From NCBI RefSeq assembly GCF_030846775.1, contig NZ_CP132910.1:220001-284000 (forward strand): a stretch of 64,000 nucleotides of DNA, given 5' to 3'. The position numbers were made by a program, and so were the translations under genes. Positions within the stretch are counted from its first letter, which is position 1; each line of letters begins with the position of its first letter. This DNA comes from Geothrix sp. 21YS21S-2 (GTDB taxonomy: Bacteria > Acidobacteriota > Holophagae > Holophagales > Holophagaceae). Below the pieces are notes generated by a model. The model made no database searches. It was not told where the DNA came from and was given only the letters and a program-made list of their open reading frames with translations. This document shows positions 1 to 64,000 of the stretch, in pieces.

Positions 1-1378
<1,378 letters not shown>

Positions 1379-1474
1379 TTCATCAATCAATTGCATCCAA
1401 TCAATGAGACAATGCTTATGTTTAGGCTCGTCTCGCCTCACCCTTCGCTTCAACACTTCGAAGTCTGACCCCTT

Positions 1475-1590
1475 CGTCGTGGCTTTACCCTGGAGGTCAC
1501 ACCCGTTCCCATCCCGAACACGGCAGTTAAGCTCCAGAGGGCCGATGATACTTCCTGGCACACAGGTGGAAAAGTAGGTCGCCGCGACGT
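1475..1590 (+). rRNA. rrf: 5S ribosomal RNA
   Basis: The typical 5S core CACCCGTTCCCATCCCGAAC and AAGTAGGTCGCCGC is present. The ends were set by the terminal helix: CGTCGTGG at 1475-1482 pairs with CCGCGACG at 1582-1589 with one G-U pair. The gene lies about 95 bases after the 23S gene and is closed by a strong terminator at 1599, so it ends the rRNA operon. Confidence 0.95.
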
Positions 1591-1598
1591 TAAAATCC

Positions 1599-1627
1599 AA
1601 AGCCCCCCATTCGATGGGGGGCTTTTT
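1599..1627 (+). terminator. Rho-independent terminator of the rRNA operon
   Basis: A perfect 9-bp stem GCCCCCCAT (1602-1610) / ATGGGGGGC (1614-1622) with a TCG loop is followed by five T residues. It lies 9 bases after the 5S gene and separates it from the RNase P RNA. Confidence 0.93.
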
Positions 1628-1640
1628 CGTGTACCCTATA

Positions 1641-2005
1641 AGTGTGGACCAGGGCGTCGCTGCGCTAACCCGCAGAGGAAAGTCCGGACTCCATAGGGCA
1701 GTGGGCCAGGTAATACCTGGGCGGGGCGACCCGATGGACAGTGCAACAGAGAGCAGACCGCCGATGGCCCCGGAAACGGGGATCAGGTAAGGGTGAAAGG
1801 GTGGGGTAAGAGCCCACCGACGTTCCTGGCAACAGGGCGGGCTAGGTAAACCCCCCACGGAGCAAGACCAAATAGGCTGGCGAGCTTCTTCGGAAGTGAG
1901 GATCGGCCCGATCGAGCCAGCGGGTAGGTCGCTTGAGGCGATCAGTGATGATCGTCCTAGAGGAATGACGTCCCACGACAGAATCCGGCTTACCGGTTCA
2001 CCTGG
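1641..2005 (+). ncRNA. rnpB: RNase P RNA, bacterial class A
   Basis: This is the catalytic RNA of RNase P, which matures tRNA 5' ends. Diagnostic conserved segments are GAGGAAAGTCCGGACTCC (around 1675), AGTGCAACAGAGAGCAGACC (around 1740), GGTAAGGGTGAAAGGGTG (around 1786), the GGTAAGAGCCCACC segment and the 3' AGAATCCGGCTTACCGG. CCAGG near the 5' end can pair with CCTGG at 2001-2005 as helix P1. The ends are accurate to a few bases. A TATAAG hexamer at 1637-1642 overlaps the 5' boundary, and no clear separate promoter was found, so initiation in the short gap after the rRNA terminator, or read-through from it, are both possible. Confidence 0.96.
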
Positions 2006-2022
2006 ACCCCCGCGAGGGGGTC
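2005..2022. terminator. hairpin after RNase P RNA, probably bidirectional
   Basis: A perfect 7-bp stem GACCCCC / GGGGGTC with a GCGA tetraloop sits between the RNase P RNA and the oppositely oriented methyltransferase gene that ends at 2038. There is no T run on the plus side, so it may mark a 3' end rather than be a classical intrinsic terminator. Confidence 0.6.
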
Positions 2023-2037
2023 CTGCCATGTACATGA

Positions 2038-2757
2038 TTATTGGATCGGCTTAAGGGCCCGGTAGATCCAGCGCTCGGCATAGGGGAGCCAGGGGGCGCC
2101 CTGGACATTTCCGAAAGTCTGGTCGATTTCCAGGCCGGCCGCCGCCAGGGCGGCCCGCACTTCGGGGTCCGTGGGGATCCAGATGTCGTGCTGGAAGCGG
2201 GTTCCACGCATGATCCGGTCCGTGAGGAAGCGCCGGCCGTCGGAGCTGAGCCGCACCCGCTCCTGGTAGAGGCCTTCCACCTCGTACCATTCCTGGTCGA
2301 GGGTCGCCAGGGCCCGGATGAAGAAGTCCCTGCCGGCCAGGTCCAGGAGCAGGGTTCCACCCGGCTTCAGGACCCGGGCGAATTCGTCCAGCTGGCGCTG
2401 GTTCTCCTCGTCGCTCGCGAAGTAGCCCCAGCTGGTGTAGGCGCAGAGCACGCCGTCGGCGCACCCGTCACGGAAGGGCAGGTCGCGGAAGTCCAGGCGC
2501 ACCAGGTGGCCCGGGAACTCGGTGGCGTGGCGGCGGAGGTTCATGGCGCTGAGATCCCCGCCCACCACCTGGTAGCCGCAGGCCTCCAGCGCAGGCCTCA
2601 GGCGGCCCCAGCCGCAGGGCAGGTCCAGCACCCGCGCTCCGGGAGCCAGGTCCAGGAGCCGGGCCAGTCCTGGACCCTCCTGGGCGGCCTCCAGGGTCTT
2701 GTCCCGGTAGATTTCGAAGTAGTGCGGATGGTCAAAATCCCTCTCGAACCAATGCAA
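2038..2757 (-). CDS. class I SAM-dependent methyltransferase
   Basis: A 239-residue cytosolic methyltransferase of the Rossmann class I type. Motif I is VLDLPCGWGRL at about residues 44-54, a typical SAM-binding glycine loop. It is followed by an acidic residue after the second strand (VVGGDLS, about 64-70), a DFRDLPF segment (about 89-95) and the post-motif LKPGGTLLLDL (about 130-140). The substrate cannot be told; the general layout is that of small-molecule or lipid methyltransferases. The frame opens with TTG at 2757, with a GGAG about nine bases upstream, and no better ATG exists. It runs toward the RNase P RNA gene and ends behind the hairpin at 2005-2022. Confidence 0.85.
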   Translation of the reverse strand: MHWFERDFDHPHYFEIYRDKTLEAAQEGPGLARLLDLAPGARVLDLPCGWGRLRPALEACGYQVVGGDLSAMNLRRHATEFPGHLVRLDFRDLPFRDGCADGVLCAYTSWGYFASDEENQRQLDEFARVLKPGGTLLLDLAGRDFFIRALATLDQEWYEVEGLYQERVRLSSDGRRFLTDRIMRGTRFQHDIWIPTDPEVRAALAAAGLEIDQTFGNVQGAPWLPYAERWIYRALKPIQ

Positions 2758-2812
2758 GCGGGGTCTCCGGATGGAAGTGGGAAAAAGGAGCGGAAGATCG
2801 GATTCTAATCCC

Positions 2813-2840
2813 TTGACGGGGAATGGGTCGGGAGTACTCT
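2813..2840 (+). promoter_or_regulatory. sigma-70-like promoter for the DUF465 gene
   Basis: TTGACG (2813-2818) and TACTCT (2835-2840) are separated by 16 bases. The first is 5/6 to the -35 consensus; the second is only 3/6 to the -10 consensus. The predicted start site would leave an untranslated leader of roughly 55 bases before the ATG at 2903. Confidence 0.4.
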
Positions 2841-2902
2841 AGGGCAAGAATAAGTCCACCGATGCGTGAAGTGGCTGACAACATTCTTTTTATGGAGGAT
2901 TC

Positions 2903-3133
2903 ATGGACTTTCTCCGCCCAGACATTCAGGATAGCCTGACGAGGGAGAATTTCGAGTTCAAGAAGTTGATGGAGGAACACAAGGCGGCCGACGAAAGGCT
3001 GACGTACCTCCGCAACAAGATCCGGCTCTCCGCCAAGGAGACCATCGAGGAAGTGGAGCTGAAAAAGGCCAAGCTCCGGGCCAAGGAGCGGATCTACCAC
3101 ATCGTGGAGGAGTTCAAGGGCCGGGGGCAGTGA
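2903..3133 (+). CDS. DUF465 (YdcH-like) small coiled-coil protein
   Basis: A 76-residue, highly charged, probably all-helical protein. The FKKLMEEHKAADERLTYL stretch (about residues 19-36) followed by a basic second helix LKKAKLRAKERIYHIVEE (about 53-70) is the DUF465/YdcH pattern of a short antiparallel helical hairpin. The molecular role of the family is unknown. The ATG follows TATGGAGGATTC, a good ribosome binding site. The gene stands alone, with its own promoter candidate and a hairpin terminator at 3160-3183. Confidence 0.8.
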   Translation: MDFLRPDIQDSLTRENFEFKKLMEEHKAADERLTYLRNKIRLSAKETIEEVELKKAKLRAKERIYHIVEEFKGRGQ

Positions 3134-3159
3134 AGACCCCGGTTTCTGCCCTGTAGACG

Positions 3160-3183
3160 AAAGCCCCGGAAACCCGGGGCTTT
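3160..3183. terminator. bidirectional intrinsic terminator
   Basis: AAA-GCCCCGG (3160-3169) pairs with CCGGGGC-TTT (3174-3183) around an AAAC loop. It lies between two converging genes, the DUF465 gene and hutI, and has T-rich flanks on both strands. Confidence 0.8.
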
Positions 3184-3220
3184 CATCGTTTTACAATTGA
3201 TTCATCGAGCCCTTCCGCTG

Positions 3221-4432
3221 TCAGGCCGGCTCCACGATCCCCGGAAGGAAGCCTTCGCCCATCCAGTAGACCAGGTCCAGGGGGTGCTTGACGTCCCACA
3301 GGAGCACCCGGGCGCTGGCGCCGGGGTGGAGGTGGCCCAGGTCGCCGCGGTCCAGGCTGCGGGCCGCGTGGAGGGTCATGGCGGTGAAGGCCTCCTCGAA
3401 GGTCAGGCGCAGCTGCAGGCAGCCCAGGCGCAGCACCAGGAGGGGATCGATGCAGGCGCAGGAGCCGGGGTTGAAGTCCGAGGCGAGGGCGACGCGGCAG
3501 CCTTCGGCGATCATCTTCCGGGCGGGGGCATAGTCCCTCATGCCCAGGAACAGGGTGGTGGCGGGCAGGAGGGTCGGCACGACGCCGGCCTGGGCCATGG
3601 CGCGGATGCCCGTGTCCGACGCGAACATCAGGTGGTCCGCGCTGGCGGCTCCCACGGCGGCGCTCAGCTCGGCCCCGCCGGTGGAGCAGAACTCGTCGGC
3701 GTGGATGCGGGGCCTCAGGCCCAGGCGCCGTCCGGACTCCAGGATGGCGCGGCCCTGCTCCGCGTCGAACACGCCCTTTTCCACGAACACGTCGCAGTGC
3801 GAGGCCACGCCGGGGTGGCGCCGGACCAGCTCGGGCTGCCACGTTCCGGCCACTTCCGCGATGTAGCGGTCCGGATCGCCGGCGAATTCCTGGGGCAGGT
3901 CGTGGGCGGGCATGAGCGTGACGTCGAGGCTCCACCCCCGGGCCCGCAGCTCCGCGTAGGCCTCCAGGAGCCGGCTCTCCGTCTCCAGCTCCAGGCCGTA
4001 CCCGGTCTTGGCCTCGAGGTGCAGCACGCCCTTGCGGCGGTAGGAGCGCAGGCGTTCCTCGCCCAGGGCCACCAGCTCGGGGACCGTGGCGGCGCGCGTC
4101 GCGCGCACGGTCTCGCGGATGCCTCCGCCCTCGGCGGCGAGCTGGGCGTAGGTGACGCCGTGAAGGCGGCGGTTGAACTCGTGGCTGCGGTCCCCGCCGA
4201 AGAGCAGGTGGGTGTGCGGGTCCACGAAGCCCGGGGAGGCCCAGCACCCGCGGCCGTCGACGGCCCGGGCGCCGCGGAAGTCCAGGGGCAGGTCCGCGCG
4301 CGGGCCGATCCACCGGACCTTTCCGCCGCTCGCGGCGATGGCCGCGTCCTCGATGAAATCCACCGCCCAGGGGCGCGCGGGATCGGGGGTAACGGCCCCC
4401 TTCAGGTTGGTGATGACGGTGCTCGTGGCCAT
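3221..4432 (-). CDS. hutI: imidazolonepropionase
   Basis: A metal-dependent amidohydrolase that opens imidazolone-5-propionate to N-formimino-L-glutamate, the third step of histidine degradation. The metal-binding DPHTHLLFGG motif is at about residues 73-82, followed by the family signature GGGIRETVRATR, the LEAKTGYGLELETE active-site region, the AHDLPQEF segment and a late ASDFNPGS aspartate motif. The 403-residue length fits HutI. The frame extends further upstream, but family-like sequence begins at the ATG at 4432 (MATSTVITN); another ATG lies at 4441 and neither has a strong ribosome binding site. No hutH, hutU or hutG is in this window, so the pathway is not clustered here. Confidence 0.9.
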   Translation of the reverse strand: MATSTVITNLKGAVTPDPARPWAVDFIEDAAIAASGGKVRWIGPRADLPLDFRGARAVDGRGCWASPGFVDPHTHLLFGGDRSHEFNRRLHGVTYAQLAAEGGGIRETVRATRAATVPELVALGEERLRSYRRKGVLHLEAKTGYGLELETESRLLEAYAELRARGWSLDVTLMPAHDLPQEFAGDPDRYIAEVAGTWQPELVRRHPGVASHCDVFVEKGVFDAEQGRAILESGRRLGLRPRIHADEFCSTGGAELSAAVGAASADHLMFASDTGIRAMAQAGVVPTLLPATTLFLGMRDYAPARKMIAEGCRVALASDFNPGSCACIDPLLVLRLGCLQLRLTFEEAFTAMTLHAARSLDRGDLGHLHPGASARVLLWDVKHPLDLVYWMGEGFLPGIVEPA

Positions 4433-4493
4433 GGGAACCATTATGCCGTGGGGGCGCGGGCCGCCGTTATACTTCCCTTCGAGGGGCACCCAG

Positions 4494-5300
4494 ATGTGGA
4501 TCGGCGCACGAACGCTCTCCGGACTTTTGGCCACCGCCATGCTGGCCGCGGCCCCTCCGAAGGCCCCGCCTCCGCGGCCGCTCCTCCTGCCCGGGGAGTC
4601 GCTGGCGCTGGCCGGACCGGACCTGGAGGTGTACCGCTACGGCGACGCCGCGGTCGAAGGGCCCCTGGGCGCGTTTTCCCAGCTGCTCTGGGCGAAGCTG
4701 GAGGGCGCGGCCTGGGAGAGCGGAGGCCCCTCGTTCAAGTGTTCCGGCGCCATGGGACCCTACCGGTGCACGAACCCCAAGGGGCACGGCCGCGTGGACC
4801 TGGCCAAGGCCCTCCGGGAGGACTGCCGCCTCGCCTTCCTGGGCTGGGCGCGCATGTCGGCCCAGCGGTGGGTGGAGGACTACGGCGACGGCCCCGCGCG
4901 GGCCCGCATGCTGGACGTCTTCCAGCCCTTCCTGGCGCGGCGCCTCCCGGACGCCGAAGGCGTGCCGGACCTCGATCCGGTCTGGTTCGGCGAGGGGGAC
5001 CTGCTGCGCACGAGCCCCGAGGCCCTGCTGCGCTGGCTCGCGGATCCCGCCCAGGAGGAGGCGGTGCGGCTGTACCGCAGGCTCCTGCTCAGCTTCATGG
5101 ACGAGACCTTCAAGGAGAACGCCTGGTGGTTCATGTCCACGGCGCCCGCCGTGGCCCGGGACTCCGCCACGACCCAGGCCTGGGCCGTGGGCGGCAACGG
5201 CCTGGTGCTGGCCGTGCTGCGCCTGCCTCCAGGGACCACCCGGCAGGAGGCCCTCACCCGCTTCAAGACCGTGATGGTGGGGACCGGCAGGAAGAAGTGA
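4494..5300 (+). CDS. exported protein, possibly a degenerate penicillin-binding transpeptidase/class D beta-lactamase-like fold
   Basis: A 268-residue protein with an N-terminal hydrophobic signal (WIGARTLSGLLATAMLAAA) and so probably periplasmic. It is not confidently recognised. The central SFKCSG (around residue 82) and LAKALREDCRLAFLGWAR (around 103-120) resemble the STFK and S-C-N-x-x-F segments of penicillin-recognising enzymes. The active-site serine context is altered, though, and no clear KTG motif follows. The alternative is an unrelated secreted protein. The ATG at 4494 has GAGGGG seven bases upstream. The gene is divergent from hutI and converges with dtd, with no gap at its 3' end. 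Confidence 0.5.
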   Translation: MWIGARTLSGLLATAMLAAAPPKAPPPRPLLLPGESLALAGPDLEVYRYGDAAVEGPLGAFSQLLWAKLEGAAWESGGPSFKCSGAMGPYRCTNPKGHGRVDLAKALREDCRLAFLGWARMSAQRWVEDYGDGPARARMLDVFQPFLARRLPDAEGVPDLDPVWFGEGDLLRTSPEALLRWLADPAQEEAVRLYRRLLLSFMDETFKENAWWFMSTAPAVARDSATTQAWAVGGNGLVLAVLRLPPGTTRQEALTRFKTVMVGTGRKK

Positions 5301-5735
5301 TCAGCGCTCGAGGATGAAGGTCGCCGGGCCGTCGTTCACCAGCTCCACCTCCATGTGCTCCTGGAAGAACCCGCGCTTCACCCGCGGCCATCCGGCCTCC
5401 AGGAGGCCCGCGAAGATGCCGAACAGGTCCCGGGCCGGGCCGGGGGCCATGGCCCCGTCGAAGGAGGGCCGCCGGCCCCGCTCCAGGCTCCCTGCCAGCG
5501 TGAACTGGGAGATCACCAGGATTTCCCCGCCCGTTTCCTGGAGTGAAAGATTCATCCGGCCTTCGGCATCCTCGAAGATCCTCAGGGCGGTTATCTTGGC
5601 TGCGACCCAGCGGCACTGCTCTTCCGTGTCGTCCTTGGTCAGGCCGGCCAGCACCAGGAGGCCGGGGCCGATGGCCGCCACCTGGTCCCCGGATCGAACT
5701 TCCGCTCGCTTCACCCGCTGGATCACCGCCCGCAT
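5301..5735 (-). CDS. dtd: D-aminoacyl-tRNA deacylase
   Basis: A 144-residue cytosolic proofreading enzyme that hydrolyses D-amino acids (and glycine) wrongly attached to tRNA. It starts with the family N-terminus MRAVIQRVKRAEV and carries the two signature motifs: the SQFTL loop (ISQFTLAG, about residues 77-84) and the C-terminal NDGPATF equivalent of the GP cross-subunit motif (about 134-140). The length is standard for DTD1. The frame stays open upstream, but the ATG at 5735 has GGAGGG just before it and matches the family start. It converges end to end with the exported protein gene at 4494-5300. Confidence 0.95.
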   Translation of the reverse strand: MRAVIQRVKRAEVRSGDQVAAIGPGLLVLAGLTKDDTEEQCRWVAAKITALRIFEDAEGRMNLSLQETGGEILVISQFTLAGSLERGRRPSFDGAMAPGPARDLFGIFAGLLEAGWPRVKRGFFQEHMEVELVNDGPATFILER

Positions 5736-5846
5736 CGACCCTCCAGCCACAACCCTACCGGCAATCCGGCACCGGTCACAAGTTACCGGAAGGGTCCCCT
5801 TTGGGCGGGGTCCCTGCCTATACTGGCCATAGCCAAGGAGGCCCCC

Positions 5847-6119
5847 ATGTCCGAGACCCCCATCCAAGCGGATCTGAGTCCTGCGGAATGGAAGCTGATC
5901 CAGGCCCTGCGCGGCCTGCCCGAGCATGCCCAGCGGGAGCGTGTGCACGAGGTCCTCGGCGAGCTGCTGTTCTTCGTCCAGAACCCCCGGTGCCAGGGCA
6001 TGGGGGCCGAGGGCTTCCCCTGCGGCGAACCGCGGAGCAGCTGCGACGAATGCCACCAGACGTGGGACCTCCTGGAAGGACTCACGGTGCGGGTGGAGGC
6101 CGGCGCCGGGGCTCGCTGA
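5847..6119 (+). CDS. small conserved-looking cysteine-containing protein
   Basis: A 90-residue protein not matched to a named family. The N-terminal half is helical and acidic. The C-terminal half carries four cysteines, including a C-x-x-C pair (CDECHQ, about residues 71-76), which could bind zinc or another metal; this is inference. There is no signal peptide or membrane segment. The ATG follows AAGGAGGCCCCC, a strong ribosome binding site. A small hairpin with a T run follows at 6139-6156. Confidence 0.6.
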   Translation: MSETPIQADLSPAEWKLIQALRGLPEHAQRERVHEVLGELLFFVQNPRCQGMGAEGFPCGEPRSSCDECHQTWDLLEGLTVRVEAGAGAR

Positions 6120-6138
6120 GGACGCATCCGTCCGGGTG

Positions 6139-6156
6139 TGCGGATTGCCGCATTTT
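6139..6156 (+). terminator. weak intrinsic terminator
   Basis: TGCGG (6139-6143) and CCGCA (6148-6152) form a 5-bp stem with an ATTG loop followed by TTTT, 20 bases after the small cysteine protein gene. Confidence 0.4.
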
Positions 6157-6157
6157 G

Positions 6158-6175
6158 CATGCGGGATCCCGCATG
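6158..6175. repeat. perfect 18-bp palindrome
   Basis: CATGCGGGATCCCGCATG is a perfect palindrome in the non-coding gap between two plus-strand genes. It could be an operator for a dimeric regulator of the downstream lipoprotein gene or part of the upstream 3' end; its function is unknown. Confidence 0.6.
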
Positions 6176-6255
6176 GGCGACGCCCTCCGGGGGCGGGCTT
6201 GGAGTCTTTCGTATACTCCTGGGCCACTCTTCTCGTCATGACGATCCTGGCACTT

Positions 6256-6283
6256 GAATTGCCAATTTAATCTTTGGCAATTC
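6256..6283. repeat. 10-bp inverted repeat upstream of the phosphoesterase gene
   Basis: GAATTGCCAA (6256-6265) and TTGGCAATTC (6274-6283) are perfect arms around an 8-base AT-rich spacer. It lies about 80 bases before the ATG at 6363 in a locally AT-rich promoter-like stretch and is a plausible transcription factor site. Confidence 0.6.
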
Positions 6284-6362
6284 GACCGTAGGTCTTTTCG
6301 TCATGTTCCCTCCTTCCAATGCGGTGGGAGGGCAGGGTGTGTCCACCTTCCCAGGAGAAACC

Positions 6363-7895
6363 ATGAAACAACGTCCCTTCACGTCCCCGGCCGGGCAGTT
6401 CGGCGCAGCGGTGGCCGCCCTGATCCTGGGGGTTTCCTGCAGCAGCAGCACCTCCGTCGCGGACAGCGACCGCACCGCGGCCGACGCGAGCGTCATCGAG
6501 ATCGCCTACGCCTCGGGGGACACCGCCTCCGCCGTGACCAAGGACGTCACCCTGCCCACCAAGGGCGCCGCGGCCGGGTCCGCCATCACCTGGACGTCGA
6601 GCAATCCGGCGACCCTCAGCCCCGCGGGGAAGGTCGTCAGGCCGCCGGTGGGGGCGGACGGCACGGTGACGCTCACGGCGCAGGTGGCGCTGGGGACCGC
6701 GCTGAACACCCGGACGTTCACCGTGGTGGTGAAGCCGGTGGACACGGTGCAGTTCATCTTCACGTCGGACTGCCATTTCGGGGACGTGACCACCGCCGCC
6801 GCCGCGTTCCAGGGGGCCACGGCCTCCGTGGACGCCGTCGAGGTGAATACCCGGGCGCGGGACGTCATGAACCTGCTGCCCGGCCTGACGGCGCCCGGCG
6901 ACTACGGCGTCAATGCCGGTGCGGCCTTCGGCAACTTCGACTTCATGGCGAACACGGGCGACATCGGCAGCAAGAGCGTCATCCCGCCCCTGTCCAACGG
7001 CAACTCATCCACCACCAGCTTCAACCAGTGGAAGGCCATCTACGCCGACGGGCTCACCCTGAAGGACCGCACGGGCGCGGCCCTGCCGATCTTCCTCACG
7101 CCCGGGAACCACGATGTCTCCAACGCGCTGGGCGGCCCGGATGTCATGAATCCCGCCAGCGACCCCACCGCCTTCGTCAACGTCTACAACTGGACCATGA
7201 AGCCCGCGGCGCCCCTGCTGACCACGGAATTCAACTACAACATGCACAAGGTCTTCAGCGTCAAGGTGTTCGGCGGGATGCACTTCGTGTTCCTGAACAT
7301 GTGGCTGGACGCCGAGATGCGGGAGAAGCTGGAGCCGTACCTGGCCACCCTCACCTCCAGCACGCCGGTGTTCATCTTCGCGCACATGCCCCCGGAACAG
7401 ACCGGGGCCAATTTCCGGGACCCCGCGTCCAACGGCCTGGATTTCCCGTGGACGGGCGGTTTCTCCAACTACTTCCGGGACGCCATGAACATCAGCAACG
7501 TGGTCGCCCCGGCCACCGCCGTCACGACGGCCACCGCCCCCACCAAGGAGGTCAAGGACCTCGCCACCTTCCTGAAGGCCCACAAGAACATCGTCGCCTG
7601 GTTCCACGGTCACGATAACTTCAATCAATTCCGTACCTGGAATGGCGAGAACAGCGTCTCGGTCGACAACACCATGACCCAGCTGGCCATCCCCGTGTTC
7701 CGGGTGGATTCGCCCATGAAGGGCAAGGATTCCGCCAAGGACCCCAAGAAGCTGTCCTTCCAGGTGGTCAGCATCGACACCGCGAAGAAGGTGTTCACCG
7801 TGCGGGAGTGCCTCTGGAACAAGACCAACACGGCCGGTGGAGCCGTCGGGTGGGGGGCCACCGAGACCTTCTCCCTGTCCAACCGGGTCCGTTAG
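6363..7895 (+). CDS. metallophosphoesterase lipoprotein with N-terminal Ig-like domain
   Basis: A 510-residue exported calcineurin-like phosphoesterase. The signal ends in ILGVSC (Cys about 26), a slightly non-canonical lipobox. An Ig-like region with ITWTSSNPATLS follows (about 70-81). The catalytic domain shows all the metal motifs in order: SDCHFGD, NTGDIG, TPGNHDV, FAHMPPEQ and WFHGHDNF. The likely role is hydrolysis of phosphate esters outside the cytoplasm; the substrate is unknown. The frame is open from 6303, but the ATG at 6363 has CCAGGAGAAACC before it and directly starts the signal sequence. Two dyad repeats lie upstream at 6158-6175 and 6256-6283. Confidence 0.88.
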   Translation: MKQRPFTSPAGQFGAAVAALILGVSCSSSTSVADSDRTAADASVIEIAYASGDTASAVTKDVTLPTKGAAAGSAITWTSSNPATLSPAGKVVRPPVGADGTVTLTAQVALGTALNTRTFTVVVKPVDTVQFIFTSDCHFGDVTTAAAAFQGATASVDAVEVNTRARDVMNLLPGLTAPGDYGVNAGAAFGNFDFMANTGDIGSKSVIPPLSNGNSSTTSFNQWKAIYADGLTLKDRTGAALPIFLTPGNHDVSNALGGPDVMNPASDPTAFVNVYNWTMKPAAPLLTTEFNYNMHKVFSVKVFGGMHFVFLNMWLDAEMREKLEPYLATLTSSTPVFIFAHMPPEQTGANFRDPASNGLDFPWTGGFSNYFRDAMNISNVVAPATAVTTATAPTKEVKDLATFLKAHKNIVAWFHGHDNFNQFRTWNGENSVSVDNTMTQLAIPVFRVDSPMKGKDSAKDPKKLSFQVVSIDTAKKVFTVRECLWNKTNTAGGAVGWGATETFSLSNRVR

Positions 7896-7928
7896 AATAA
7901 TTCCGCATAAGCGGGCGAGACTCATTAT

Positions 7929-7958
7929 CATGGTGGAGAAGTTGGAAAGTCCACCATG
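7929..7958 (+). promoter_or_regulatory. start-codon hairpin of the histidine kinase gene
   Basis: CATGGTGGA (7929-7937) and TCCACCATG (7950-7958) form a perfect 9-bp stem. The 3' arm contains the ATG start codon (7956-7958), and the 12-base loop contains GGAAAG, the only nearby purine-rich ribosome binding sequence. The structure would hide the start codon in the messenger. Confidence 0.55.
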
Positions 7959-9893
7959 TCGCAGAACGAATCATGCCCGAGGGAACCGGCCGTCCCGCAG
8001 GACGGTGCCGGTTCCCTGTTCGATTGGGTGATGGCCCAGAACCAGGACGTCTTCTTCTCCCTGGGGCCCGATGGCGCCTTCCAGGCGGTGGGCACGGGGT
8101 GTCTGGGCCTCTGGGGGCATCCGCCGCGGGAGCTCCTGGGGCGGCGCTTCCTGGACCTGGTGGACCCCCTGGACGTGCCCCTCGTGCGGCACGTGATGGA
8201 GACCAGCCGCATGAACGGGTCCCTGGCGCCCCAGCGGTCCCGCTTCCTGCGCAGCGACGGGACCCCGGTGACCCTGGTGTGGCGGCTGGCGGTGAGCGAG
8301 GGGTCCCGGCTCTACTACGGCCTGGCGCGGCCCTACGTGGAGCGCAACGGCGCCGAGGCCAAGCTCGGGGCGGCCGTGCACGAGCTGGAGGTGTTCAAGA
8401 ACGCCCTGGACGAGCACGCCATCGTGGCCATCACGGACGCCAACGGCCGGATCACCTACGTCAACGACAAGTTCTGCGCCATCTCCAAGTACCCGCGGGA
8501 GGAGCTGCTTGGGAAGGACCACCGGATCATCAACAGCGGCCACCACCCCAAGGCCTTCTTCACTGACCTCTGGCGCACCATCAAGAAGGGCAAGGTGTGG
8601 AAGGGCGAGATCCGGAACCGGGCCAAGGACGGGACCTACTACTGGGTGGACACCACCATCGTCCCCTATCTGGACGATGAGGGGGTGCCCTTCCAGTTCG
8701 TGGCCATCCGCGCGGACATCACCCAGCGCAAGGAGGGGGAGGAGGCCATCCGCCAGTCCCAGAAGCTCGAGAGCCTGGGCGTCCTGGCCGGGGGGATCGC
8801 CCACGACTTCAACAACCTGCTCACCACGATCCTGGGCAACTGCAACCTGGCCTCCATGGTGCTCGACCCCGGCAGCCCCGCAGGGCCCTACCTGGACCAG
8901 ATCGAGAAGGCCTCCCTGCGGGCCGCGGACCTCACCCGGCAGATGCTGGCCTACGCGGGCAAGGGCAAGGTCATGATCTCGCCCATCAACCTGAACTACC
9001 TGGTGCAGGAGATGACCGAGCTCCTGTCGGTCTCCATCTCCAAGAAGGCCGCCATCCGCCTCGAACTGGCGGCGGCCCTGCCGGAGATCGTGGGCGACCC
9101 GGCCCAGATGCAGCAGCTGGTCATGAACCTGGTGACCAACGCTTCGGAGGCCCTGGGCGAGGAGGGGGGGGCCATCACCCTGCGCACCGGGGTGCAGTGG
9201 CTCGACTCCGTCTACCTCACCACGCTGATCCCGGCCATTCCCATCCCGCCGGGGCGCTACGTGGTCATGGAGGTGTCCGACACCGGCTGCGGCATGACCC
9301 GCGAGGTCATCGACCTGATCTTCGACCCCTTCTTCACCACGAAGTTCACGGGCCGCGGGCTGGGGCTCTCCGCCCTCATGGGGATCCTGAAAAGCCACGG
9401 CGGCAGCATCAAGGTCTACAGCGAGCCGGGGCAGGGGACCTCCATGAAGCTCTTCCTCCCCGCGGTGGAGGCCGCGGGCGCCGAAACCCCCGAGGAGCAC
9501 GCGCCGGAGGCCTTCCAGGCCAGGGGCACGGTCCTGATCGTGGACGACGAGGCCCCGGCCCGGGCCGTGGCCTGCGCCCTCGCCCAGACCATGGGGCTCC
9601 AGGTCCTCGAGGCCGCGGACGGCGCGCAGGCCGTGGCCACCTTCCAGGAGCGGCGGGGCGACCTCTCCCTGGTGATCATGGACCTCACCATGCCCCGCAT
9701 GGACGGGCGGGAGGCCTTCCGGATCATGGCGGCCGAGGACGCCACCATCCCCGTCCTGCTCACCAGCGGGTACAACGAGACCTTCGCGGTGGGCGATTTC
9801 TCCGGCGGGGACCTGGCGGGCTTCCTGCCCAAGCCCTACAACCGGTCCCAGTTCGAGACCGCCGTTCGCCACGCCTTGAAGGCTAGAACTTGA
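7956..9893 (+). CDS. hybrid sensor histidine kinase (PAS-PAS-HisKA-HATPase-REC)
   Basis: A 645-residue soluble two-component sensor. A first PAS-like domain lies at about 20-125. A better-conserved PAS with PAC covers about 145-265 (AITDANGRITYVNDKF, then YYWVDTTIVP). The kinase H-box GGIAHDFNNLL places the phospho-acceptor at His283. The ATPase motifs are NLVTNASEAL (N), DTGCGM (G1) and RGLGLSALMGI (G2). The C-terminal receiver has the VDDEAP acidic pocket, acceptor Asp576 in IMDLTMPRMDG, and late LTSGYN and PKPY residues. No membrane segment is present, so the signal is probably cytoplasmic. It ends 11 bases inside the converging TonB receptor gene. No separate response regulator is adjacent. 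Confidence 0.95.
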   Translation: MSQNESCPREPAVPQDGAGSLFDWVMAQNQDVFFSLGPDGAFQAVGTGCLGLWGHPPRELLGRRFLDLVDPLDVPLVRHVMETSRMNGSLAPQRSRFLRSDGTPVTLVWRLAVSEGSRLYYGLARPYVERNGAEAKLGAAVHELEVFKNALDEHAIVAITDANGRITYVNDKFCAISKYPREELLGKDHRIINSGHHPKAFFTDLWRTIKKGKVWKGEIRNRAKDGTYYWVDTTIVPYLDDEGVPFQFVAIRADITQRKEGEEAIRQSQKLESLGVLAGGIAHDFNNLLTTILGNCNLASMVLDPGSPAGPYLDQIEKASLRAADLTRQMLAYAGKGKVMISPINLNYLVQEMTELLSVSISKKAAIRLELAAALPEIVGDPAQMQQLVMNLVTNASEALGEEGGAITLRTGVQWLDSVYLTTLIPAIPIPPGRYVVMEVSDTGCGMTREVIDLIFDPFFTTKFTGRGLGLSALMGILKSHGGSIKVYSEPGQGTSMKLFLPAVEAAGAETPEEHAPEAFQARGTVLIVDDEAPARAVACALAQTMGLQVLEAADGAQAVATFQERRGDLSLVIMDLTMPRMDGREAFRIMAAEDATIPVLLTSGYNETFAVGDFSGGDLAGFLPKPYNRSQFETAVRHALKART

Positions 9894-12276
9894 ACTTCAG
9901 GTTCACCGCGAGGGTGCGGGGCGGGATCACGTGGGTGCCGCCGAAGGCGCTGAGGAAGTTGTAGAGGCCCTTCTCGTCGAAGACGTTGAGGAGGTTGGCA
10001 CCGGCCACGATGGAGGTGCCGCGGCCGGTGGCGAACTCCCGCCCGGCGCTCAGGTTCCACACGGTGCGGGGCCGGATGCGCCAGGTCGGCCCCACCAGGG
10101 AATCGTCGGTCACCCGCACGTAGGGGATGCCGAAGGCGTAGTCCGGGTTGCCCGCGGCATTCCCGGGGTCGCCGGCCACGAGGCCCGAGTCGTACCGGCC
10201 GATCACCTGCGCGAAGAAGGCCTTGGACTGGTAGTGGACGCCCAGCTGGAGGGTGAGCTTCTCGTCGTGGTCGATGAGGTAGGGGGTTCCGGCGGGCCGG
10301 GAAGCCTCGGCCGAGGAGAGGCCCCCCACGGTGGGACTGCGGAAGATGGTGCGCACGGTGCCCGCGCTGAGGTAGGCGGACCAGCCGGCCACTTCCAGCA
10401 GGTCCAGGCGGAGGTCCATGCCGTGGAAGAAGCCCCGTGCCGCGGCGGTGGGAAAGAGAACGCCCGTGTTGAGGAACTGGTCGTTGTCGGCGCTGTTGAC
10501 GCTGTCCTTCCACCAGTAGTCCAGGCTGGCCTTGAAGACTCCGCCCACCTGCTGCTCCACGCCCACCAGGAAGCTGTCCTGGAGCTCCGGGCGCAGCTGC
10601 GGCACCTTCGTGCCTGCGGCCGAGGTGAGGTCCCAGGCGGCCTGGGAGGTGGAAAATGCCAGGTTCTCGTTCTCCGGCGTGATGAGGAGCCGGTCGTAGC
10701 TGAAGCGCAGGAGGGTGCCCGCGGCCGGGAAGGAGCGGGACACGCCCACCCGGGGCTGCAGCTGGTTGTGCACGTAGCCGCGCCCGCGGTAGCTGTCCAG
10801 GCGCAGGCCCAGGCCCAGGTTCCAGTCCCCGGCCTTCAGGTCCTGCTGGACATAGGCCGAGGCCAGGGACGGCGCGATGCTCTCGTCGAACCGGAAGATG
10901 TTCCCGCCCCCCTCCGGGGTGTAGGCGTGGAGCGGGTCCCCGGCATCGGCGGCCCTGGAGCCGTCGGTGATGGCGAAGGCGAAGCGCTCGCGGATGGGGT
11001 AGCGCACGAACTGGAGGCCCGCCTTGAAGGTGTCGTCGCCGTTCTTCCTCTGGTAGGCCGCGGTGGCTCCCTGGTTGTCCAGGGACCGGTCCTGGCGTGC
11101 CCAGTAGGGGTAGTCGGGACCGCCCCCCCCGAAACCCGGCGCCAGGTCGGCGGTGGGGTCCAGCCGGGCGGTGGACTGGCGGTGGAAGAGCGTGGCCTCG
11201 ATGCTGGCGTCGGGGCCCAGGAGGCGGGTCCAGCCCAGGCTGAGGTTCGCGTCCACGTTGCGGGCGCGCTGGTCCTGGCCCCGGGCTTCCTGGCTGGCCA
11301 GGTTCACGACGTCCCGGGCCGTGGCGCCCCCGCCCGCGGAGAGCCGCAGGGTGTCGGTGCCGGAGAGGAGCCAGTCGAAGCGCGTGAAGATCCTGCCCGT
11401 GGTGCCGTGGTTGTGCAGGTTCTCGAAGTTGACCGGGTCCAGGAACCGGTCGCTGCCGGAGCCCGCGGCGGTGACGAACCAGCCGGAGCGGTCCGTGCAG
11501 CCCCGGAGGCTGAGGCCTGACTCGAACGTGCGGAAGCGCGCGGCCCCGACGCTGTAGTCCCCCTGGAAGCCGCCCGGAGTCCCCAGGCCGGACTTGGAGG
11601 TGAGGTTCACCACCGCCCCGGGCTTGCCGCCGTACTCCGCTGAGATGCCGCCGGTGATGACCTCCATGCTCTCCACCTGGCCCGGGTCCAGGGAGTTGGA
11701 GAAGGTGGCCTGCATCTGGTCGGTGACGGGCACGCCGTCGATGACGTACATCGCCTGGCCGTGGCTGCCCCGGAAGTGGAAGCGCCCGTTCTCGTCCTGG
11801 ATGAACCCCGGCGTGGCCAGGAGGATGCTCTCCATGCCCCGGCTCTGGACCACCGCGGGGATCTGCTCGATGGTGGCGCGGTCGATGTCGAGGTGGCTGG
11901 AGGGGTGGGCCTCGAGGAGGCCGGAGCGCTCCTCCACCACCACGACGGCCCCGGCCTGGGGCAGGCTCAGGGCCAGCTGCAGCGGCAGGGTGCTCCGCAC
12001 GGCCACGTCGCGGTGGGCCGTGGCGAGGCCCGGGGCCGCGGCTTCCAGGTGGTAGTCGTTGAACGGCACGTTGAAGAGGGAGAACCGGCCCTGGGCATCG
12101 GTGCGGGCGGTCTGGATGCGCCCCGCGACGCGGTTCTCGAGGGTGACCACGGCGCCGGCGACGGGTTTGCCGCCCTCGTCCTTCACGACGCCCGAGATCA
12201 GGCCGCTGCCCGAGGAGGCGGCGGAAAGGAGGGCAGGGAGGGAGGCGGCCACGAGCAGCAAAAACAAACGATTCAT
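9883..12276 (-). CDS. TonB-dependent outer membrane receptor
   Basis: A 797-residue outer membrane protein. After a signal peptide (about 1-20) comes a carboxypeptidase-regulatory-like beta domain (ISGVVKDEGGKPVAGAVV, about 28-45). The plug domain follows, with FRGSHGQAMYVIDGVPV (about 168-184) and the VEVITGGISAEYGG region. A long beta-barrel ends in LKFKF, with the terminal aromatic expected for barrel assembly. It probably imports a large or metal-bound substrate with TonB-ExbBD, and the Fur-like site upstream suggests iron. GAGGA precedes the ATG. Its 3' end overlaps the histidine kinase gene by 11 bases. Confidence 0.93.
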   Translation of the reverse strand: MNRLFLLLVAASLPALLSAASSGSGLISGVVKDEGGKPVAGAVVTLENRVAGRIQTARTDAQGRFSLFNVPFNDYHLEAAAPGLATAHRDVAVRSTLPLQLALSLPQAGAVVVVEERSGLLEAHPSSHLDIDRATIEQIPAVVQSRGMESILLATPGFIQDENGRFHFRGSHGQAMYVIDGVPVTDQMQATFSNSLDPGQVESMEVITGGISAEYGGKPGAVVNLTSKSGLGTPGGFQGDYSVGAARFRTFESGLSLRGCTDRSGWFVTAAGSGSDRFLDPVNFENLHNHGTTGRIFTRFDWLLSGTDTLRLSAGGGATARDVVNLASQEARGQDQRARNVDANLSLGWTRLLGPDASIEATLFHRQSTARLDPTADLAPGFGGGGPDYPYWARQDRSLDNQGATAAYQRKNGDDTFKAGLQFVRYPIRERFAFAITDGSRAADAGDPLHAYTPEGGGNIFRFDESIAPSLASAYVQQDLKAGDWNLGLGLRLDSYRGRGYVHNQLQPRVGVSRSFPAAGTLLRFSYDRLLITPENENLAFSTSQAAWDLTSAAGTKVPQLRPELQDSFLVGVEQQVGGVFKASLDYWWKDSVNSADNDQFLNTGVLFPTAAARGFFHGMDLRLDLLEVAGWSAYLSAGTVRTIFRSPTVGGLSSAEASRPAGTPYLIDHDEKLTLQLGVHYQSKAFFAQVIGRYDSGLVAGDPGNAAGNPDYAFGIPYVRVTDDSLVGPTWRIRPRTVWNLSAGREFATGRGTSIVAGANLLNVFDEKGLYNFLSAFGGTHVIPPRTLAVNLKFKF

Positions 12277-12349
12277 TCAGTCCTCAAGCAGAGAAAATTC
12301 AAGGCAGGTGCCTTCAAAGAGAATAGAACTCGTTTCTGTTTGATTCAAG

Positions 12350-12364
12350 TGAAAATCATTTCTA
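12350..12364. promoter_or_regulatory. candidate Fur box
   Basis: TGAAAAT-C-ATTTCTA agrees with the 7-1-7 Fur consensus TGATAAT-N-ATTATCA at 11 of 14 arm positions. It lies about 75 bases upstream of the TonB receptor start at 12276, in an AT-rich stretch unlike the surrounding DNA. A neighbouring AGAA-CTCGT-TTCT dyad (about 12326-12338) could be a second site. Confidence 0.4.
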
Positions 12365-12431
12365 TTTGAGCGAGGGCGTAAATTCGGCGCGTCCTGTGGA
12401 ATTTCGCTCCAAGCGCCGATACCATGCACCC

Positions 12432-12596
12432 ATGGCGAGCCAGAAACGCAAAGAACGGACCCTCACCCCCGCTGAACTCCGGGCCAGCCGCTTCATGGGC
12501 GCCCGCCTTCGCGAAAATGAGCAGCGCTACCAGGAGTTCCTCGAGACCCTGGACCCCCGGGAACGGGAGCGCCTGGCCCTGGGGGATCCGGAATGA
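12432..12596 (+). CDS. small charged protein upstream of aroA
   Basis: A 54-residue, strongly charged, predicted helical peptide beginning MASQKRKERTLTPAEL. No family was recognised. It ends four bases before the aroA start, so the two are probably co-transcribed. The frame is also open from an ATG at 12366, but that start lies next to the Fur-like site of the divergent gene. Neither start has a clear ribosome binding site, so it could be leaderless or spurious; codon use is like that of its neighbours. Confidence 0.45.
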   Translation: MASQKRKERTLTPAELRASRFMGARLRENEQRYQEFLETLDPRERERLALGDPE

Positions 12597-12600
12597 GCCG

Positions 12601-13845
12601 ATGATCCATATCCCCCCCGGAACCGTGGCCGGGCGCCTCCGGGCCCCGGCGTCCAAGAGCCACCTCCAGCGCCTTCTCCTGGCGGCCTCCCGGACCCCGG
12701 GCGCAAGCGTCATCCGCCAGCCCGGAAGCTCCGCGGACGGGGCGGCCTGCCTGGGCGTGATCCGGGACCTGGGCGCCCGGGTGCGCGAGGCCGGGGACGT
12801 CCTGGAGATCCGCGGCGGGGGGCGGCCCCGGACCGGGAACCTGGACTGCGGCGAATCGGGTTTCTGCCTGCGGGCCGCGGCGGCGGTGGCCGCCCTCCAG
12901 GACCTGCCCATGACCCTTTCGGGCCACGGCTCCCTCCTCACCCGCCCCATGGAGATGGTGCTGGACCCCCTGCGCCAGCTGGGCGTGGTCTGCTCCACCC
13001 GGGAAGGCTTCCCCCCCATAACCCTGCGCGGGCCCCTGAAGGGGGGCCGCGTGCGCGTGGATGGCCGCGCCAGCAGCCAGTTCCTCAGCGGCCTGCTCCT
13101 GGCCCTGCCCGGGGCGGAAGGCGACAGCCGCGTGGAGGTGGAGGGGCTGCGCAGCGGGCCCTACATCCGAATGACCCTGGACGTCCTGGCGGCCTTCGGG
13201 GCCCGGGTGGAGGCGTCCCCGGCGCTGGATCTCTTCGTCGTCCCAGGCGGCCAGGCCTTCCGGCCCGTGGATCTGTCCGTGGAAGGGGACTGGTCGGGCG
13301 CGGCCTTCCTCCTGGTGGCCGGGGCCGTGGCCGGAGCGGTGGCCGTGGAGGGCCTGAACCCCGACTCGGCCCAGGCGGACCGGGCCATCCTGCACGCCCT
13401 GGAGGACGCGGGCGCCGCGCTTCGCTGGGAGGGCGGCGCGCTCCTCCAGGACCGCGCCGACCTGCGCGGCTTCACCTTCGACGCCACCGACTGCCCCGAC
13501 CTCTTCCCTCCGCTGGCGGCCCTGGCCTGCCACGCCCGGGGCCTCACCCGCCTCAAGGGCGCCAGCCGCCTGAAGGCCAAGGAGAGCGACCGCGCCACGG
13601 CCCTGGTGGCCGAGCTCTCGGCCATGGGCGCCACCCTGAAGGTCGAGGGCGACTGGATGGAGATCGAAGGCGGGCCCCTGGAGGGCGGCGCCATCGACCC
13701 CCACAACGACCACCGCATGGCCATGGCCTGCGCCGTGGCTGGCCTCCGGAGCGCCCGGGGTGCGACCATGGAGGGCGAGGCCTGCGTGGAGAAGTCCTAT
13801 CCCGAATTCTTCAGCGATCTGGCTTCCCTGCGAGGTGACGCGTGA
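12601..13845 (+). CDS. aroA: 3-phosphoshikimate 1-carboxyvinyltransferase (EPSP synthase)
   Basis: The sixth shikimate-pathway enzyme, transferring the enolpyruvyl group from PEP to shikimate-3-phosphate. It has 414 residues, a little short of the roughly 430 usual. The substrate-binding ASKSHLQRLLLAA segment is at about 17-29, GNLDCGESGFCLRA at about 80-93 is the LNAGTAxR-like region, and KAKESDRA (about 324-331) and DPHNDHRMAMA (about 361-371) are the conserved C-terminal motifs. It starts four bases after the small charged gene. Its stop overlaps the aroC GTG start by four bases, so aroA and aroC are translationally coupled. Confidence 0.95.
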   Translation: MIHIPPGTVAGRLRAPASKSHLQRLLLAASRTPGASVIRQPGSSADGAACLGVIRDLGARVREAGDVLEIRGGGRPRTGNLDCGESGFCLRAAAAVAALQDLPMTLSGHGSLLTRPMEMVLDPLRQLGVVCSTREGFPPITLRGPLKGGRVRVDGRASSQFLSGLLLALPGAEGDSRVEVEGLRSGPYIRMTLDVLAAFGARVEASPALDLFVVPGGQAFRPVDLSVEGDWSGAAFLLVAGAVAGAVAVEGLNPDSAQADRAILHALEDAGAALRWEGGALLQDRADLRGFTFDATDCPDLFPPLAALACHARGLTRLKGASRLKAKESDRATALVAELSAMGATLKVEGDWMEIEGGPLEGGAIDPHNDHRMAMACAVAGLRSARGATMEGEACVEKSYPEFFSDLASLRGDA

Positions 13846-14843
13846 ACTCATTCGGCCGGACCTTCCGGATGTCGATCCTGGGCGAGTCCCACGGGTCCTG
13901 CGTGGGGATCCTCCTGGACGGGTGCCCCGCGGGCCTGTTCCTTGAGCCCGGGGACTTCTCCGCGGACATGGAGCGCCGCAGGGGCGGCTCCGCCCCCGGC
14001 ACCACCCCCCGGCGCGAGGACGACGCCGCCCTCATCCAGACCGGGATCCTCGGGGGCCGCACCACCGGCGCCCCCATCCTCATCCTGTTCGGCAACAGGA
14101 ACACGGACTCCGGCGCCTACGAGGCCATCAAGGACACGCCCCGTCCCGGCCACGCGGACTGGGTGGCCCTGAAGAAGTACGGCGGCTTCGCGGACATGCG
14201 CGGCAGCGGACACTTCTCGGGCCGGCTCACGGCGGGCCTGGTGGCCGCGGGGGTCGTCGCCAAGAAGCTGCTCGCCCCGGTGCGGGTCGAGGCCCGGCTC
14301 CTGGAGGCCGGCGGCAAGGCCGACATCGAGCGCGCCATCCAGGAGGCCATGGCCGCCGGGGACTCCGTGGGCGGCCTCGTGGAGTGCCGCGTCCAGGGCC
14401 TGCCGGCGGGCCTGGGCGAGCCCTTCTTCGAGAGCGTGGAGTCCCTGCTGGCCCACGGGGCCTTCTCCATCCCCGCCATCAAGGGCATCGAGTTCGGAAT
14501 CGGTTTCGGGGCCTGCCGCCTGCGCGGGAGCCAGGTGAACGATCCGATCCTGGACATGGAGGGCCGCACCGCCACCAACAACGCCGGCGGCCTCAACGGC
14601 GGCATCACCAACGGCAACGAGCTGGTCTTCCGGGTGGCCGTGAAGCCCACCTCCAGCATCAAGGCACCCCAGACCACCCTGGACCTGCGCACCCAGGCCC
14701 CCGCCGAGCTGAAGGTCGGCGGCCGCCACGACGCCTGCATCGCGCTGCGGGTGCCGGTGGTGCTGGAGGCGGTCACGGCCGCGGTGCTGGCGGACCTGAT
14801 GATCAGGGAAGGGCGGCTGTCGCGGGTGCTTGCGGACGGATGA
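13842..14843 (+). CDS. aroC: chorismate synthase
   Basis: Converts EPSP to chorismate using reduced FMN, the last common step before the trp genes just downstream. It has 333 residues, shorter than the 350-390 usual. Family signatures visible are GESHGSCVGILLDGCPAG near the start (about 14-31), the ERRRGGSAPGT segment (about 45-55), RPGHADW (about 100-106) and NNAGGLNGGITNGN (about 246-259). The start is GTG at 13842, overlapping the aroA stop (GTGA). Its last 41 bases overlap the end of the converging molybdenum hydroxylase gene, an unusually long tail-to-tail overlap. Confidence 0.95.
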   Translation: MNSFGRTFRMSILGESHGSCVGILLDGCPAGLFLEPGDFSADMERRRGGSAPGTTPRREDDAALIQTGILGGRTTGAPILILFGNRNTDSGAYEAIKDTPRPGHADWVALKKYGGFADMRGSGHFSGRLTAGLVAAGVVAKKLLAPVRVEARLLEAGGKADIERAIQEAMAAGDSVGGLVECRVQGLPAGLGEPFFESVESLLAHGAFSIPAIKGIEFGIGFGACRLRGSQVNDPILDMEGRTATNNAGGLNGGITNGNELVFRVAVKPTSSIKAPQTTLDLRTQAPAELKVGGRHDACIALRVPVVLEAVTAAVLADLMIREGRLSRVLADG

Positions 14844-17127
14844 CGCCCGCCTCTCGGAACTTCTCGAACACGGCCTGCGGGTAGAGGGGGATCCGGTCGA
14901 AGGCGACGCCCGTCGCGTCCAGCACGGCGTTGCGGATGGCGGGGGCGGGGGAGATGACGGGGCACTCGCCCAGGGCCTTGGAGCCGAAGGAGCCGCCCGC
15001 GTCGCAGGTCTCCACGAAGGCGGCGTTGATCTTCGGGGTGTCGAGGATGGTGGGGAGCTTGTAGTCCAGCAGGTTGTTGTTGAGGGTCTTCCCGGTGGCG
15101 GGATCCACCAGCAGCTGCTCCAGGAGGGCGGCGCCCAGGGCCATGCTCACGCCGCCGTGGACCTGGCCCTCGGCCAGCTTCGGATTGATGATGCGGCCGG
15201 AGTCGTGGATGTTGTACAGCTCCAGGACCTCGACCTTGCCGGTGCGGAGGTCCACCTCCACCTCCACGAAGGTCGTGCCGTAGGCGATGGCGGAGTTCCG
15301 CACGTTGGCGGAGACGTCGGCGCGGATGGGGTCGGCGTGGATGCGGTCGTAGTAGGAGTCCATGGCCACCTCCTCGAGGGTGCAGATCTCCCGGCCCAGG
15401 GCCTTCTCCACGATGCGGCAGTCCCGGATGTCCAGCTCGAAGGCCGGCAGGCCGCACTTGCGCGCGGCGATGGCCAGGACCTTGGCCCGGGCCTCCAGCG
15501 CGGCCTTGCGCACCGCCACGCCGCAGATGCTGGTCTGGCGGGAGGCGTACGAACCCGGGTCGAAGGGCGTGACGTCCGTGTCCTGCGACGTGACCACGTG
15601 GACCATGTCCACGGTGATGCCCAGGATCTCCGCGGCCATCTGGGCGAAGGCGGTGTCGCTGCCCTGGCCGATCTCCGTGGCGCCCACCTGCAGGGTGATG
15701 GAGCCGTCCTGGTTCATCACGATGCGGGCCCCGCTCAGTTCGAGGCTGAAGGGGAAGGTGCCCGAGGCGTAGCTGAAGCAGGCCATGCCCACGCCCCGGC
15801 GGAGGTCCCCGGTCTGGTTCGCGTTGGCCTTCTTCTTCTCGTCCCAGCGGATGAGGGTCCTGCCCTTCTCGATGCACTCGGGCACGCCCATGGAGCGCAC
15901 CGTGATGCCGGTGAGGGGGTCGGTGTAGCCCACCCCGATGAGGTTGCGCAGGCGGAACGCCATGGGGTCGAGCCTGAGCGCCCGGGCGATGTCCTCCAGG
16001 TGGCTCTCCAGGGCGAAGAACACCTGGGGCGAGCCGTAGCCGCGCATGGCCCCGGCCACCGGGAGGTTGGTGGTGACGGTCTTCGGCTCGAACTTCACGG
16101 CGTCGAGCTTGTACAGGGACCGGAAGTTGCCGCCCCCCGCCATGGCGATGGAGTGGCCGTGGGAGGCGTAGGCGCCGGAGTTGCTCAGGAGCCTGATGCC
16201 GATGGCCTTGAGCTCGCCGTCCTTCGACACGGCGGTCTTCAGGTCCATCCTGAAGGCGTGGCGGGTGCGGGAGTCGATGAAGACCTCCTCCCGCGTGAGG
16301 GCGTAGCGCACGGGGCGCCCGCCCACGGCCAGGGCCATGGCGGCCACCAGGGGTTCCACCACCACGTCCTGCTTGGCGCCGAAGCCGCCGCCGATGAAGG
16401 GCTTGATCACCTTCACCCGCCCCCAGGGCAGGCCCAGGGCCTGGGCCACCACCCGGCGCACGATGTGCGGGATCTGGGTGGAGGAGTTGATGACGATGCG
16501 CCCGTCGGTGTCCACGAAGGCGAAGGCGTTGTGGTTCTCGATGTGGCAGTGCTGCACGACGCTGGTCTCGAAGTGCCCCTCGAAGACGTGGTCGGCCTTC
16601 GCCATCTCGGCGTCCAGGTCCCCGAAGCCCACCCCGAAGTCGCTGAGGACGTTCCGGGGCCTGTCCTCGTGGATGAGGGGCGCGCCCTCGGCCATGGCGT
16701 CCTCGGGGGTCAGGACGAAGGGGAGGACCTCGTACTCCACCTCGATGAGCGAGAGCGCCTTCTGGGCGGTGAGGAGGTCCACGGCCACCACCGCCGCCAC
16801 GGCGTCGCCCACGAACCGCGCCTTGTCCGTCAGGATCTGCCGGTCCTGGGCGTCCCGGTGGTGGGGATCCAGGGACCAGGGGTGCCCGGCGGTGCCGAAG
16901 GGGCGCCAGGAGGGGTCCCCGGGCACGAGGACGGCCTCGACGCCCGGCAGCGCCCGGGCCCGGGAGGCGTCCACGCGCAGCACCCTGGCGTGGGCGTGGG
17001 GACTGCGCAGCACCTTGCCCACCAGCATGTCCCGCTCGAAGAAGTCCTCCGAGTAGCGGGCCCTGCCGGTGACCTTGGCGACGGCGTCCAGGCGCTGGAC
17101 GCTCGTGCCCACGATTTTCATGCCCAT
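14803..17127 (-). CDS. xanthine dehydrogenase/aldehyde oxidase-type molybdopterin-binding subunit
   Basis: A 774-residue large subunit of the xanthine oxidase family (XdhA/CoxL-like). The N-terminal a/b hammerhead domain (about 15-125) includes GRARYSEDF. The MoCo domain has GGGFGAKQDV (about 247-256), MRGYGSPQ (about 362-369), EIGQGSDTAF and the C-terminal KALGECPVISPAPAI, whose Glu fits the catalytic base position. The substrate is unknown; purines or aldehydes are possible. Partner FAD and 2Fe-2S subunits normally adjacent in an operon are absent from this window. The ATG at 17127 lies upstream of a short AT-rich stretch that holds its promoter, and its 3' end overlaps aroC. Confidence 0.9.
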   Translation of the reverse strand: MGMKIVGTSVQRLDAVAKVTGRARYSEDFFERDMLVGKVLRSPHAHARVLRVDASRARALPGVEAVLVPGDPSWRPFGTAGHPWSLDPHHRDAQDRQILTDKARFVGDAVAAVVAVDLLTAQKALSLIEVEYEVLPFVLTPEDAMAEGAPLIHEDRPRNVLSDFGVGFGDLDAEMAKADHVFEGHFETSVVQHCHIENHNAFAFVDTDGRIVINSSTQIPHIVRRVVAQALGLPWGRVKVIKPFIGGGFGAKQDVVVEPLVAAMALAVGGRPVRYALTREEVFIDSRTRHAFRMDLKTAVSKDGELKAIGIRLLSNSGAYASHGHSIAMAGGGNFRSLYKLDAVKFEPKTVTTNLPVAGAMRGYGSPQVFFALESHLEDIARALRLDPMAFRLRNLIGVGYTDPLTGITVRSMGVPECIEKGRTLIRWDEKKKANANQTGDLRRGVGMACFSYASGTFPFSLELSGARIVMNQDGSITLQVGATEIGQGSDTAFAQMAAEILGITVDMVHVVTSQDTDVTPFDPGSYASRQTSICGVAVRKAALEARAKVLAIAARKCGLPAFELDIRDCRIVEKALGREICTLEEVAMDSYYDRIHADPIRADVSANVRNSAIAYGTTFVEVEVDLRTGKVEVLELYNIHDSGRIINPKLAEGQVHGGVSMALGAALLEQLLVDPATGKTLNNNLLDYKLPTILDTPKINAAFVETCDAGGSFGSKALGECPVISPAPAIRNAVLDATGVAFDRIPLYPQAVFEKFREAGVIRPQAPATAALP

Positions 17128-17245
17128 GGCCCACCTCGGAATGAAAAAATTTTACCCCGAACGGCCAAAAAATATATCAATTGATCGGTGGTGGATCCGT
17201 CGCACGTGCCCCGGGGGCATCGGCACAAGCCCTTGTTCCGACTGC

Positions 17246-17274
17246 TTGCATTCCATCCCGGAAGCCCGTAGACT
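17246..17274 (+). promoter_or_regulatory. candidate trp operon promoter
   Basis: TTGCAT (17246-17251) and TAGACT (17269-17274) with exactly 17 bases between them lie just before the leader peptide GTG at 17297. The boxes match only 3/6 and 4/6, but position and spacing fit transcription of the attenuator leader. Confidence 0.4.
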
Positions 17275-17296
17275 TCCCCCTTAACCGGAGTCCCTC

Positions 17297-17383
17297 GTGA
17301 CCCATCGCATGACCAACCTGGCCTGGAACTGGCGCTACTGGCACCAGGGGTCGGGCGTTCGCGTGGGCAGCCTTCGGACATAA
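17297..17383 (+). CDS. trpL: trp operon leader peptide
   Basis: A 28-residue leader beginning at GTG 17297, with CCGGAG about seven bases upstream; a 24-residue version could start at ATG 17309. It contains three Trp codons within six codons (WNWRYW, codons at 17324, 17330 and 17339), far above the expected frequency. The stop at 17381 lies about 30 bases before a Rho-independent terminator and 71 bases before trpE. Ribosome stalling on the Trp codons when charged tRNA-Trp is scarce would control transcription of the operon downstream. Too short for the usual gene-length cut-offs, it is supported by sequence design and position. Confidence 0.88.
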   Translation: MTHRMTNLAWNWRYWHQGSGVRVGSLRT

Positions 17384-17436
17384 GGCATAGAGAACCCAAA
17401 GCAAGCATCCCGGCCCACCTTCACGGTGGGCTTTTT
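17363..17436 (+). terminator. trp attenuator: terminator with competing antiterminator
   Basis: The terminator is the stem GCCCACC (17413-17419) / GGTGGGC (17425-17431), loop TTCAC, followed by TTTTT. The 5' arm can instead pair with GTGGGC at 17363-17368 inside the leader reading frame. A ribosome stalled at the Trp codons leaves 17363-17368 free and allows the antiterminator. A ribosome finishing at the stop (17381) covers it and allows termination. No clear 1:2 protector stem was found. Confidence 0.82.
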
Positions 17437-17453
17437 CGTATCTAGAGGAAAAC

Positions 17454-18866
17454 ATGACACCTGCATCCCCCACATCCACCCCGGCGGCCGCGGCCCCCCT
17501 GGTGATCTCCTTCCCGGCGGACCTCACGACCCCCGTGCGGGCCTTCCTGGCCCTCACGGAGCCGGGCCAGGACGCCTACCTGCTGGAGTCCGTCACGGGC
17601 GGCGAGTCCCAGGCCCGCTTCTCCTTCATCGGTCTGGACGCGTCGGAGGTCTTCGAGGCGGGGACGGAGGCGGCGCTGGTGCGCGGCGGCGTCCGGGAGG
17701 CCCTGCCGGGCCACCCTCTGGCGGCCCTGGAGGCCTGGGCCGCGGCCCTGAAGGTGGAGACTCCCGAGGTCCCGGTGCCCTTCCTGGGCGGGGCGGTGGG
17801 CTGGGCGGACTTCAGCGCCTTCGCCCTGGCCGAGCCGGTGCTGGAAGCCTCCTTCCCCGGGGCCCGCAAGCCCAGGCTGCGCTTCGGTCGCTTCGCCTCG
17901 GGCCTGGTGCTGGACCACCTCAAGCAGCAGGGCTACCTCTACCACTTCCCCACGGCCGGGGACGGGGAGGCGCGCCTGGCGGAACTGGCCTCCCGCCTGG
18001 AAGGGGCCCTGCCCGAGCGGCCCGCCCCGCCGGTCTTCGCGACCACCCGCACCCCGGACCGGGCGCGGTTCGCGCGCAACTTCAAGGCCGCCCAGGAGGC
18101 CATCCTCGCCGGGGACGCCTACCAGATCGTGCTGAGCGAGCCCTTCGAGGGGCGCATCGAGGGCGACCCCTTCGAGGTCTACCGGCGGCTGCGGCGCCTG
18201 AACCCCTCCCCGTACCACTTCTTCGTGTCCCTGGGGGGCCGCACCCTGGTGGGCGCCTCGCCGGAGATGCTGGTGCGGGTCGAGGGCTCGCAGGTGGCCA
18301 CCGTGCCCATCGCCGGCACCCGGAGGCGCTCGGGGGACCCGTTGGAGGACGGGCGCCTCGCCGCCGAGCTCAAGGCCGATCCCAAGGAACTGGCGGAGCA
18401 CGCCATGCTGGTGGACCTGTCCCGCAACGACCTGGGCCGGGTCTGCGCCCACGGCTCGGTGACGGTGCCCGTGCGCGAGCAGGTGGAGATGTTCAGCCAC
18501 GTCATGCACCTCATCTCCGAGGTGCGCGGCAGCCTGCGCCCGGAGCTCCGGCCCCTGGACGCCCTGTGGAGCACCTTCCCGGCCGGCACGCTCAGCGGCG
18601 CCCCCAAGATCCGCGCCACCCAGATACTGGCCGCCCTGGAGGGCGAGGACCGCGGCGCCTACGGCGGCGGGGTGGGGATCCTGGACCGCACCGGCAATCT
18701 CGAGATCGCCATCACCATCCGCAGCCTGGAGATCCAGGACGGCGTGGCGCGGTTCCGCGCCGGGGCCGGCATCGTGGCGGATTCGGTGGAGGCTTCGGAG
18801 TGGGCGGAGATCCACGCCAAGGCCGGCGTGCTCCTCTCCGCCCTCGGCGTGGAGGTGCACCGATGA
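17454..18866 (+). CDS. trpE: anthranilate synthase component I
   Basis: The chorismate-binding large subunit, making anthranilate with ammonia from TrpG. It has 470 residues. The N-terminal domain carries LLESV at about 43-47, the element linked to Trp feedback inhibition in TrpE proteins. The C-terminal chorismate-binding domain shows PIAGTRRRSG (about 285-294), MLVDLSRNDLGRV (about 320-332), VMHLISEVRG, FPAGTLSGAPK (about 378-388) and RAGAGIVADS (about 440-449). The ATG follows AGAGGAAAAC. It is the first structural gene after the attenuator, and its stop overlaps the trpG start by four bases (ATGA). Confidence 0.97.
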   Translation: MTPASPTSTPAAAAPLVISFPADLTTPVRAFLALTEPGQDAYLLESVTGGESQARFSFIGLDASEVFEAGTEAALVRGGVREALPGHPLAALEAWAAALKVETPEVPVPFLGGAVGWADFSAFALAEPVLEASFPGARKPRLRFGRFASGLVLDHLKQQGYLYHFPTAGDGEARLAELASRLEGALPERPAPPVFATTRTPDRARFARNFKAAQEAILAGDAYQIVLSEPFEGRIEGDPFEVYRRLRRLNPSPYHFFVSLGGRTLVGASPEMLVRVEGSQVATVPIAGTRRRSGDPLEDGRLAAELKADPKELAEHAMLVDLSRNDLGRVCAHGSVTVPVREQVEMFSHVMHLISEVRGSLRPELRPLDALWSTFPAGTLSGAPKIRATQILAALEGEDRGAYGGGVGILDRTGNLEIAITIRSLEIQDGVARFRAGAGIVADSVEASEWAEIHAKAGVLLSALGVEVHR

Positions 18867-19447
18867 TCCTGTTCGTCGACAACTACGATTCCTTCACCTA
18901 CAACCTCGTCTCCATGATCGGGGCCCTGGAGCCCCGCCTGGAGGTGGTGCGCAACGACGCCCTCACGGTGGAGAAGGCCCTGGCCATGGACCTGGACGGC
19001 CTGGTCATCTCCCCGGGGCCCGGGCACCCCCGGGACGCCGGCGTCTGCATCGAGCTGGTGCGGGCCCTGGCGCCCAGGGTCCCCATCCTGGGCGTGTGCC
19101 TGGGGCACCAGGTGATGGTGGAGGCCTTCGGGGGCCGGGTGGCGAGGGCGGGCCGGCCCATGCACGGGAAGATCTCCCTCATGCCCCACGACGGCTCGGG
19201 CCTGCTGGCGGGTTTGCCCGACCCGCTCCAGGTGGGCCGCTACCACTCGCTCGCCGCCGAGGCCGCGAGCCTCCCGGACTGCCTCGCGGTCCAGGGCACG
19301 ACGGCCGACGGGGAGATCATGGCCGTCCGCCACCGCACCTTCAACTGCCACGGCGTGCAGTTCCACCCGGAGTCCATCCTCACGCCCGACGGCGCGGGGC
19401 TGCTGGCCAACTTCGTGGGACTGTGCCAGAACCCCGTCCTGAACTGA
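18863..19447 (+). CDS. trpG: anthranilate synthase component II (glutamine amidotransferase)
   Basis: A 194-residue class I amidotransferase that releases ammonia from glutamine for TrpE. The start VDNYDSFTYNLV is diagnostic. The catalytic triad is visible: Cys in LGVCLGHQ (about 79) and His and Glu in VQFHPESILT (about 172-174). The oxyanion segment SPGPGHP (about 52-58) is intact. It is fused neither to trpE nor to trpD. The frame overlaps trpE by four bases and is followed by the DAHP synthase gene after seven bases. In such genomes TrpG may also serve para-aminobenzoate synthesis; no pabA was seen here. Confidence 0.97.
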   Translation: MILFVDNYDSFTYNLVSMIGALEPRLEVVRNDALTVEKALAMDLDGLVISPGPGHPRDAGVCIELVRALAPRVPILGVCLGHQVMVEAFGGRVARAGRPMHGKISLMPHDGSGLLAGLPDPLQVGRYHSLAAEAASLPDCLAVQGTTADGEIMAVRHRTFNCHGVQFHPESILTPDGAGLLANFVGLCQNPVLN

Positions 19448-19454
19448 GGCCCCC

Positions 19455-20501
19455 ATGATCATCAAGCTCAAGCACCCCGTCCCCGCCCTGGAGGCCCTGG
19501 AAGGCGCCCGGCGGCTGGACTTCCCCTTCGGCCTCTTCCTGGCCCTGCTGGGCCCCGGCGGGCCCTCCCTGAAGGAGGTCCAGGCCCTGGAGGGCGTCGA
19601 GTGGGCCAAGGCCTCGGGCGCCAAGCCCATCCTGGCGGCCCGGTCCGCGGCGCCCCGGGGCACCCGGGTGGCCCTGGGCCGCGCCGACGTGGGCGGCGAG
19701 GCCATCGCCCTCATGGGCGGTCCCTGCTCGGTGGAGGACCGGGAGCAGATCGTCGCCACCGCGAACTACATCGCCGCCTACGGCGCCACCGGCCTCCGGG
19801 GCGGGGCCTACAAGCCCCGCACCTCCCCCTACGCCTTCCAGGGGCTGGGGCAGGAGGGGGTCCTGCTGCTGCGCGAGGCGGGGGACGCCTCGGGGCTGCC
19901 CGTGATCACCGAGGTGATGGACCCCGCGGACGTGGAGGAGATGCTGCCCTTCGTGGACTGCTTCCAGATCGGCGCCCGGAACATGTCCAGCGCCCCGCTG
20001 CTGCGCGCCGTGGGGCGGGCCGGCAAGCCCGTGCTCCTCAAGCGCGGCCCCTCGGCCACCCTGGAGGAGTTCGTGCTGGCCGCGGAGTACGTCCTGCTGG
20101 AGGGCAACGCCCGGGTGATCCTCTGCGAGCGCGGCATCCGCACCTTCGAGACGGCCACCCGCAACACCCTCGACCTGAACGCCGTCCCCGTGCTCAAGGC
20201 CATGACCCACCTGCCGGTGGTGGTGGACCCCTCCCACGGCACCGGGCGCCGGGACGCCGTGATTCCCATGGCCCGGGCCGCCGTGGCCGCGGGGGCCGAC
20301 GGGATCATCGTGGAGGTCCACCCCGATCCCGCCAGGGCGCTCAGCGACGGCGCCCAGTCCCTGCATTTCCCCGAGTTCCGCCGCCTCGCGGAGGAGTTGG
20401 GCCCCGTGGCCCGGGCCGTGGGCCGGCGCCTGGATCTTCCCCAAAGCCAGTCCGGCGTCCCGTACATCCGGCGCGCCGTGGGCTGGGGATCGGCCAATTG
20501 A
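19455..20501 (+). CDS. aroF: 3-deoxy-7-phosphoheptulonate synthase, type I-beta with N-terminal ferredoxin-like domain
   Basis: Condenses PEP and erythrose-4-phosphate, the first step of the shikimate pathway. It has 348 residues. A divergent small N-terminal domain (about 1-75) precedes the TIM barrel. The barrel has MGGPCSVE (about 87-94), RGGAYKPRTSPYAFQGLG (about 115-132), QIGARNM (about 173-179), LLKRGPSATLEE, ILCERGIRTFE and DPSHGTGRRD (about 256-265), all typical of AroF/AroA(I-beta) enzymes such as the Thermotoga type. It sits inside the trp operon between trpG and trpD, so carbon entry into the pathway is tied to Trp supply through the same attenuator. GAGG precedes the ATG. Confidence 0.95.
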   Translation: MIIKLKHPVPALEALEGARRLDFPFGLFLALLGPGGPSLKEVQALEGVEWAKASGAKPILAARSAAPRGTRVALGRADVGGEAIALMGGPCSVEDREQIVATANYIAAYGATGLRGGAYKPRTSPYAFQGLGQEGVLLLREAGDASGLPVITEVMDPADVEEMLPFVDCFQIGARNMSSAPLLRAVGRAGKPVLLKRGPSATLEEFVLAAEYVLLEGNARVILCERGIRTFETATRNTLDLNAVPVLKAMTHLPVVVDPSHGTGRRDAVIPMARAAVAAGADGIIVEVHPDPARALSDGAQSLHFPEFRRLAEELGPVARAVGRRLDLPQSQSGVPYIRRAVGWGSAN

Positions 20502-20511
20502 GGAGCATGCG

Positions 20512-21537
20512 ATGACCAACCCCCTGCACCTTTCCGAGAACCTCTCCCTGGACGGGGCGCGGGCCTTCATGGAGGCCTGCCTCGACCCGGATTCCGACCC
20601 CAAGGCCGTGGGCCAGGCCCTCCTGGACCTGAACGGCCGCCCCTTCCGGGGCACCGAACTCACGGCCTTCGCGCAGGTGCTGCGCGGCCACGCCGTGGCC
20701 TTCCCGGCCCCCGGGCCCTCCCTGGACACCTGCGGCACCGGCGGCGACGCCCGCCAGGGGGTGCACACGGCCAACCTCTCCACCCTGTCGGCGCTGGCCC
20801 TGGCCCACATGGGCGTGGACGTGGTCAAGCACGGGAGCCGCTCGGCGTCGAGCCTCTGCGGGTCCGCGGACCTGCTGGAGGCCCTCGGCCTCGACCTGGC
20901 CCGGCCCCTGCCGCTCCTGGAGGCGGACCTGGCCCGCAGCCACTTCGTGTTCCTCTTCGCGCCGCGCTTCCACCCGGTGCTGGCGCGCATGGTGCCCATC
21001 CGCCGCGCCCTGGCGGTGCCCACGGTGTTCAACATGCTCGGCCCCCTCCTGAACCCGGCCCGCCCCGCCTACCAGGTGCTGGGCGTGGCCCGGGAGGAGT
21101 GGGTGCTTCCCGTGGCCGAGGCCCTGGCGGCCCTGGGCCTGGAGCGGGCCCTGGTGGTGCACGGCACCACCGCCTCGGGCGCGGGCATGGACGAGGCGTC
21201 CCTGGAGGGCCCCACCCTGCTGCAGCCGGTGCGAGCCGGGCGCCTCCTTCCCGCCGTGCGCTTCTCGCCCGGGGACGCCGGGGTGCGCGGCGGCCTCGCG
21301 CCGGCCGCCGCCGGCTCCCTGGAGGCGTGCGTGGACCTGGCCCGCGGCCTCGCCGGGGGCGCGGGCCACCCGGACTATTCCAGGCGCGTGGCCGAGGAGG
21401 TGGCCCTCCAGGCCGCCCTGGGCCTCGCCCTGGTGCGGGACCGGGAGCTGTCCGGCCTGGGAGCCCTGGTGGCCGAGGTGCGGGCCTCCCTGGAGGATGG
21501 GCTGCCCCTGCCGTCCCTCCTGTCCCTGGCGGCATAG
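20512..21537 (+). CDS. trpD: anthranilate phosphoribosyltransferase
   Basis: Transfers the phosphoribosyl group of PRPP to anthranilate. It has 341 residues, the normal length for a stand-alone TrpD. The N-terminal helical domain is followed by the PRPP glycine motif DTCGTGGDA (about 70-78). Next come the VVKHGSRSASSLCGSADLLEALG region (about 104-126; the usual KHGNR is KHGSR here), FLFAPRFHPVLA and FNMLGPLLNPARP (about 171-183). GAGGAGCATGCG gives a good ribosome binding site for the ATG. It is followed by trpC after two bases. Confidence 0.95.
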   Translation: MTNPLHLSENLSLDGARAFMEACLDPDSDPKAVGQALLDLNGRPFRGTELTAFAQVLRGHAVAFPAPGPSLDTCGTGGDARQGVHTANLSTLSALALAHMGVDVVKHGSRSASSLCGSADLLEALGLDLARPLPLLEADLARSHFVFLFAPRFHPVLARMVPIRRALAVPTVFNMLGPLLNPARPAYQVLGVAREEWVLPVAEALAALGLERALVVHGTTASGAGMDEASLEGPTLLQPVRAGRLLPAVRFSPGDAGVRGGLAPAAAGSLEACVDLARGLAGGAGHPDYSRRVAEEVALQAALGLALVRDRELSGLGALVAEVRASLEDGLPLPSLLSLAA

Positions 21538-21539
21538 CC

Positions 21540-22292
21540 ATGGCGGAGATCCTTTCGGCCATCGTGGAGCGGGAGCGCCTGCGCATCGCGGAGCAGGCCT
21601 TCCGGACCCCCTTCCGCGCCCATCCCCTGCGGGGCGAGGGCCCCTTCGAGCTGGCCCTGCGCCGGGCGCGCCTGCCGGTCATCGCGGAATTCAAGCGCTC
21701 CTCGCCCTCGCTGGGGCCCTTCGCCCTCGACGCGGACCTCGCCTCCCGGCTGGGCGCCTACGCCCGGGGCGGGGCGGCGTGCCTTTCCGTGCTGGCCGAG
21801 CCCCACTGGTTCGGCGGGCGCCCGGGTGACATCCCCCTGGCCCTGGGCTTCGGCCTGCCGGTGCTCTACAAGGGCTTCGTCTGCACCCGGAAGCATCTGG
21901 AGGAGGCCGTGGCCCTGGGGGCCCAGGCGGTGCTGCTCATCGCCCGGGTGCTGGGCGGCGAGCTCCCGGCCTACGCCTCGGCGGCGCGGGCCCTGGGCCT
22001 GGAGCCCCTGGTGGAGCTGCACGCCATCCACGAGATCGCCGCCGCCCAGGAAAGCCGGGCGCGCCTGGTGGGGTGGAACGTGCGCAACCTCGCGGACTTC
22101 TCGGAGGGCCCCGCCGACGCGGAACCCCTGCGGCGGGCCTTCCCGGGGGCGCTGCTCATCCGGGAATCGGGCCTGCGCAGCCCGGAGCTGGCCCGGGAGG
22201 CCCTGGCCCAGGGCTTCGACGCCCTGCTCATCGGGGAGTCCCTCATGCGCGCCGCGGATCCGGAAGCCTTCCTCCGGGCGGTGCGTCCGTGA
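21540..22292 (+). CDS. trpC: indole-3-glycerol-phosphate synthase
   Basis: A 250-residue TIM-barrel enzyme closing the indole ring from CdRP. Visible motifs are VIAEFKRSSPSLG (about 46-58), containing the catalytic lysine, LSVLAEPHWFGG (about 82-93), YKGFVC (about 110-115), LVELHA (about 158-163), the NVRNL segment (about 179-183) and RESG plus LIGESLMRA near the end (about 209 and 230). The frame is open well upstream inside trpD, but the ATG at 21540 starts the family-like sequence. Its stop overlaps the trpF start by four bases. Confidence 0.95.
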   Translation: MAEILSAIVERERLRIAEQAFRTPFRAHPLRGEGPFELALRRARLPVIAEFKRSSPSLGPFALDADLASRLGAYARGGAACLSVLAEPHWFGGRPGDIPLALGFGLPVLYKGFVCTRKHLEEAVALGAQAVLLIARVLGGELPAYASAARALGLEPLVELHAIHEIAAAQESRARLVGWNVRNLADFSEGPADAEPLRRAFPGALLIRESGLRSPELAREALAQGFDALLIGESLMRAADPEAFLRAVRP

Positions 22293-22888
22293 AGGCCAAG
22301 GTCTGCGGCCTGACCACCCCCGGGGACGTGGCCCTGGCGCTGGCCTCCGGGGCGGACTGGCTGGGCTTCCTCGCCCATCCCGCGAGTCCCCGCCACTGCC
22401 CGGATCCCCTCCTGCCCCGGCTGGCCGGGGACCGGGCCGTGCTGGTGGCGGTGGCCGGGGACGCGGCGGAGATCGCCCGGTGGGCGGAGCTCTGCGGCGC
22501 CCGGTGGGTGCAGCCGTACCTGCCGGACCGGAGCGGGCTTGAACTCCTGCGGGCCCGCGGGCTGAGCATCCTGCTGCCGTGGCCCGACGAGCCCGGCCAG
22601 GAGCCGGCGCCCGCCGACCTGTACCTCTGGGAGACCGGGCCCAAGGCCACCGGTCTCCTGGGCGGGTCCGGCCTGGCCCACGCGGGGGCCCATCCTCCGC
22701 CCGGGCCCTTCCTCCTGGCCGGCGGGCTCCGGGGGGACCTGCTGGCGGAGCGCCTCGAGGCGCTGCCCGCGCACATGGACTGCAGGGGCTTCGACGCGGC
22801 GAGCCGCCTGGAACGCGCCCCTGGCCTGAAGGATCCCGCCCTGGTGGCGGCGTTCGTGGCCGAAGCACACCGATTGGAGAAGCGATGA
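22289..22888 (+). CDS. trpF: phosphoribosylanthranilate isomerase
   Basis: A 199-residue TIM-barrel isomerase converting PRA to CdRP. The catalytic Cys lies in KVCGL (about residue 6), and the Arg of the SxR(Y/x) motif is in PASPRH. GGSG (about 129-132), LLAGGL and the C-terminal FDAASRLERAPGLKD match the phosphate-binding part of the family. The strand that normally ends in the general acid Asp reads LYLWET, so that residue appears to be Glu, and the protein is divergent overall. Identification rests on these motifs and on its position between trpC and trpB. The start is GTG, overlapping trpC (GTGA); the stop overlaps trpB (ATGA). Confidence 0.88.
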   Translation: MKAKVCGLTTPGDVALALASGADWLGFLAHPASPRHCPDPLLPRLAGDRAVLVAVAGDAAEIARWAELCGARWVQPYLPDRSGLELLRARGLSILLPWPDEPGQEPAPADLYLWETGPKATGLLGGSGLAHAGAHPPPGPFLLAGGLRGDLLAERLEALPAHMDCRGFDAASRLERAPGLKDPALVAAFVAEAHRLEKR

Positions 22889-24060
22889 CGACGGAATTCA
22901 CCTTGTCCGGACGCTACGGCGACCTGGGACTCGGGGGCTGCTACGCGCCGGAGACCCTCATGCAGCCCCTGCTGGAGCTGGAGGCGGCCTTCGTCTCGGC
23001 CCTGGCCGACCCCGGCTTCCAGCGCGAGCTGAAGGAGGAGCTGCGCACCTTCGTGGGCCGGCCCACGGCCCTCACCTCCGCGCCGCGGCTGGCCAGGGAG
23101 CTGGGCCTCCACGCCCTCTACCTCAAGCGCGAGGACCTGGCCCACACCGGCGCCCACAAGATCAACAACGCCCTCGGCCAGGCCCTCCTGGCCCGGCGCA
23201 TGGGCAAGCGCGAGGTCATCGCGGAGACCGGCGCCGGCCAGCACGGCGTGGCCTGCGCCGCGGCCTGCGCGCGCCTGGGCCTATCCTGCACCGTCTACAT
23301 GGGCGAGGTGGACATGGCCCGCCAGGCCCCGAACGTGGCCCGCATGCGGCTCTTCGGGGCGCAGGTGGTGCCGGTGACCGCGGGCCTGCGCACCCTCAAG
23401 GAGGCCGTGAACGAGGCCCTGCGCACCTGGGCGGGGCGCTGCGACAGGGCCCACTACATCCTGGGATCGGCCCTGGGCCCGCATCCCTTCCCGCTCATCG
23501 TCCGCAGCTTCCAGAGCGTCATCGGCGAGGAGGCCCGGGCCCAGGTGCTCGAGGCCTGCGGCGAACTGCCCGAGGTGGTGGTGGCCTGCGCGGGGGGCGG
23601 CAGCAACGGGCTGGGACTCATGGTGCCGTTCCGGGACGATCCGGTGCGCCTGGTGGCGGTGGAGGCCGGGGGCCACGGCGCGGGCATCGGCGAGCACGCC
23701 GCGCGCGTGGGCGGCGGGCGCGTGGGCGTCCTGCACGGCTGCAAAAGCCTCCTGCTCCAGGACGAGCACGGCTGGACAGCCGAGACCGCCAGCATCAGCG
23801 CGGGCCTGGACTATCCCTCCATGGGCCCGGAGCTGGCGGCGCTGTGCCTGGAGGGCCGCGTCGAGGCCCTGCGGGCCTCGGACGCCCAGGCCCTGGAAGC
23901 GGCCCGGCGCCTCTGCCGCGCCGAGGGCATCCTGCCGGCCCTGGAATCCAGCCACGCCCTGGCCGTCCTGGGGCGGCTCGGGGCGCGCACCGTCCTGGCG
24001 GGGCTCTCCGGCCGCGGCGACAAGGACCTCTCCACCTACCAAGCCGCGCTGGGAGCCTGA
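22885..24060 (+). CDS. trpB: tryptophan synthase beta chain
   Basis: The PLP-dependent subunit that joins indole and serine. It has 391 residues, standard for TrpB1. The start has FGGxYxPET-like GLGGCYAPETLM (about 15-26). The PLP lysine is in HTGAHKINNALGQ (about 88-100), the catalytic Glu in ETGAGQHGVA (about 114-123). Next come the GSALGPHPFP segment, the phosphate loop CAGGGSNGLG (about 234-243) and SAGLDYPSMGPE (about 309-320). Four-base overlap with trpF and one-base spacing to trpA keep the alpha-beta pair stoichiometric. Confidence 0.97.
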   Translation: MTTEFTLSGRYGDLGLGGCYAPETLMQPLLELEAAFVSALADPGFQRELKEELRTFVGRPTALTSAPRLARELGLHALYLKREDLAHTGAHKINNALGQALLARRMGKREVIAETGAGQHGVACAAACARLGLSCTVYMGEVDMARQAPNVARMRLFGAQVVPVTAGLRTLKEAVNEALRTWAGRCDRAHYILGSALGPHPFPLIVRSFQSVIGEEARAQVLEACGELPEVVVACAGGGSNGLGLMVPFRDDPVRLVAVEAGGHGAGIGEHAARVGGGRVGVLHGCKSLLLQDEHGWTAETASISAGLDYPSMGPELAALCLEGRVEALRASDAQALEAARRLCRAEGILPALESSHALAVLGRLGARTVLAGLSGRGDKDLSTYQAALGA

Positions 24061-24061
24061 C

Positions 24062-24814
24062 ATGGAACCGATCCTTCCCTTCATCATGGCGGGCGATCCC
24101 ACGCTTTCAGGCCTTCCGGCGCTGCTCGCGGAATTCCGGGCCCTGGGGGTGGGCACCGTGGAGGTGGGGCTGCCCCATTCCGACCCCGTGGCCGACGGCC
24201 CCGTGCTGCAGGCCGCGGCCCACCGCGCCCTGGAGGCCGGCACCTCGCCGCGGCGGGTTCTGGAGACGCTGGCCGGGCTTCCGGGGCCGGACGTCGTCCT
24301 GTTCACCTATTTCAATCCGCTGCTGCAGCTGGGGGACGACCTGGAGCGGCTCCTGGCGCCCACCCCCGTGAGGAGCCTGCTGGTGGTGGACCTCCCCTTC
24401 GGCGAGGAGCCCGCGTGGGAGGAGCGCCTGCGGGCCGCGGGCTACCCCATCGTGCCCCTGCTGACCCCCACCACGCCCCTGGCCAGGGCCCGGCAGCTCC
24501 TGGCCTCCCGGCCCGACCCGGGCCCCGGGCATCCCTTCGCCCAGCGCTTCGCCTACGTGGTGGCGCGCCTGGGGGTGACCGGCACGGGGCAGGGCACCGA
24601 CCTGGGCCCGGTGGCCGAGCGCCTGGAGGCCCTGCGCGGCGCCACGGACCGCCCGCTGGCCGTGGGCTTCGGCCTGGACGACCCCGGGAGCCTGGAGCGC
24701 GTGCGGGCCCTGGGCGCGGTGCCCGTGGTCGGCTCCGCCCTGGTGGCCGCGCTGGCGGGAGGCGCCCCGCTGGGCGCCTTCCTGGGGCCGCGGCTGCCGG
24801 TCACCGGACCGTGA
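24062..24814 (+). CDS. trpA: tryptophan synthase alpha chain
   Basis: Cleaves indole-3-glycerol phosphate to indole, which is channelled to TrpB. It has 250 residues, slightly shorter than the usual 260-270. The catalytic Glu (VEVGLPHSDP, about 37-46) and Asp (VADGPVLQAA, about 47-56) are both present, as are FTYFNPLLQ (about 82-90), LLVVDLPFGE (about 106-115), ARLGVTGTG (about 169-177) and GFGLD (about 206-210). It is the last trp gene. Its final 14 bases overlap the end of the converging PstS-like gene, and no hairpin terminator was seen. Confidence 0.95.
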   Translation: MEPILPFIMAGDPTLSGLPALLAEFRALGVGTVEVGLPHSDPVADGPVLQAAAHRALEAGTSPRRVLETLAGLPGPDVVLFTYFNPLLQLGDDLERLLAPTPVRSLLVVDLPFGEEPAWEERLRAAGYPIVPLLTPTTPLARARQLLASRPDPGPGHPFAQRFAYVVARLGVTGTGQGTDLGPVAERLEALRGATDRPLAVGFGLDDPGSLERVRALGAVPVVGSALVAALAGGAPLGAFLGPRLPVTGP

Positions 24815-25556
24815 GCTGCTTTCCCTCGGGGCTTTCCAGGTAGTCCAGGAGCCGGCGGAGGCTGGCGCTGGGCTTCTTCCCCTTGATGACCAGGAGGACC
24901 GGCCGGGTGATGGCCGGGGTGACGGGGCTGTTGACCTTGAGGCTCTCCTGGGAGGCCTTGGGGGCGAAGCCGATGGAATGGGACGTGGCCGCGACGGCCT
25001 GCACCAGGGTGACGCCCGCCGGGAAGGTCCACTTGGCGGGCCCGAAGGGCGCGCCGCCGAGTATCTGGCCGCGGAAGGTGTCGTTGGTGGCGATCTGGGT
25101 GGGATCCAGGAGCAGGACGATGGGGGCGTCGTCCCCGCCCACCTGCTTCCAGTTGGTGGTCTTCCCGCTGAAGATGCCCTGCAGCTCCTCCCGGCCGAGC
25201 TCCAACAGGAGCACGTCGGGGCTGGTGACCACCTGGATCTGGTCGATGCCGATCTGGAACCGGGTGATCTCCTCCTCGGAGGGCACCCGGAGGTTCTTGG
25301 CCTTGATGGAGGCCACCCAGTCCTCCCAGGTGAGGCCGCCCGAGGCGGCTTCCACCTGCCCGGCGTCCAGGAGGCGCCAGGCTTCGGGGCTGCGGGCGTC
25401 CTTGAGGACCAGGTGGATGCCCGTGGCCTTCTCGAAGGTCCCCTGGATGCGGTTGAAGATGTTCTGGGCGGGCGTGATGCCCACCGCCAGGACGAGGTCC
25501 TGGGCCCGGAGGCAGATGGCGGCGAAGGCGATGATGCAGATCCGGCCCACGTTCAT
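24801..25556 (-). CDS. periplasmic phosphate-binding (PstS-like) substrate-binding protein
   Basis: A 251-residue exported protein with a signal peptide (about 1-18, ending LRA before QDLVLAVG). The fold pattern is that of PstS-like type 2 periplasmic binding proteins: ELGREELQGIFSGKTTNWKQVGG (about 130-152) followed by a small-residue segment near ATNDTFRGQILGG (about 168-180). No pstC, pstA or pstB is adjacent, so it may be a stand-alone phosphate or anion-sensing protein rather than a transporter subunit. It is divergent from yaaA and converges with trpA. Confidence 0.75.
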   Translation of the reverse strand: MNVGRICIIAFAAICLRAQDLVLAVGITPAQNIFNRIQGTFEKATGIHLVLKDARSPEAWRLLDAGQVEAASGGLTWEDWVASIKAKNLRVPSEEEITRFQIGIDQIQVVTSPDVLLLELGREELQGIFSGKTTNWKQVGGDDAPIVLLLDPTQIATNDTFRGQILGGAPFGPAKWTFPAGVTLVQAVAATSHSIGFAPKASQESLKVNSPVTPAITRPVLLVIKGKKPSASLRRLLDYLESPEGKQLTVR

Positions 25557-25625
25557 GGGAACTCCTTATAGGCTGGAGGAAACGTTCGTCCTGCAGATCG
25601 TCACCCCTCCCTTATCGGAGTCTTC

Positions 25626-26360
25626 GTGATTCTCTTGATTTCCTCAGCGAAGAAATTGGATTTCGACCGGCCCGTCCCGGAGGTCCCCATTTCCCTCCCG
25701 GTCCACCTCCCGCAGGCCCGGACGCTGGCGGGCCTCCTGAAAAAGCTGGATCTGGGAGCCCTGGGCAAGCTCATGGCCATGTCCGAGGACTTGGCCGCTC
25801 TGACGGCAGGCCGCTACCGGGCCTGGAAACCCCCGTTCAGCCCGGCCAACGCCCGGCCGGCCGCCCTCGCCTACAGCGGGGAGGCCTTCAACGGGCTGGG
25901 CGCCACCGGCATGGACGCCGCGGACCTCGCCTTCGCCCAGGACCGCCTGCGCATCCTTTCGGGCCTCTACGGCCTGCTTCGCCCCCTGGACCTCATCCAG
26001 CCCTACCGCCTCGAGATGGGCGCGCGCCTGCCCAACCCCAAGGGCCCCGACCTCTACGCCTTCTGGGAAGGGACGCTCACCCGGGCCCTGAAGGCGGCCC
26101 TGGACGGAGGCCCCCTGGTGAACCTCGCGTCCGGGGAGTTCTCCCGGGCCGTGGCGCTCCCGGCCCGCACCTTGACGCCGGTGTTCCTGGACGGCGGCAA
26201 GGTGGTGAGCTTCCACGCCAAGCGGGCCCGGGGCCTCATGTGCCGCTTCGCCATCCTGAACCGGATCAGGGAACCCGAAGGGCTCAAGTCTTTCGACTCG
26301 GAGGGCTACGCTTTCGACCCCAAGGACAGCACCGGCGACCGCTGGGTCTTCCGGCGATAG
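25626..26360 (+). CDS. yaaA: YaaA/DUF328 family peroxide stress protein
   Basis: A 244-residue cytosolic protein of the YaaA family, which in E. coli limits free iron and DNA damage during hydrogen peroxide stress. The family features are the ILLISSAKKLDF start, AYSGEAFNGLGA (about 78-89), RILSGLYGLLRPLDLIQPYRLEMG (about 115-138), LVNLASGEFSRAV (about 158-170) and VSFHAKRARGLMCRF (about 197-211). The length is normal. The start is GTG at 25626. No peroxidase or other stress gene is next to it. Confidence 0.92.
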   Translation: MILLISSAKKLDFDRPVPEVPISLPVHLPQARTLAGLLKKLDLGALGKLMAMSEDLAALTAGRYRAWKPPFSPANARPAALAYSGEAFNGLGATGMDAADLAFAQDRLRILSGLYGLLRPLDLIQPYRLEMGARLPNPKGPDLYAFWEGTLTRALKAALDGGPLVNLASGEFSRAVALPARTLTPVFLDGGKVVSFHAKRARGLMCRFAILNRIREPEGLKSFDSEGYAFDPKDSTGDRWVFRR

Positions 26361-26442
26361 GCTTTTCCAGGGGTGGTGCCGATCTTCGAGATCAAGGCCG
26401 CGAACCGAGGGGCCCAATTTCCAGGACTTCCCGGATTCCGGA

Positions 26443-27864
26443 TCAGAGGAACTGTCCCGCCTTCCCCGCTTCCCGCGGCACGCCGTTCACGAACACCTCC
26501 AGGATCCCCTCCGCAGCCAGGCCGGGGTGCTCGTAGGTGGCCATGTCGCGCACCTTGGCCGGATCGAACAGGACCAGGTCCGCGTGGCACCCGGGCTTGA
26601 CCAGGCCCCGGCCCGCAAGGCCGAAGACCTCCGCGGGCAGGCCCGTCATCCTGTGCACGGCCTGCTCCAGGGTGAAGAGGTTGCGCTCGGCCACGTACAC
26701 GCGGAGGAAGCGCGCGAAGGTGCCCCAGAGGCGGGGATGGGGATGGACGTCGTGGGGCAGGCCGTCGGAGCCGACCATGCAGCGGTCGAAGGCCAGGAAG
26801 CGCTCCACGTCGGCCTCGTCCATGTGGAAGTAGATGGCTCCCCCGGGCTTGAGGCGCTCCAGGGCCTGGGCCTCGGTGCAGCCCCAGCCCTTGGCCACCT
26901 GGGCCAGGGTGTGGCCCGCGGCCTTGGGATGGGGCAGGGACCAGGAGACCAGCACCTTGCTGGACTGGGAGGCGAAGGCCGGGTCCAGCACCGTGGAGCC
27001 CGCGGTGTAGGGGTAGGCGTCGATGGCGAAGGGGACCCCGGCGCCCTCCTCCGCGTAGAGGCGCAGGAGCTCGCTGCTGCGGCCGCGGTTGGCCCGGCCT
27101 GCGACCTTCTGGTGGCTGAGCACCAGGAAGGCCCCGGATTCCCGGGCGCAGCGGAAGGCTTCGCGGGTGGCGCCGGCCACGCCGTCGAACTCGTCGCGCA
27201 CGTGCATGGCGAGGCGGCCGCCGTGCCTCGCCGCGGCCCGGGCCAGGGCCACCACCTCGGCGGTGTCGGCGCCGCTGTTCGTGGGGTAGGCCAGGCCGGT
27301 GCTGAGGCCGCGGGCGCCGGCCTCCATGGCCTCCTCCACGTCCCGCACCATGGCCCGCAGCTGCCCGGGGTCCGCGGGCCCCGACCAGTCCTCCATGGTG
27401 CGCACGCGCAGGGTTCCGTGGCCCACCAGGGCGGCCACGTTGGTGGCGAGCGGGGCGTCCTGGAGGGCCCGGGCGTAGGCGGCGAAGGTGGGGAACGTGA
27501 AGTCCTCCGCACCGCCCAGGAGGTCGAGGGGGGCGGGGGGGGCCTGGAGGGGGGAAAGGGGCGCCAGGCTGATGCCGCAGTTTCCCACCACCACGGTGGT
27601 GACCCCCTGGCTCGACTTGGGGAGGATGGAATCCGCGCGGAACACGGCGCGGTCGTCGTGCGTGTGGGTGTCGATGAACCCCGGGGCGAGCACCTGGCCC
27701 TGCGCGTCCAGCACCGCCGCGGCGCGGGCCGGGCCCAGGTCCCCCACGGCATGGATGCGGCCGTCCAGGAGCCCCACGTCGGCCTTGAAGCGGGGGCCTC
27801 CCGTCCCGTCCACCACCAGGGCGTTCCGGATCAGGGTGTCGAAGACGGGCTGGGGGGCGTCCAT
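26443..27864 (-). CDS. N-acyl-D-amino-acid deacylase family amidohydrolase
   Basis: A 473-residue amidohydrolase of the D-aminoacylase group, expected to release D-amino acids from N-acyl or peptide substrates. It has the metal-binding FIDTHTHDD (about 66-74), the family signature VVVGNCGISLAPL (about 93-105) with the metal-ligand cysteine, GLSTGLAYPTNSGAD (about 160-174), MHVRDE and SHQKVAG. VGSDGLPHDVHPHPR (about 363-377) carries the catalytic Asp. There is no signal peptide. The frame extends upstream, but the ATG at 27864 (MDAPQPVFD) begins the aligned part and leaves room for the divergent ahcY promoter and riboswitch. Confidence 0.88.
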   Translation of the reverse strand: MDAPQPVFDTLIRNALVVDGTGGPRFKADVGLLDGRIHAVGDLGPARAAAVLDAQGQVLAPGFIDTHTHDDRAVFRADSILPKSSQGVTTVVVGNCGISLAPLSPLQAPPAPLDLLGGAEDFTFPTFAAYARALQDAPLATNVAALVGHGTLRVRTMEDWSGPADPGQLRAMVRDVEEAMEAGARGLSTGLAYPTNSGADTAEVVALARAAARHGGRLAMHVRDEFDGVAGATREAFRCARESGAFLVLSHQKVAGRANRGRSSELLRLYAEEGAGVPFAIDAYPYTAGSTVLDPAFASQSSKVLVSWSLPHPKAAGHTLAQVAKGWGCTEAQALERLKPGGAIYFHMDEADVERFLAFDRCMVGSDGLPHDVHPHPRLWGTFARFLRVYVAERNLFTLEQAVHRMTGLPAEVFGLAGRGLVKPGCHADLVLFDPAKVRDMATYEHPGLAAEGILEVFVNGVPREAGKAGQFL

Positions 27865-27868
27865 GTCA

Positions 27869-27897
27869 TTGCCAGGATACCTGAGATTGCGTATCAT
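27869..27897 (+). promoter_or_regulatory. promoter of the ahcY riboswitch transcript
   Basis: TTGCCA (27869-27874) and TATCAT (27892-27897) are each 5/6 matches to the sigma-70 boxes with an ideal 17-base spacer. The predicted start at about 27904 coincides with the 5' end of the SAH riboswitch. Confidence 0.7.
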
Positions 27898-27902
27898 TGG
27901 GT

Positions 27903-27975
27903 ACTTCCGAGAGGCGCTGCAAGGCATCTCCATGTCCCAGGCTCGGAAGCCTGTGCTCCCAACGGCGCTTACCTT
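27903..27975 (+). promoter_or_regulatory. SAH riboswitch
   Basis: The conserved elements of the S-adenosylhomocysteine riboswitch are present in order: CCGAG-A-GGCGCTGCAA (27907-27922), CCCAGGCTCGG (27936-27946) and AACGGCGCTTACC (27961-27973). TTCCGAG (27905-27911) pairs perfectly with CTCGGAA (27942-27948). It lies in the leader of ahcY, the enzyme that removes SAH, and these riboswitches turn such genes on when SAH accumulates. Confidence 0.93.
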
Positions 27976-28052
27976 GAAACCTCAGCCGGGTTCGCGGGTA
28001 GGCGCGGGATCGCCGCCCGGTGTCCCCACCCGGCAGCCGCCCAGGAGTTCCC

Positions 28053-29453
28053 ATGACCGCCACCACCACCGACTTCCAGGTCGCCGACCTGTCCCTGGCC
28101 CCCTGGGGCCGCCGCGAGATCGCCATCGCCGAGACTGAGATGCCCGGCCTCATGGCCATCCGCGAGGAGTACGCGGGAGCCCAGCCCCTCAAGGGCGCGC
28201 GCATCGCGGGCTCGCTGCACATGACCATCCAGACCGCGGTGCTCATCGAGACCCTGATCGCCCTGGGCGCCGAGGTGCGCTGGGCCTCCTGCAACATCTT
28301 CTCCACCCAGGACCACGCCGCCGCCGCCATCGCCCAGGGCGGCACCCCGGTCTTCGCCCTCAAGGGCGAGAGCCTGGACGACTACTGGGACTTCACGCAC
28401 CGCATCTTCGCCTTCAAGGAGGGCGCGGCCAACATGATCCTGGACGACGGCGGGGACGCCACCCTCCTGGTGCACCTGGGCGCCCGGGCCGAGAAGGACG
28501 CCTCCCTGCTGGACAACCCCGGCAACGAGGAGGAGCGGGCGCTGTACGGCGCCATCCGCCGCACCCTGGCCACCGATCCCGGCTTCTACTCCCGGCAGCT
28601 GGCCGGCATCAGGGGCGTCACCGAGGAGACCACCACGGGCGTCCACCGCCTCTACCAGATGGCCGAGAAGGGCGAGCTGAAGTTCCCCGCCATCAACGTC
28701 AACGACTCCGTGACCAAGTCCAAGTTCGACAATCTCTACGGCTGCCGCGAGTCCCTGGTGGACGGCATCAAGCGCGCCACCGACGTCATGATCGCCGGCA
28801 AGGTCGCCCTCATCTGCGGCTACGGCGACGTCGGCAAGGGCTGCGCCCAGGCCATGCGCGCGCTGAGCGCCCAGGTGTGGGTGACCGAGATCGACCCCAT
28901 CTGCGCCCTGCAGGCCGCCATGGAGGGCTACCGGGTCGTGACCATGGACTACGCCGCCGACAAGGCCGACATCTTCGTCACCGCCACCGGCAACCACCAC
29001 GTCATCGACCACGCCCACATGGCGAAGATGAAGGACCAGGCCATCGTCTGCAACATCGGCCACTTCGACAGCGAGATCAACATCGCCTCGCTGGAAGGCT
29101 ACCGTTGGGAGGAGATCAAGCCCCAGGTGGACCACGTCATCTTCCCCGACGGCAAGCGCATCATCCTGCTGGCCAAGGGCCGCCTGGTGAACCTGGGCTG
29201 CGGCACCGGCCACCCCTCCTACGTCATGAGCTCCAGCTTCGCCAACCAGACCCTGGCCCAGATCGAGCTGTGGACGAAGAAGGGCGAGTACGCGGTCGGC
29301 GTCTACACCCTGCCCAAGAAGCTCGACGAGCACGTGGCGAGGCTCCAGCTGAAGAAGCTCAACGCCCAGCTCACGGAGCTCTCCGAGACCCAGGCGAAGT
29401 ACATCAACGTTCCCGTGGAAGGGCCCTTCAAGCCCGAGCACTACCGGTACTAG
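28053..29453 (+). CDS. ahcY: adenosylhomocysteinase (SAH hydrolase)
   Basis: Hydrolyses S-adenosylhomocysteine to homocysteine and adenosine, relieving product inhibition of methyltransferases. It has 466 residues, the long bacterial form. The start region [20 protein letters not shown] is typical. It has [22 protein letters not shown] (about 57-78), the Cys-containing [13 protein letters not shown] (about 80-92), [32 protein letters not shown] (about 217-248) and the NAD-binding [11 protein letters not shown] (about 256-266). GNIGHFDxE-like [10 protein letters not shown] follows, and the C-terminal KPEHYRY completes the second active site. The ATG is preceded by CCAGGAGTTCCC. It leads a probable ahcY-tatD-tcdA operon. 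Confidence 0.97.
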
Positions 29454-30187
29454 TGCTCTTCGACGCGCACTGCCACCTCCAGGACGAGCGCTTCGGCGCC
29501 GGGCTGGAGGCGGTGCTGCGCCGGGCCGCCCAGGCCGGGGTGACGCACATGGTCTGCTGCGGCACCCGGGAAGGCGACTGGGACCGGGTGCTGGAGCTGG
29601 GCCGCCGGCCGGAGATCCTTCCCATGGCGGGCCTGCATCCCTGGTACGTGGACGGCGCGTCCCCGGGCTGGGCGGCGCGGCTGGAGGCGGCCTTCGACGC
29701 CGGCGCCGGCGCGGGCGAATGCGGCCTCGACTTCTCCGACGGCAGGCCCTCCCGGGAGCTCCAGGAGGAAGCCCTGCGCGCCCAGCTCGCCCTGGCCATC
29801 CGGCGCGACCTCCCGGTCTCCCTGCACTGCGTGAAGGCTGCGGGGCGCCTGCTGGAGATCCTCCGGGAGACCGGCCTCCCCGCCTCGGGCGGCCTCGTGC
29901 ACGCCTTCTCCGGCGCCCCCGAGGTGGCCCTGGAGTTCCAGGCCCTCGGCCTGCACCTGTCCTTCGGGCGCGCCCTCACCGTTCCCGGCGCGAGGCGGGC
30001 CCACGCCTCCCTGGCGGCGCTGCGTGAGGACCGGATCCTCTTCGAGACGGATTCCCCCGACCTGCCCCCGGAGGGAGTGACCGGCCCCAACGAACCCGCC
30101 AACCTGGCGCGGATCGCCGCCGCTTCCCCCCGCCCGGTGCCCGCCCATGAAAACGCTTCGCGCCTCTTCAGGAGATGGTTGAGATGA
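29453..30187 (+). CDS. TatD family metal-dependent hydrolase (probable DNase)
   Basis: A 244-residue TIM-barrel hydrolase. Metal ligands of the family are visible: FDAHCHLQDERF at the start (residues 3-14), GLHPW (about 59-63), the Glu of GECGLDFS (about 83-90), SLHCVKA (about 122-128), LVHAFSG (about 144-150) and the catalytic Asp in FETDSPDLPPEG (about 199-210). TatD proteins are 3'-5' exonucleases or quality-control D-aminoacyl enzymes; the exact role here is unknown. The start is GTG, whose G is the last base of the ahcY stop TAG, so the two genes overlap by one base. The end overlaps tcdA by four bases. Confidence 0.9.
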   Translation: MLFDAHCHLQDERFGAGLEAVLRRAAQAGVTHMVCCGTREGDWDRVLELGRRPEILPMAGLHPWYVDGASPGWAARLEAAFDAGAGAGECGLDFSDGRPSRELQEEALRAQLALAIRRDLPVSLHCVKAAGRLLEILRETGLPASGGLVHAFSGAPEVALEFQALGLHLSFGRALTVPGARRAHASLAALREDRILFETDSPDLPPEGVTGPNEPANLARIAAASPRPVPAHENASRLFRRWLR

Positions 30188-30912
30188 GATGGTACGCCCG
30201 CACCGAACAGCTCCTGGGCGCCGAGCCCCTGGCCCGGCTCCAGGACGCGCGGGTGGCCGTCTTCGGCCTGGGGGGCGTGGGGTCGTACGCCGTGGAGGCC
30301 CTGGCCCGCGCCGGGGTCGGGCACTTCCGCCTGGTCGACTACGGCGCGGTGGACGCCACGAACATCAACCGCCAGCTCTTCGCCCTGCACTCCACCCTCG
30401 GCCGGAAGAAGGCGGACCTGGCCGCGGAGCGCATCCTGGACATCAACCCGGACTGCGACGTGGACGCGCGGCCCGGATTCCTGGACCCGGACACCGTGGA
30501 CGGCTTCCTGGACCCGCGCCCCGACATGGTGGTGGACGCCATCGACTCCCTCAACTCCAAGGTCACCCTCCTGGAGGCCGTGCACCGGCTGGGCATCCCC
30601 GTGGTCTCCAGCATGGGCGCCGGCGGCAGGATGGACGCGTCCCAGGTGCGGGTCGGGGACATCTCCGAGACCCTCATCTGCCCCCTGGCGCGGGTCGTGA
30701 GGCTGCGCCTGCGCAGGCGGGGCGTGGCCTCGGGCATCCCCTGCGTGTACTCCGTGGAGCCCGCCCTCAACACGACGCCCTACGAACCCGCGGACGTGGG
30801 CGAGCACCACGGCACCGGCCGCAAGCGCCAGCCCATCGGGACGGTGTCGTACATGCCGGCGCTGTTCGGGCTGCGGGTGGCGCAGGAAGTGATCCGGAGG
30901 CTCCTAGGCTAG
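30184..30912 (+). CDS. tcdA: tRNA threonylcarbamoyladenosine dehydratase (TcdA/CsdL)
   Basis: An E1-like, ATP-using enzyme that cyclises t6A at position 37 of ANN-decoding tRNAs to ct6A. It has 242 residues. The nucleotide-binding FGLGGVGSYAVEALARAGVG is at about 22-41, followed by DATNINRQ (about 54-61), DAIDSLNSKV (about 117-126), the family-specific SSMGAGGRMDASQV (about 141-154) and DISETLICPLARVVR. It lacks the C-terminal rhodanese domain of MoeB/MOCS3 and the zinc cysteines of MoeB. The ATG at 30184 overlaps the TatD gene stop; the in-frame ATG at 30175 lies too close to AGGAG. It converges with the Dnmt2-like gene, overlapping it by nine bases. Confidence 0.88.
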   Translation: MRWYARTEQLLGAEPLARLQDARVAVFGLGGVGSYAVEALARAGVGHFRLVDYGAVDATNINRQLFALHSTLGRKKADLAAERILDINPDCDVDARPGFLDPDTVDGFLDPRPDMVVDAIDSLNSKVTLLEAVHRLGIPVVSSMGAGGRMDASQVRVGDISETLICPLARVVRLRLRRRGVASGIPCVYSVEPALNTTPYEPADVGEHHGTGRKRQPIGTVSYMPALFGLRVAQEVIRRLLG

Positions 30913-31767
30913 ATGCCCCGCCACCCAGGCCGCCACCGGGATGCTCAATCCATTTCCCAGCAGCTTGTAGCGCCCCTCAGCGGACACCTCCTCCGGGAAC
31001 GCCGGGGGAGGCTCCCACCCCAGCAGCCGCGCGGTCTCGGCCACCGAGAACCGGCGCACGCCGCGCTCCGTCTCCAGGAAGGACCCGCTGCCGACGTAGC
31101 GCCGACCGTAGCCGCCGATGAAGCATGCGGTGCGCGTGGCGTCCTCCGTCACCAGATCCAGGCCGGGCCGGTGCCGGAGGGCTTCGCCCAGGTAGAGGCC
31201 GGGGTCCTCGACAGGGTCCAGGAACCCCCGCAGGGGCGCCGTCGGGAGGCCGGGGAGCTCCCGTCCCTCCAGGGTCCTCCGGGAGGCCACCACGAAGGCC
31301 CGGGGCCGCTGGTTGGGCAGGCCGAAGCGCTGGGGGTCGAGGGTGTATTCCAGCGCATGGAAGCCGCCCTCCCGGAGCCGGTCCGTGAGCAGGGCGTGGG
31401 CCCCGGAGCCCAGGAAGCCCTCCACGGACTCCAGCACCAGGTGCTCCGGCGGGTGCGCCGCCAGGAGCTCCATCAGGCGGAGGAAGGCCCGGGAGCGCGG
31501 GTCCTCCAGATCCTGGCGGTTCCCCATGCGGCAGAAGGGCTGGCAGGGCGGGCTCATCGCCCAGGTGTCGGCCCCGTGCCGCAGGATTTCCGCGGCGGGC
31601 ACGGTGGCCAGCTCCCGGGCGGTGGGACGTTCGCCCCAGATGCGGGCGTAGGTGGCCAGGGCCGGCGGGCTGATGTCGTAGGCCGCCGCGATCGTGGCAC
31701 GTGCGCCGAAGGCGCGGCGCCAGCCGCCCATGCCCGCGAAGAACTCGATGACGCGAAGGTGCCCCAT
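30904..31767 (-). CDS. Dnmt2-type cytosine-C5 methyltransferase, probably tRNA (C38)-specific
   Basis: A 287-residue C5-cytosine methyltransferase. Motif I is IEFFAGMGGWRRAF (7-20), motif IV SPPCQPFCRMG (72-82) with catalytic Cys75, motif VI LVLESVEGF (110-118), and motif X KLLGNGLSIPVAAW (268-281). The stretch CFIGGYGRRYVGSGSFL (215-231) matches the CFT-x-x-YG-x-Y-x-x-GTGS-x-L signature that marks Dnmt2 enzymes, with CFI instead of CFT. The short target-recognition region and DPRSRAF after motif IV also fit. Dnmt2 methylates C38 in tRNA anticodon loops. It is the last gene of the sphingolipid operon, ten bases after the PAP2-type gene. No restriction endonuclease gene is adjacent. An alternative start is ATG at 31776. 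Confidence 0.8.
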   Translation of the reverse strand: MGHLRVIEFFAGMGGWRRAFGARATIAAAYDISPPALATYARIWGERPTARELATVPAAEILRHGADTWAMSPPCQPFCRMGNRQDLEDPRSRAFLRLMELLAAHPPEHLVLESVEGFLGSGAHALLTDRLREGGFHALEYTLDPQRFGLPNQRPRAFVVASRRTLEGRELPGLPTAPLRGFLDPVEDPGLYLGEALRHRPGLDLVTEDATRTACFIGGYGRRYVGSGSFLETERGVRRFSVAETARLLGWEPPPAFPEEVSAEGRYKLLGNGLSIPVAAWVAGHLA

Positions 31768-31777
31768 GGCGACCATG

Positions 31778-32674
31778 CTAGCGGGAAGCGGCGAGGGTCC
31801 GGGCGCTGGCCCAGTAGGCGACGGCCCCCACGAGGAGCCCCGCCGGCACATCCACCAGGTAGTGCGCCCGGAGGTACACCACCGCCGGCAGCATCACCGC
31901 CGTCACCACCGCCAGCGGCGCGAACAGCGCCTTCACCTCCCGCCGGGCCCAAAGCGTGAACAGCGTGGCGACCGCGATGTGGGAGCTGGGGAAGGCCCCG
32001 CCGCGGATCTCGCCGCCCCGGGTGAAGAAGAAGAGCGCATGGTTGAAGACGTACCCGTCGTAGAGCCGCGGGCCCTGGGCCGGCGGGAACCAGAAGTGCG
32101 GCCCGACGGTGGGGAACATCCAGAACAGCGCATAGCACACGAAGAAACAGGCCGTGGCCGCGAGGATCACCCGCTCGGCGGCGGCGTAGCCGGACCTCAG
32201 GAGGGCGGTGAACCCCACTATGGGCGTGAAGAAGTAGTAGACCAGGTAGGCGAAGCAGAAGATCTCGGAGAGCCAGCGCTGGGGCAGGGCGGCGCGCCAG
32301 GCCAGGGAGGGCTGGCAGCCGAAGAGGGCCTGGTCGGCCCGGGCCAGGTGGCCGTCCAGGGGCAGGGTGTGGAACAGGGGCCACAGGGTCTGCACCTGAT
32401 GGTAGAAGCACCAGTAGATGATGGGGGCGTAGAAGAGGCGGAGGACCGTGGGGACGACGGCGGCGGTGTCCCGGCTCCACCGGGCGATCAGCAGGCATCC
32501 GGCGATCACCAGGGCATTGACGCCCGCCTGGGCGGCGCAGCCGGGGTGGCCCCGCAGCCAGCCGTAGCCCAGGAAGGGCAGGGTGGCCAGGGCGTAACCC
32601 ACCACCCAGCGGTCCAGGGGACGCCAGGACCCCAGCGGGGCGGCCAGGCCGAAGGGGCGCCTAGAGCCAGCCAT
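31778..32674 (-). CDS. PAP2/Aur1-like membrane phosphotransferase or phosphatase
   Basis: A 298-residue integral membrane protein with about six hydrophobic segments. The PAP2 catalytic motifs are GGAFPSSHIAVA (about 226-237) and YLRAHYLVDVPAG (about 268-280), placing the two active-site histidines. ADQALFGCQPSLAW (about 113-126) and FPTVGPHFWF resemble the PAP2_3 group that includes Aur1 inositol-phosphorylceramide synthases. Given its neighbours it probably adds or removes a phospho-headgroup on ceramide at the membrane; this is inference. The ATG at 32674 lies 14 bases inside the cerR-like gene. Its 3' end is ten bases before the Dnmt2-like gene. Confidence 0.82.
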   Translation of the reverse strand: MAGSRRPFGLAAPLGSWRPLDRWVVGYALATLPFLGYGWLRGHPGCAAQAGVNALVIAGCLLIARWSRDTAAVVPTVLRLFYAPIIYWCFYHQVQTLWPLFHTLPLDGHLARADQALFGCQPSLAWRAALPQRWLSEIFCFAYLVYYFFTPIVGFTALLRSGYAAAERVILAATACFFVCYALFWMFPTVGPHFWFPPAQGPRLYDGYVFNHALFFFTRGGEIRGGAFPSSHIAVATLFTLWARREVKALFAPLAVVTAVMLPAVVYLRAHYLVDVPAGLLVGAVAYWASARTLAASR

Positions 32675-33641
32675 GATCGCGGTACCAGCGGACGGTCTGC
32701 CACAGGGCCTGGTCCAGGGAGGTTCTCGGCGTCCAATCGAGCAGGGCCCGGGCCTTCTCGGGGCTGGCGACCCAGGCGGGGGCCAGCATTTCCACCACCT
32801 TCTGGGGGGAGAAGATTTCCGGGCGGCCCCGGAGGCGGGCGGCAAGGCCGGCCATCTGGCCTGCGGCCCGGATGGCCGTCTCCGGGAGGTGGAGCTCCCG
32901 GCACCTGCGGCCCAGGGCCCTGGCGATGCGCCGGCCCAGGTCCAGCCAGGTGACGGGATCGGGGTTCACCAGGGGGATGATCTGGCCCGGGGGCAGGGGG
33001 GCGTCACCGGCCTTCGCGATGCCCTCGGCCAGGTCCGGGGCGAACACCAGGGAGTACCAGCGCTCCCGGGCGCCCGGGACCGGCAGGAAGCCCCGGGCGG
33101 CGATGCGGAAGTAGCTCAGCACGTCCCGGTCCCGGGGACCGAAGACCACCGGGGGGCGGAGGATGACGCTGGGAAGGCCCGAGGCCAGGACCACGCGCTC
33201 GGCCTCGAGCTTGCTGCGCCCGTACCAGGTGAGGGGGGCGTCGGGGGCGCCGCCGGGCCTGGGTTCGGGACCGCCGGGGCTGGGGCCGGCGGCGGCGAGG
33301 CTGGAGACCAGCACGAACCGCTCGAGGCCGGGGGGGCAGGCCTGCACGAGGTTCCGGGTGCCGTCCCGGTTCACGGCCATGAGGCCGGCTTCGGTGAAGC
33401 CCTTCAGGGCCCCGGCCAGGTGGAAGACGCGGCCGACCCCGGCCAGGGCCGCCTGAAGGCTGCCGGGGTCGGTGAGGTCGCCCCGGACCACCTCCACGTC
33501 CAGGCCTTCGAGGTTCGCGAGGTCGGCGCCGGGCCGGGCCAGGATCCGCACCCGGCACCCGCGTTGCGCGAGCCGCCCGCAGAGGTGGGACCCGATGAAG
33601 CCGTGGCCCCCGGTGACCAGGACGCTAGCAGGGGCGGTCAT
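32661..33641 (-). CDS. NAD(P)-dependent SDR/epimerase family protein, ceramide-reductase (CerR) candidate
   Basis: A 326-residue extended short-chain dehydrogenase. It has the nucleotide-binding VTGGHGFIGSHL (about 9-20), VVRGDLTDP (about 51-59), VFHLAGAL, the active-site SSLAAAG and YGRSK (about 140-144), and ILRPPVVFGPRD. The last part is typical of sugar-epimerase-like proteins. In Caulobacter an enzyme of this type (CerR) reduces the 3-keto group of the ceramide precursor. Placement between a GNAT acyltransferase and a PAP2 protein downstream of a serine palmitoyltransferase supports that role here. It overlaps the upstream gene by 17 bases and the downstream gene by 14. The alternative is a generic sterol or sugar dehydrogenase. 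Confidence 0.82.
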   Translation of the reverse strand: MTAPASVLVTGGHGFIGSHLCGRLAQRGCRVRILARPGADLANLEGLDVEVVRGDLTDPGSLQAALAGVGRVFHLAGALKGFTEAGLMAVNRDGTRNLVQACPPGLERFVLVSSLAAAGPSPGGPEPRPGGAPDAPLTWYGRSKLEAERVVLASGLPSVILRPPVVFGPRDRDVLSYFRIAARGFLPVPGARERWYSLVFAPDLAEGIAKAGDAPLPPGQIIPLVNPDPVTWLDLGRRIARALGRRCRELHLPETAIRAAGQMAGLAARLRGRPEIFSPQKVVEMLAPAWVASPEKARALLDWTPRTSLDQALWQTVRWYRDHGWL

Positions 33642-34755
33642 ACACGCGGTAGGTCTTGGTGCGCCGGGCCCCCATCTGGTGGAGGGGGCTCAGGAGGGCC
33701 TGGTTGTCCTCGAGGATCCAGCTCACCTCGGCGCCGCGGTATCCGGTGGTCAGGGAGTTCTGGATGGTGCGGTGGATCATCAGGAGGTCCAGCCCGCGGC
33801 GCCGGTACTGGGGGAGCACGCCCATGATCATCGTGCGCAGGCTGGAGCAGCCGGTGACCTTGAGCTTCCACAGGATCTTGAGGAGCCCCAAGGGGAGCAG
33901 CCGGCCCTGGGCCAGCTTCAGCGCCTCGTTGGCGTCGGGGATGGAGACGATGAAGCCCGCGGGCACCCCGCCCACCTCTCCCACGAAGGCGAAGCGCGTG
34001 TCCACCAGGGGCTTGAGCTCCTTGGCGATGAACGCCACCTCGCGGTCGGTCCAGGGCACGAAGCCCCAGTTCTTCGACCAGGCCTGGTTGTAGGTGTCCC
34101 TCACGAACGCCAGTTCCTCGGGCCACCGCTTCTTGTCGAGGGGCCGGATCTTCACGAGGCCGCCCCGGTCCAGGCGGTTGGCCACCGCCGTGAGCCGGTC
34201 GGCGCAGTCGGCCTTGGCCATGTAGTAGGCGTAGAGGTCCTTGGTCCTGACGAAACCCGCGGCCTCGAACTGGGAGCCGTAGTAGGCGGGATTGTAGGGC
34301 ATCATGACGGCGTTGTCCGAATCGAAGCCGTCCACCAGGAGGCCCACGATGTCGTTGGTGGTGAGGTTGACGGGGCCCCGGGCCACGGTCCTGCCCTCGG
34401 CCCGCAGCCACGCGCAGGCGGCGTCGAAGAGGGCGCCGGCCACCGCCTGGTCCGGGACGCACTCGTAGAGGCCGAAAAAGCCCACGTGCGCCTCGTCCGG
34501 GTGGAACTGGCCGTAGCGGTCGTTGCGCACCGCGGCGATGGTGCCCACCACCTCCCCGTCCCGAATGGCCAGGAAGGTCTGGACCTTGGCGTATTCGAAG
34601 AGCGGGTTCTTGAGGGGGTCCAGGAACTCCTGGCGTTCCAGGATCAGGGGGGGGACCCAGTGGGGCTCGGACCGGTGCAGGCGGTACGGGAAGCGGATGA
34701 AGGCCTCCGTGTCCCCGGGACCCGTCGCGGGCCGGACCTGGATCCCCGGGGTCAT
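33625..34755 (-). CDS. GNAT-fold acyltransferase, bacterial ceramide synthase (bCerS) candidate
   Basis: A 376-residue protein made of two GNAT-like halves. The N-terminal part has FIRFPYRLHRSEPHWVPPL (about 19-37), LFEYAKVQTFLAIRDGEVVGTIAA (about 52-75) and GPVNLTTNDIVGLLVDGF. The C-terminal half has AFVGEVGGVPAGFIVSIPD (about 246-264) and the acyl-CoA loop MGVLPQYRRRGLDLLM (about 309-324). This layout is found in large predicted N-acyltransferases encoded with serine palmitoyltransferase, and in Caulobacter the GNAT-type bCerS N-acylates 3-ketosphinganine. No signal peptide or membrane helix is present. The ATG overlaps the spt stop (ATGA), indicating coupling. Function is inferred from context. 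Confidence 0.8.
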   Translation of the reverse strand: MTPGIQVRPATGPGDTEAFIRFPYRLHRSEPHWVPPLILERQEFLDPLKNPLFEYAKVQTFLAIRDGEVVGTIAAVRNDRYGQFHPDEAHVGFFGLYECVPDQAVAGALFDAACAWLRAEGRTVARGPVNLTTNDIVGLLVDGFDSDNAVMMPYNPAYYGSQFEAAGFVRTKDLYAYYMAKADCADRLTAVANRLDRGGLVKIRPLDKKRWPEELAFVRDTYNQAWSKNWGFVPWTDREVAFIAKELKPLVDTRFAFVGEVGGVPAGFIVSIPDANEALKLAQGRLLPLGLLKILWKLKVTGCSSLRTMIMGVLPQYRRRGLDLLMIHRTIQNSLTTGYRGAEVSWILEDNQALLSPLHQMGARRTKTYRVYDRPC

Positions 34756-36008
34756 GCCCCCTGCTCCAGGAGGCCGAAATGGCGTCCGGCCTTCTGGAAG
34801 ATGTCGAGGGCCCACTCCAGCTGCTCCCGGGTGTGGCCCGCGGTGACCGAGATGCGGATGAGGCTGCGGCCCGGAGGCACCCCGGGGGGCACCACGGGGT
34901 TCACGAAGATCCCCGCCTCCTTCAGGTAGAGCCACATCTTCATGCAGGTGTCGAACTCGCCCACCATGATGGGGATGACGGGGGTTTCGCTCTTGCCCGT
35001 GTCGAAGCCGATCTCGTCGAAGCCCTTCTTGAGGAACCGCGCGTTCTCCCAGAGCCGGGCGATCCGCTCGGGTTCGGATTCCATGACTTCCAGGGCGCCC
35101 AGCACCGCGGCCACGCTGGCCGGGGAGGCCGAGGCCGAGAACATGTAGGGCCGGGCCACGTGCTGGAGGTAGTTGATCGCCTTCGCGCTGCCGGCGATGA
35201 AGCCGCCGATGGCCGCCAGGGACTTGGAAAAGGTGCCCATGATCAGGTCCACCTGGTCCGTGAGGCCGAAGTGGGCCGCGGTGCCCCGGCCGCCGGGGCC
35301 GAGCACGCCGATGCCGTGGGCGTCGTCCACCATCACCTGGGCGCCGTAGCGCTGGGCCAGATTCACGATGCCGGGGAGGTCGCAGATGTCGCCCTCCATG
35401 GAGAAGACGCCGTCGGTGACGATGAGCTTGGGGGCCTGGGCCGGGATCCGGCTGAGCTTCTCCTCCAGGTCGGCCATGTTGTTGTGGTCGTAGCGCACCA
35501 GGGTCCCATGGCTGAGCATGCAGCCGTCCATGATGCAGGCATGGATGTACTTGTCGCCGACGATGTACTCGCCCTTGTGCACCAGGCTGGAGATGACCCC
35601 GGTGTTGGTCTGGAAGCCGGTGGGAAAGACCAGGGCCGCCTCCTTCCCCACGAGGGCCGCAAGCCTGTGCTCCAGTTCGACGTGGATGGGCAGGGTCCCG
35701 TTGAGGAAGCGGGAGCCGGCGCAGCCGGTGCCGTACACCTCGATGGCCTCCAGGGCGCGCTCCTTGACCCGGGGATGGGTGGTGAGCTCCAGGTAGGAAT
35801 TGGACCCCAGCATCAGCTGCTTCTGCCCGTCGACCATCACCTCGGTGGCCTGGCCCGTTTCGATGACCCGGTGGTACGGATAGATGCCCATGGCTTTCAA
35901 GTCATCGGGGATGGTAAAGGCGGCGCACTTGTCCAGAACGCTCGGCAGCTTGACCGGGGCCGGTATTTCTAGGGCCGAGCCAGAACCACGGGGCTTGTGG
36001 GTCATCAT
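34752..36008 (-). CDS. spt: serine palmitoyltransferase-type alpha-oxoamine synthase
   Basis: A 418-residue PLP enzyme of the AOS family (SPT, KBL, BioF, HemA). It has GSNSYLELTTHPRV (about 68-81), YGTGCAGSRFLNGTLPIHVELE (about 92-113), VFSMEGDICDLPGIV (about 201-215) and VDDAHGIGVLGPGGRG (about 228-243). The Schiff-base Lys262 lies in GTFSKSLAAIGGF, and PVVPPGVPPGRSLIRISVTAGHT is near the C-terminus. The YLELTTHP and PVVPP wording is SPT-like rather than KBL-like, and the operon context with GNAT, SDR and PAP2 genes supports condensation of serine with an acyl thioester. GAGGTG precedes two adjacent ATGs (36008, 36005); the second is better spaced. It is the first gene of the operon. Confidence 0.88.
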   Translation of the reverse strand: MMTHKPRGSGSALEIPAPVKLPSVLDKCAAFTIPDDLKAMGIYPYHRVIETGQATEVMVDGQKQLMLGSNSYLELTTHPRVKERALEAIEVYGTGCAGSRFLNGTLPIHVELEHRLAALVGKEAALVFPTGFQTNTGVISSLVHKGEYIVGDKYIHACIMDGCMLSHGTLVRYDHNNMADLEEKLSRIPAQAPKLIVTDGVFSMEGDICDLPGIVNLAQRYGAQVMVDDAHGIGVLGPGGRGTAAHFGLTDQVDLIMGTFSKSLAAIGGFIAGSAKAINYLQHVARPYMFSASASPASVAAVLGALEVMESEPERIARLWENARFLKKGFDEIGFDTGKSETPVIPIMVGEFDTCMKMWLYLKEAGIFVNPVVPPGVPPGRSLIRISVTAGHTREQLEWALDIFQKAGRHFGLLEQGA

Positions 36009-36326
36009 TCACCTCAAATTTTAATAAAGCTAACACAGTTGTTACAGAACCAACAAACGACCCGTCCCCAGCCCGCCTTGGGAATGAAAATAGCATGCGG
36101 CATGTGGAAGGTGGGTGGAAATCCCCGGCGCGCCCATGCGGGGGAATTTCGGGATGAATCAAGTCATCTATTCCCCTGGAATCCATTGGGGACGCCCGTC
36201 TTGGCGGCTTTGAGAACGGAAGGGGACGGAACTCGGGTTACTTTAATGTTGAAATGCTGAAATTGAATTAATTGTTCCCTTGCGACCCGTTCTTTGAAGC
36301 AGATATTTATATAAGAGGTTAATACA
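36009..36326. other. divergent intergenic region with dyad upstream of spt
   Basis: This 318-base gap between divergent genes is much more AT-rich than its surroundings at both ends and should hold two promoters. TAACA-CAGT-TGTTA (36031-36044) is a small dyad about 25 bases before the spt start. On the plus side the AT-rich TATTTATATAAG (about 36303-36314) precedes AGAGG and the ATG at 36327. The GC-rich middle holds no recognisable gene. Confidence 0.4.
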
Positions 36327-38144
36327 ATGAGCTGGCTCGAGGATCGCATCCGCTCCGCCGCACGCTTCACCCTGGGCGCCACCCTGCCGTTCCTGGGCCT
36401 GCTTCTCCTGGGCCTTGCGGGGGTTCTTCTCCTGGTCCTCCCGGCCCCGGGCCTGGGGCTCCTGGCCTGGCCTGCCGCCGCCTTCCTCCTGGCCAACGCC
36501 CTCTACGGCCTGCGCCTTGCGCTCAAGAGCTTCCCCCGGCCCCCGGGCCGCGTCCTGAAGCCCGGGGAGGCCCCAGCCCTGGACGAGCGCCTGGAGGCGG
36601 CCCGGGAGGCCTGGCAGGGGCCCCGGTCGCCCCAGGTGATCCTGGCTCCCGACGCCTGGAGCGTGGAACTCACCGGCGTACCCATGGCCGGCATGTTCGG
36701 GTGGAGCCGGTACCACTGGCATGTCGGCATCTATCCCCTGCTGGCCCTGAGCCTCCGTGAGCTGGACGCCGTGGCCGAGTGGGAGGCGGTCTTCTGGTCG
36801 GACTACCAGGGCTGGCTGAACCTGCAGGTGAAGCGGCTGGCCTCCTACTGGTACCGGGTCCACCTCCACATCGAGACCTCGATGCGCAACGGCGCCCTGG
36901 GTTGGCCCAGGTGGTGCACCGCCTTCCTGCGCCCCTACACCCGGTGGGTGGTGGCGAGCTACCAGCCCTTCCTGGCCCGAGAGTTCATCCGCACGGACCG
37001 GGCCATCGCCGAGAAGCACGGCACGCCCACCCTGGTGCGGGCCCTGTGCCGCCTGGCCATCCTGCAACCCCTGGTGGCCCGCAGGGTCTTCGCCGACTGG
37101 GACGCCTGCCTGGATACCGGCGTCCCCCTGCCCGCGGATCTCCACCGCCACCTGGGCGAGGTGCTCGCCGCCTGCCCCGAAGGCGCCGAAGGCATGCTGG
37201 AACTGGCGCTGGATGGCCTCCAGAAGGAGGCGCCGCCCCTGCTGCGCTTGCGCCTGGACTACCTGCAGGCCAAGGCCCAGGTCCCCATGCCCCCCGCCGG
37301 CCACGCCTACCGCCGGCTCCTGGAAGGCACGAAGGTGGCCGAGGAGGTGGAAGGGGCCTGGAAGGCCCGGATGCTGGCCTGCGCCGAGGAGGCGGCCCGC
37401 AGCTGGGCGGAGGACGCCACGCGCTACCGGGACCTCGCCGGGGCCCTGGAGGGCACCTTCCCGGACCATCCCGACGCCCTGGAATACCTGAAGCTCGCGT
37501 ACGAACACGCCCCTTGGCCCCGGTTCGACGCGGCCCTGGAGATGTACCGGGCGGCCAACCGGAACTGCGTGGAAACCTCCTTCCTGTCCATCCGCCGCGC
37601 CCTGGACCGCGGCCGGGACAGCGCCGCGGTTTTCGAGGCCCGGGAGCTGATCCACCGCGACCCGGCCCTGGCCCCGGCCTGCCACGAACTGCTGGCCTAC
37701 CACCTGCGGGCCCGGGGCGACCGGAAGAACGCCGACAAGGAGTGGGACCGGGCCCTTCGCGCCGCGGCCCTGGTGGAGAAGGTTCAGGGCGAGCGCATGG
37801 GCGTCTCGCTGCTGGATGCCCTGGAATCCCACCACTGCAGCCCCTCGGCGCTGCAGGAGATCCAGCGGGTGTGCCTGTCCGACGCCCGGGTCGCCGAAGC
37901 CCACCTGGTGCGCAAGAAGCTCCTCTTCCACGCCGAACGTCCCGTGCTTCTCCTGGTGGTCCGCTGGAAGGGCTCCTGGTGGGATCCCTTCGGGCGCAAG
38001 AGGCTGGCCTTCCAGCGGGAACTCCAGGACGCCTGCCCGTTCCCACCGGAGGCGACGGGTTTCATCCAGGTGGCCGGGCGGGCTTCCCTGTGGCGGTTCG
38101 AAGGGAAGCTGCGAAGGCTGAACGGGCTCATTTTCCGGAGGTGA
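36327..38144 (+). CDS. membrane-anchored protein with degenerate M48 peptidase-like domain
   Basis: A 605-residue protein not assigned to a named family. Two hydrophobic helices at the N-terminus (about 17-39 and 43-60) anchor it. Residues 130-232 resemble the M48 metallopeptidase core: PLLALSLRELDAVAEWEAVFW aligns with the helix carrying HExxH, but the site reads WEAVF (152-156). The later FLAREFIRTDRAIAEKHG (about 215-232) matches the ExxxD metal and salt-bridge helix. Both zinc histidines are lost, so it is probably not a protease. The C-terminal half looks helical and repeat-like (TPR-like pattern around 345-480). AGAGG precedes the ATG. It may act as a scaffold or sensor at the membrane. 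Confidence 0.6.
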   Translation: MSWLEDRIRSAARFTLGATLPFLGLLLLGLAGVLLLVLPAPGLGLLAWPAAAFLLANALYGLRLALKSFPRPPGRVLKPGEAPALDERLEAAREAWQGPRSPQVILAPDAWSVELTGVPMAGMFGWSRYHWHVGIYPLLALSLRELDAVAEWEAVFWSDYQGWLNLQVKRLASYWYRVHLHIETSMRNGALGWPRWCTAFLRPYTRWVVASYQPFLAREFIRTDRAIAEKHGTPTLVRALCRLAILQPLVARRVFADWDACLDTGVPLPADLHRHLGEVLAACPEGAEGMLELALDGLQKEAPPLLRLRLDYLQAKAQVPMPPAGHAYRRLLEGTKVAEEVEGAWKARMLACAEEAARSWAEDATRYRDLAGALEGTFPDHPDALEYLKLAYEHAPWPRFDAALEMYRAANRNCVETSFLSIRRALDRGRDSAAVFEARELIHRDPALAPACHELLAYHLRARGDRKNADKEWDRALRAAALVEKVQGERMGVSLLDALESHHCSPSALQEIQRVCLSDARVAEAHLVRKKLLFHAERPVLLLVVRWKGSWWDPFGRKRLAFQRELQDACPFPPEATGFIQVAGRASLWRFEGKLRRLNGLIFRR

Positions 38145-38217
38145 GCCCGTTCGCGCACCCGATGTGGACAGGTCGACCCACACGGCCTGACGGGCCGCGA
38201 TCCAGAGGGCGGCGGCA

Positions 38218-38586
38218 TCAGGTCCTTTCGCCATGCCCTCCCAGGTCCAGGGTGGCGGCCAGAGCCCGGCCCACCGCCTCCAGGGCCGGGGCGGGGGCGG
38301 AGCCCAAACGGGCCTTCAGGCGAGACTTGTCCACGGTGAACACCTGCGTGCAGTTGGCCCAGGAGGCGGCCTGGAGTCCCGTGGCCGGGCCGGCGGGAAT
38401 GGGAATGTAGAAAACGAAAGGGCGGCCCCGGGTGGTCAGGGGCACGAGGATCGTCGTCCGCGCACCCGGCGCCAGGTTGCCCTCGTCGCACTGGATGATG
38501 ATCCCCGGGCGGAAACCCCGCTGCTCGGACCCGGCGTGGTCCGGACTGAAATCCAGCATCCAGATTTCCCCGCGCCGCGGGTTCAC
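38218..38586 (-). CDS. MazF/PemK family toxin endoribonuclease
   Basis: A 122-residue growth-inhibiting ribonuclease of the MazF/PemK/CcdB fold. The N-terminal RRGEIWMLDFSP (about 4-15), GFRPGIIIQCDEGN (about 24-37) and TTILVPLTT (about 44-52) are the standard beta-strand motifs, and NCTQVFTVDKSRL (about 79-91) is the second half. The start is GTG at 38586, which overlaps the antitoxin stop (GTGA) by four bases, so the toxin is coupled to its antitoxin. Expected to cut mRNA at a short sequence; specificity is not predictable here. Confidence 0.9.
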   Translation of the reverse strand: MNPRRGEIWMLDFSPDHAGSEQRGFRPGIIIQCDEGNLAPGARTTILVPLTTRGRPFVFYIPIPAGPATGLQAASWANCTQVFTVDKSRLKARLGSAPAPALEAVGRALAATLDLGGHGERT

Positions 38587-38867
38587 GTCCGCTTCCTCGG
38601 CTTCTTGACCTCGTGCTTCGCCCTGTAGGGGAGGGGCGTCTCGGCGGCAAGGCTCACCTGCGGGTCGAAAGCGTATTCCACGTCCTGGGCCGCGGTTTCC
38701 CCGGCGTAGAGGGCCCAGTCGCGGGCGAGCCGGCTGCGCCGGTCCCCCTCGCGCCGCTCCTCCACCAGGCGGGCGAGGTAGGCGTTGACGCTGAGGCCCT
38801 GGCTCCGGGCGGCCTCCTGGAGAAATGCGGCAAGTTCGTCGGGAAGGCGCAAGGTGGTGCTGAACAT
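38583..38867 (-). CDS. ribbon-helix-helix antitoxin of the MazF pair
   Basis: A 94-residue protein upstream of and overlapping the toxin. The N-terminal MFSTTLRLPDELAAFLQEAA (1-20) followed by LSVNAYLARLVEE (about 25-37) is an RHH/Arc-MetJ DNA-binding fold. The C-terminal charged tail (about 45-94, ending KKPRKRT) is expected to wrap the toxin. Such antitoxins bind their own promoter, so autoregulation is likely. Order antitoxin-then-toxin is usual for this family. Confidence 0.85.
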   Translation of the reverse strand: MFSTTLRLPDELAAFLQEAARSQGLSVNAYLARLVEERREGDRRSRLARDWALYAGETAAQDVEYAFDPQVSLAAETPLPYRAKHEVKKPRKRT

Positions 38868-38996
38868 GATCCAACCTCTGCCATCAGACTATGCCACCAT
38901 CCCGGGATGGCAAGGGAGGCGCGTTTACGCCCCCGTCACATTCCAGCTACATTCCCGATACCTGCATCGTCTAAGCTGGAGGGGTCGGAGCATGGC

Positions 38997-40340
38997 ATGC
39001 AACATACGAAACCCTTCCGGTTCAGGCGTTTCCTGAACTGGTTCCCCCTTGGCCTCACCTACGCGACCATGTACATGGGCCGCTACAACTTCAATATCGT
39101 CAAGAGCGATATCGGAGCCTGGTACCACCTGGACAAGTGGGAGATGGGGATCATCGCCACGGCGGGCTTCTGGACCTACGGCCTGGCGGTGGCCATCAAC
39201 GGGCCCCTGGCGGACCGTATCGGCGGCCGCCGGGCGATCCTCGTGGGGGCCCTGGGGGCCGCCTCGACCAACCTCCTGGTGGGACTCCTGTTCCTTAACG
39301 GTTTCACCACGAAGCTGCTGGTGTCCATGAGCCTCCTCTGGAGCCTCAACATGTATTTCCAAAGCTTCGGGGCCCTGAGCGTGGTCAAGGTGAACAGCAC
39401 CTGGTTCCATGTGCGGGAGCGGGGGATCTTCGGGGGGATCTTCGGCGTCATGATCAGCTCGGGGTACTTCCTGGCCACCTCGGTCGGCGCCTGGCTCCTG
39501 GCCAGCTTCAAGAGCTGGACCATCATCTGGTTCGCGCCGGTGGTGGCCATGGCCGTCATGGTGCTCGTGGACTACCTGCTCGTTCGCAACCGGCCCAGCC
39601 ACGCCGGGCTCAAGGACTTCGACACCGGCGACGGCAGCAACGCGCATCTGGCCGAAGACAAGCCGCTGCCTCTCAAGGAGCTGCTGGCCAAGGTCATCGG
39701 CAACCCGGTGATCATCGCCCTGATCTTCGCGGAGTTCTGCACGGGGTTCGTGCGCCAGGGGATCATGCTCTACTTCACGGAGTATCTGGAGGAGGTCTAC
39801 CACCTCTCCAAGCGGGCGGCCCTGTTCGGCGCCACCGGTGTGGCCTTCATGCTGGGCGGGATCTTCGGCGGCCTGCTTTGCGGTTGGATGAGCGACCGGC
39901 TCTTCCAGAGCCGGCGGCCGCCCGTCGCCTTCATCTTCTACCTGGCGCAGGTGGTCATGATCTGCCTGCTGGGCGCGGCCCTGGGACGGGGCACCCACGG
40001 CGGCCAGGTGTGGGCCATCACCCTGCTGGGCCTCACCGCCATGTTCATCTTCGGCGTGCACGGGATGCTTAGCGGCACGGCCTCCATGGACTTCGGCGGC
40101 CGCAAGGCCGCGGCCACCGTGGCCGGGGCGCTGGACGGCATCCAGTACATCGGCTCGGGCCTCACCGGCTTCGGCCTGGGCTGGGTCCTGAAGGCCTACG
40201 GCTGGGACGGGGTGGGGACCGCGGGCCACGTGCCCGCCCACGCCTGGGTATGGGCCCTCTGCCTCATCCCCTTCAGCCTGGTGGGGGCGGCCATCATGAC
40301 GACCATCTGGAAGGCCAGGCCCGCGGGGGCGGGCCATTGA
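38997..40340 (+). CDS. MFS transporter, organophosphate:phosphate antiporter-like (GlpT/UhpC group)
   Basis: A 447-residue inner membrane transporter with about 12 hydrophobic segments. MYMGRYNFNIVKSDIGAW (about 22-39) after the first helix is reminiscent of the RxNxN region of the OPA family. The MFS loop motif is GPLADRIGGRRAILVG (about 65-80), and GWMSDRLFQSRR is its second-half copy. Candidate substrates are glycerol-3-phosphate or sugar phosphates, but this is uncertain. The start was chosen as ATG 38997, which has GGAG six bases upstream; the frame is open further 5', overlapping the antitoxin gene. Confidence 0.85.
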   Translation: MQHTKPFRFRRFLNWFPLGLTYATMYMGRYNFNIVKSDIGAWYHLDKWEMGIIATAGFWTYGLAVAINGPLADRIGGRRAILVGALGAASTNLLVGLLFLNGFTTKLLVSMSLLWSLNMYFQSFGALSVVKVNSTWFHVRERGIFGGIFGVMISSGYFLATSVGAWLLASFKSWTIIWFAPVVAMAVMVLVDYLLVRNRPSHAGLKDFDTGDGSNAHLAEDKPLPLKELLAKVIGNPVIIALIFAEFCTGFVRQGIMLYFTEYLEEVYHLSKRAALFGATGVAFMLGGIFGGLLCGWMSDRLFQSRRPPVAFIFYLAQVVMICLLGAALGRGTHGGQVWAITLLGLTAMFIFGVHGMLSGTASMDFGGRKAAATVAGALDGIQYIGSGLTGFGLGWVLKAYGWDGVGTAGHVPAHAWVWALCLIPFSLVGAAIMTTIWKARPAGAGH

Positions 40341-40429
40341 GGGTGATTGGCCGCTAGCTGGCCGGATGGTATCGTGGGCCCAGCACCCTCGCGTCCGTCC
40401 CCACCCCCGTACGTCCCCGAAAGTGTCGC

Positions 40430-41473
40430 ATGCCACGGCTCATACTGCACAAGGACCTGCGTGACGTCGAAGGCCTGTGGACGTCCATGTACGGCGATGG
40501 CCGGGACTACACGCCGTTCCAGGCCTTCGACTACTGCCGCGTCGTGGGGAAGTTCTTCCATCTCTCCACCCGGCATCTCTACCGCAATGTCATCTACGAG
40601 GTGCGGGACGACGCGGACCGCACCGTGCTGCTTCTGCCCCTCCACATAGGCCGGGCCGCCATGGCGGGCAAGGCCTTCCTCTGGGGCGAGTTCTCCCAGG
40701 CGGGCTACCTGGAGGGGCTCACCAGCGACGGCGTCAAGCCCGGAGACCTGCGCTTCGCCCTCGAGGCCATCGCGGACGGCCGCCCCACGGAGTTCATTTT
40801 CAGCCGGGTCCGGGCCGGAAGCCGCATGGACCGCCTGATCGAGGCGGCCTGGACGCCGGAGGAATATGACCGGAAGGCGCTGCCCTGCGCCCACATCCCC
40901 CTGGGCGGAGGTTACGAGGCCTACCTGGGCCGTCTCAGCAAAGGGTACCGGCAGAAGCTTCGGGCCTCGGTCCGGCATCTGGAGGCCGACGGCCGCACCT
41001 GGGAGGTGAGGACCTTCCTCGACCAGCCCATGCCTTTCTCCACGCAATTGCGTCTGTTCGACATCTACTGGCGACGCATGACGGAAAAGGGAGTCAACTT
41101 CAAGGCGCGGAAGTACTTCCCCTACTTCATGCGGAGGTGGTTCAACCCGACCATCCTGGCCCTGAGCCGGCTGCCGAACACCTTCTACGCGATCCTCTAC
41201 ATCGACCGGTCCGTCGCCGGGTTCTGCGCCGGCTTCCGGGCGGGGGACGGATCGATCACGCTGCCCTTCCTGGCCATGGAGGGGGCGTTCGGGAAGTACA
41301 GCCCGGGCGGGCTGCTGATCAACGGCACGCTCAAGCACCTCATCGAGACCACCGACACCCCCGTCTTCGACCTGTCCCGGGGCAACGAGCGGTACAAGTT
41401 CGACTACGGGGGCGTCCAGCACATCAACCACTGCTACACCATCCCGGTGGTCAGATCTCCCGGGCCAGCTTGA
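40430..41473 (+). CDS. BioF2-like/CelD-type GNAT acyltransferase
   Basis: A 347-residue cytosolic protein. The central segment GYEAYLGRLSKGYRQKLRASVRHLEADG (about 162-189) is the hallmark of the BioF2-like GNAT_6/CelD group. It is followed by a FYAILYIDRSVAGFCAGFRAGDGSITLPF region (about 258-286) and the family-typical FDLSRGNERYKFDYGG (about 321-336). Proteins of this type are linked to exopolysaccharide, cellulose or peptidoglycan-related acylation. No polysaccharide genes are adjacent. The ATG follows a spacer of about 90 bases after the MFS gene. It converges with the next gene, overlapping by 23 bases. Confidence 0.75.
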   Translation: MPRLILHKDLRDVEGLWTSMYGDGRDYTPFQAFDYCRVVGKFFHLSTRHLYRNVIYEVRDDADRTVLLLPLHIGRAAMAGKAFLWGEFSQAGYLEGLTSDGVKPGDLRFALEAIADGRPTEFIFSRVRAGSRMDRLIEAAWTPEEYDRKALPCAHIPLGGGYEAYLGRLSKGYRQKLRASVRHLEADGRTWEVRTFLDQPMPFSTQLRLFDIYWRRMTEKGVNFKARKYFPYFMRRWFNPTILALSRLPNTFYAILYIDRSVAGFCAGFRAGDGSITLPFLAMEGAFGKYSPGGLLINGTLKHLIETTDTPVFDLSRGNERYKFDYGGVQHINHCYTIPVVRSPGPA

Positions 41474-42548
41474 GTTCCAGCGCCCTTCGCCGTTCGGCGC
41501 GGGAGAGGAAGAACACGGCCACCAGCACGAAGCCCAGCGACACCCAGTTCTGGAGGCTGGGCAGGCGGCTCGCGAAGAGCCAGTGCCCCAGGAGGGTGGC
41601 CGTGGTGCCCGCCACCAGCGAGGTGAGCCGGTTGATCAGGCCCGTGAACGTGGCGGTGCGCCCCTTGAACATGAAGATGAACACCGAGAAGAACGCCACG
41701 AGGCCGAAGGCCAGGCCGGAGAAGGAGGCCCAGAACCAGCCCGGGCTGGGGGTCCGGATGGCGCCCACGAAGGCCGCGATCTGCCGCACGCCGCCCCAGG
41801 CGGGAACGAGCCGCGGCGAGAAGAACACCGCCAGGGCGATGCAGACCATGGCCACCGAGGCCGCGATCTGCTCCACCGCGAAGAAGGCCTTGTTGTCCAG
41901 GGGAGCGCCCTTGGGGCGGGTGTTCTTGTAGTAGTTCATGATGTAGATGCGGATGGCGTACGAGGTTATGTAGCTGGTGAAGATCACCACCGCGGCCTGG
42001 TTGCGCAGGAAGGCGAAGCCCCCGGTGTGGGGCCCGAACAGCTCGATGCACGCCGCCAGCACCGCGAAGACCACCGCGGCGTTCTCCTCCCAGTAGATGC
42101 GCTTCTGGAGGATCCCCTGGGCGATCTGGAGGCCGTCCACCACCCGCCCGATGACGATGACCGAGGCCCGCATGATCACCATGGCGACCATAACGGAGAT
42201 GGGCAGGGTGTACATGAGCGTCGTCGTGGGGATGACGATGGCCGTGCAGATGCCGCTGGGGATGATGTAGAAGATCTCCGAGGGGACCTCCACGCCGCAG
42301 ATCCGGGCGGGCCGGATGGACTTCATGCGCCACCACCCCAGCAGGACCGCGGGGATCAGGCACGTGAGGTTGGCGCCCAGGGTGTTGTAGGCGAGGAACG
42401 CGATGTCGTTCATGGGCGGGGTGCCCATGGGCGTCTGCGGCGCCCCGGTGAATGCCTTCACCACCAGGCCGGTGACGACGTACAGGAGGAAATAGCCCGT
42501 GCACAGCTGCAGGAGCCGTTCGGTACTGCCTTCCGCTGATTTGAACAT
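41451..42548 (-). CDS. polytopic membrane protein of unknown function
   Basis: A 365-residue protein with about eight to ten hydrophobic helices, for example CTGYFLLYVVTGLVVKAF near the start, VVFAVLAACIELFG in the middle and WVSLGFVLVAVFFLSRA at the end. Several small polar-hydrophobic helices (ICTAIVIPTTTLMYTLPISV) are reminiscent of small transporters of the drug/metabolite type, but no family was recognised. It starts one base after the stop of the upstream P-loop protein, so both are surely co-transcribed. The frame opens further upstream, but the ATG at 42548 avoids overlap. Possibly a permease working with the kinase-like partner. Confidence 0.65.
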   Translation of the reverse strand: MFKSAEGSTERLLQLCTGYFLLYVVTGLVVKAFTGAPQTPMGTPPMNDIAFLAYNTLGANLTCLIPAVLLGWWRMKSIRPARICGVEVPSEIFYIIPSGICTAIVIPTTTLMYTLPISVMVAMVIMRASVIVIGRVVDGLQIAQGILQKRIYWEENAAVVFAVLAACIELFGPHTGGFAFLRNQAAVVIFTSYITSYAIRIYIMNYYKNTRPKGAPLDNKAFFAVEQIAASVAMVCIALAVFFSPRLVPAWGGVRQIAAFVGAIRTPSPGWFWASFSGLAFGLVAFFSVFIFMFKGRTATFTGLINRLTSLVAGTTATLLGHWLFASRLPSLQNWVSLGFVLVAVFFLSRAERRRALELKLAREI

Positions 42549-42549
42549 G

Positions 42550-43539
42550 CTAGCGGCCGAAGTTCCGGAACGTCTCCTTGAGGCCGGAATGGATGGCCGC
42601 AACGTCCGCGGGCTTCCAGGTCTCCCGGGGCTCGCGCACGAAGGTGGTCAGGTCCTGCCGGTTGTCGAAGCGGGAGGCGGGGATGTGCCAGGTGCGGGTG
42701 CTGTAGCGGTTCCCCTCGGCCACGAGGCGGTCCACCCGGATGGTGCCGGGGCGGTCGCTCTGCTCGAGCAGGTACGCCATGTCGTCGCAGCCGTACTGGC
42801 CCAGCATCACTTCCATGGGGACGCTGTGGTTCAGGATGCTGCCCTGGCCGTCGGGCTTGCCGCGCTCGATGTTCTTGTGGCGGCTCTGGGCGGGCTCCAC
42901 CCAGATGTACATGAGGCTGGCGCGGTCCAGGATGTCCGTGGACAGGTGCTGGAAGGCCGCCGCGTAGCCGTGGGGCGGGGTGAGGGGGAAGGCCGAGCCG
43001 TTGGCGCCGCCGCGGGCGGCCTCGATGACGATGGTGCGGCCTTCGATGCCGAGGGCGTTCTGGCGGTTCAGGACGTCCAGCTCGGCGCGGCACTCGGCCT
43101 CCAGGGCCTCGGCCACGGACTTGCGGACGCGGTGCGGCAGCTCGTCCAGGGCCGGCAGCATGCCGGCGCGGACCCGGGCCTCGTCCATGCGGTCGAAGAG
43201 GAGCTGGGCGGCGCTGTGGGCCTCGGTGTGGGCTCCCTTGCGCAGGTTGGCGTAGTCCTCGTTGAGCAGCTCGATGAGGGCGGCCCAGGTCCACTCCTCC
43301 TGGAAGGGGCGGGTGGGGCCGAAGTAGAACCTGTAGCCGCAGCCCCGGGCCTGGAGCTCGTCGTCGATGCGGTGCATGAGGTGGACGTACGGATAGTCGT
43401 CGAGCTGAGACGTGGGGCCCATGCCGAAGTCGTCCCGGCACTGGTCGGGGGTGAGGCTGGCCAGGTAGCGGCGCATTTCGGACTTGCCGGAGGCGGGGAG
43501 GCTGAAGAGGAGCAGGGTGTCCAGGGGCTTGGCTTGCAT
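42550..43539 (-). CDS. P-loop NTPase/kinase-like protein of unknown function
   Basis: A 329-residue cytosolic protein. LFSLPASGKSEMRRYL near residue 15 is a Walker A-like loop (SxxxSGKS). RTIVIEAARGGANGSAFPL (about 167-185) and LMYIWVEPAQSRHKNIERGKPDG (about 206-228) look like strand ends of a nucleoside-kinase-like core with basic lid residues. No family name could be assigned. The start at ATG 43539 has AGGA eight bases upstream; the frame is open from 43575. It pairs with the following membrane protein gene (one-base gap) and is divergent from the menC-like gene, with a promoter region at 43540-43616. Confidence 0.65.
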   Translation of the reverse strand: MQAKPLDTLLLFSLPASGKSEMRRYLASLTPDQCRDDFGMGPTSQLDDYPYVHLMHRIDDELQARGCGYRFYFGPTRPFQEEWTWAALIELLNEDYANLRKGAHTEAHSAAQLLFDRMDEARVRAGMLPALDELPHRVRKSVAEALEAECRAELDVLNRQNALGIEGRTIVIEAARGGANGSAFPLTPPHGYAAAFQHLSTDILDRASLMYIWVEPAQSRHKNIERGKPDGQGSILNHSVPMEVMLGQYGCDDMAYLLEQSDRPGTIRVDRLVAEGNRYSTRTWHIPASRFDNRQDLTTFVREPRETWKPADVAAIHSGLKETFRNFGR

Positions 43540-43616
43540 TCGTAGGTTCCTCATGATGTTGCGGTATAGAATCAATCATCCCACAACCGGCCAGATGTGA
43601 AACCTAGCGAGGCATC

Positions 43617-44756
43617 ATGAGCAAAAATTTTCATTCGCCCGAGAGCGAGGTCCTGGGAACCCTCGATCGCATCGACTTCCTGGTGGTGAGCGTCCCCTTC
43701 GTGGAGCCCTTCGGCACCAGCGTGGCCTCCTGGGCCGTGAAGGAGGCCCTCCTCCTGCGCCTCGAGCAGGGCGGCTGCGTGGGCTGGGGGGAGTGCGTGG
43801 CGGACCCCGACCCCTACTACGACGGGGAGACCACCACCACCGCCCGGCACCTCATCCGGGATTTCATGCTGAAGGAACTGGAACCCGGACGCACCCTGGG
43901 CGAGGTCCTGGCCCGCTTCCGGAAGGTGCGGGGCAACCCCATGGCCAAGGCCACGGTGGAGAACGCCCTCCTGGACCTCTTCGCCCGGCGGAAGGGCATC
44001 CCCCTCCACGAGCTGCTCGGGTACGGGGCCAGGCCCATCCCCTCGGGCATCAGCATCGGAATCCAGGAGAGCACCGGGGCCCTGCTGGCCAAGGTGGAGG
44101 AGGCCGTGGCCCAGGGCTACCACCGGGTGAAGATGAAGATCATGCGAGGCAAGGACGTGGAGTGGGTGGCGGCGGTGCGGGAGCGGTTCCCGGACGTGGC
44201 CCTCATGGCCGACGCCAACGGCGACTACACCCTGGACGACGCCGCGCACCTCAAGCGCCTGGACGATTTCAACCTCACCATGATCGAGCAGCCCCTGGGC
44301 TACCACGACATCTACCAGCACTCCCTCCTGCAGCCCCGGTTGAAGACGGCGCTCTGCCTGGACGAGTCCATCCACAGCCTGGACGACGCCGCCGCCGCCC
44401 TGGGCCTGGGGGCCTGCCGGGTCATCAACATCAAGCAGGGCAGGGTGGGCGGGCTCCTGGAGTCCATCCGCATCGCCAGGCACTGCGAGGAGCGGGGCGT
44501 CCCCGTGTGGTCCGGCGGCATGGACGAGACCGGCCTGGGCCGGGCCGTGAATATCCATCTGCAGACGGTGGACAACTTCTCCATTCCCGGGGACACCTCG
44601 GAGACCCGGCGCTACTTCCGGGAGGACATCGCGGATCCGCCGGTGGTCCTGGGACCCGGTGGATTCATCGCCATCCCCCCGGGCCCCGGCACGGGCGTGA
44701 CCCTGGACCCGGCCCGGCTGGACCGCTACACCCTGCACCGGGAGCGGATCCGCTAA
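43617..44756 (+). CDS. menC: o-succinylbenzoate synthase / N-succinylamino acid racemase type enolase
   Basis: A 379-residue enolase-superfamily enzyme of the muconate-lactonizing subgroup. Catalytic lysines are in [11 protein letters not shown] (about 171-181). The metal ligands are in MADANGDY (Asp about 199), [10 protein letters not shown] (Glu about 224) and LDESIHS (Asp about 249). The second-side Lys is in [11 protein letters not shown] (about 271-281), and [14 protein letters not shown] (about 301-314) is the OSBS/NSAR signature. OSBS serves menaquinone synthesis; the same fold racemises N-acylamino acids. Without other men genes in view the true substrate is uncertain. It is divergent from the P-loop gene with a 77-base spacer. 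Confidence 0.82.
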
Positions 44757-44839
44757 CCGTTCATACCTATTGGTTTGATGCCCCTCCCTGGCATACTGTC
44801 GGGTAGGCCAACGACCCATTTCGAACCGAGAGGACCGCC

Positions 44840-45643
44840 GTGAGAAAGCTCCCCATGATTCTAGGAACCTGGGCCCTGGGCCTCGCCCTGGTGGCGCAGA
44901 CCCCCGCGCCCCGCATGGACCTGGCTTCGGCGACCGCGGTGGGGCCGGCGGTGGCCGACGACCCGGAGGTGGCCAAGGTCCTCGCCCCCCTCGCCGACAA
45001 GATCCACGCCAGCTTCGGCCGCGTGCTGGGGACCTCCCCCAACGGCATCGGCAAGGCCAGGACCGTCGGGGACAACCCCCTGGGCTTCTTCCTGGCCGAT
45101 GTCATGCGCGAAGGCGCCACCAAGGTGGCCAAGGCCGAAGTCCGGTTCGCCTTCACCAACACCGGCGGGCTCCGGCGCAACATCAACCCCGGCGACGTGA
45201 AGGTCCAGGACATCTACGAGGTGCTGCCCTTCGACAACGAGCTGGTGATCGCCGAGTACACCGGCGCCGAGGTCATCCAGATCATCAAGGAAGGCATCCA
45301 GCGCCGCGGCGGCGAGCCCTTCTCGGGCGCCCGGGCCTCGGTGACCGGCACTCCCGGGCATCCGGTCGTCTCCATCACCTGGAGCGACGGCACCGCCATC
45401 GATCCTGCCGCCACCGTCATGGTCGCCACCACGGACTACCTCCTGGCCAACGGGGACGGCACGCCCACCCTGAAGATCGGGCGGAACGTCCAGCTCACGG
45501 GCCAGCCGGTGCGCCAGCTGGTCATCGACGTGTGCGAGCGCCTGGGCAAGGAGCACAAGCCCATCCAGCCCGAGGAAGGCGCCCGCTACATCTACTCCCC
45601 CGAAATCGCCGCGGCCCTCAAGGCCTCGACCTTCAAGTTCTAG
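44840..45643 (+). CDS. 5'-nucleotidase C-terminal domain protein (exported)
   Basis: A 267-residue protein with a signal peptide (MRKLPMILGTWALGLALVAQ). It consists of just the substrate-binding 5_nucleotid_C domain. DNPLGFFLADVMREGA (about 73-88), FAFTNTGGLRRNINPGDVKVQDIYEVLPFDNELV and TTDYLLANGD (about 196-205) correspond to the UshA C-domain. GEPFSG-type loops are also present. The catalytic metallophosphoesterase domain is encoded by the next gene, eight bases downstream, so the two halves probably assemble in the periplasm. The start is GTG at 44840 with GAGAGGA upstream. Confidence 0.88.
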   Translation: MRKLPMILGTWALGLALVAQTPAPRMDLASATAVGPAVADDPEVAKVLAPLADKIHASFGRVLGTSPNGIGKARTVGDNPLGFFLADVMREGATKVAKAEVRFAFTNTGGLRRNINPGDVKVQDIYEVLPFDNELVIAEYTGAEVIQIIKEGIQRRGGEPFSGARASVTGTPGHPVVSITWSDGTAIDPAATVMVATTDYLLANGDGTPTLKIGRNVQLTGQPVRQLVIDVCERLGKEHKPIQPEEGARYIYSPEIAAALKASTFKF

Positions 45644-45651
45644 GATCCGCC

Positions 45652-46545
45652 ATGGAACGCCGCACCTTCCTCCAGGCCCTCGGGGCCGCGACCGCCGCCT
45701 CCCGCCTGCCCCTGCTGGGCCAGGACGCCCCGGGCGCGGGCCGGATCACCCTTCTGCACACCAACGACACCCACTCCCGCATCGAGCCCTTCGGACCCGG
45801 CAGCGGCAACCTCACCGGCCGCGGGGGCATCGCCCGCCGCGCCACCCTGATCAAACAGATCCGCGCAACCACCCCCAACGTCCTGGTGCTCGACGCCGGA
45901 GACGTCTTCCAGGGCACCCCCTACTTCAACGAGTACAAGGGTTTCCTTGACTACCGCCTCATGAGCATGTGCGGCTACGACGCGGGCACCCTGGGCAACC
46001 ACGACTTCGACAACGGCGTGGACGCCCTGGTGGCGGCCATGTCGGAAGCGAAGTTTCCCTTCCTGAACTGCAACCTCGACGCCAAGGGCGCCCCCGCCCT
46101 GGCGGCGCGCCTGCGTCCCCACCAGGTGCGCGAGTTCCCGGGGGTCAAGGTCGGCCTCACCGGCCTGTGCGTCGACTTCAAGGGCCTCGTCTCGCCCAAG
46201 AACCACCTGGGCGTCGACTGGCGGGACCCCGTGGAGTCCCTCAAGCCCGTGGTCAGGCACCTGCGCGAAGTGGAGAAGGTGGACCTGGTGGTGGTGCTCA
46301 GCCACCTGGGCTACGACCTCCACGGCTACGCCATGGATGACCTGCACCTGGCCAGGCTGGTCCCCGGCATCGACGTCATCATCGGCGGCCACAGCCACAC
46401 GTTCCTGGACGCCCCGGTGAAGGTGGGCGAGACGGAGATCTTCCAGGTGGGCTTTGCCGGCGTGAACCTGGGGCGCATGGACTTCGCGGTGCGAAACGGC
46501 GTGAAGGTGGCGTCCTCGGGCATGGCGGTGCCGGTATTGGTCTGA
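45652..46545 (+). CDS. 5'-nucleotidase metallophosphoesterase domain protein (Tat-type signal)
   Basis: A 297-residue protein holding only the catalytic half of UshA-like 5'-nucleotidases. The N-terminus MERRTFLQALGAATAAS is a twin-arginine type signal. The dinuclear metal motifs follow: LLHTNDTHSRIEP (about 34-46), DAGDVFQG (about 82-89), LGNHDFDNG (about 115-123), SHLGYD (about 216-221) and IGGHSHTFLD (about 244-253). The partner C-domain lies in the gene just upstream, so the usual N-to-C order is reversed at the gene level. It likely dephosphorylates external nucleotides or UDP-sugars. The ATG at 45652 was chosen over upstream frame extension because of the signal. Confidence 0.9.
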   Translation: MERRTFLQALGAATAASRLPLLGQDAPGAGRITLLHTNDTHSRIEPFGPGSGNLTGRGGIARRATLIKQIRATTPNVLVLDAGDVFQGTPYFNEYKGFLDYRLMSMCGYDAGTLGNHDFDNGVDALVAAMSEAKFPFLNCNLDAKGAPALAARLRPHQVREFPGVKVGLTGLCVDFKGLVSPKNHLGVDWRDPVESLKPVVRHLREVEKVDLVVVLSHLGYDLHGYAMDDLHLARLVPGIDVIIGGHSHTFLDAPVKVGETEIFQVGFAGVNLGRMDFAVRNGVKVASSGMAVPVLV

Positions 46546-46857
46546 GTTCCTCCAGGGAGGCGCAGGGAATCCAGGTGAATGCCGTCGTGCCGGGACCGAT
46601 CTGGACGCCCTTGAGCCTAGGCACCCTGTCTCCCGGGGAGGAGAGGTCCTTTGGCCCCGATACGCCACCGTGAAGGCCCGGCCAGTCCCTGGAGGTCGCA
46701 ACCTTACTGGAATATGAACGAATCGCTGGGTTCCGTTCCGAATCTGACCCCAAGGAGCCGACGGAAGGAAACAGGCTCCGCATGCACTGAGGAACCTGCA
46801 TTTTAGATTGCCAAATTCCATAGGTTCTTGGGAACCAATCCTGGTTTAGTAACGGAA
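46546..46857. other. 312-base intergenic region without recognisable gene
   Basis: No convincing reading frame, tRNA or known RNA was recognised. The segment around 46729-46754 (GGGTTCCGTTCCGAATCTGACC) looks like boundary sequences often seen near REP-associated Y1 transposase elements, but no transposase frame is present. It ends in the hairpin at 46858-46890. Confidence 0.3.
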
Positions 46858-46890
46858 CGAAGAAGGCGGCTCAAAGAGCCGCCTTCTTCG
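46858..46890. terminator. strong bidirectional terminator hairpin
   Basis: A perfect 15-bp stem, CGAAGAAGGCGGCTC (46858-46872) and GAGCCGCCTTCTTCG (46876-46890), with an AAA loop. It lies 18 bases beyond the stop of the minus-strand TonB receptor gene and gives a T-rich 3' flank on that strand. It also bounds the plus-strand nucleotidase operon. Confidence 0.88.
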
Positions 46891-46908
46891 GTCGGGGACA
46901 AGACTGGC

Positions 46909-49833
46909 CTAGAAGGTCAGGCGGGCGCCGAGCTGGACCTGGCGGGCGGAGCCGAGCCAAGTGGGGGTCCTGGTGTAGGTGGTGGCGGCGTCGGTGCCGG
47001 CGGCCTTAACCCACGAGTAGGTGTCGTGCCGGTTCAGGAGGTTGAAGATCTCAGCGGAAACCTGGAACTTGACCTTCTTGACGAGGTTGAAGTCACGGCT
47101 GAGTTTCATGTCAATGGTGGTCGTGGAACCCTGACGCTGGCTGTTGCGACCAGTGTCCTTGCCGTCAGCGTAGACGCGGTCGTAACCGGTGTTGCCGTCC
47201 TTGTTGAGGTCGCTGCTGTAGACCAGGGAGTAAGGCAGGCCCGACAGGTATCGGACGACGAAGCCGGTCTGGATGCCGGTGAACCGGGTCTCCAGATAGC
47301 TCAGCTGGGCCGTGAGGGTGTGCCGGCGGTCCTTGTCGCTAAAGCCCCACTCGTCACTCAGGCGCTGGGGGTTGGCGGTGGAGAAGCCGCTGAAGTTGCG
47401 CTCGTTGGAGTCCTGGTCCTTGTCGATGGCGTAGGTGTAGTTGACCTGCGCGAAGAAGGGGCTTCCCTCCTCCTGGTACTTCATGGACAGGGAGTAGGCG
47501 TGGTAGATGCTGTCCACGTCCGAGGTGTACATCATCATCTTGCCGTAGTTGGCGTTGGGGCGCAGAGGGGTGCTACCGCCGACGGTGGTGGTCGGGAAGA
47601 TCAGGCGGCCCTGGGCGTTGGCGACAGGCGTGCCGAGATTCAGGTCGACGAGCCGTTCAAGGTTGTGACCGCGGGAGTAGATGCCGCTAAGGCCGATGGT
47701 GAGGCCGTGGCCGAAGCCGCGGTCCAGGCCCACCGTGGCCTGGTCGGTGTGGGGATTCTTGAAGTTGGGATCGAAGCTGTAGATGTCGGTCTTGGGAATG
47801 GCCGCGCCGGTGGGGATGCTGGAGAGGCTTGCGGGGTTGGCCGCGTTGAACGAGGCGCCGTAACCCAGGCCGGGGGTGGGGTTGTAGAAAGTGATGTTGG
47901 CCATGCGCACACCGTTGACGGTGTAGAGCTGGTACTCATAAACCGAGGGGGTGGTGCTGACGTAGCGGCCGATGCTGGCGCGGACAACGCTGTTGCCCTT
48001 GTCGAAGGTGGGCGTCCAGGTGGCGCTAAGGCGGGGCGAGACCTGCGTATCGGTGGGCATCTTGCCCGTCAAAGGCATTGTCGTTGCGAGCCGGTTCGAG
48101 AAGTCGGCGATGGGGAAGTCGGGGTGCGTTTGGCGGTCCATGCGGATACCCAGGCCGAGCTTCAGGGTGTCGGTGGCACGAACGTCAACCTGGACGTAGG
48201 CGGCGATCTGCTCCTCGCTCACGTCGAAGCGGCCGGCATCCCAGCCGTTCAGGCCGGGGATGAGGCTGAAGCGCTGGGCATAGCTGGCCCAGTTGCCCGC
48301 CTGGAAGTTCTGGAAAGCGGTCTTGGCAGTGGCGCCGGAACCGGAATTGTTGAAGTAGTAGATGCCCTGGTAGCCCGAGGAGAAGGTCTCGGCGACGCCG
48401 ATCTTGTTATAGTCGATGCCTGCCTTGATCTGCAGGACCGGGGTCACGAAGGACAAGGCCTCGGTGACCTGCTTGCGGGTGGTCTGGTACTCGCGGGGGT
48501 AGGGATTGGCGCCGTAGTAGCCCACGTTGCTGATGGACACCTCGGGGATGGACGAGTTGGTCGTGCGGGGCATCTCGTCCTTGCCGTAGTTGACGCGGAC
48601 TTCATTCAGCAGGTTGGCGTTGATGGTCCAGTTCCACTGACCGACCAGGCTGAGGGTCTTGTACTGGTCGTTGACGGTGTTCTCGTAGGCGCTGGTGGTG
48701 CCCGTGTAGGCCATCGTCTTGTTCTTGGACTGGTTGATGTGCAGCTGCAGGGTGTGGTCCGTGGTCAGGTTCCAGTCGAAGCGGACGAAGACGGTGTCAG
48801 CGTCGTTGGGGACGTCGTAGTTGCGGATCTTGCTGATCAGGACCGCGTCATTGGTGAGGGCGGAGTTGAGGGCCACCGGGGAGTTGCCGCCCCAAACGAA
48901 GTTCACAGGGGAGTTCATGCGCTGGCCATCGTAGGCCACGAAATAGAACAGCTTGTCCTTGACGATAGGGCCACCGACGGAGAAGCCGAACTGATTCTGC
49001 TTGAAGTCGCCGACGTTGTTGCTGCCCGCCACGCCACTCAGGTTGGGCTGCTTGGCGACCATGCTCTGGGGGCGCTTGTAATAGAAGAGACTTCCAGTCA
49101 AGTCGTTGGTTCCGTTCTTGGTGATGGCGTTGAGGTAGCCACCGCCCATGCGGCCGAACTCGGCGCTGGCGCCGGCCGTGATCACCTGGTACTCGCGGAT
49201 GGCTTCCATGGAAATCTGGAAGGCGTTGTTGGAGTTCATGGAACCGCCGAAGAACGGCTCATTATTGTCGCCGCCGTCAACGTTCATGGAGGAGCTGACG
49301 CCGCGCTGACCGGCGATGGCCAGACCGCCGCGGGATGTGTCGATGGTCACCATGGGCGTGAGAGTCGCCAGGTTGGTGAAGGAACGGTTGAAGTTGGGCA
49401 TGGTCGTCAGCAGCTCGGTGCTGACGAAGGCGGCGTTGGTCGTACGGTCGCTGTCCACAGCGGCCACCGACGCGACCACTTCGACCACGGCGGAGGCCGC
49501 GGGGATCATGGCAACATTCAGGGGGGCGGCGTCACCCAGGTTCAGAGTGACCTTGAGGTTGGTGGCTGTCTGGAAGCCCTGCTTGGTGACCGAGACCGTG
49601 TAGGGGCCCACCGGAAGGGCGGTGATGAAGTAACGTCCGTTCTCGTCGGTCATGACGGTGCGGGTGTGACCGGTTTCAACGTTTCGGACGACGACGTTGG
49701 CCTTGGCCAGGGGACCAGCGCCCTTGGCGGTGATGCGGCCGGCAAGCTGGGTGGAGACGCCCTGGGCCAGGAGGGGGGCGCCACAGATGATAAGGGGGAT
49801 CAGGCGGGAAAAGCGAAGACCTGCGGAATTCAT
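46909..49833 (-). CDS. Oar-like TonB-dependent receptor
   Basis: A 974-residue outer membrane protein. A signal peptide (about 1-24, ending LLAQG) is followed by a carboxypeptidase-regulatory beta domain (about 28-110) with VVRNVETGHTRTVMTDENGRY. The plug has IAGQRGVSSSMNVDGGDNNEPF, YQVITAGASAEFGRMGGGYLNAITKNGTNDLTGSL and FGFSVGGPIVKDKLFYFVAYDGQR, typical of acidobacterial and myxobacterial Oar proteins. The long barrel ends VQLGARLTF with the terminal Phe. GGAG in ATGGAGCCACGC precedes the ATG at 49833; an in-frame ATG at 49845 would start at that element. Codon use is less GC-biased than in neighbouring genes, which suits a highly expressed surface protein. A strong terminator follows. Confidence 0.93.
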   Translation of the reverse strand: MNSAGLRFSRLIPLIICGAPLLAQGVSTQLAGRITAKGAGPLAKANVVVRNVETGHTRTVMTDENGRYFITALPVGPYTVSVTKQGFQTATNLKVTLNLGDAAPLNVAMIPAASAVVEVVASVAAVDSDRTTNAAFVSTELLTTMPNFNRSFTNLATLTPMVTIDTSRGGLAIAGQRGVSSSMNVDGGDNNEPFFGGSMNSNNAFQISMEAIREYQVITAGASAEFGRMGGGYLNAITKNGTNDLTGSLFYYKRPQSMVAKQPNLSGVAGSNNVGDFKQNQFGFSVGGPIVKDKLFYFVAYDGQRMNSPVNFVWGGNSPVALNSALTNDAVLISKIRNYDVPNDADTVFVRFDWNLTTDHTLQLHINQSKNKTMAYTGTTSAYENTVNDQYKTLSLVGQWNWTINANLLNEVRVNYGKDEMPRTTNSSIPEVSISNVGYYGANPYPREYQTTRKQVTEALSFVTPVLQIKAGIDYNKIGVAETFSSGYQGIYYFNNSGSGATAKTAFQNFQAGNWASYAQRFSLIPGLNGWDAGRFDVSEEQIAAYVQVDVRATDTLKLGLGIRMDRQTHPDFPIADFSNRLATTMPLTGKMPTDTQVSPRLSATWTPTFDKGNSVVRASIGRYVSTTPSVYEYQLYTVNGVRMANITFYNPTPGLGYGASFNAANPASLSSIPTGAAIPKTDIYSFDPNFKNPHTDQATVGLDRGFGHGLTIGLSGIYSRGHNLERLVDLNLGTPVANAQGRLIFPTTTVGGSTPLRPNANYGKMMMYTSDVDSIYHAYSLSMKYQEEGSPFFAQVNYTYAIDKDQDSNERNFSGFSTANPQRLSDEWGFSDKDRRHTLTAQLSYLETRFTGIQTGFVVRYLSGLPYSLVYSSDLNKDGNTGYDRVYADGKDTGRNSQRQGSTTTIDMKLSRDFNLVKKVKFQVSAEIFNLLNRHDTYSWVKAAGTDAATTYTRTPTWLGSARQVQLGARLTF

Positions 49834-50043
49834 GCGTGGCTCCATGATTGAAGTTGATTAAAGATCATCGTATCTGGTGGGTTGCCAAATGTGATGGAAC
49901 TTTTGTGTTATATCCCGCACAAGTGACTCCGGTCATTCGGGGGGAACTGTCCTCGTCGAAATGGATTTATTCAAATATCCGGGCGGATGGTTCCCCTGCA
50001 TGGGCCCGGGTATGAAAATTAATACGTCCGGCCCGGGAGGGTT

Positions 50044-51651
50044 CTACTCCTGCCGGACCTGCAGGACCAGGGCTTGCCCGTCGACGGGATCGGCCGGCCG
50101 GATTCCCAGCTCCCGGGCCAGGGTTGGGGCCAGGTCGACGATGCGGGCCGGGTCGGTGCGCGGTCCGCTCTTCCAGGGGCCCCAGAAGACGAGGGGAACC
50201 CGGCGATCCGTGTCCTGGGCATGGCCATGGGTGGCCAGGTCCTTGGGATCCTCTTTGTAATAGAAGGGCTTGTACGCCAGCAGGAGATCGCCGGAACGGC
50301 CCTGGACGAAACTGAGGCGCAATTTCGTCCTGTAGCTGCGGAGCGCCGGCGGTTCCAGGGGGTCCGGGACCACGGCGGCCAGCTCCTCGGCGGCGAAGGC
50401 GTCGGCCACCTCGGGAGTGGCCTTGGCCAGCGCGACCGCGGTCTCCAGGATGCGTTTGCGCTCGGCAGGGTCCACGATGGCCGGATCCAGGTAGAGCATG
50501 GGACCGTCTGCGGGCAGGAAGCAGTCGCGGGAGACCGCCAGGCGCTTCCGGAGTTCGGCGTTGAGCGCCCGGGTCCAGGGACCGGGCTGCACCCTCCGGG
50601 CGGGGATGCCCTGGGCCTGGAGCCGCTCCGGGAAGTCCGCCGCCCCGTGGTCGGCGGTGAGGACGACCCAAAGGCCCGGATTCTTCGCCGCCAGGCGGTC
50701 CAGGTAGGCCCCCAGGTTCCTGTCCAGGCGCCGCAGGTTGTCCAGCATCTCGGGGCCGCCGTTGCCGAACTGGTGGCCGACGTAGTCGGTGGCCGAAAGC
50801 CCCAGGGCCAGCAGGTCGGTGCCGGGGCCCCGGCCCAGGTGCTCGGCCTCATCCAGGGCCTCGGCGGCGCCGAGGATGGCCTCGTCGAAGAAGGGCGTGG
50901 CCCGGAACCGGCCCCAGAAGTCCGCGTCCAGGGGCATGCCCACGGCATGCACGGCGCGCGGCAGGCCCATGGTGACGGTCTGGCCCCGGACGGTGTAGGC
51001 GGCCGCAGCCGGCAGGCCCCGCCCGTCCAGGGGCGCCCAGAAGAGGCTGTCGTCGGCCAGGTGGGTCAGGAACCGGGTGTTGTAGGCCTTCAGCCAGCCC
51101 GGGAGGGTGGCGGCGTAGGCTTTCGAGGTGGTGAAGCCCCCGGCCCCGTTGAACCAGTACACGCCCTGGGCGCGGTGGCCGGCCATGAGGATGGCGGACC
51201 GGTCCTTGCCGGTGACCGCGAAGGAGCGGCTTCCCGGCACCTGGGCGGTGAGCCACTCGCCGAGGGTCCCGCCCATGAGCTTGGCGGGCCCCACCGGGGT
51301 GCCCGCGGCGTCCACCAGGGGGCTCGCGAGGTCCTCGACGCAGTAGGTGAGGCGGCCCAGGGCCGGGTCGCGCCAATAGTTCTCCGTGATCCCGGTGTGC
51401 ATGGGGTGGCGCCCGGTGAGGATGACGGAATGGCCCGGGCCGGTCTCGGTGTAGCCGTGGTCCTGGTAGGCCTCCAGGAAGGCGGCGCCCTCGCGGTGGA
51501 GCCTGCCCAGGCCGCCGGGGAGGTCCCTGCCCCAGCGGGCCATGAGTTCGGCGGAGAACTGGTCGACGGAAATGACGACCACCAGTCCCGGGCGGGGGGC
51601 GCCGTAAAGGGCCGCCGCCAGGAAGGGGACGAGGATGGGGGCAAAGCGCAT
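50044..51651 (-). CDS. alkaline phosphatase family protein (PafA-like)
   Basis: A 535-residue periplasmic phosphatase with a signal peptide (MRFAPILVPFLAAALYGAP). The alkaline-phosphatase superfamily metal and nucleophile residues are visible: VVVISVDQFSAE (first Asp, about 30), the Thr nucleophile in YTETGPGHSVILTGRHP (about 68-84), LSATDYVGHQFG (about 288-299), VVLTADHGAADFPE (about 329-342) and LATHGHAQDTDRRVPLVFWG (about 470-489). This Thr-based PafA type acts as a broad phosphate monoesterase. No lone phosphodiesterase feature was seen. It stands alone between the TonB receptor and the HAD nucleotidase, with the divergent promoter region at 51652-51778. Confidence 0.92.
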   Translation of the reverse strand: MRFAPILVPFLAAALYGAPRPGLVVVISVDQFSAELMARWGRDLPGGLGRLHREGAAFLEAYQDHGYTETGPGHSVILTGRHPMHTGITENYWRDPALGRLTYCVEDLASPLVDAAGTPVGPAKLMGGTLGEWLTAQVPGSRSFAVTGKDRSAILMAGHRAQGVYWFNGAGGFTTSKAYAATLPGWLKAYNTRFLTHLADDSLFWAPLDGRGLPAAAAYTVRGQTVTMGLPRAVHAVGMPLDADFWGRFRATPFFDEAILGAAEALDEAEHLGRGPGTDLLALGLSATDYVGHQFGNGGPEMLDNLRRLDRNLGAYLDRLAAKNPGLWVVLTADHGAADFPERLQAQGIPARRVQPGPWTRALNAELRKRLAVSRDCFLPADGPMLYLDPAIVDPAERKRILETAVALAKATPEVADAFAAEELAAVVPDPLEPPALRSYRTKLRLSFVQGRSGDLLLAYKPFYYKEDPKDLATHGHAQDTDRRVPLVFWGPWKSGPRTDPARIVDLAPTLARELGIRPADPVDGQALVLQVRQE

Positions 51652-51778
51652 GCAATCTCCGGCTCAATCCGCTGCTTGAAGCAAAGGGTATGGACCGATG
51701 ATGGGGGAATTGAACATCCCAAGGCGAGTGAATTCCCTGTGACACGGCGCAAAGGCCCCGGGGACGCTATCCTGGGGC

Positions 51779-53260
51779 ATGAGCGATGCCGATCCCCACG
51801 TGACTCCCCCCCGCAGCCGGGGCGTCTTCTGCAACCGTACATTGAACTTCCGTTCCCTGCACGCCATCGGCTACGACATGGACTACACCCTGGTGAACTA
51901 CCGGGTGGACATCTTCGAGCGCCAGGTGTTCGAGTTCGCCCGCGAGCGGTTCCTGGAGCAGGGCTGGCCGGTGCGGTCACTGGTCTTCGACCAGGGCATG
52001 GTGGCCCGGGGGCTGGTCATCGACACCCAGCTGGGCAACATCGTCAAGGCCAACCGCTTCGGCCTGGTGCGCCGGGCCCAGCACGGCACCCGGCCCCTGA
52101 CCTTCGGCGAGCAGCGCGAGGCCTACGCGGGCACCCAGGTGGACCTGTCCGAGCCGCGCTGGGTATTTCTCAACACCCTCTTCTCGCTGTCCGAAGGGTG
52201 CCTCTACGCCCAGATGGTGGACCTCCTCGACGAGCGCAAGCTGCCCGAGGTGATGGGCTACCGGGAGCTCTACGTGCGGGTGCGCGACGTCGTGGACGCC
52301 CAGCACATGGAGGGCCGCCTCAAGGCCGAGATCATCGCGGCGCCCGAGGCCTGCGTGGTCCTGGATCCGGAGACCGCCCTGACCCTCCTGGACCAGCGCA
52401 ACGCCGGCAAGAAGCTCCTGCTCATCACCAACTCGGACTGGAACTTCTCCTCGGCCATGATGTCCTTCTCCTTCGACCGGTTCCTGCCCGGGGACATGAC
52501 CTGGCGCGACCTCTTCGACCTGGTGATCGTGGGGGCCCGCAAGCCGGAGTTCTTCACCTCCCGGGCCCCCTTCTTCCAGGTGGTCACCGAGGACGGCATG
52601 CTGCGGCCCATGATGGGGCCCCTTCAGCCCGGCGTGGCGTACATGGGGGGATCGGCCGCCCAGGTGGAGAGGGACCTGGGCATGAGCGGCGACGAGATCC
52701 TCTACGTGGGCGACCACATGTTCGGGGACGTGCACATGAGCAAGAGCGAGTTCCGCTGGCGCACCGCCCTGATCCTGCGCGAGCTGGAGGCCGAGGTGGA
52801 GGCCCTGGAGTCCTTCGCCGGAGCCGAGCGCACCATCGCCGCCAAGATGGAGGAGAAGGAGCGCCTGGAGGGCCAGTTCTCCCAGGCCCGCCTGGAGCTC
52901 CAGCGCCTCAAGGCCGGCTACGGCCCCCGGAACGCCGCCACCCAGGCCGAGCTGGAGGCCCGCCTGCAGGAGCTCCGCACCCGCCTCATGCCCCTGGACC
53001 TGGAGATCGCCCCCCTGGCGCGGGCCGCCACGGAGCTCACCAACAGCCGCTGGGGCCTCCTCACCCGCGCCGGCAACGACAAGAGCCACCTGGCGCGGCA
53101 GGTGGAGCGGTACGCCGACGTGTACACGAGCCGGGTCTCCAATTTCCTGTACGCGACGCCGTTCGTGTACCTGCGCTCCCCCCGGGGCAGCCTGCCCCAC
53201 GATCCGACCAGCCCGGGCGGCACCTCGACCCTGCCGCCTTCGGAGGGGAGCGGGGATTAG
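51779..53260 (+). CDS. HAD-IG family 5'-nucleotidase (cN-II-like)
   Basis: A 493-residue cytosolic nucleotidase. The HAD nucleophile motif IGYDMDYTLVNY lies near residues 29-40 (DxDxT). LLLITNSDWNFSSAMM (about 215-230) is motif II, VGARKPEFF (about 250-258) contains the motif III lysine, and ILYVGDHMFGDVHMSK (about 307-322) is motif IV. A helical coiled-coil region (about 340-410) follows, rich in Glu, Leu and Arg. Animal and bacterial members hydrolyse purine monophosphates such as IMP and GMP. It overlaps the converging DUF4032 gene by four bases. Confidence 0.9.
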   Translation: MSDADPHVTPPRSRGVFCNRTLNFRSLHAIGYDMDYTLVNYRVDIFERQVFEFARERFLEQGWPVRSLVFDQGMVARGLVIDTQLGNIVKANRFGLVRRAQHGTRPLTFGEQREAYAGTQVDLSEPRWVFLNTLFSLSEGCLYAQMVDLLDERKLPEVMGYRELYVRVRDVVDAQHMEGRLKAEIIAAPEACVVLDPETALTLLDQRNAGKKLLLITNSDWNFSSAMMSFSFDRFLPGDMTWRDLFDLVIVGARKPEFFTSRAPFFQVVTEDGMLRPMMGPLQPGVAYMGGSAAQVERDLGMSGDEILYVGDHMFGDVHMSKSEFRWRTALILRELEAEVEALESFAGAERTIAAKMEEKERLEGQFSQARLELQRLKAGYGPRNAATQAELEARLQELRTRLMPLDLEIAPLARAATELTNSRWGLLTRAGNDKSHLARQVERYADVYTSRVSNFLYATPFVYLRSPRGSLPHDPTSPGGTSTLPPSEGSGD

Positions 53261-54492
53261 CTTGCCTTGGTTTTAGCCTTCCTGCTCTTCGGGGGATGGA
53301 ACCGGGCCAGGTAGTCGTCCAGGGCCGCGTCGAGGCCCACGTCGGCCCTGGCCGCCTCGGACAGGAACCACTTGTGCTCGAGTACCTGGCAGTAGAGCTC
53401 GGAGGCGTCGGCCTCCGTCCTGACCAGGGGGCCCAGGCGCCGCAGGGCGGGTTCCCAGGAGTCCGTGAGCCACCGGAACGCGGCCACGGAGGTGGGGAGG
53501 TCCTTCCTGCCTGCCAGCGAAAGCCGGGCCTTGAGTTCCTCGATCTCGTTGAGCATGAGCTCGGCCTGGGCCTCCTGGGCCACCAGTCCCGTGAGGTCGT
53601 GCAGGCGGTGGCGGTGGTAGTCCCGGTCGGTGACGACGGTGCGCATGACGAGCTTGTCCCGGTCCCCGGTGGCGATGAGCTTGATCTCCTGGATGGAGAA
53701 GCCCAGGGCGTTCAGCGCCCGCACCCGCTCCTGGATGCGCCAGCGCTCGCCCACGCCCACGATCACCTCGCGGTTGACCTCGGTCCAGAGGCTGTCGTAG
53801 CGCCGCCTGATGTTGGCGCCGAAGTCCTCGGGGCGCAGGGCGTCGGGGAGGCTGGTGACCATGGAGATGTCCAGGAGGTCGCCGCCGACGTTGTCCTCCA
53901 TGATCATGAGGTCCTGGCGGCGCTGGCCGTCCGAGAGGGTCTCGTGGAGCTCCGAGGTCTCGGCGTCCACCAGGTAGGCGCCCAGCTCGCCCGCGTCCCG
54001 CCGGAAGAGGACGTTGGAGAGGGAGCAGTCCCCCCAGTAGGCCCCGGCGAGGTGGAGGCGCACCAGGAGCCCCGCCATGGCATCCAGCAGCCGCTCGCGG
54101 TACCGCTCCAGGCCCGGGTTCAGGAAGAGAACGCGGTAGGGGTGGCTGGCGTCGAGGTACCGCGTGAGCAGCAGGCTCACCCGCACCCCGTCGGGCCGGA
54201 CCGACAGCGCGTGCCCCACGGGCTCCACCGACGGCAGGCTCCGCGCCTGCATCTCCAGGAGGGCGCCGTATTCCCTCTCCGCGAGCCTCTCGGGCAGCTC
54301 CTTGATGGCGTAGACCCGCGTGCCGCCGTAGCTCACGAACTGCACTTCGTGGCGGGAGAGTCCCCGCTGCAGCTCGATGGAGCGTTCCGTGGCGCCGGGC
54401 CAGGCCGCCAGTTCCACCTCCCAGGGCAGGTCCAGGAAATCCGGGTGCCCGGGGCGCACGAGGATGGATAGGAGGCCGGGGGCTTCGGTCAC
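53257..54492 (-). CDS. DUF4032 protein with protein-kinase-like fold
   Basis: A 411-residue cytosolic protein. YAIKELPERLAEREYGALLEM (about 62-82) resembles the lysine and Glu of the kinase N-lobe, AGAYWGDCSLSNVLF (about 150-164) the catalytic loop with D and N, and AYLVDAETSELHE (about 172-184) the metal-binding DxE segment. A DUF4032-type C-terminal region follows (about 230-380). The physiological substrate is unknown; the fold is like that of lipopolysaccharide and aminoglycoside kinases. It converges with the HAD nucleotidase gene (four-base overlap), and the SNF2 gene lies upstream on the same strand. Confidence 0.78.
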   Translation of the reverse strand: MTEAPGLLSILVRPGHPDFLDLPWEVELAAWPGATERSIELQRGLSRHEVQFVSYGGTRVYAIKELPERLAEREYGALLEMQARSLPSVEPVGHALSVRPDGVRVSLLLTRYLDASHPYRVLFLNPGLERYRERLLDAMAGLLVRLHLAGAYWGDCSLSNVLFRRDAGELGAYLVDAETSELHETLSDGQRRQDLMIMEDNVGGDLLDISMVTSLPDALRPEDFGANIRRRYDSLWTEVNREVIVGVGERWRIQERVRALNALGFSIQEIKLIATGDRDKLVMRTVVTDRDYHRHRLHDLTGLVAQEAQAELMLNEIEELKARLSLAGRKDLPTSVAAFRWLTDSWEPALRRLGPLVRTEADASELYCQVLEHKWFLSEAARADVGLDAALDDYLARFHPPKSRKAKTKAS

Positions 54493-54514
54493 GGGAGGTC
54501 CTTTGGGTTCCAGT

Positions 54515-58579
<4,065 letters not shown>

Positions 58580-58807
58580 TTTCCGGACCGGATCCGGGCG
58601 CAGGCGGCCCTGGAGCCGGGGCCCGGATCCCTGCCCCAGGCGCGATCGGCCGTTCGTTCCAGGGACCCCGTCCCGTTCCGATCCCTGGACAGCCCTGGTT
58701 TCACGATCCCTCCACCAGCACCATCTTATCGGGACCCCGCCGGAATTCCCGGATCTCCGCAGCCCCGGCCGTCAGCATCCTGGAGCCGTTCGGGAGTAGG
58801 ATGAGCC

Positions 58808-59068
58808 ATGAAGAAGTCCGCGAGCCCCTACCGCCTGAGGCAGCCCGGCGACCCGCACGAGGAGCTCGTCCTGATCCAGCTCCAGGACCACGATGCCCGG
58901 CCCCCCGCCTCCGTGGGCGTGGATTTCCTGTCGGGGTTCCTGTTCGGAGCCGTGGCGCACCAGCCTTCCCGCAGTCCGGAGCGGAGGCTGACCTGGGGCG
59001 GGATCCTGGTCCTGTCGGGGGCCTTCGTGGCCATGGCGCTCTGGCTGGCCTCGGTGCTGAGGAGGTAG
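58808..59068 (+). CDS. small membrane-anchored protein
   Basis: An 86-residue protein without a recognised family. The N-terminal part is soluble and charged; residues about 61-84 (TWGGILVLSGAFVAMALWLASVL) form one transmembrane helix ending in RR, so it is probably a tail-anchored inner membrane protein. The ATG at 58808 has GTAGGATGAGCC upstream. It stands alone between the divergent SNF2 gene and the hairpin at 59078-59102. Confidence 0.6.
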   Translation: MKKSASPYRLRQPGDPHEELVLIQLQDHDARPPASVGVDFLSGFLFGAVAHQPSRSPERRLTWGGILVLSGAFVAMALWLASVLRR

Positions 59069-59077
59069 GTACGCGGC

Positions 59078-59102
59078 GGACCCGGCGCGGTGCGCCGGGT
59101 CC
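59078..59102. terminator. GC-rich hairpin between converging genes
   Basis: An 11-bp perfect stem, GGACCCGGCGC (59078-59088) / GCGCCGGGTCC (59092-59102), with a three-base loop. It lies between the small membrane protein gene (+) and aceA (-). There is no T run on either side, so termination is likely but not of the classical kind. Confidence 0.6.
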
Positions 59103-59120
59103 GTGGCGGGCCGGGGACGG

Positions 59121-60362
59121 TCAGAACTGGTGCGCTTCCGTGCTGCCGGTGAGGGCGAGGGTCGAGGCCAGGCCGGAGCTGAGGGTCTCGGAGACCGCAT
59201 CGAAGTATCCCGTGCCCACCTCCCGCTGGTGGCGGGTGGCGGTGTAGCCCCGGGGTTCGGACGCGAATTCCGCGGTCTGGAGCCGGGCGTAGGCGGTCAT
59301 GCCCTCGTCCCGGTAGGCGTCGGCCAGCTCGAACATCGTGTGGTTGAGGGCGTGGAAGCCCGCCAGGGTGATGAACTGGAAGCGGTAGCCCAACCTGCCC
59401 AGCTCCTGCTGGAAGTCCGATATCTGGGCGTCCGTGAGGTTCTTCTTCCAGTTGAAGGACGGGGAGCAGTTGTAGGCCAGGACCTTGCCGGGATGGGCGG
59501 CGTGGATGGCCTTGGCGAAGGCCTCGGCCTGGGCGAGGTCGGGCCTGGAGGTCTCCATCCAGAGCATGTCGGCGTAGGGGGCGTAGGCCAGGCCCCGGGC
59601 GATGGCGCACTCCAGGCCGCCCTTGAGGCGGAAGAAGCCCTCGGGGGTGCGTTCGCCGGTGAGGAAGGGGCGGTCCCGCTCGTCGATGTCGGTGGTGATG
59701 AGCATCGCGGAGTCCGCGTCGGTGCGCGCCACGAGGACCGTGGGCACGTCCAGGACGTCCGCGGCGAGCCGGGCCGCGACCAGGGTGCGGATGAACTGGC
59801 CCGTGGGCAGGAGGACCTTGCCCCCGAGGTGGCCGCACTTCTTCTCGCTGCTCAGCTGGTCCTCGAAGTGCACCGCTGCGGCGCCGGCCTCGATCATGGA
59901 CTTCATGAGCTCGAAGGCGTTGAGGGGGCCGCCGAACCCGGCTTCCGCGTCCGCCACGATGGGCAGCATCCAGTCCCGGGTGGTGCCGCCCTCGGCGTGC
60001 TCGATCTGGTCGGCCCGCTGCAGGGCGCCGTTGATGCGCTTGACCAGCGCGGGCACGGAGTTGGCGGGGTAGAGGCTCTGGTCGGGGTAGGTCTGGCCCG
60101 AGAGGTTGGCGTCCGCCGCCACCTGCCAGCCGGAACAGTAGATGGCCTTGAGGCCGGCCTTGGCCATCTGCACGGCCTGGCCGCCGCTGAGGGCGCCCAG
60201 GGCCGGGACGAACGGCTCGAGCTTCATGAGCTCCCAGAACCGCGTGGCGCCGCGGTGGGCGAGGGTGTGGGCCACCTTGACGGTGCCCCGGAGGCGCTCC
60301 ACCTGGCTGGGTTCGTAGGGGCGGAGGATTCCGGTCCAGCGGGATTCGAAGGGCGTGATCAT
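59121..60362 (-). CDS. aceA: isocitrate lyase
   Basis: Splits isocitrate to succinate and glyoxylate, the first step of the glyoxylate shunt. It has 413 residues, slightly shorter than E. coli AceA. The catalytic signature is [15 protein letters not shown], with the active-site Cys in KKCGH (about 180-184). Others are [30 protein letters not shown] (about 79-108), [11 protein letters not shown] (about 141-151), VARTDADSA and [13 protein letters not shown] (about 300-312). The ATG at 60362 overlaps the aceB stop by four bases (ATGA). Hairpin 59078-59102 follows. Regulated probably by the divergent RamB-like protein. Confidence 0.96.
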
Positions 60363-61975
60363 CGGGACACCTCGGAGGGGACCGGCTCCAGGAGCAGGTC
60401 GTAGGCGGGAAGGGTGAGGAAGGGGGGCGGGACGCGGGCGAGGATGAGGGTCTCGAAGAGGTCCGAGGCCTCCATGAACCGGCCCTCGGCGAAGTCCGCT
60501 TCGCCGACCTCCGCCCGGATCTGGAACAGGGCGTCCTCCACGAAGGCGTGGAAGAGGGGGCGATCCAGCTGCCCCAGGTGCTCGACTTCGGCGCCGTGGC
60601 GGATCCACTGCCACACCTGCATGCGGCAGATCTCGGCCGTCGCGGCGTCCTCCATGAGGCCGTAGAGGGCCACGCAGCCCTGGCCCCGGAGCCAGGACTC
60701 CAGGTAGCGGATGCCGACCTTCAGGTTGTGGCGCAGGGCCTTCTCGGTGCGCGCGCCCTCGGGCACGGCCAGGAGTTCGGCCGCCTCCACGGGACCGGGG
60801 ATGCGGTCCAGCTGGTTGGGGCCGGCCAGGTGCTCGTCGAAGGGGGCCTGGGCGACAGGCACCAGGGCGGGGTGGGCCACCCAGGTGCCGTCGCAGCCGT
60901 CCCGGACCTCCCGCAGCTTGTCGGCGCGCACCTGGGCGAAGGCCAGGGCCGTGCCTTCCTCGTCGCCCCGGCAGGGCACGAAGGCGCTCATGCCGCCCAG
61001 GGCCAGGCAGCCCCGGCGGTGGCAGGTGCGCACCAGGAGCCGGGCGTAGGCGCGCAGGAACGGCTGCTCCATGTGCACGAGGCCCCGGTCCGGGAGGATG
61101 GCGGCCGGGCTCATGCGCCGGGTCTTGATGAAGGAGAAGATGTAGTCCCACCGGCCCAGGTTCAGGCCCGCCGCGCGCCCCCGGTGCTCGAAGAGGATCT
61201 CCTCCATCTGGAAGGCCGCCGGGAGGGTCTCGATGAGCAGGGTGGTGCGCACGGAACCCCGGGGCAGGCCCAGCTCCGCCTCGACGGCGCCTAGTACCTG
61301 GTTCCACCAGCGGGCTTCCAGGTGGTGCTCGAGCTTGGGAAGGTAGAGGCAGGGGGTGCCGCCCCGGGCGAGGATCTCGCCGGCGTTGTGGTAGAGGAAG
61401 AGGCCGGCGTCGAAGAGGCTCGCCGGAATGGGTTCCCCGTCCACCTCCAGGTGGCGCTCGGGGAGGTGGAGGCCGCGGGGGCGCACCATGAGGGTGGCCA
61501 CGTGCTCCTCCAGGGCGTAGACCCTGCCGGTGGGCGGATCCAGGTAGCGGAGCGTGCCGCGCACCGCCTCGCCGAGGTTGCGCTGGCCCTCGACCAGGTT
61601 CTCCAGGGTGGGCGCGAGGCTGTCCTCGAAGTCGGCCATGTAGACCCGCGCTCCGCTGTTGAGGGCGTTGATGAGCATCTTCCGGTCGGGGGGACCGGTG
61701 ATCTCCACGCGGCGGTCCAGGAGGAGGGGGGGCAGGGGAGCAACCAACCAATCGGACTGCCGGATCTCCCGGGTCTCCGGGAGGAACCCGGGCTGCTCGC
61801 CGGCGTCGAAGCGGGCCTGGCGGACCTCGCGGTTCCGGAGCAGGACCTCCAGGCCGGGGCGGAAGGAGCGGGTGAGGTCCTCGAGGAAGGCAAGGGCGCC
61901 GTCGGTGAGGATCGTGGGGTCCGCGTGGTAGGGGAAGGTGGACCAGGCCATTCCGGGAAGGAGCTTCGTCGACAT
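60359..61975 (-). CDS. aceB: malate synthase A
   Basis: Condenses glyoxylate with acetyl-CoA to malate, completing the shunt. It has 538 residues, the AceB (class A) length. [23 protein letters not shown] (about 100-122) with the metal Glu-Asp, [42 protein letters not shown]-type sequence around 235-280, [31 protein letters not shown] (about 305-335) and the catalytic-region GYLESWLRG-like stretch (about 420-430) identify it. GAGG lies five bases before the ATG. It is the promoter-proximal gene of an aceB-aceA operon. Confidence 0.95.
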
Positions 61976-61999
61976 TTGAACCTCAGAGAATTGATCTCA

Positions 62000-62110
62000 G
62001 TCACAAATTGACTTAATCTGGGTGAACCGCAAGATCTCTTTGAAATTCAACCCGTTGATTTGTCACAAAAGGCAAAGCGACCGTCCGTGAATTTGTAAAT
62101 CTTGTAAAGG
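62000..62110. promoter_or_regulatory. aceBA/ramB divergent control region with ATTTGT repeats
   Basis: The 143-base gap between aceB and the regulator holds repeated related motifs. GTCACAAATT (62000-62009) has a near copy in the exact dyad TTTGT-C-ACAAA (62059-62069, sharing GTCACAAA). A third, GAATTTGTAAATC (62089-62101), is followed by CTTGTAAA. The stretch is AT-rich and is a likely operator of the regulator encoded at 62119; RamB sites in actinobacteria have a comparable TTTGCAAA core. Confidence 0.5.
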
Positions 62111-62118
62111 CCACCCCG

Positions 62119-63564
62119 ATGCCCGAAACCTCCGCCCAGAGGCCCGCCCCCAAGCTCGGGGCCAAGGTGCGCGCCCTCCGCCGCCAGGAGGGCCTCAGCC
62201 AGGTCCAGATGGCCGAGCGCCTCTCCATCAGCCCCAGCTACCTGAACCTCATCGAGGCCAACAAGCGCCCCCTCACGGCCAACCTGCTCATCCACCTGGC
62301 CCACGCCTTCAAGGTGGACCTGAAGAGCTTCGCCCCCCAGGAGGACCAGCGCCTGGCCGAGGACCTCATGGAGGCCTTCGGGGACCCCATGTTCGACACC
62401 CTGGACCTGCCGGCCTCGGAGGTGCGCGAACTGGCCCAGGGCTGCCCCGGCCTGGCCCGGGCCGTCTTCTACCTCTACCAGTCCTACCGGGAGGGGCGCC
62501 GGCAGATGGACACCCTCTCGGACCAGCTGAGCGACGGCCAGGGCTACGCGCCCCCCGCCACCCTGCCGCCCTCGGAGGCGGCGGGCGACTTCATCCAGCG
62601 GTCCATGAACTACTTCCCGGCCCTTGAGGCGGCGGCGGAGGACCTCTGGAGCCGGGCTTCCCTGGACCAGGACCTGCTCTACACCGGGCTGATCGAGGTC
62701 TTCAAGGGCTACGGCGTGAAGGTGCGGGTCCACCGCGCCGGGGACGCCCCGGGCATCCTCCGCCGCTACGACCCGGAGACCCGGGTGCTCAGCCTCTCGG
62801 AGCTCCTGCCGCCGCGCAGCCGGGCCTTCCAGATGGCCCACCAGTGGGCCCTGCTGGCCCTCCGGGAGGTCCTGGACGAGCTCATCCACGATCCCCTGGT
62901 CACGGACGAGACCACGCGGGCCATGGCCCGGGTGGCGCTGGCCAACTACTTCGCGGGGGCCGTGCTCATGCCGTACGGGACCTTCTTCCGGGCGGTGCGC
63001 GCGGGGCGGTACGACATCGAGCTGCTCTCCCGGCGCTTCGAGGCCAGCTTCGAGCAGGTGTGCCACCGCCTCACCACCCTTCGCAGGCCCGGGGAGGAGG
63101 GCGTTCCCTTCCACTTCCTGCGCATCGACATCGCCGGCAACATTTCCAAGAGCTTCTCGGCCTCCGGCATCCGCTTCGCCCGGTACTCCGGGTGCTGCCC
63201 CCGGTGGAACATCCACGCGTCGTTCCTCACCCCGGGCCTCATCCGCACCCAGATCAGCGAGATGCCCGACGGCGTGAAGTACTTCTGCATCGCCCGCACC
63301 CTCCAGAAGGACACCGGCACCTACCGCGGCCAGCACGCCATGCAGGCCCTGGGCCTGGGCTGCGAGATCGCCCACGCCCGCGAGCTGGTGTATTCGGACG
63401 GGCTGATGCTCGAGCAGCCGCCCGTGCCGATCGGGGTCACCTGCCGCCTCTGCGACCGCGCCGACTGCGAGCAGCGGGCCTTCCCGCCCCTGCACCAGGG
63501 GATCCAGGTGGAGGAGCGGGTGAGGCGCAGCAGCTTCTTCGCCCACCTGGGGGATGGATCCTGA
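62119..63564 (+). CDS. RamB/ScfR-type XRE-family transcriptional regulator
   Basis: A 481-residue regulator of the short-chain fatty acyl-CoA regulator family. The N-terminal HTH_XRE domain (about 14-70) includes LSQVQMAERLSISPSYLNLIEANKRPL. A middle ImmA/IrrE-like region (about 155-300) contains QMAHQWALLALREVL, in which the zinc-peptidase HExxH is degenerate. The C-terminal DUF2083-like part has FHFLRIDIAGNISKSFSASGIRFARYSGCCPRWN (about 333-366) and CRLCDRADCEQRAFPP (about 443-458), conserved cysteine segments of the family. Members control acetate and glyoxylate-cycle genes in response to acyl-CoA or propionyl-CoA. It is divergent from aceBA. Confidence 0.9.
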   Translation: MPETSAQRPAPKLGAKVRALRRQEGLSQVQMAERLSISPSYLNLIEANKRPLTANLLIHLAHAFKVDLKSFAPQEDQRLAEDLMEAFGDPMFDTLDLPASEVRELAQGCPGLARAVFYLYQSYREGRRQMDTLSDQLSDGQGYAPPATLPPSEAAGDFIQRSMNYFPALEAAAEDLWSRASLDQDLLYTGLIEVFKGYGVKVRVHRAGDAPGILRRYDPETRVLSLSELLPPRSRAFQMAHQWALLALREVLDELIHDPLVTDETTRAMARVALANYFAGAVLMPYGTFFRAVRAGRYDIELLSRRFEASFEQVCHRLTTLRRPGEEGVPFHFLRIDIAGNISKSFSASGIRFARYSGCCPRWNIHASFLTPGLIRTQISEMPDGVKYFCIARTLQKDTGTYRGQHAMQALGLGCEIAHARELVYSDGLMLEQPPVPIGVTCRLCDRADCEQRAFPPLHQGIQVEERVRRSSFFAHLGDGS

Positions 63565-63567
63565 CTA

Positions 63568-63627
63568 GGCACCCGGGGAAAGTGCCGTGATAATCAGGTG
63601 CTTTCCCCTACATCTTCCCTGGGTGCC
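63568..63627 (+). promoter_or_regulatory. long imperfect hairpin before the Reg_prop gene
   Basis: GGCACCC (63568-63574) pairs with GGGTGCC (63621-63627), and GGGGAAAG (63575-63582) pairs with CTTTCCCC (63601-63608). The 3' arm ends one base before the ATG at 63629. It could terminate the regulator transcript or limit translation of the downstream gene. Confidence 0.45.
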
Positions 63628-63628
63628 C

Positions 63629-64000
63629 ATGGCCGGATTCCGTTCCAACGTTGCAGCCGCCTTGCGCATGGCCCTGGCGCTGCTCCTGGCCACCGGAGCC
63701 ATCGCGGGGGCGCCCCCGGGGGCCGGTCCGGTGCGCGTGTTCAACGCGGCCGACGGGGTGCCCCAGATGGCCATCTACGCCCTTGCACCGGACCGGGAGG
63801 GCCGCCTTTGGGCGGGCACCCTGGCCGGCGTGGCCCGGTTCGACGGCCAGACCTGGAAGAGCGTGGAGGGCCCCCCCAGCCGCTACGCCCTCCTGGTGAA
63901 CGCCAATTCCATGATGTGCGCCTCCGACGGCAGCATGTGGATCGGGACCCGGTTCCAGGGCTACCTGGAATACCGCCACGGCGCGTGGAAGGCGCATGAC
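63629..64000 (+). CDS. N-terminal part of a Reg_prop beta-propeller sensor protein (cut by window end)
   Basis: An open frame of 124 codons running off the right edge. The ATG at 63629 opens a signal peptide (AALRMALALLLATGAIAGAP). The following VRVFNAADGVPQMAIYALAPDREGRLWAGTLAGVARFDGQTW region is a two-component-regulator-propeller blade of the LWAGT-x-x-G-V type, and a second blade begins at GSMWIGTR. Complete proteins of this type are large periplasmic ligand sensors joined to a membrane helix and a histidine kinase or diguanylate cyclase; what follows here is not visible. Confidence 0.8.
   Translation, partial: MAGFRSNVAAALRMALALLLATGAIAGAPPGAGPVRVFNAADGVPQMAIYALAPDREGRLWAGTLAGVARFDGQTWKSVEGPPSRYALLVNANSMMCASDGSMWIGTRFQGYLEYRHGAWKAHD

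Follow-up and report, generated by a model that had tools for sequence, protein, structure and literature searches.

A probable four-gene sphingolipid operon with an Aur1-like candidate headgroup transferase in a Geothrix genome

Known routes to bacterial ceramides and the Geothrix locus

The genes of Caulobacter crescentus for ceramide, on which sphingolipids are built, comprise spt, bcerS (CC_1154) and cerR, together with acpR and aasR, and the bacterial ceramide synthase gene (cerS) is said "always" to lie in another operon than spt (PMC11324152). A study of Black Sea metagenome-assembled genomes reports clustered homologues of Spt-like, bCerS and CerR proteins from up to 40 phyla (ISME J 2024, PMC11334938). 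As to the headgroup, the inositol phosphoceramide operon BT_1522-1526 of Bacteroides thetaiotaomicron carries its own inositol-phosphate synthase and phosphatidylinositol (PI) synthase (PMC8791184, PMC9246714), and ceramide phosphoinositol has been reported in Myxococcus (PMC9246714). Bacteroides vesicles contain two main sphingolipids, ethanolamine phosphoceramide (EPC) among them, yet no match to a eukaryotic EPC synthase was found in this genus (PMC8791184).

We analysed a 64,000-nucleotide stretch (the window) of the genome of Geothrix sp. 21YS21S-2, a single contig of 5.25 Mb. With a probability that we put at about 0.7, four genes in the window form a sphingolipid operon, in which three would build the ceramide core and the fourth, Aur1-like, would transfer a headgroup, most likely from phosphatidylethanolamine (PE) or phosphatidylglycerol (PG). 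The three-gene core is a predicted further member of the known Spt/bCerS/CerR route and resembles the clusters of PMC11334938 in the grouping of these homologues; as far as its excerpted text goes, that study describes no fourth PAP2 gene, Holophagae-type operon or Glu74 variant. Two features set the locus apart: its four-gene operon includes an Aur1-like enzyme although the lineage lacks inositol synthesis, and the first enzyme has a clade-specific glutamate (Glu74). The list of likely sphingolipid makers gains an Acidobacteriota lineage in which one small operon contains all the core genes and also a candidate for the headgroup step, compact enough for the route to be easily moved to E. coli for testing. 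Our search of the open literature for sphingolipids of Holophaga, Geothrix or Mesoterricola returned no report.

Layout of the locus

The features of the locus, in window coordinates, are as follows.

36018..36045, minus strand: weak sigma-70-like promoter match (GTAACA-16-TAAAAT), immediately upstream of the SPT start
34752..36008, minus strand: serine palmitoyltransferase (SPT)-type alpha-oxoamine synthase, 418 aa
33625..34755, minus strand: tandem (two-lobed) GNAT, bCerS equivalent, 376 aa
32661..33641, minus strand: extended SDR, CerR equivalent, 326 aa
31778..32674, minus strand: PAP2_3 membrane protein, 298 aa, candidate Aur1-like ceramide headgroup phosphotransferase

Successive genes overlap by 4 nt (SPT/GNAT), 17 nt (GNAT/SDR) and 14 nt (SDR/PAP2), the PAP2 start being the ATG at 32674 and not that of the longer TTG frame in the open reading frame list. 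The extent, strand and overlaps of the four genes (31778-36008) were exactly as in an earlier sequence-only reading, and Pfam and NCBIfam agreed with its family assignments: the Pfam matches are Aminotran_1_2 for the SPT, Acetyltransf_1 for the GNAT, Epimerase (2.9e-30) for the SDR and PAP2_3 (3.2e-17) for the last gene, and the two GNAT lobes are visible in the AlphaFold model. The overlaps suggest that the four genes would be strictly co-expressed. The promoter is a consensus match alone, located near the SPT start codon (one found against 0.2 expected).

Ten related genomes share the 14-nt overlap of SDR and PAP2, and most of them also keep the 4-nt SPT/GNAT overlap. Since these overlaps recur in relatives and SPT adjoins GNAT in many phyla, the arrangement is not due to chance. 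An Acidobacteria metagenome-assembled genome (L034) bears a near-identical cluster, which falls on the trees beside that of a genome of the same family and so assigns the window to Acidobacteriota. A Dcm-type methyltransferase gene was considered as a fifth operon member and rejected for its inconsistent spacing among relatives, since it lies 1 nt away here and nearby in a close relative, but some 600 bp off in a second one and kilobases off in a further genome (G097).

The first gene: a probable SPT of the Bacteroidetes kind

Among NCBIfam models, SerpalmtaseCFB scored best with the first gene product (555 bits), ahead of the BioF/Kbl subfamily model (433), BioF (397) and KBL (392), with the alpha/beta-type SPT models also scoring below BioF. 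The score lies under the curated cut-off of the best model (NF047600, 640 bits), which was built for the CFB lineage, so that the miss weakens only a strict equivalog claim. The best PDB relatives are Sphingobacterium SPT entries (9e-133; 54% identity to 8guh), and in a quick maximum-likelihood tree, with few outgroups and some long branches, the protein and the crystallised Sphingobacterium SPT share one branch (support 99) from which KBL and BioF are excluded. These results bear out the SPT-like character that had been read from its motifs.

With residue roles taken from PMC9304779, the PLP-binding Lys262, the stacking His156, the carboxylate-binding Asn70 and Arg385 are all present. The position of Lys281, diagnostic of the cysteate enzyme SulA, was identified by counting from the PLP lysine and is occupied by Ala (within FSASA), as in SPTs (PMC9304779). 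Unusual is Glu74, four residues past Asn70, where the clade has exchanged the Gly of the active-site motif N-S-Y-L-[G] for Glu; 56 of the 64 aligned sequences have Gly there. It does not track the PAP2 gene, because one family (f2) has PAP2 together with Gly.

Unlike the Caulobacter enzyme, this SPT is of the Bacteroidetes/Sphingobacterium kind, and enzymes of the Bacteroidetes type take acyl-CoA (PMC11324152); a dedicated acyl carrier protein (ACP) may therefore be unneeded here. The cluster has neither an ACP gene nor an acyl-CoA ligase gene, as the sequence-only reading had it, nor the dedicated acyl-ACP synthetase by which Caulobacter also differs; ten PP-binding matches were found elsewhere in the genome.

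The second and third genes: putative ceramide synthase and reductase equivalents

The locus is predicted to share with Caulobacter the three core activities, those of an SPT, a GNAT-type acyltransferase and an SDR-type reductase, but here the GNAT gene is coupled straight to spt by the short overlap. The AlphaFold model of the GNAT (pLDDT 90) is a tandem GNAT whose best structural match is 7q3a (Z 24.5), with mycothiol synthase (MshD) and N-myristoyltransferases also near; a sequence search of the PDB with this protein gave nothing useful. Of the 297 genomes sampled from the phylum, 85 encode a relative of this protein, and relatives are widespread outside the phylum too. Among the best 80 named GNAT loci, to which the synteny counts refer, 50, from many phyla, have an SPT gene within 3.5 kb, in the same direction in 49. 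An SDR gene similar to the third one is found near 42 of these 50 pairs, compared with 2 of the 30 GNAT loci without SPT. The genus Myxococcus is among those showing the SPT-GNAT-SDR synteny (L038, L040). Outside the Caulobacter-type group, such SPT-linked loci contradict the published separation of cerS and spt operons (PMC11324152). In the GNAT tree all eight members of the clade of the Geothrix protein are SPT-linked; because some relatives have no SPT linkage, ceramide synthesis may not be the role of every member of the family.

A plasmid of Roseomonas mucosa encodes a GNAT with 40% identity to the Geothrix protein, on a long branch of the tree and annotated "dATP pyrophosphohydrolase". 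Its gene stands downstream of two LptF/LptG genes and upstream of a nucleotidyltransferase gene; the plasmid also bears ACP and SPT genes, at the opposite end of the cluster. The Caulobacter gene CC_1154 bears the same annotation (PMC13001252) and encodes the N-acyltransferase CerS, next to LptF2/LptG2 (PMC11324152). By shared annotation and neighbours, the Roseomonas cluster links the Geothrix protein to the Caulobacter ceramide synthase, making it a putative counterpart.

In the SDR, the Rossmann motif (TGGHGFIGSHL) and the YxxxK motif (YGRSK) are intact, and its assignment as a putative CerR equivalent rests on synteny. Caulobacter CerR is periplasmic (PMC11087976), whereas a crude hydropathy scan revealed no signal-like hydrophobic segment in the Geothrix protein, and for this reason the reduction may be cytoplasmic here. 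Taken together, the gene families, the SPT tree, the synteny and the bridge from Roseomonas to Caulobacter lend good support to the proposal that Spt, bCerS and CerR equivalents would make ceramide in this organism.

The fourth gene: an Aur1-like PAP2 protein

The last protein has a putative catalytic centre formed by His232, His271 and Asp275. Its AlphaFold model (pLDDT 86) matched yeast Aur1, the inositol phosphorylceramide synthase, over the whole length, with Z scores of 18.2 and 17.8 across 258-262 aa. PAP2 phosphatases did not exceed Z 12.7, with some 165 aa aligned, and human SMSr reached 11.8 with 197 aa; the Foldseek E-values of the model were modest (about 1e-3). A profile built from 14 PAP2 relatives also retrieved AUR1 first in the PDB (E 3.5e-5). 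No match up to E 5 was obtained between this protein and NF052609, the NCBI model of phosphoinositol dihydroceramide synthase, and a search of the open literature in such terms yielded no bacterial inositol phosphorylceramide gene of the PAP2 type.

Of 77 genomes of the source family, the same 14 contain both SPT and PAP2, and the remainder contain neither. This co-occurrence, along with the conserved SDR/PAP2 overlap, places the PAP2 protein in the pathway, and the Aur1-like fourth enzyme of the earlier reading is upheld by the fold match and by this distribution. The candidate resembles the PAP2-type transferase of BT_1522-1526 and yeast Aur1 in its Aur1 fold, His-His-Asp centre and presumed ceramide substrate. 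It differs from the Bacteroides system in sharing its operon with the ceramide-forming genes and in that both inositol-phosphate synthase and PI synthase are missing in the source genome. Relative to Caulobacter, the candidate headgroup step would depend on a single PAP2 gene, in place of the CPG gene set found there.

Alternative readings

The identity of the first enzyme was weighed against two others. Membership of the same superfamily would allow it to be KBL or BioF with unrelated neighbours, but this identity has practically no chance of being correct and was ruled out, given that the genome has a separate gene for each enzyme, set among genes of the respective pathway and with a far higher score on the corresponding model. 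The KBL gene stands beside a threonine-dehydrogenase-like gene (tdh) and scores 667 bits on the glycine C-acetyltransferase model, whose cut-off is 460, while BioF, with the BioF model as its best match, is encoded in a bio cluster containing bioB; the tree placement and the synteny across many phyla speak against this identity as well, and the first gene does not score best as KBL. The other proposal accepts an SPT-like enzyme but has it use alanine, glycine, lysine or cysteate, the operon then yielding 1-deoxyceramides or another ceramide analogue. The clade-specific Glu74 near the carboxylate-binding Asn could be taken in this sense, and alanine may be accepted by SPT-like enzymes (PMC11334938). 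However, none of the four catalytic contacts is lost, and Ala stands where SulA has its cysteate-specific Lys (PMC9304779). An Aur1-like enzyme moreover needs the 1-hydroxyl, which 1-deoxyceramides lack, so that the fourth gene would be hard to reconcile with such products. We consider a non-serine substrate improbable.

For the fourth gene, fold likeness to Aur1 does not prove transfer over hydrolysis, and many PAP2 proteins are phosphatases. The first three genes could thus make ceramide while the PAP2 protein dephosphorylates a lipid (ceramide phosphate, sphingoid-base phosphate or a carrier lipid diphosphate), leaving free ceramide or a sphingolipid finished elsewhere as the end product. 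Relatives of the protein do show weak NCBIfam matches to undecaprenyl-diphosphatase and LpxE models. Nevertheless, a phosphatase seems unlikely considering that the Aur1 match is whole-length and far above those to phosphatases, that the phosphatase motif C1 (KxxxxxxRP) is absent in 13 of the 14 family members, the source protein included, and that PAP2 occurrence follows SPT exactly. If headgroup transfer is accepted, the Aur1 fold evokes inositol phosphorylceramide with PI as donor. Aur1 requires PI. Inositol-phosphate synthase is present in 176 of the 297 sampled genomes of the phylum and in 12 of the 14 named genomes checked, mostly Gemmatimonadota, in which a related PAP2 gene lies close to GNAT or the cluster is similar; the two without it are Acidobacteria. 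In the source genome, by contrast, the synthase is absent according to two domain models (PF01658 and PF07994) that both find it in control genomes, and it is missing in 19 of the 20 Acidobacteriota genomes with the cluster, the lone carrier that has it (G231) being the one without a detected PAP2 beside the SDR. The three CDP-alcohol transferases of the source genome are two pgsA-like and one pssA-like. Whether Arg or Gln precedes the second His bore no consistent relation to the presence of the synthase. An inositol headgroup is therefore unlikely here, and the inositol phosphorylceramide operon, which could be rescued solely by inositol uptake from the medium, is a very improbable reading.

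Proposed pathway and headgroup donor

The four-gene sphingolipid operon with Aur1-like headgroup transfer hence remains our preferred reading. Drawn from gene identities, conservation, fold, co-occurrence and the absence of the inositol gene, the proposed scheme, including its reactions, the order of its second and third steps and its lipid donor, would run as follows. SPT would join an amino acid, most likely L-serine, to an acyl thioester, probably acyl-CoA, to give 3-ketosphinganine, which the tandem GNAT would N-acylate; the SDR would then reduce the 3-keto group to form dihydroceramide, and the Aur1-like PAP2_3 enzyme, through its His-His-Asp centre, would transfer a phospho-headgroup from a glycerophospholipid to ceramide. 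The earlier claim of a ceramide with a phospho-headgroup made from one operon is supported as regards the ceramide core and the Aur1-like enzyme and unsupported as regards phosphoinositol. To call the route complete was too strong, as the acyl donor and the headgroup donor would come from elsewhere in the cell.

As inositol-phosphate synthase is missing while pssA and pgsA are present, PE or PG, and not PI, would most likely serve as donor; by analogy with Bacteroides, which makes ethanolamine phosphoceramide (PMC8791184), PE would be favoured. The operon thereby supplies a candidate non-inositol ceramide headgroup transferase. We propose tentatively, at somewhat less than even odds, that the PAP2 protein founds a family of bacterial Aur1-fold ceramide headgroup transferases using PE (or PG) instead of PI, which, if true, would give a gene-level answer to how phosphoethanolamine- or phosphoglycerol-ceramides are synthesised in some bacteria. 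Behind the conserved ceramide core, the headgroup slot appears variable, being occupied by PAP2, an LTA-synthase-like protein or glycosyltransferases.

Genomic surroundings and occurrence of the operon

Directly downstream of PAP2, the last gene of the probable sphingolipid operon, and upstream of the operon lie the following genes:

30904-31776, minus strand, Dcm-type cytosine-5 DNA methyltransferase, its start 1 nt past the PAP2 stop
36327-38144, plus strand, 605-aa protein with an N-terminal hydrophobic segment, divergent from the operon
40430-41473, plus strand, FemAB-like GNAT (PF13480), located upstream of the operon at a distance of a few genes

The methyltransferase gene is kept near the operon across the genus, but its distance from it varies, and it is therefore probably not an operon member. 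The gene of the 605-aa protein, for which Pfam and NCBIfam searches returned zero matches, is conserved next to the operon within the genus (56-84% identity).

In the family-level survey, the window's genus has the operon in each of its six genomes, the largest sister genus in only 5 of about 50; the operon's occurrence in the family is patchy.

In other lineages, the genes neighbouring the SPT-GNAT-(SDR) core differ:

L142 8224-10293; L068 5720-6892; L081 5464-6597; L087 5539-6651; L091 10079-12661, core-adjacent genes

These encode an LTA-synthase-like protein on a Rubrobacter radiotolerans plasmid, glycosyltransferases in Rubrobacteraceae and Rhodothermales, and an MMPL protein in Bailinhaonella, which suggests a variable headgroup or transport slot beside the core.

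Residue 74 of the serine-palmitoyltransferase-type enzyme

35787-35789, minus strand, SPT codon 74 (Glu), at the Gly position of the N-S-Y-L-G motif

In the alignment, this Glu, four residues past the carboxylate-binding Asn, replaces the motif Gly; it is present in the window and six relatives, with Gly found in 56 of the 64 SPTs aligned.
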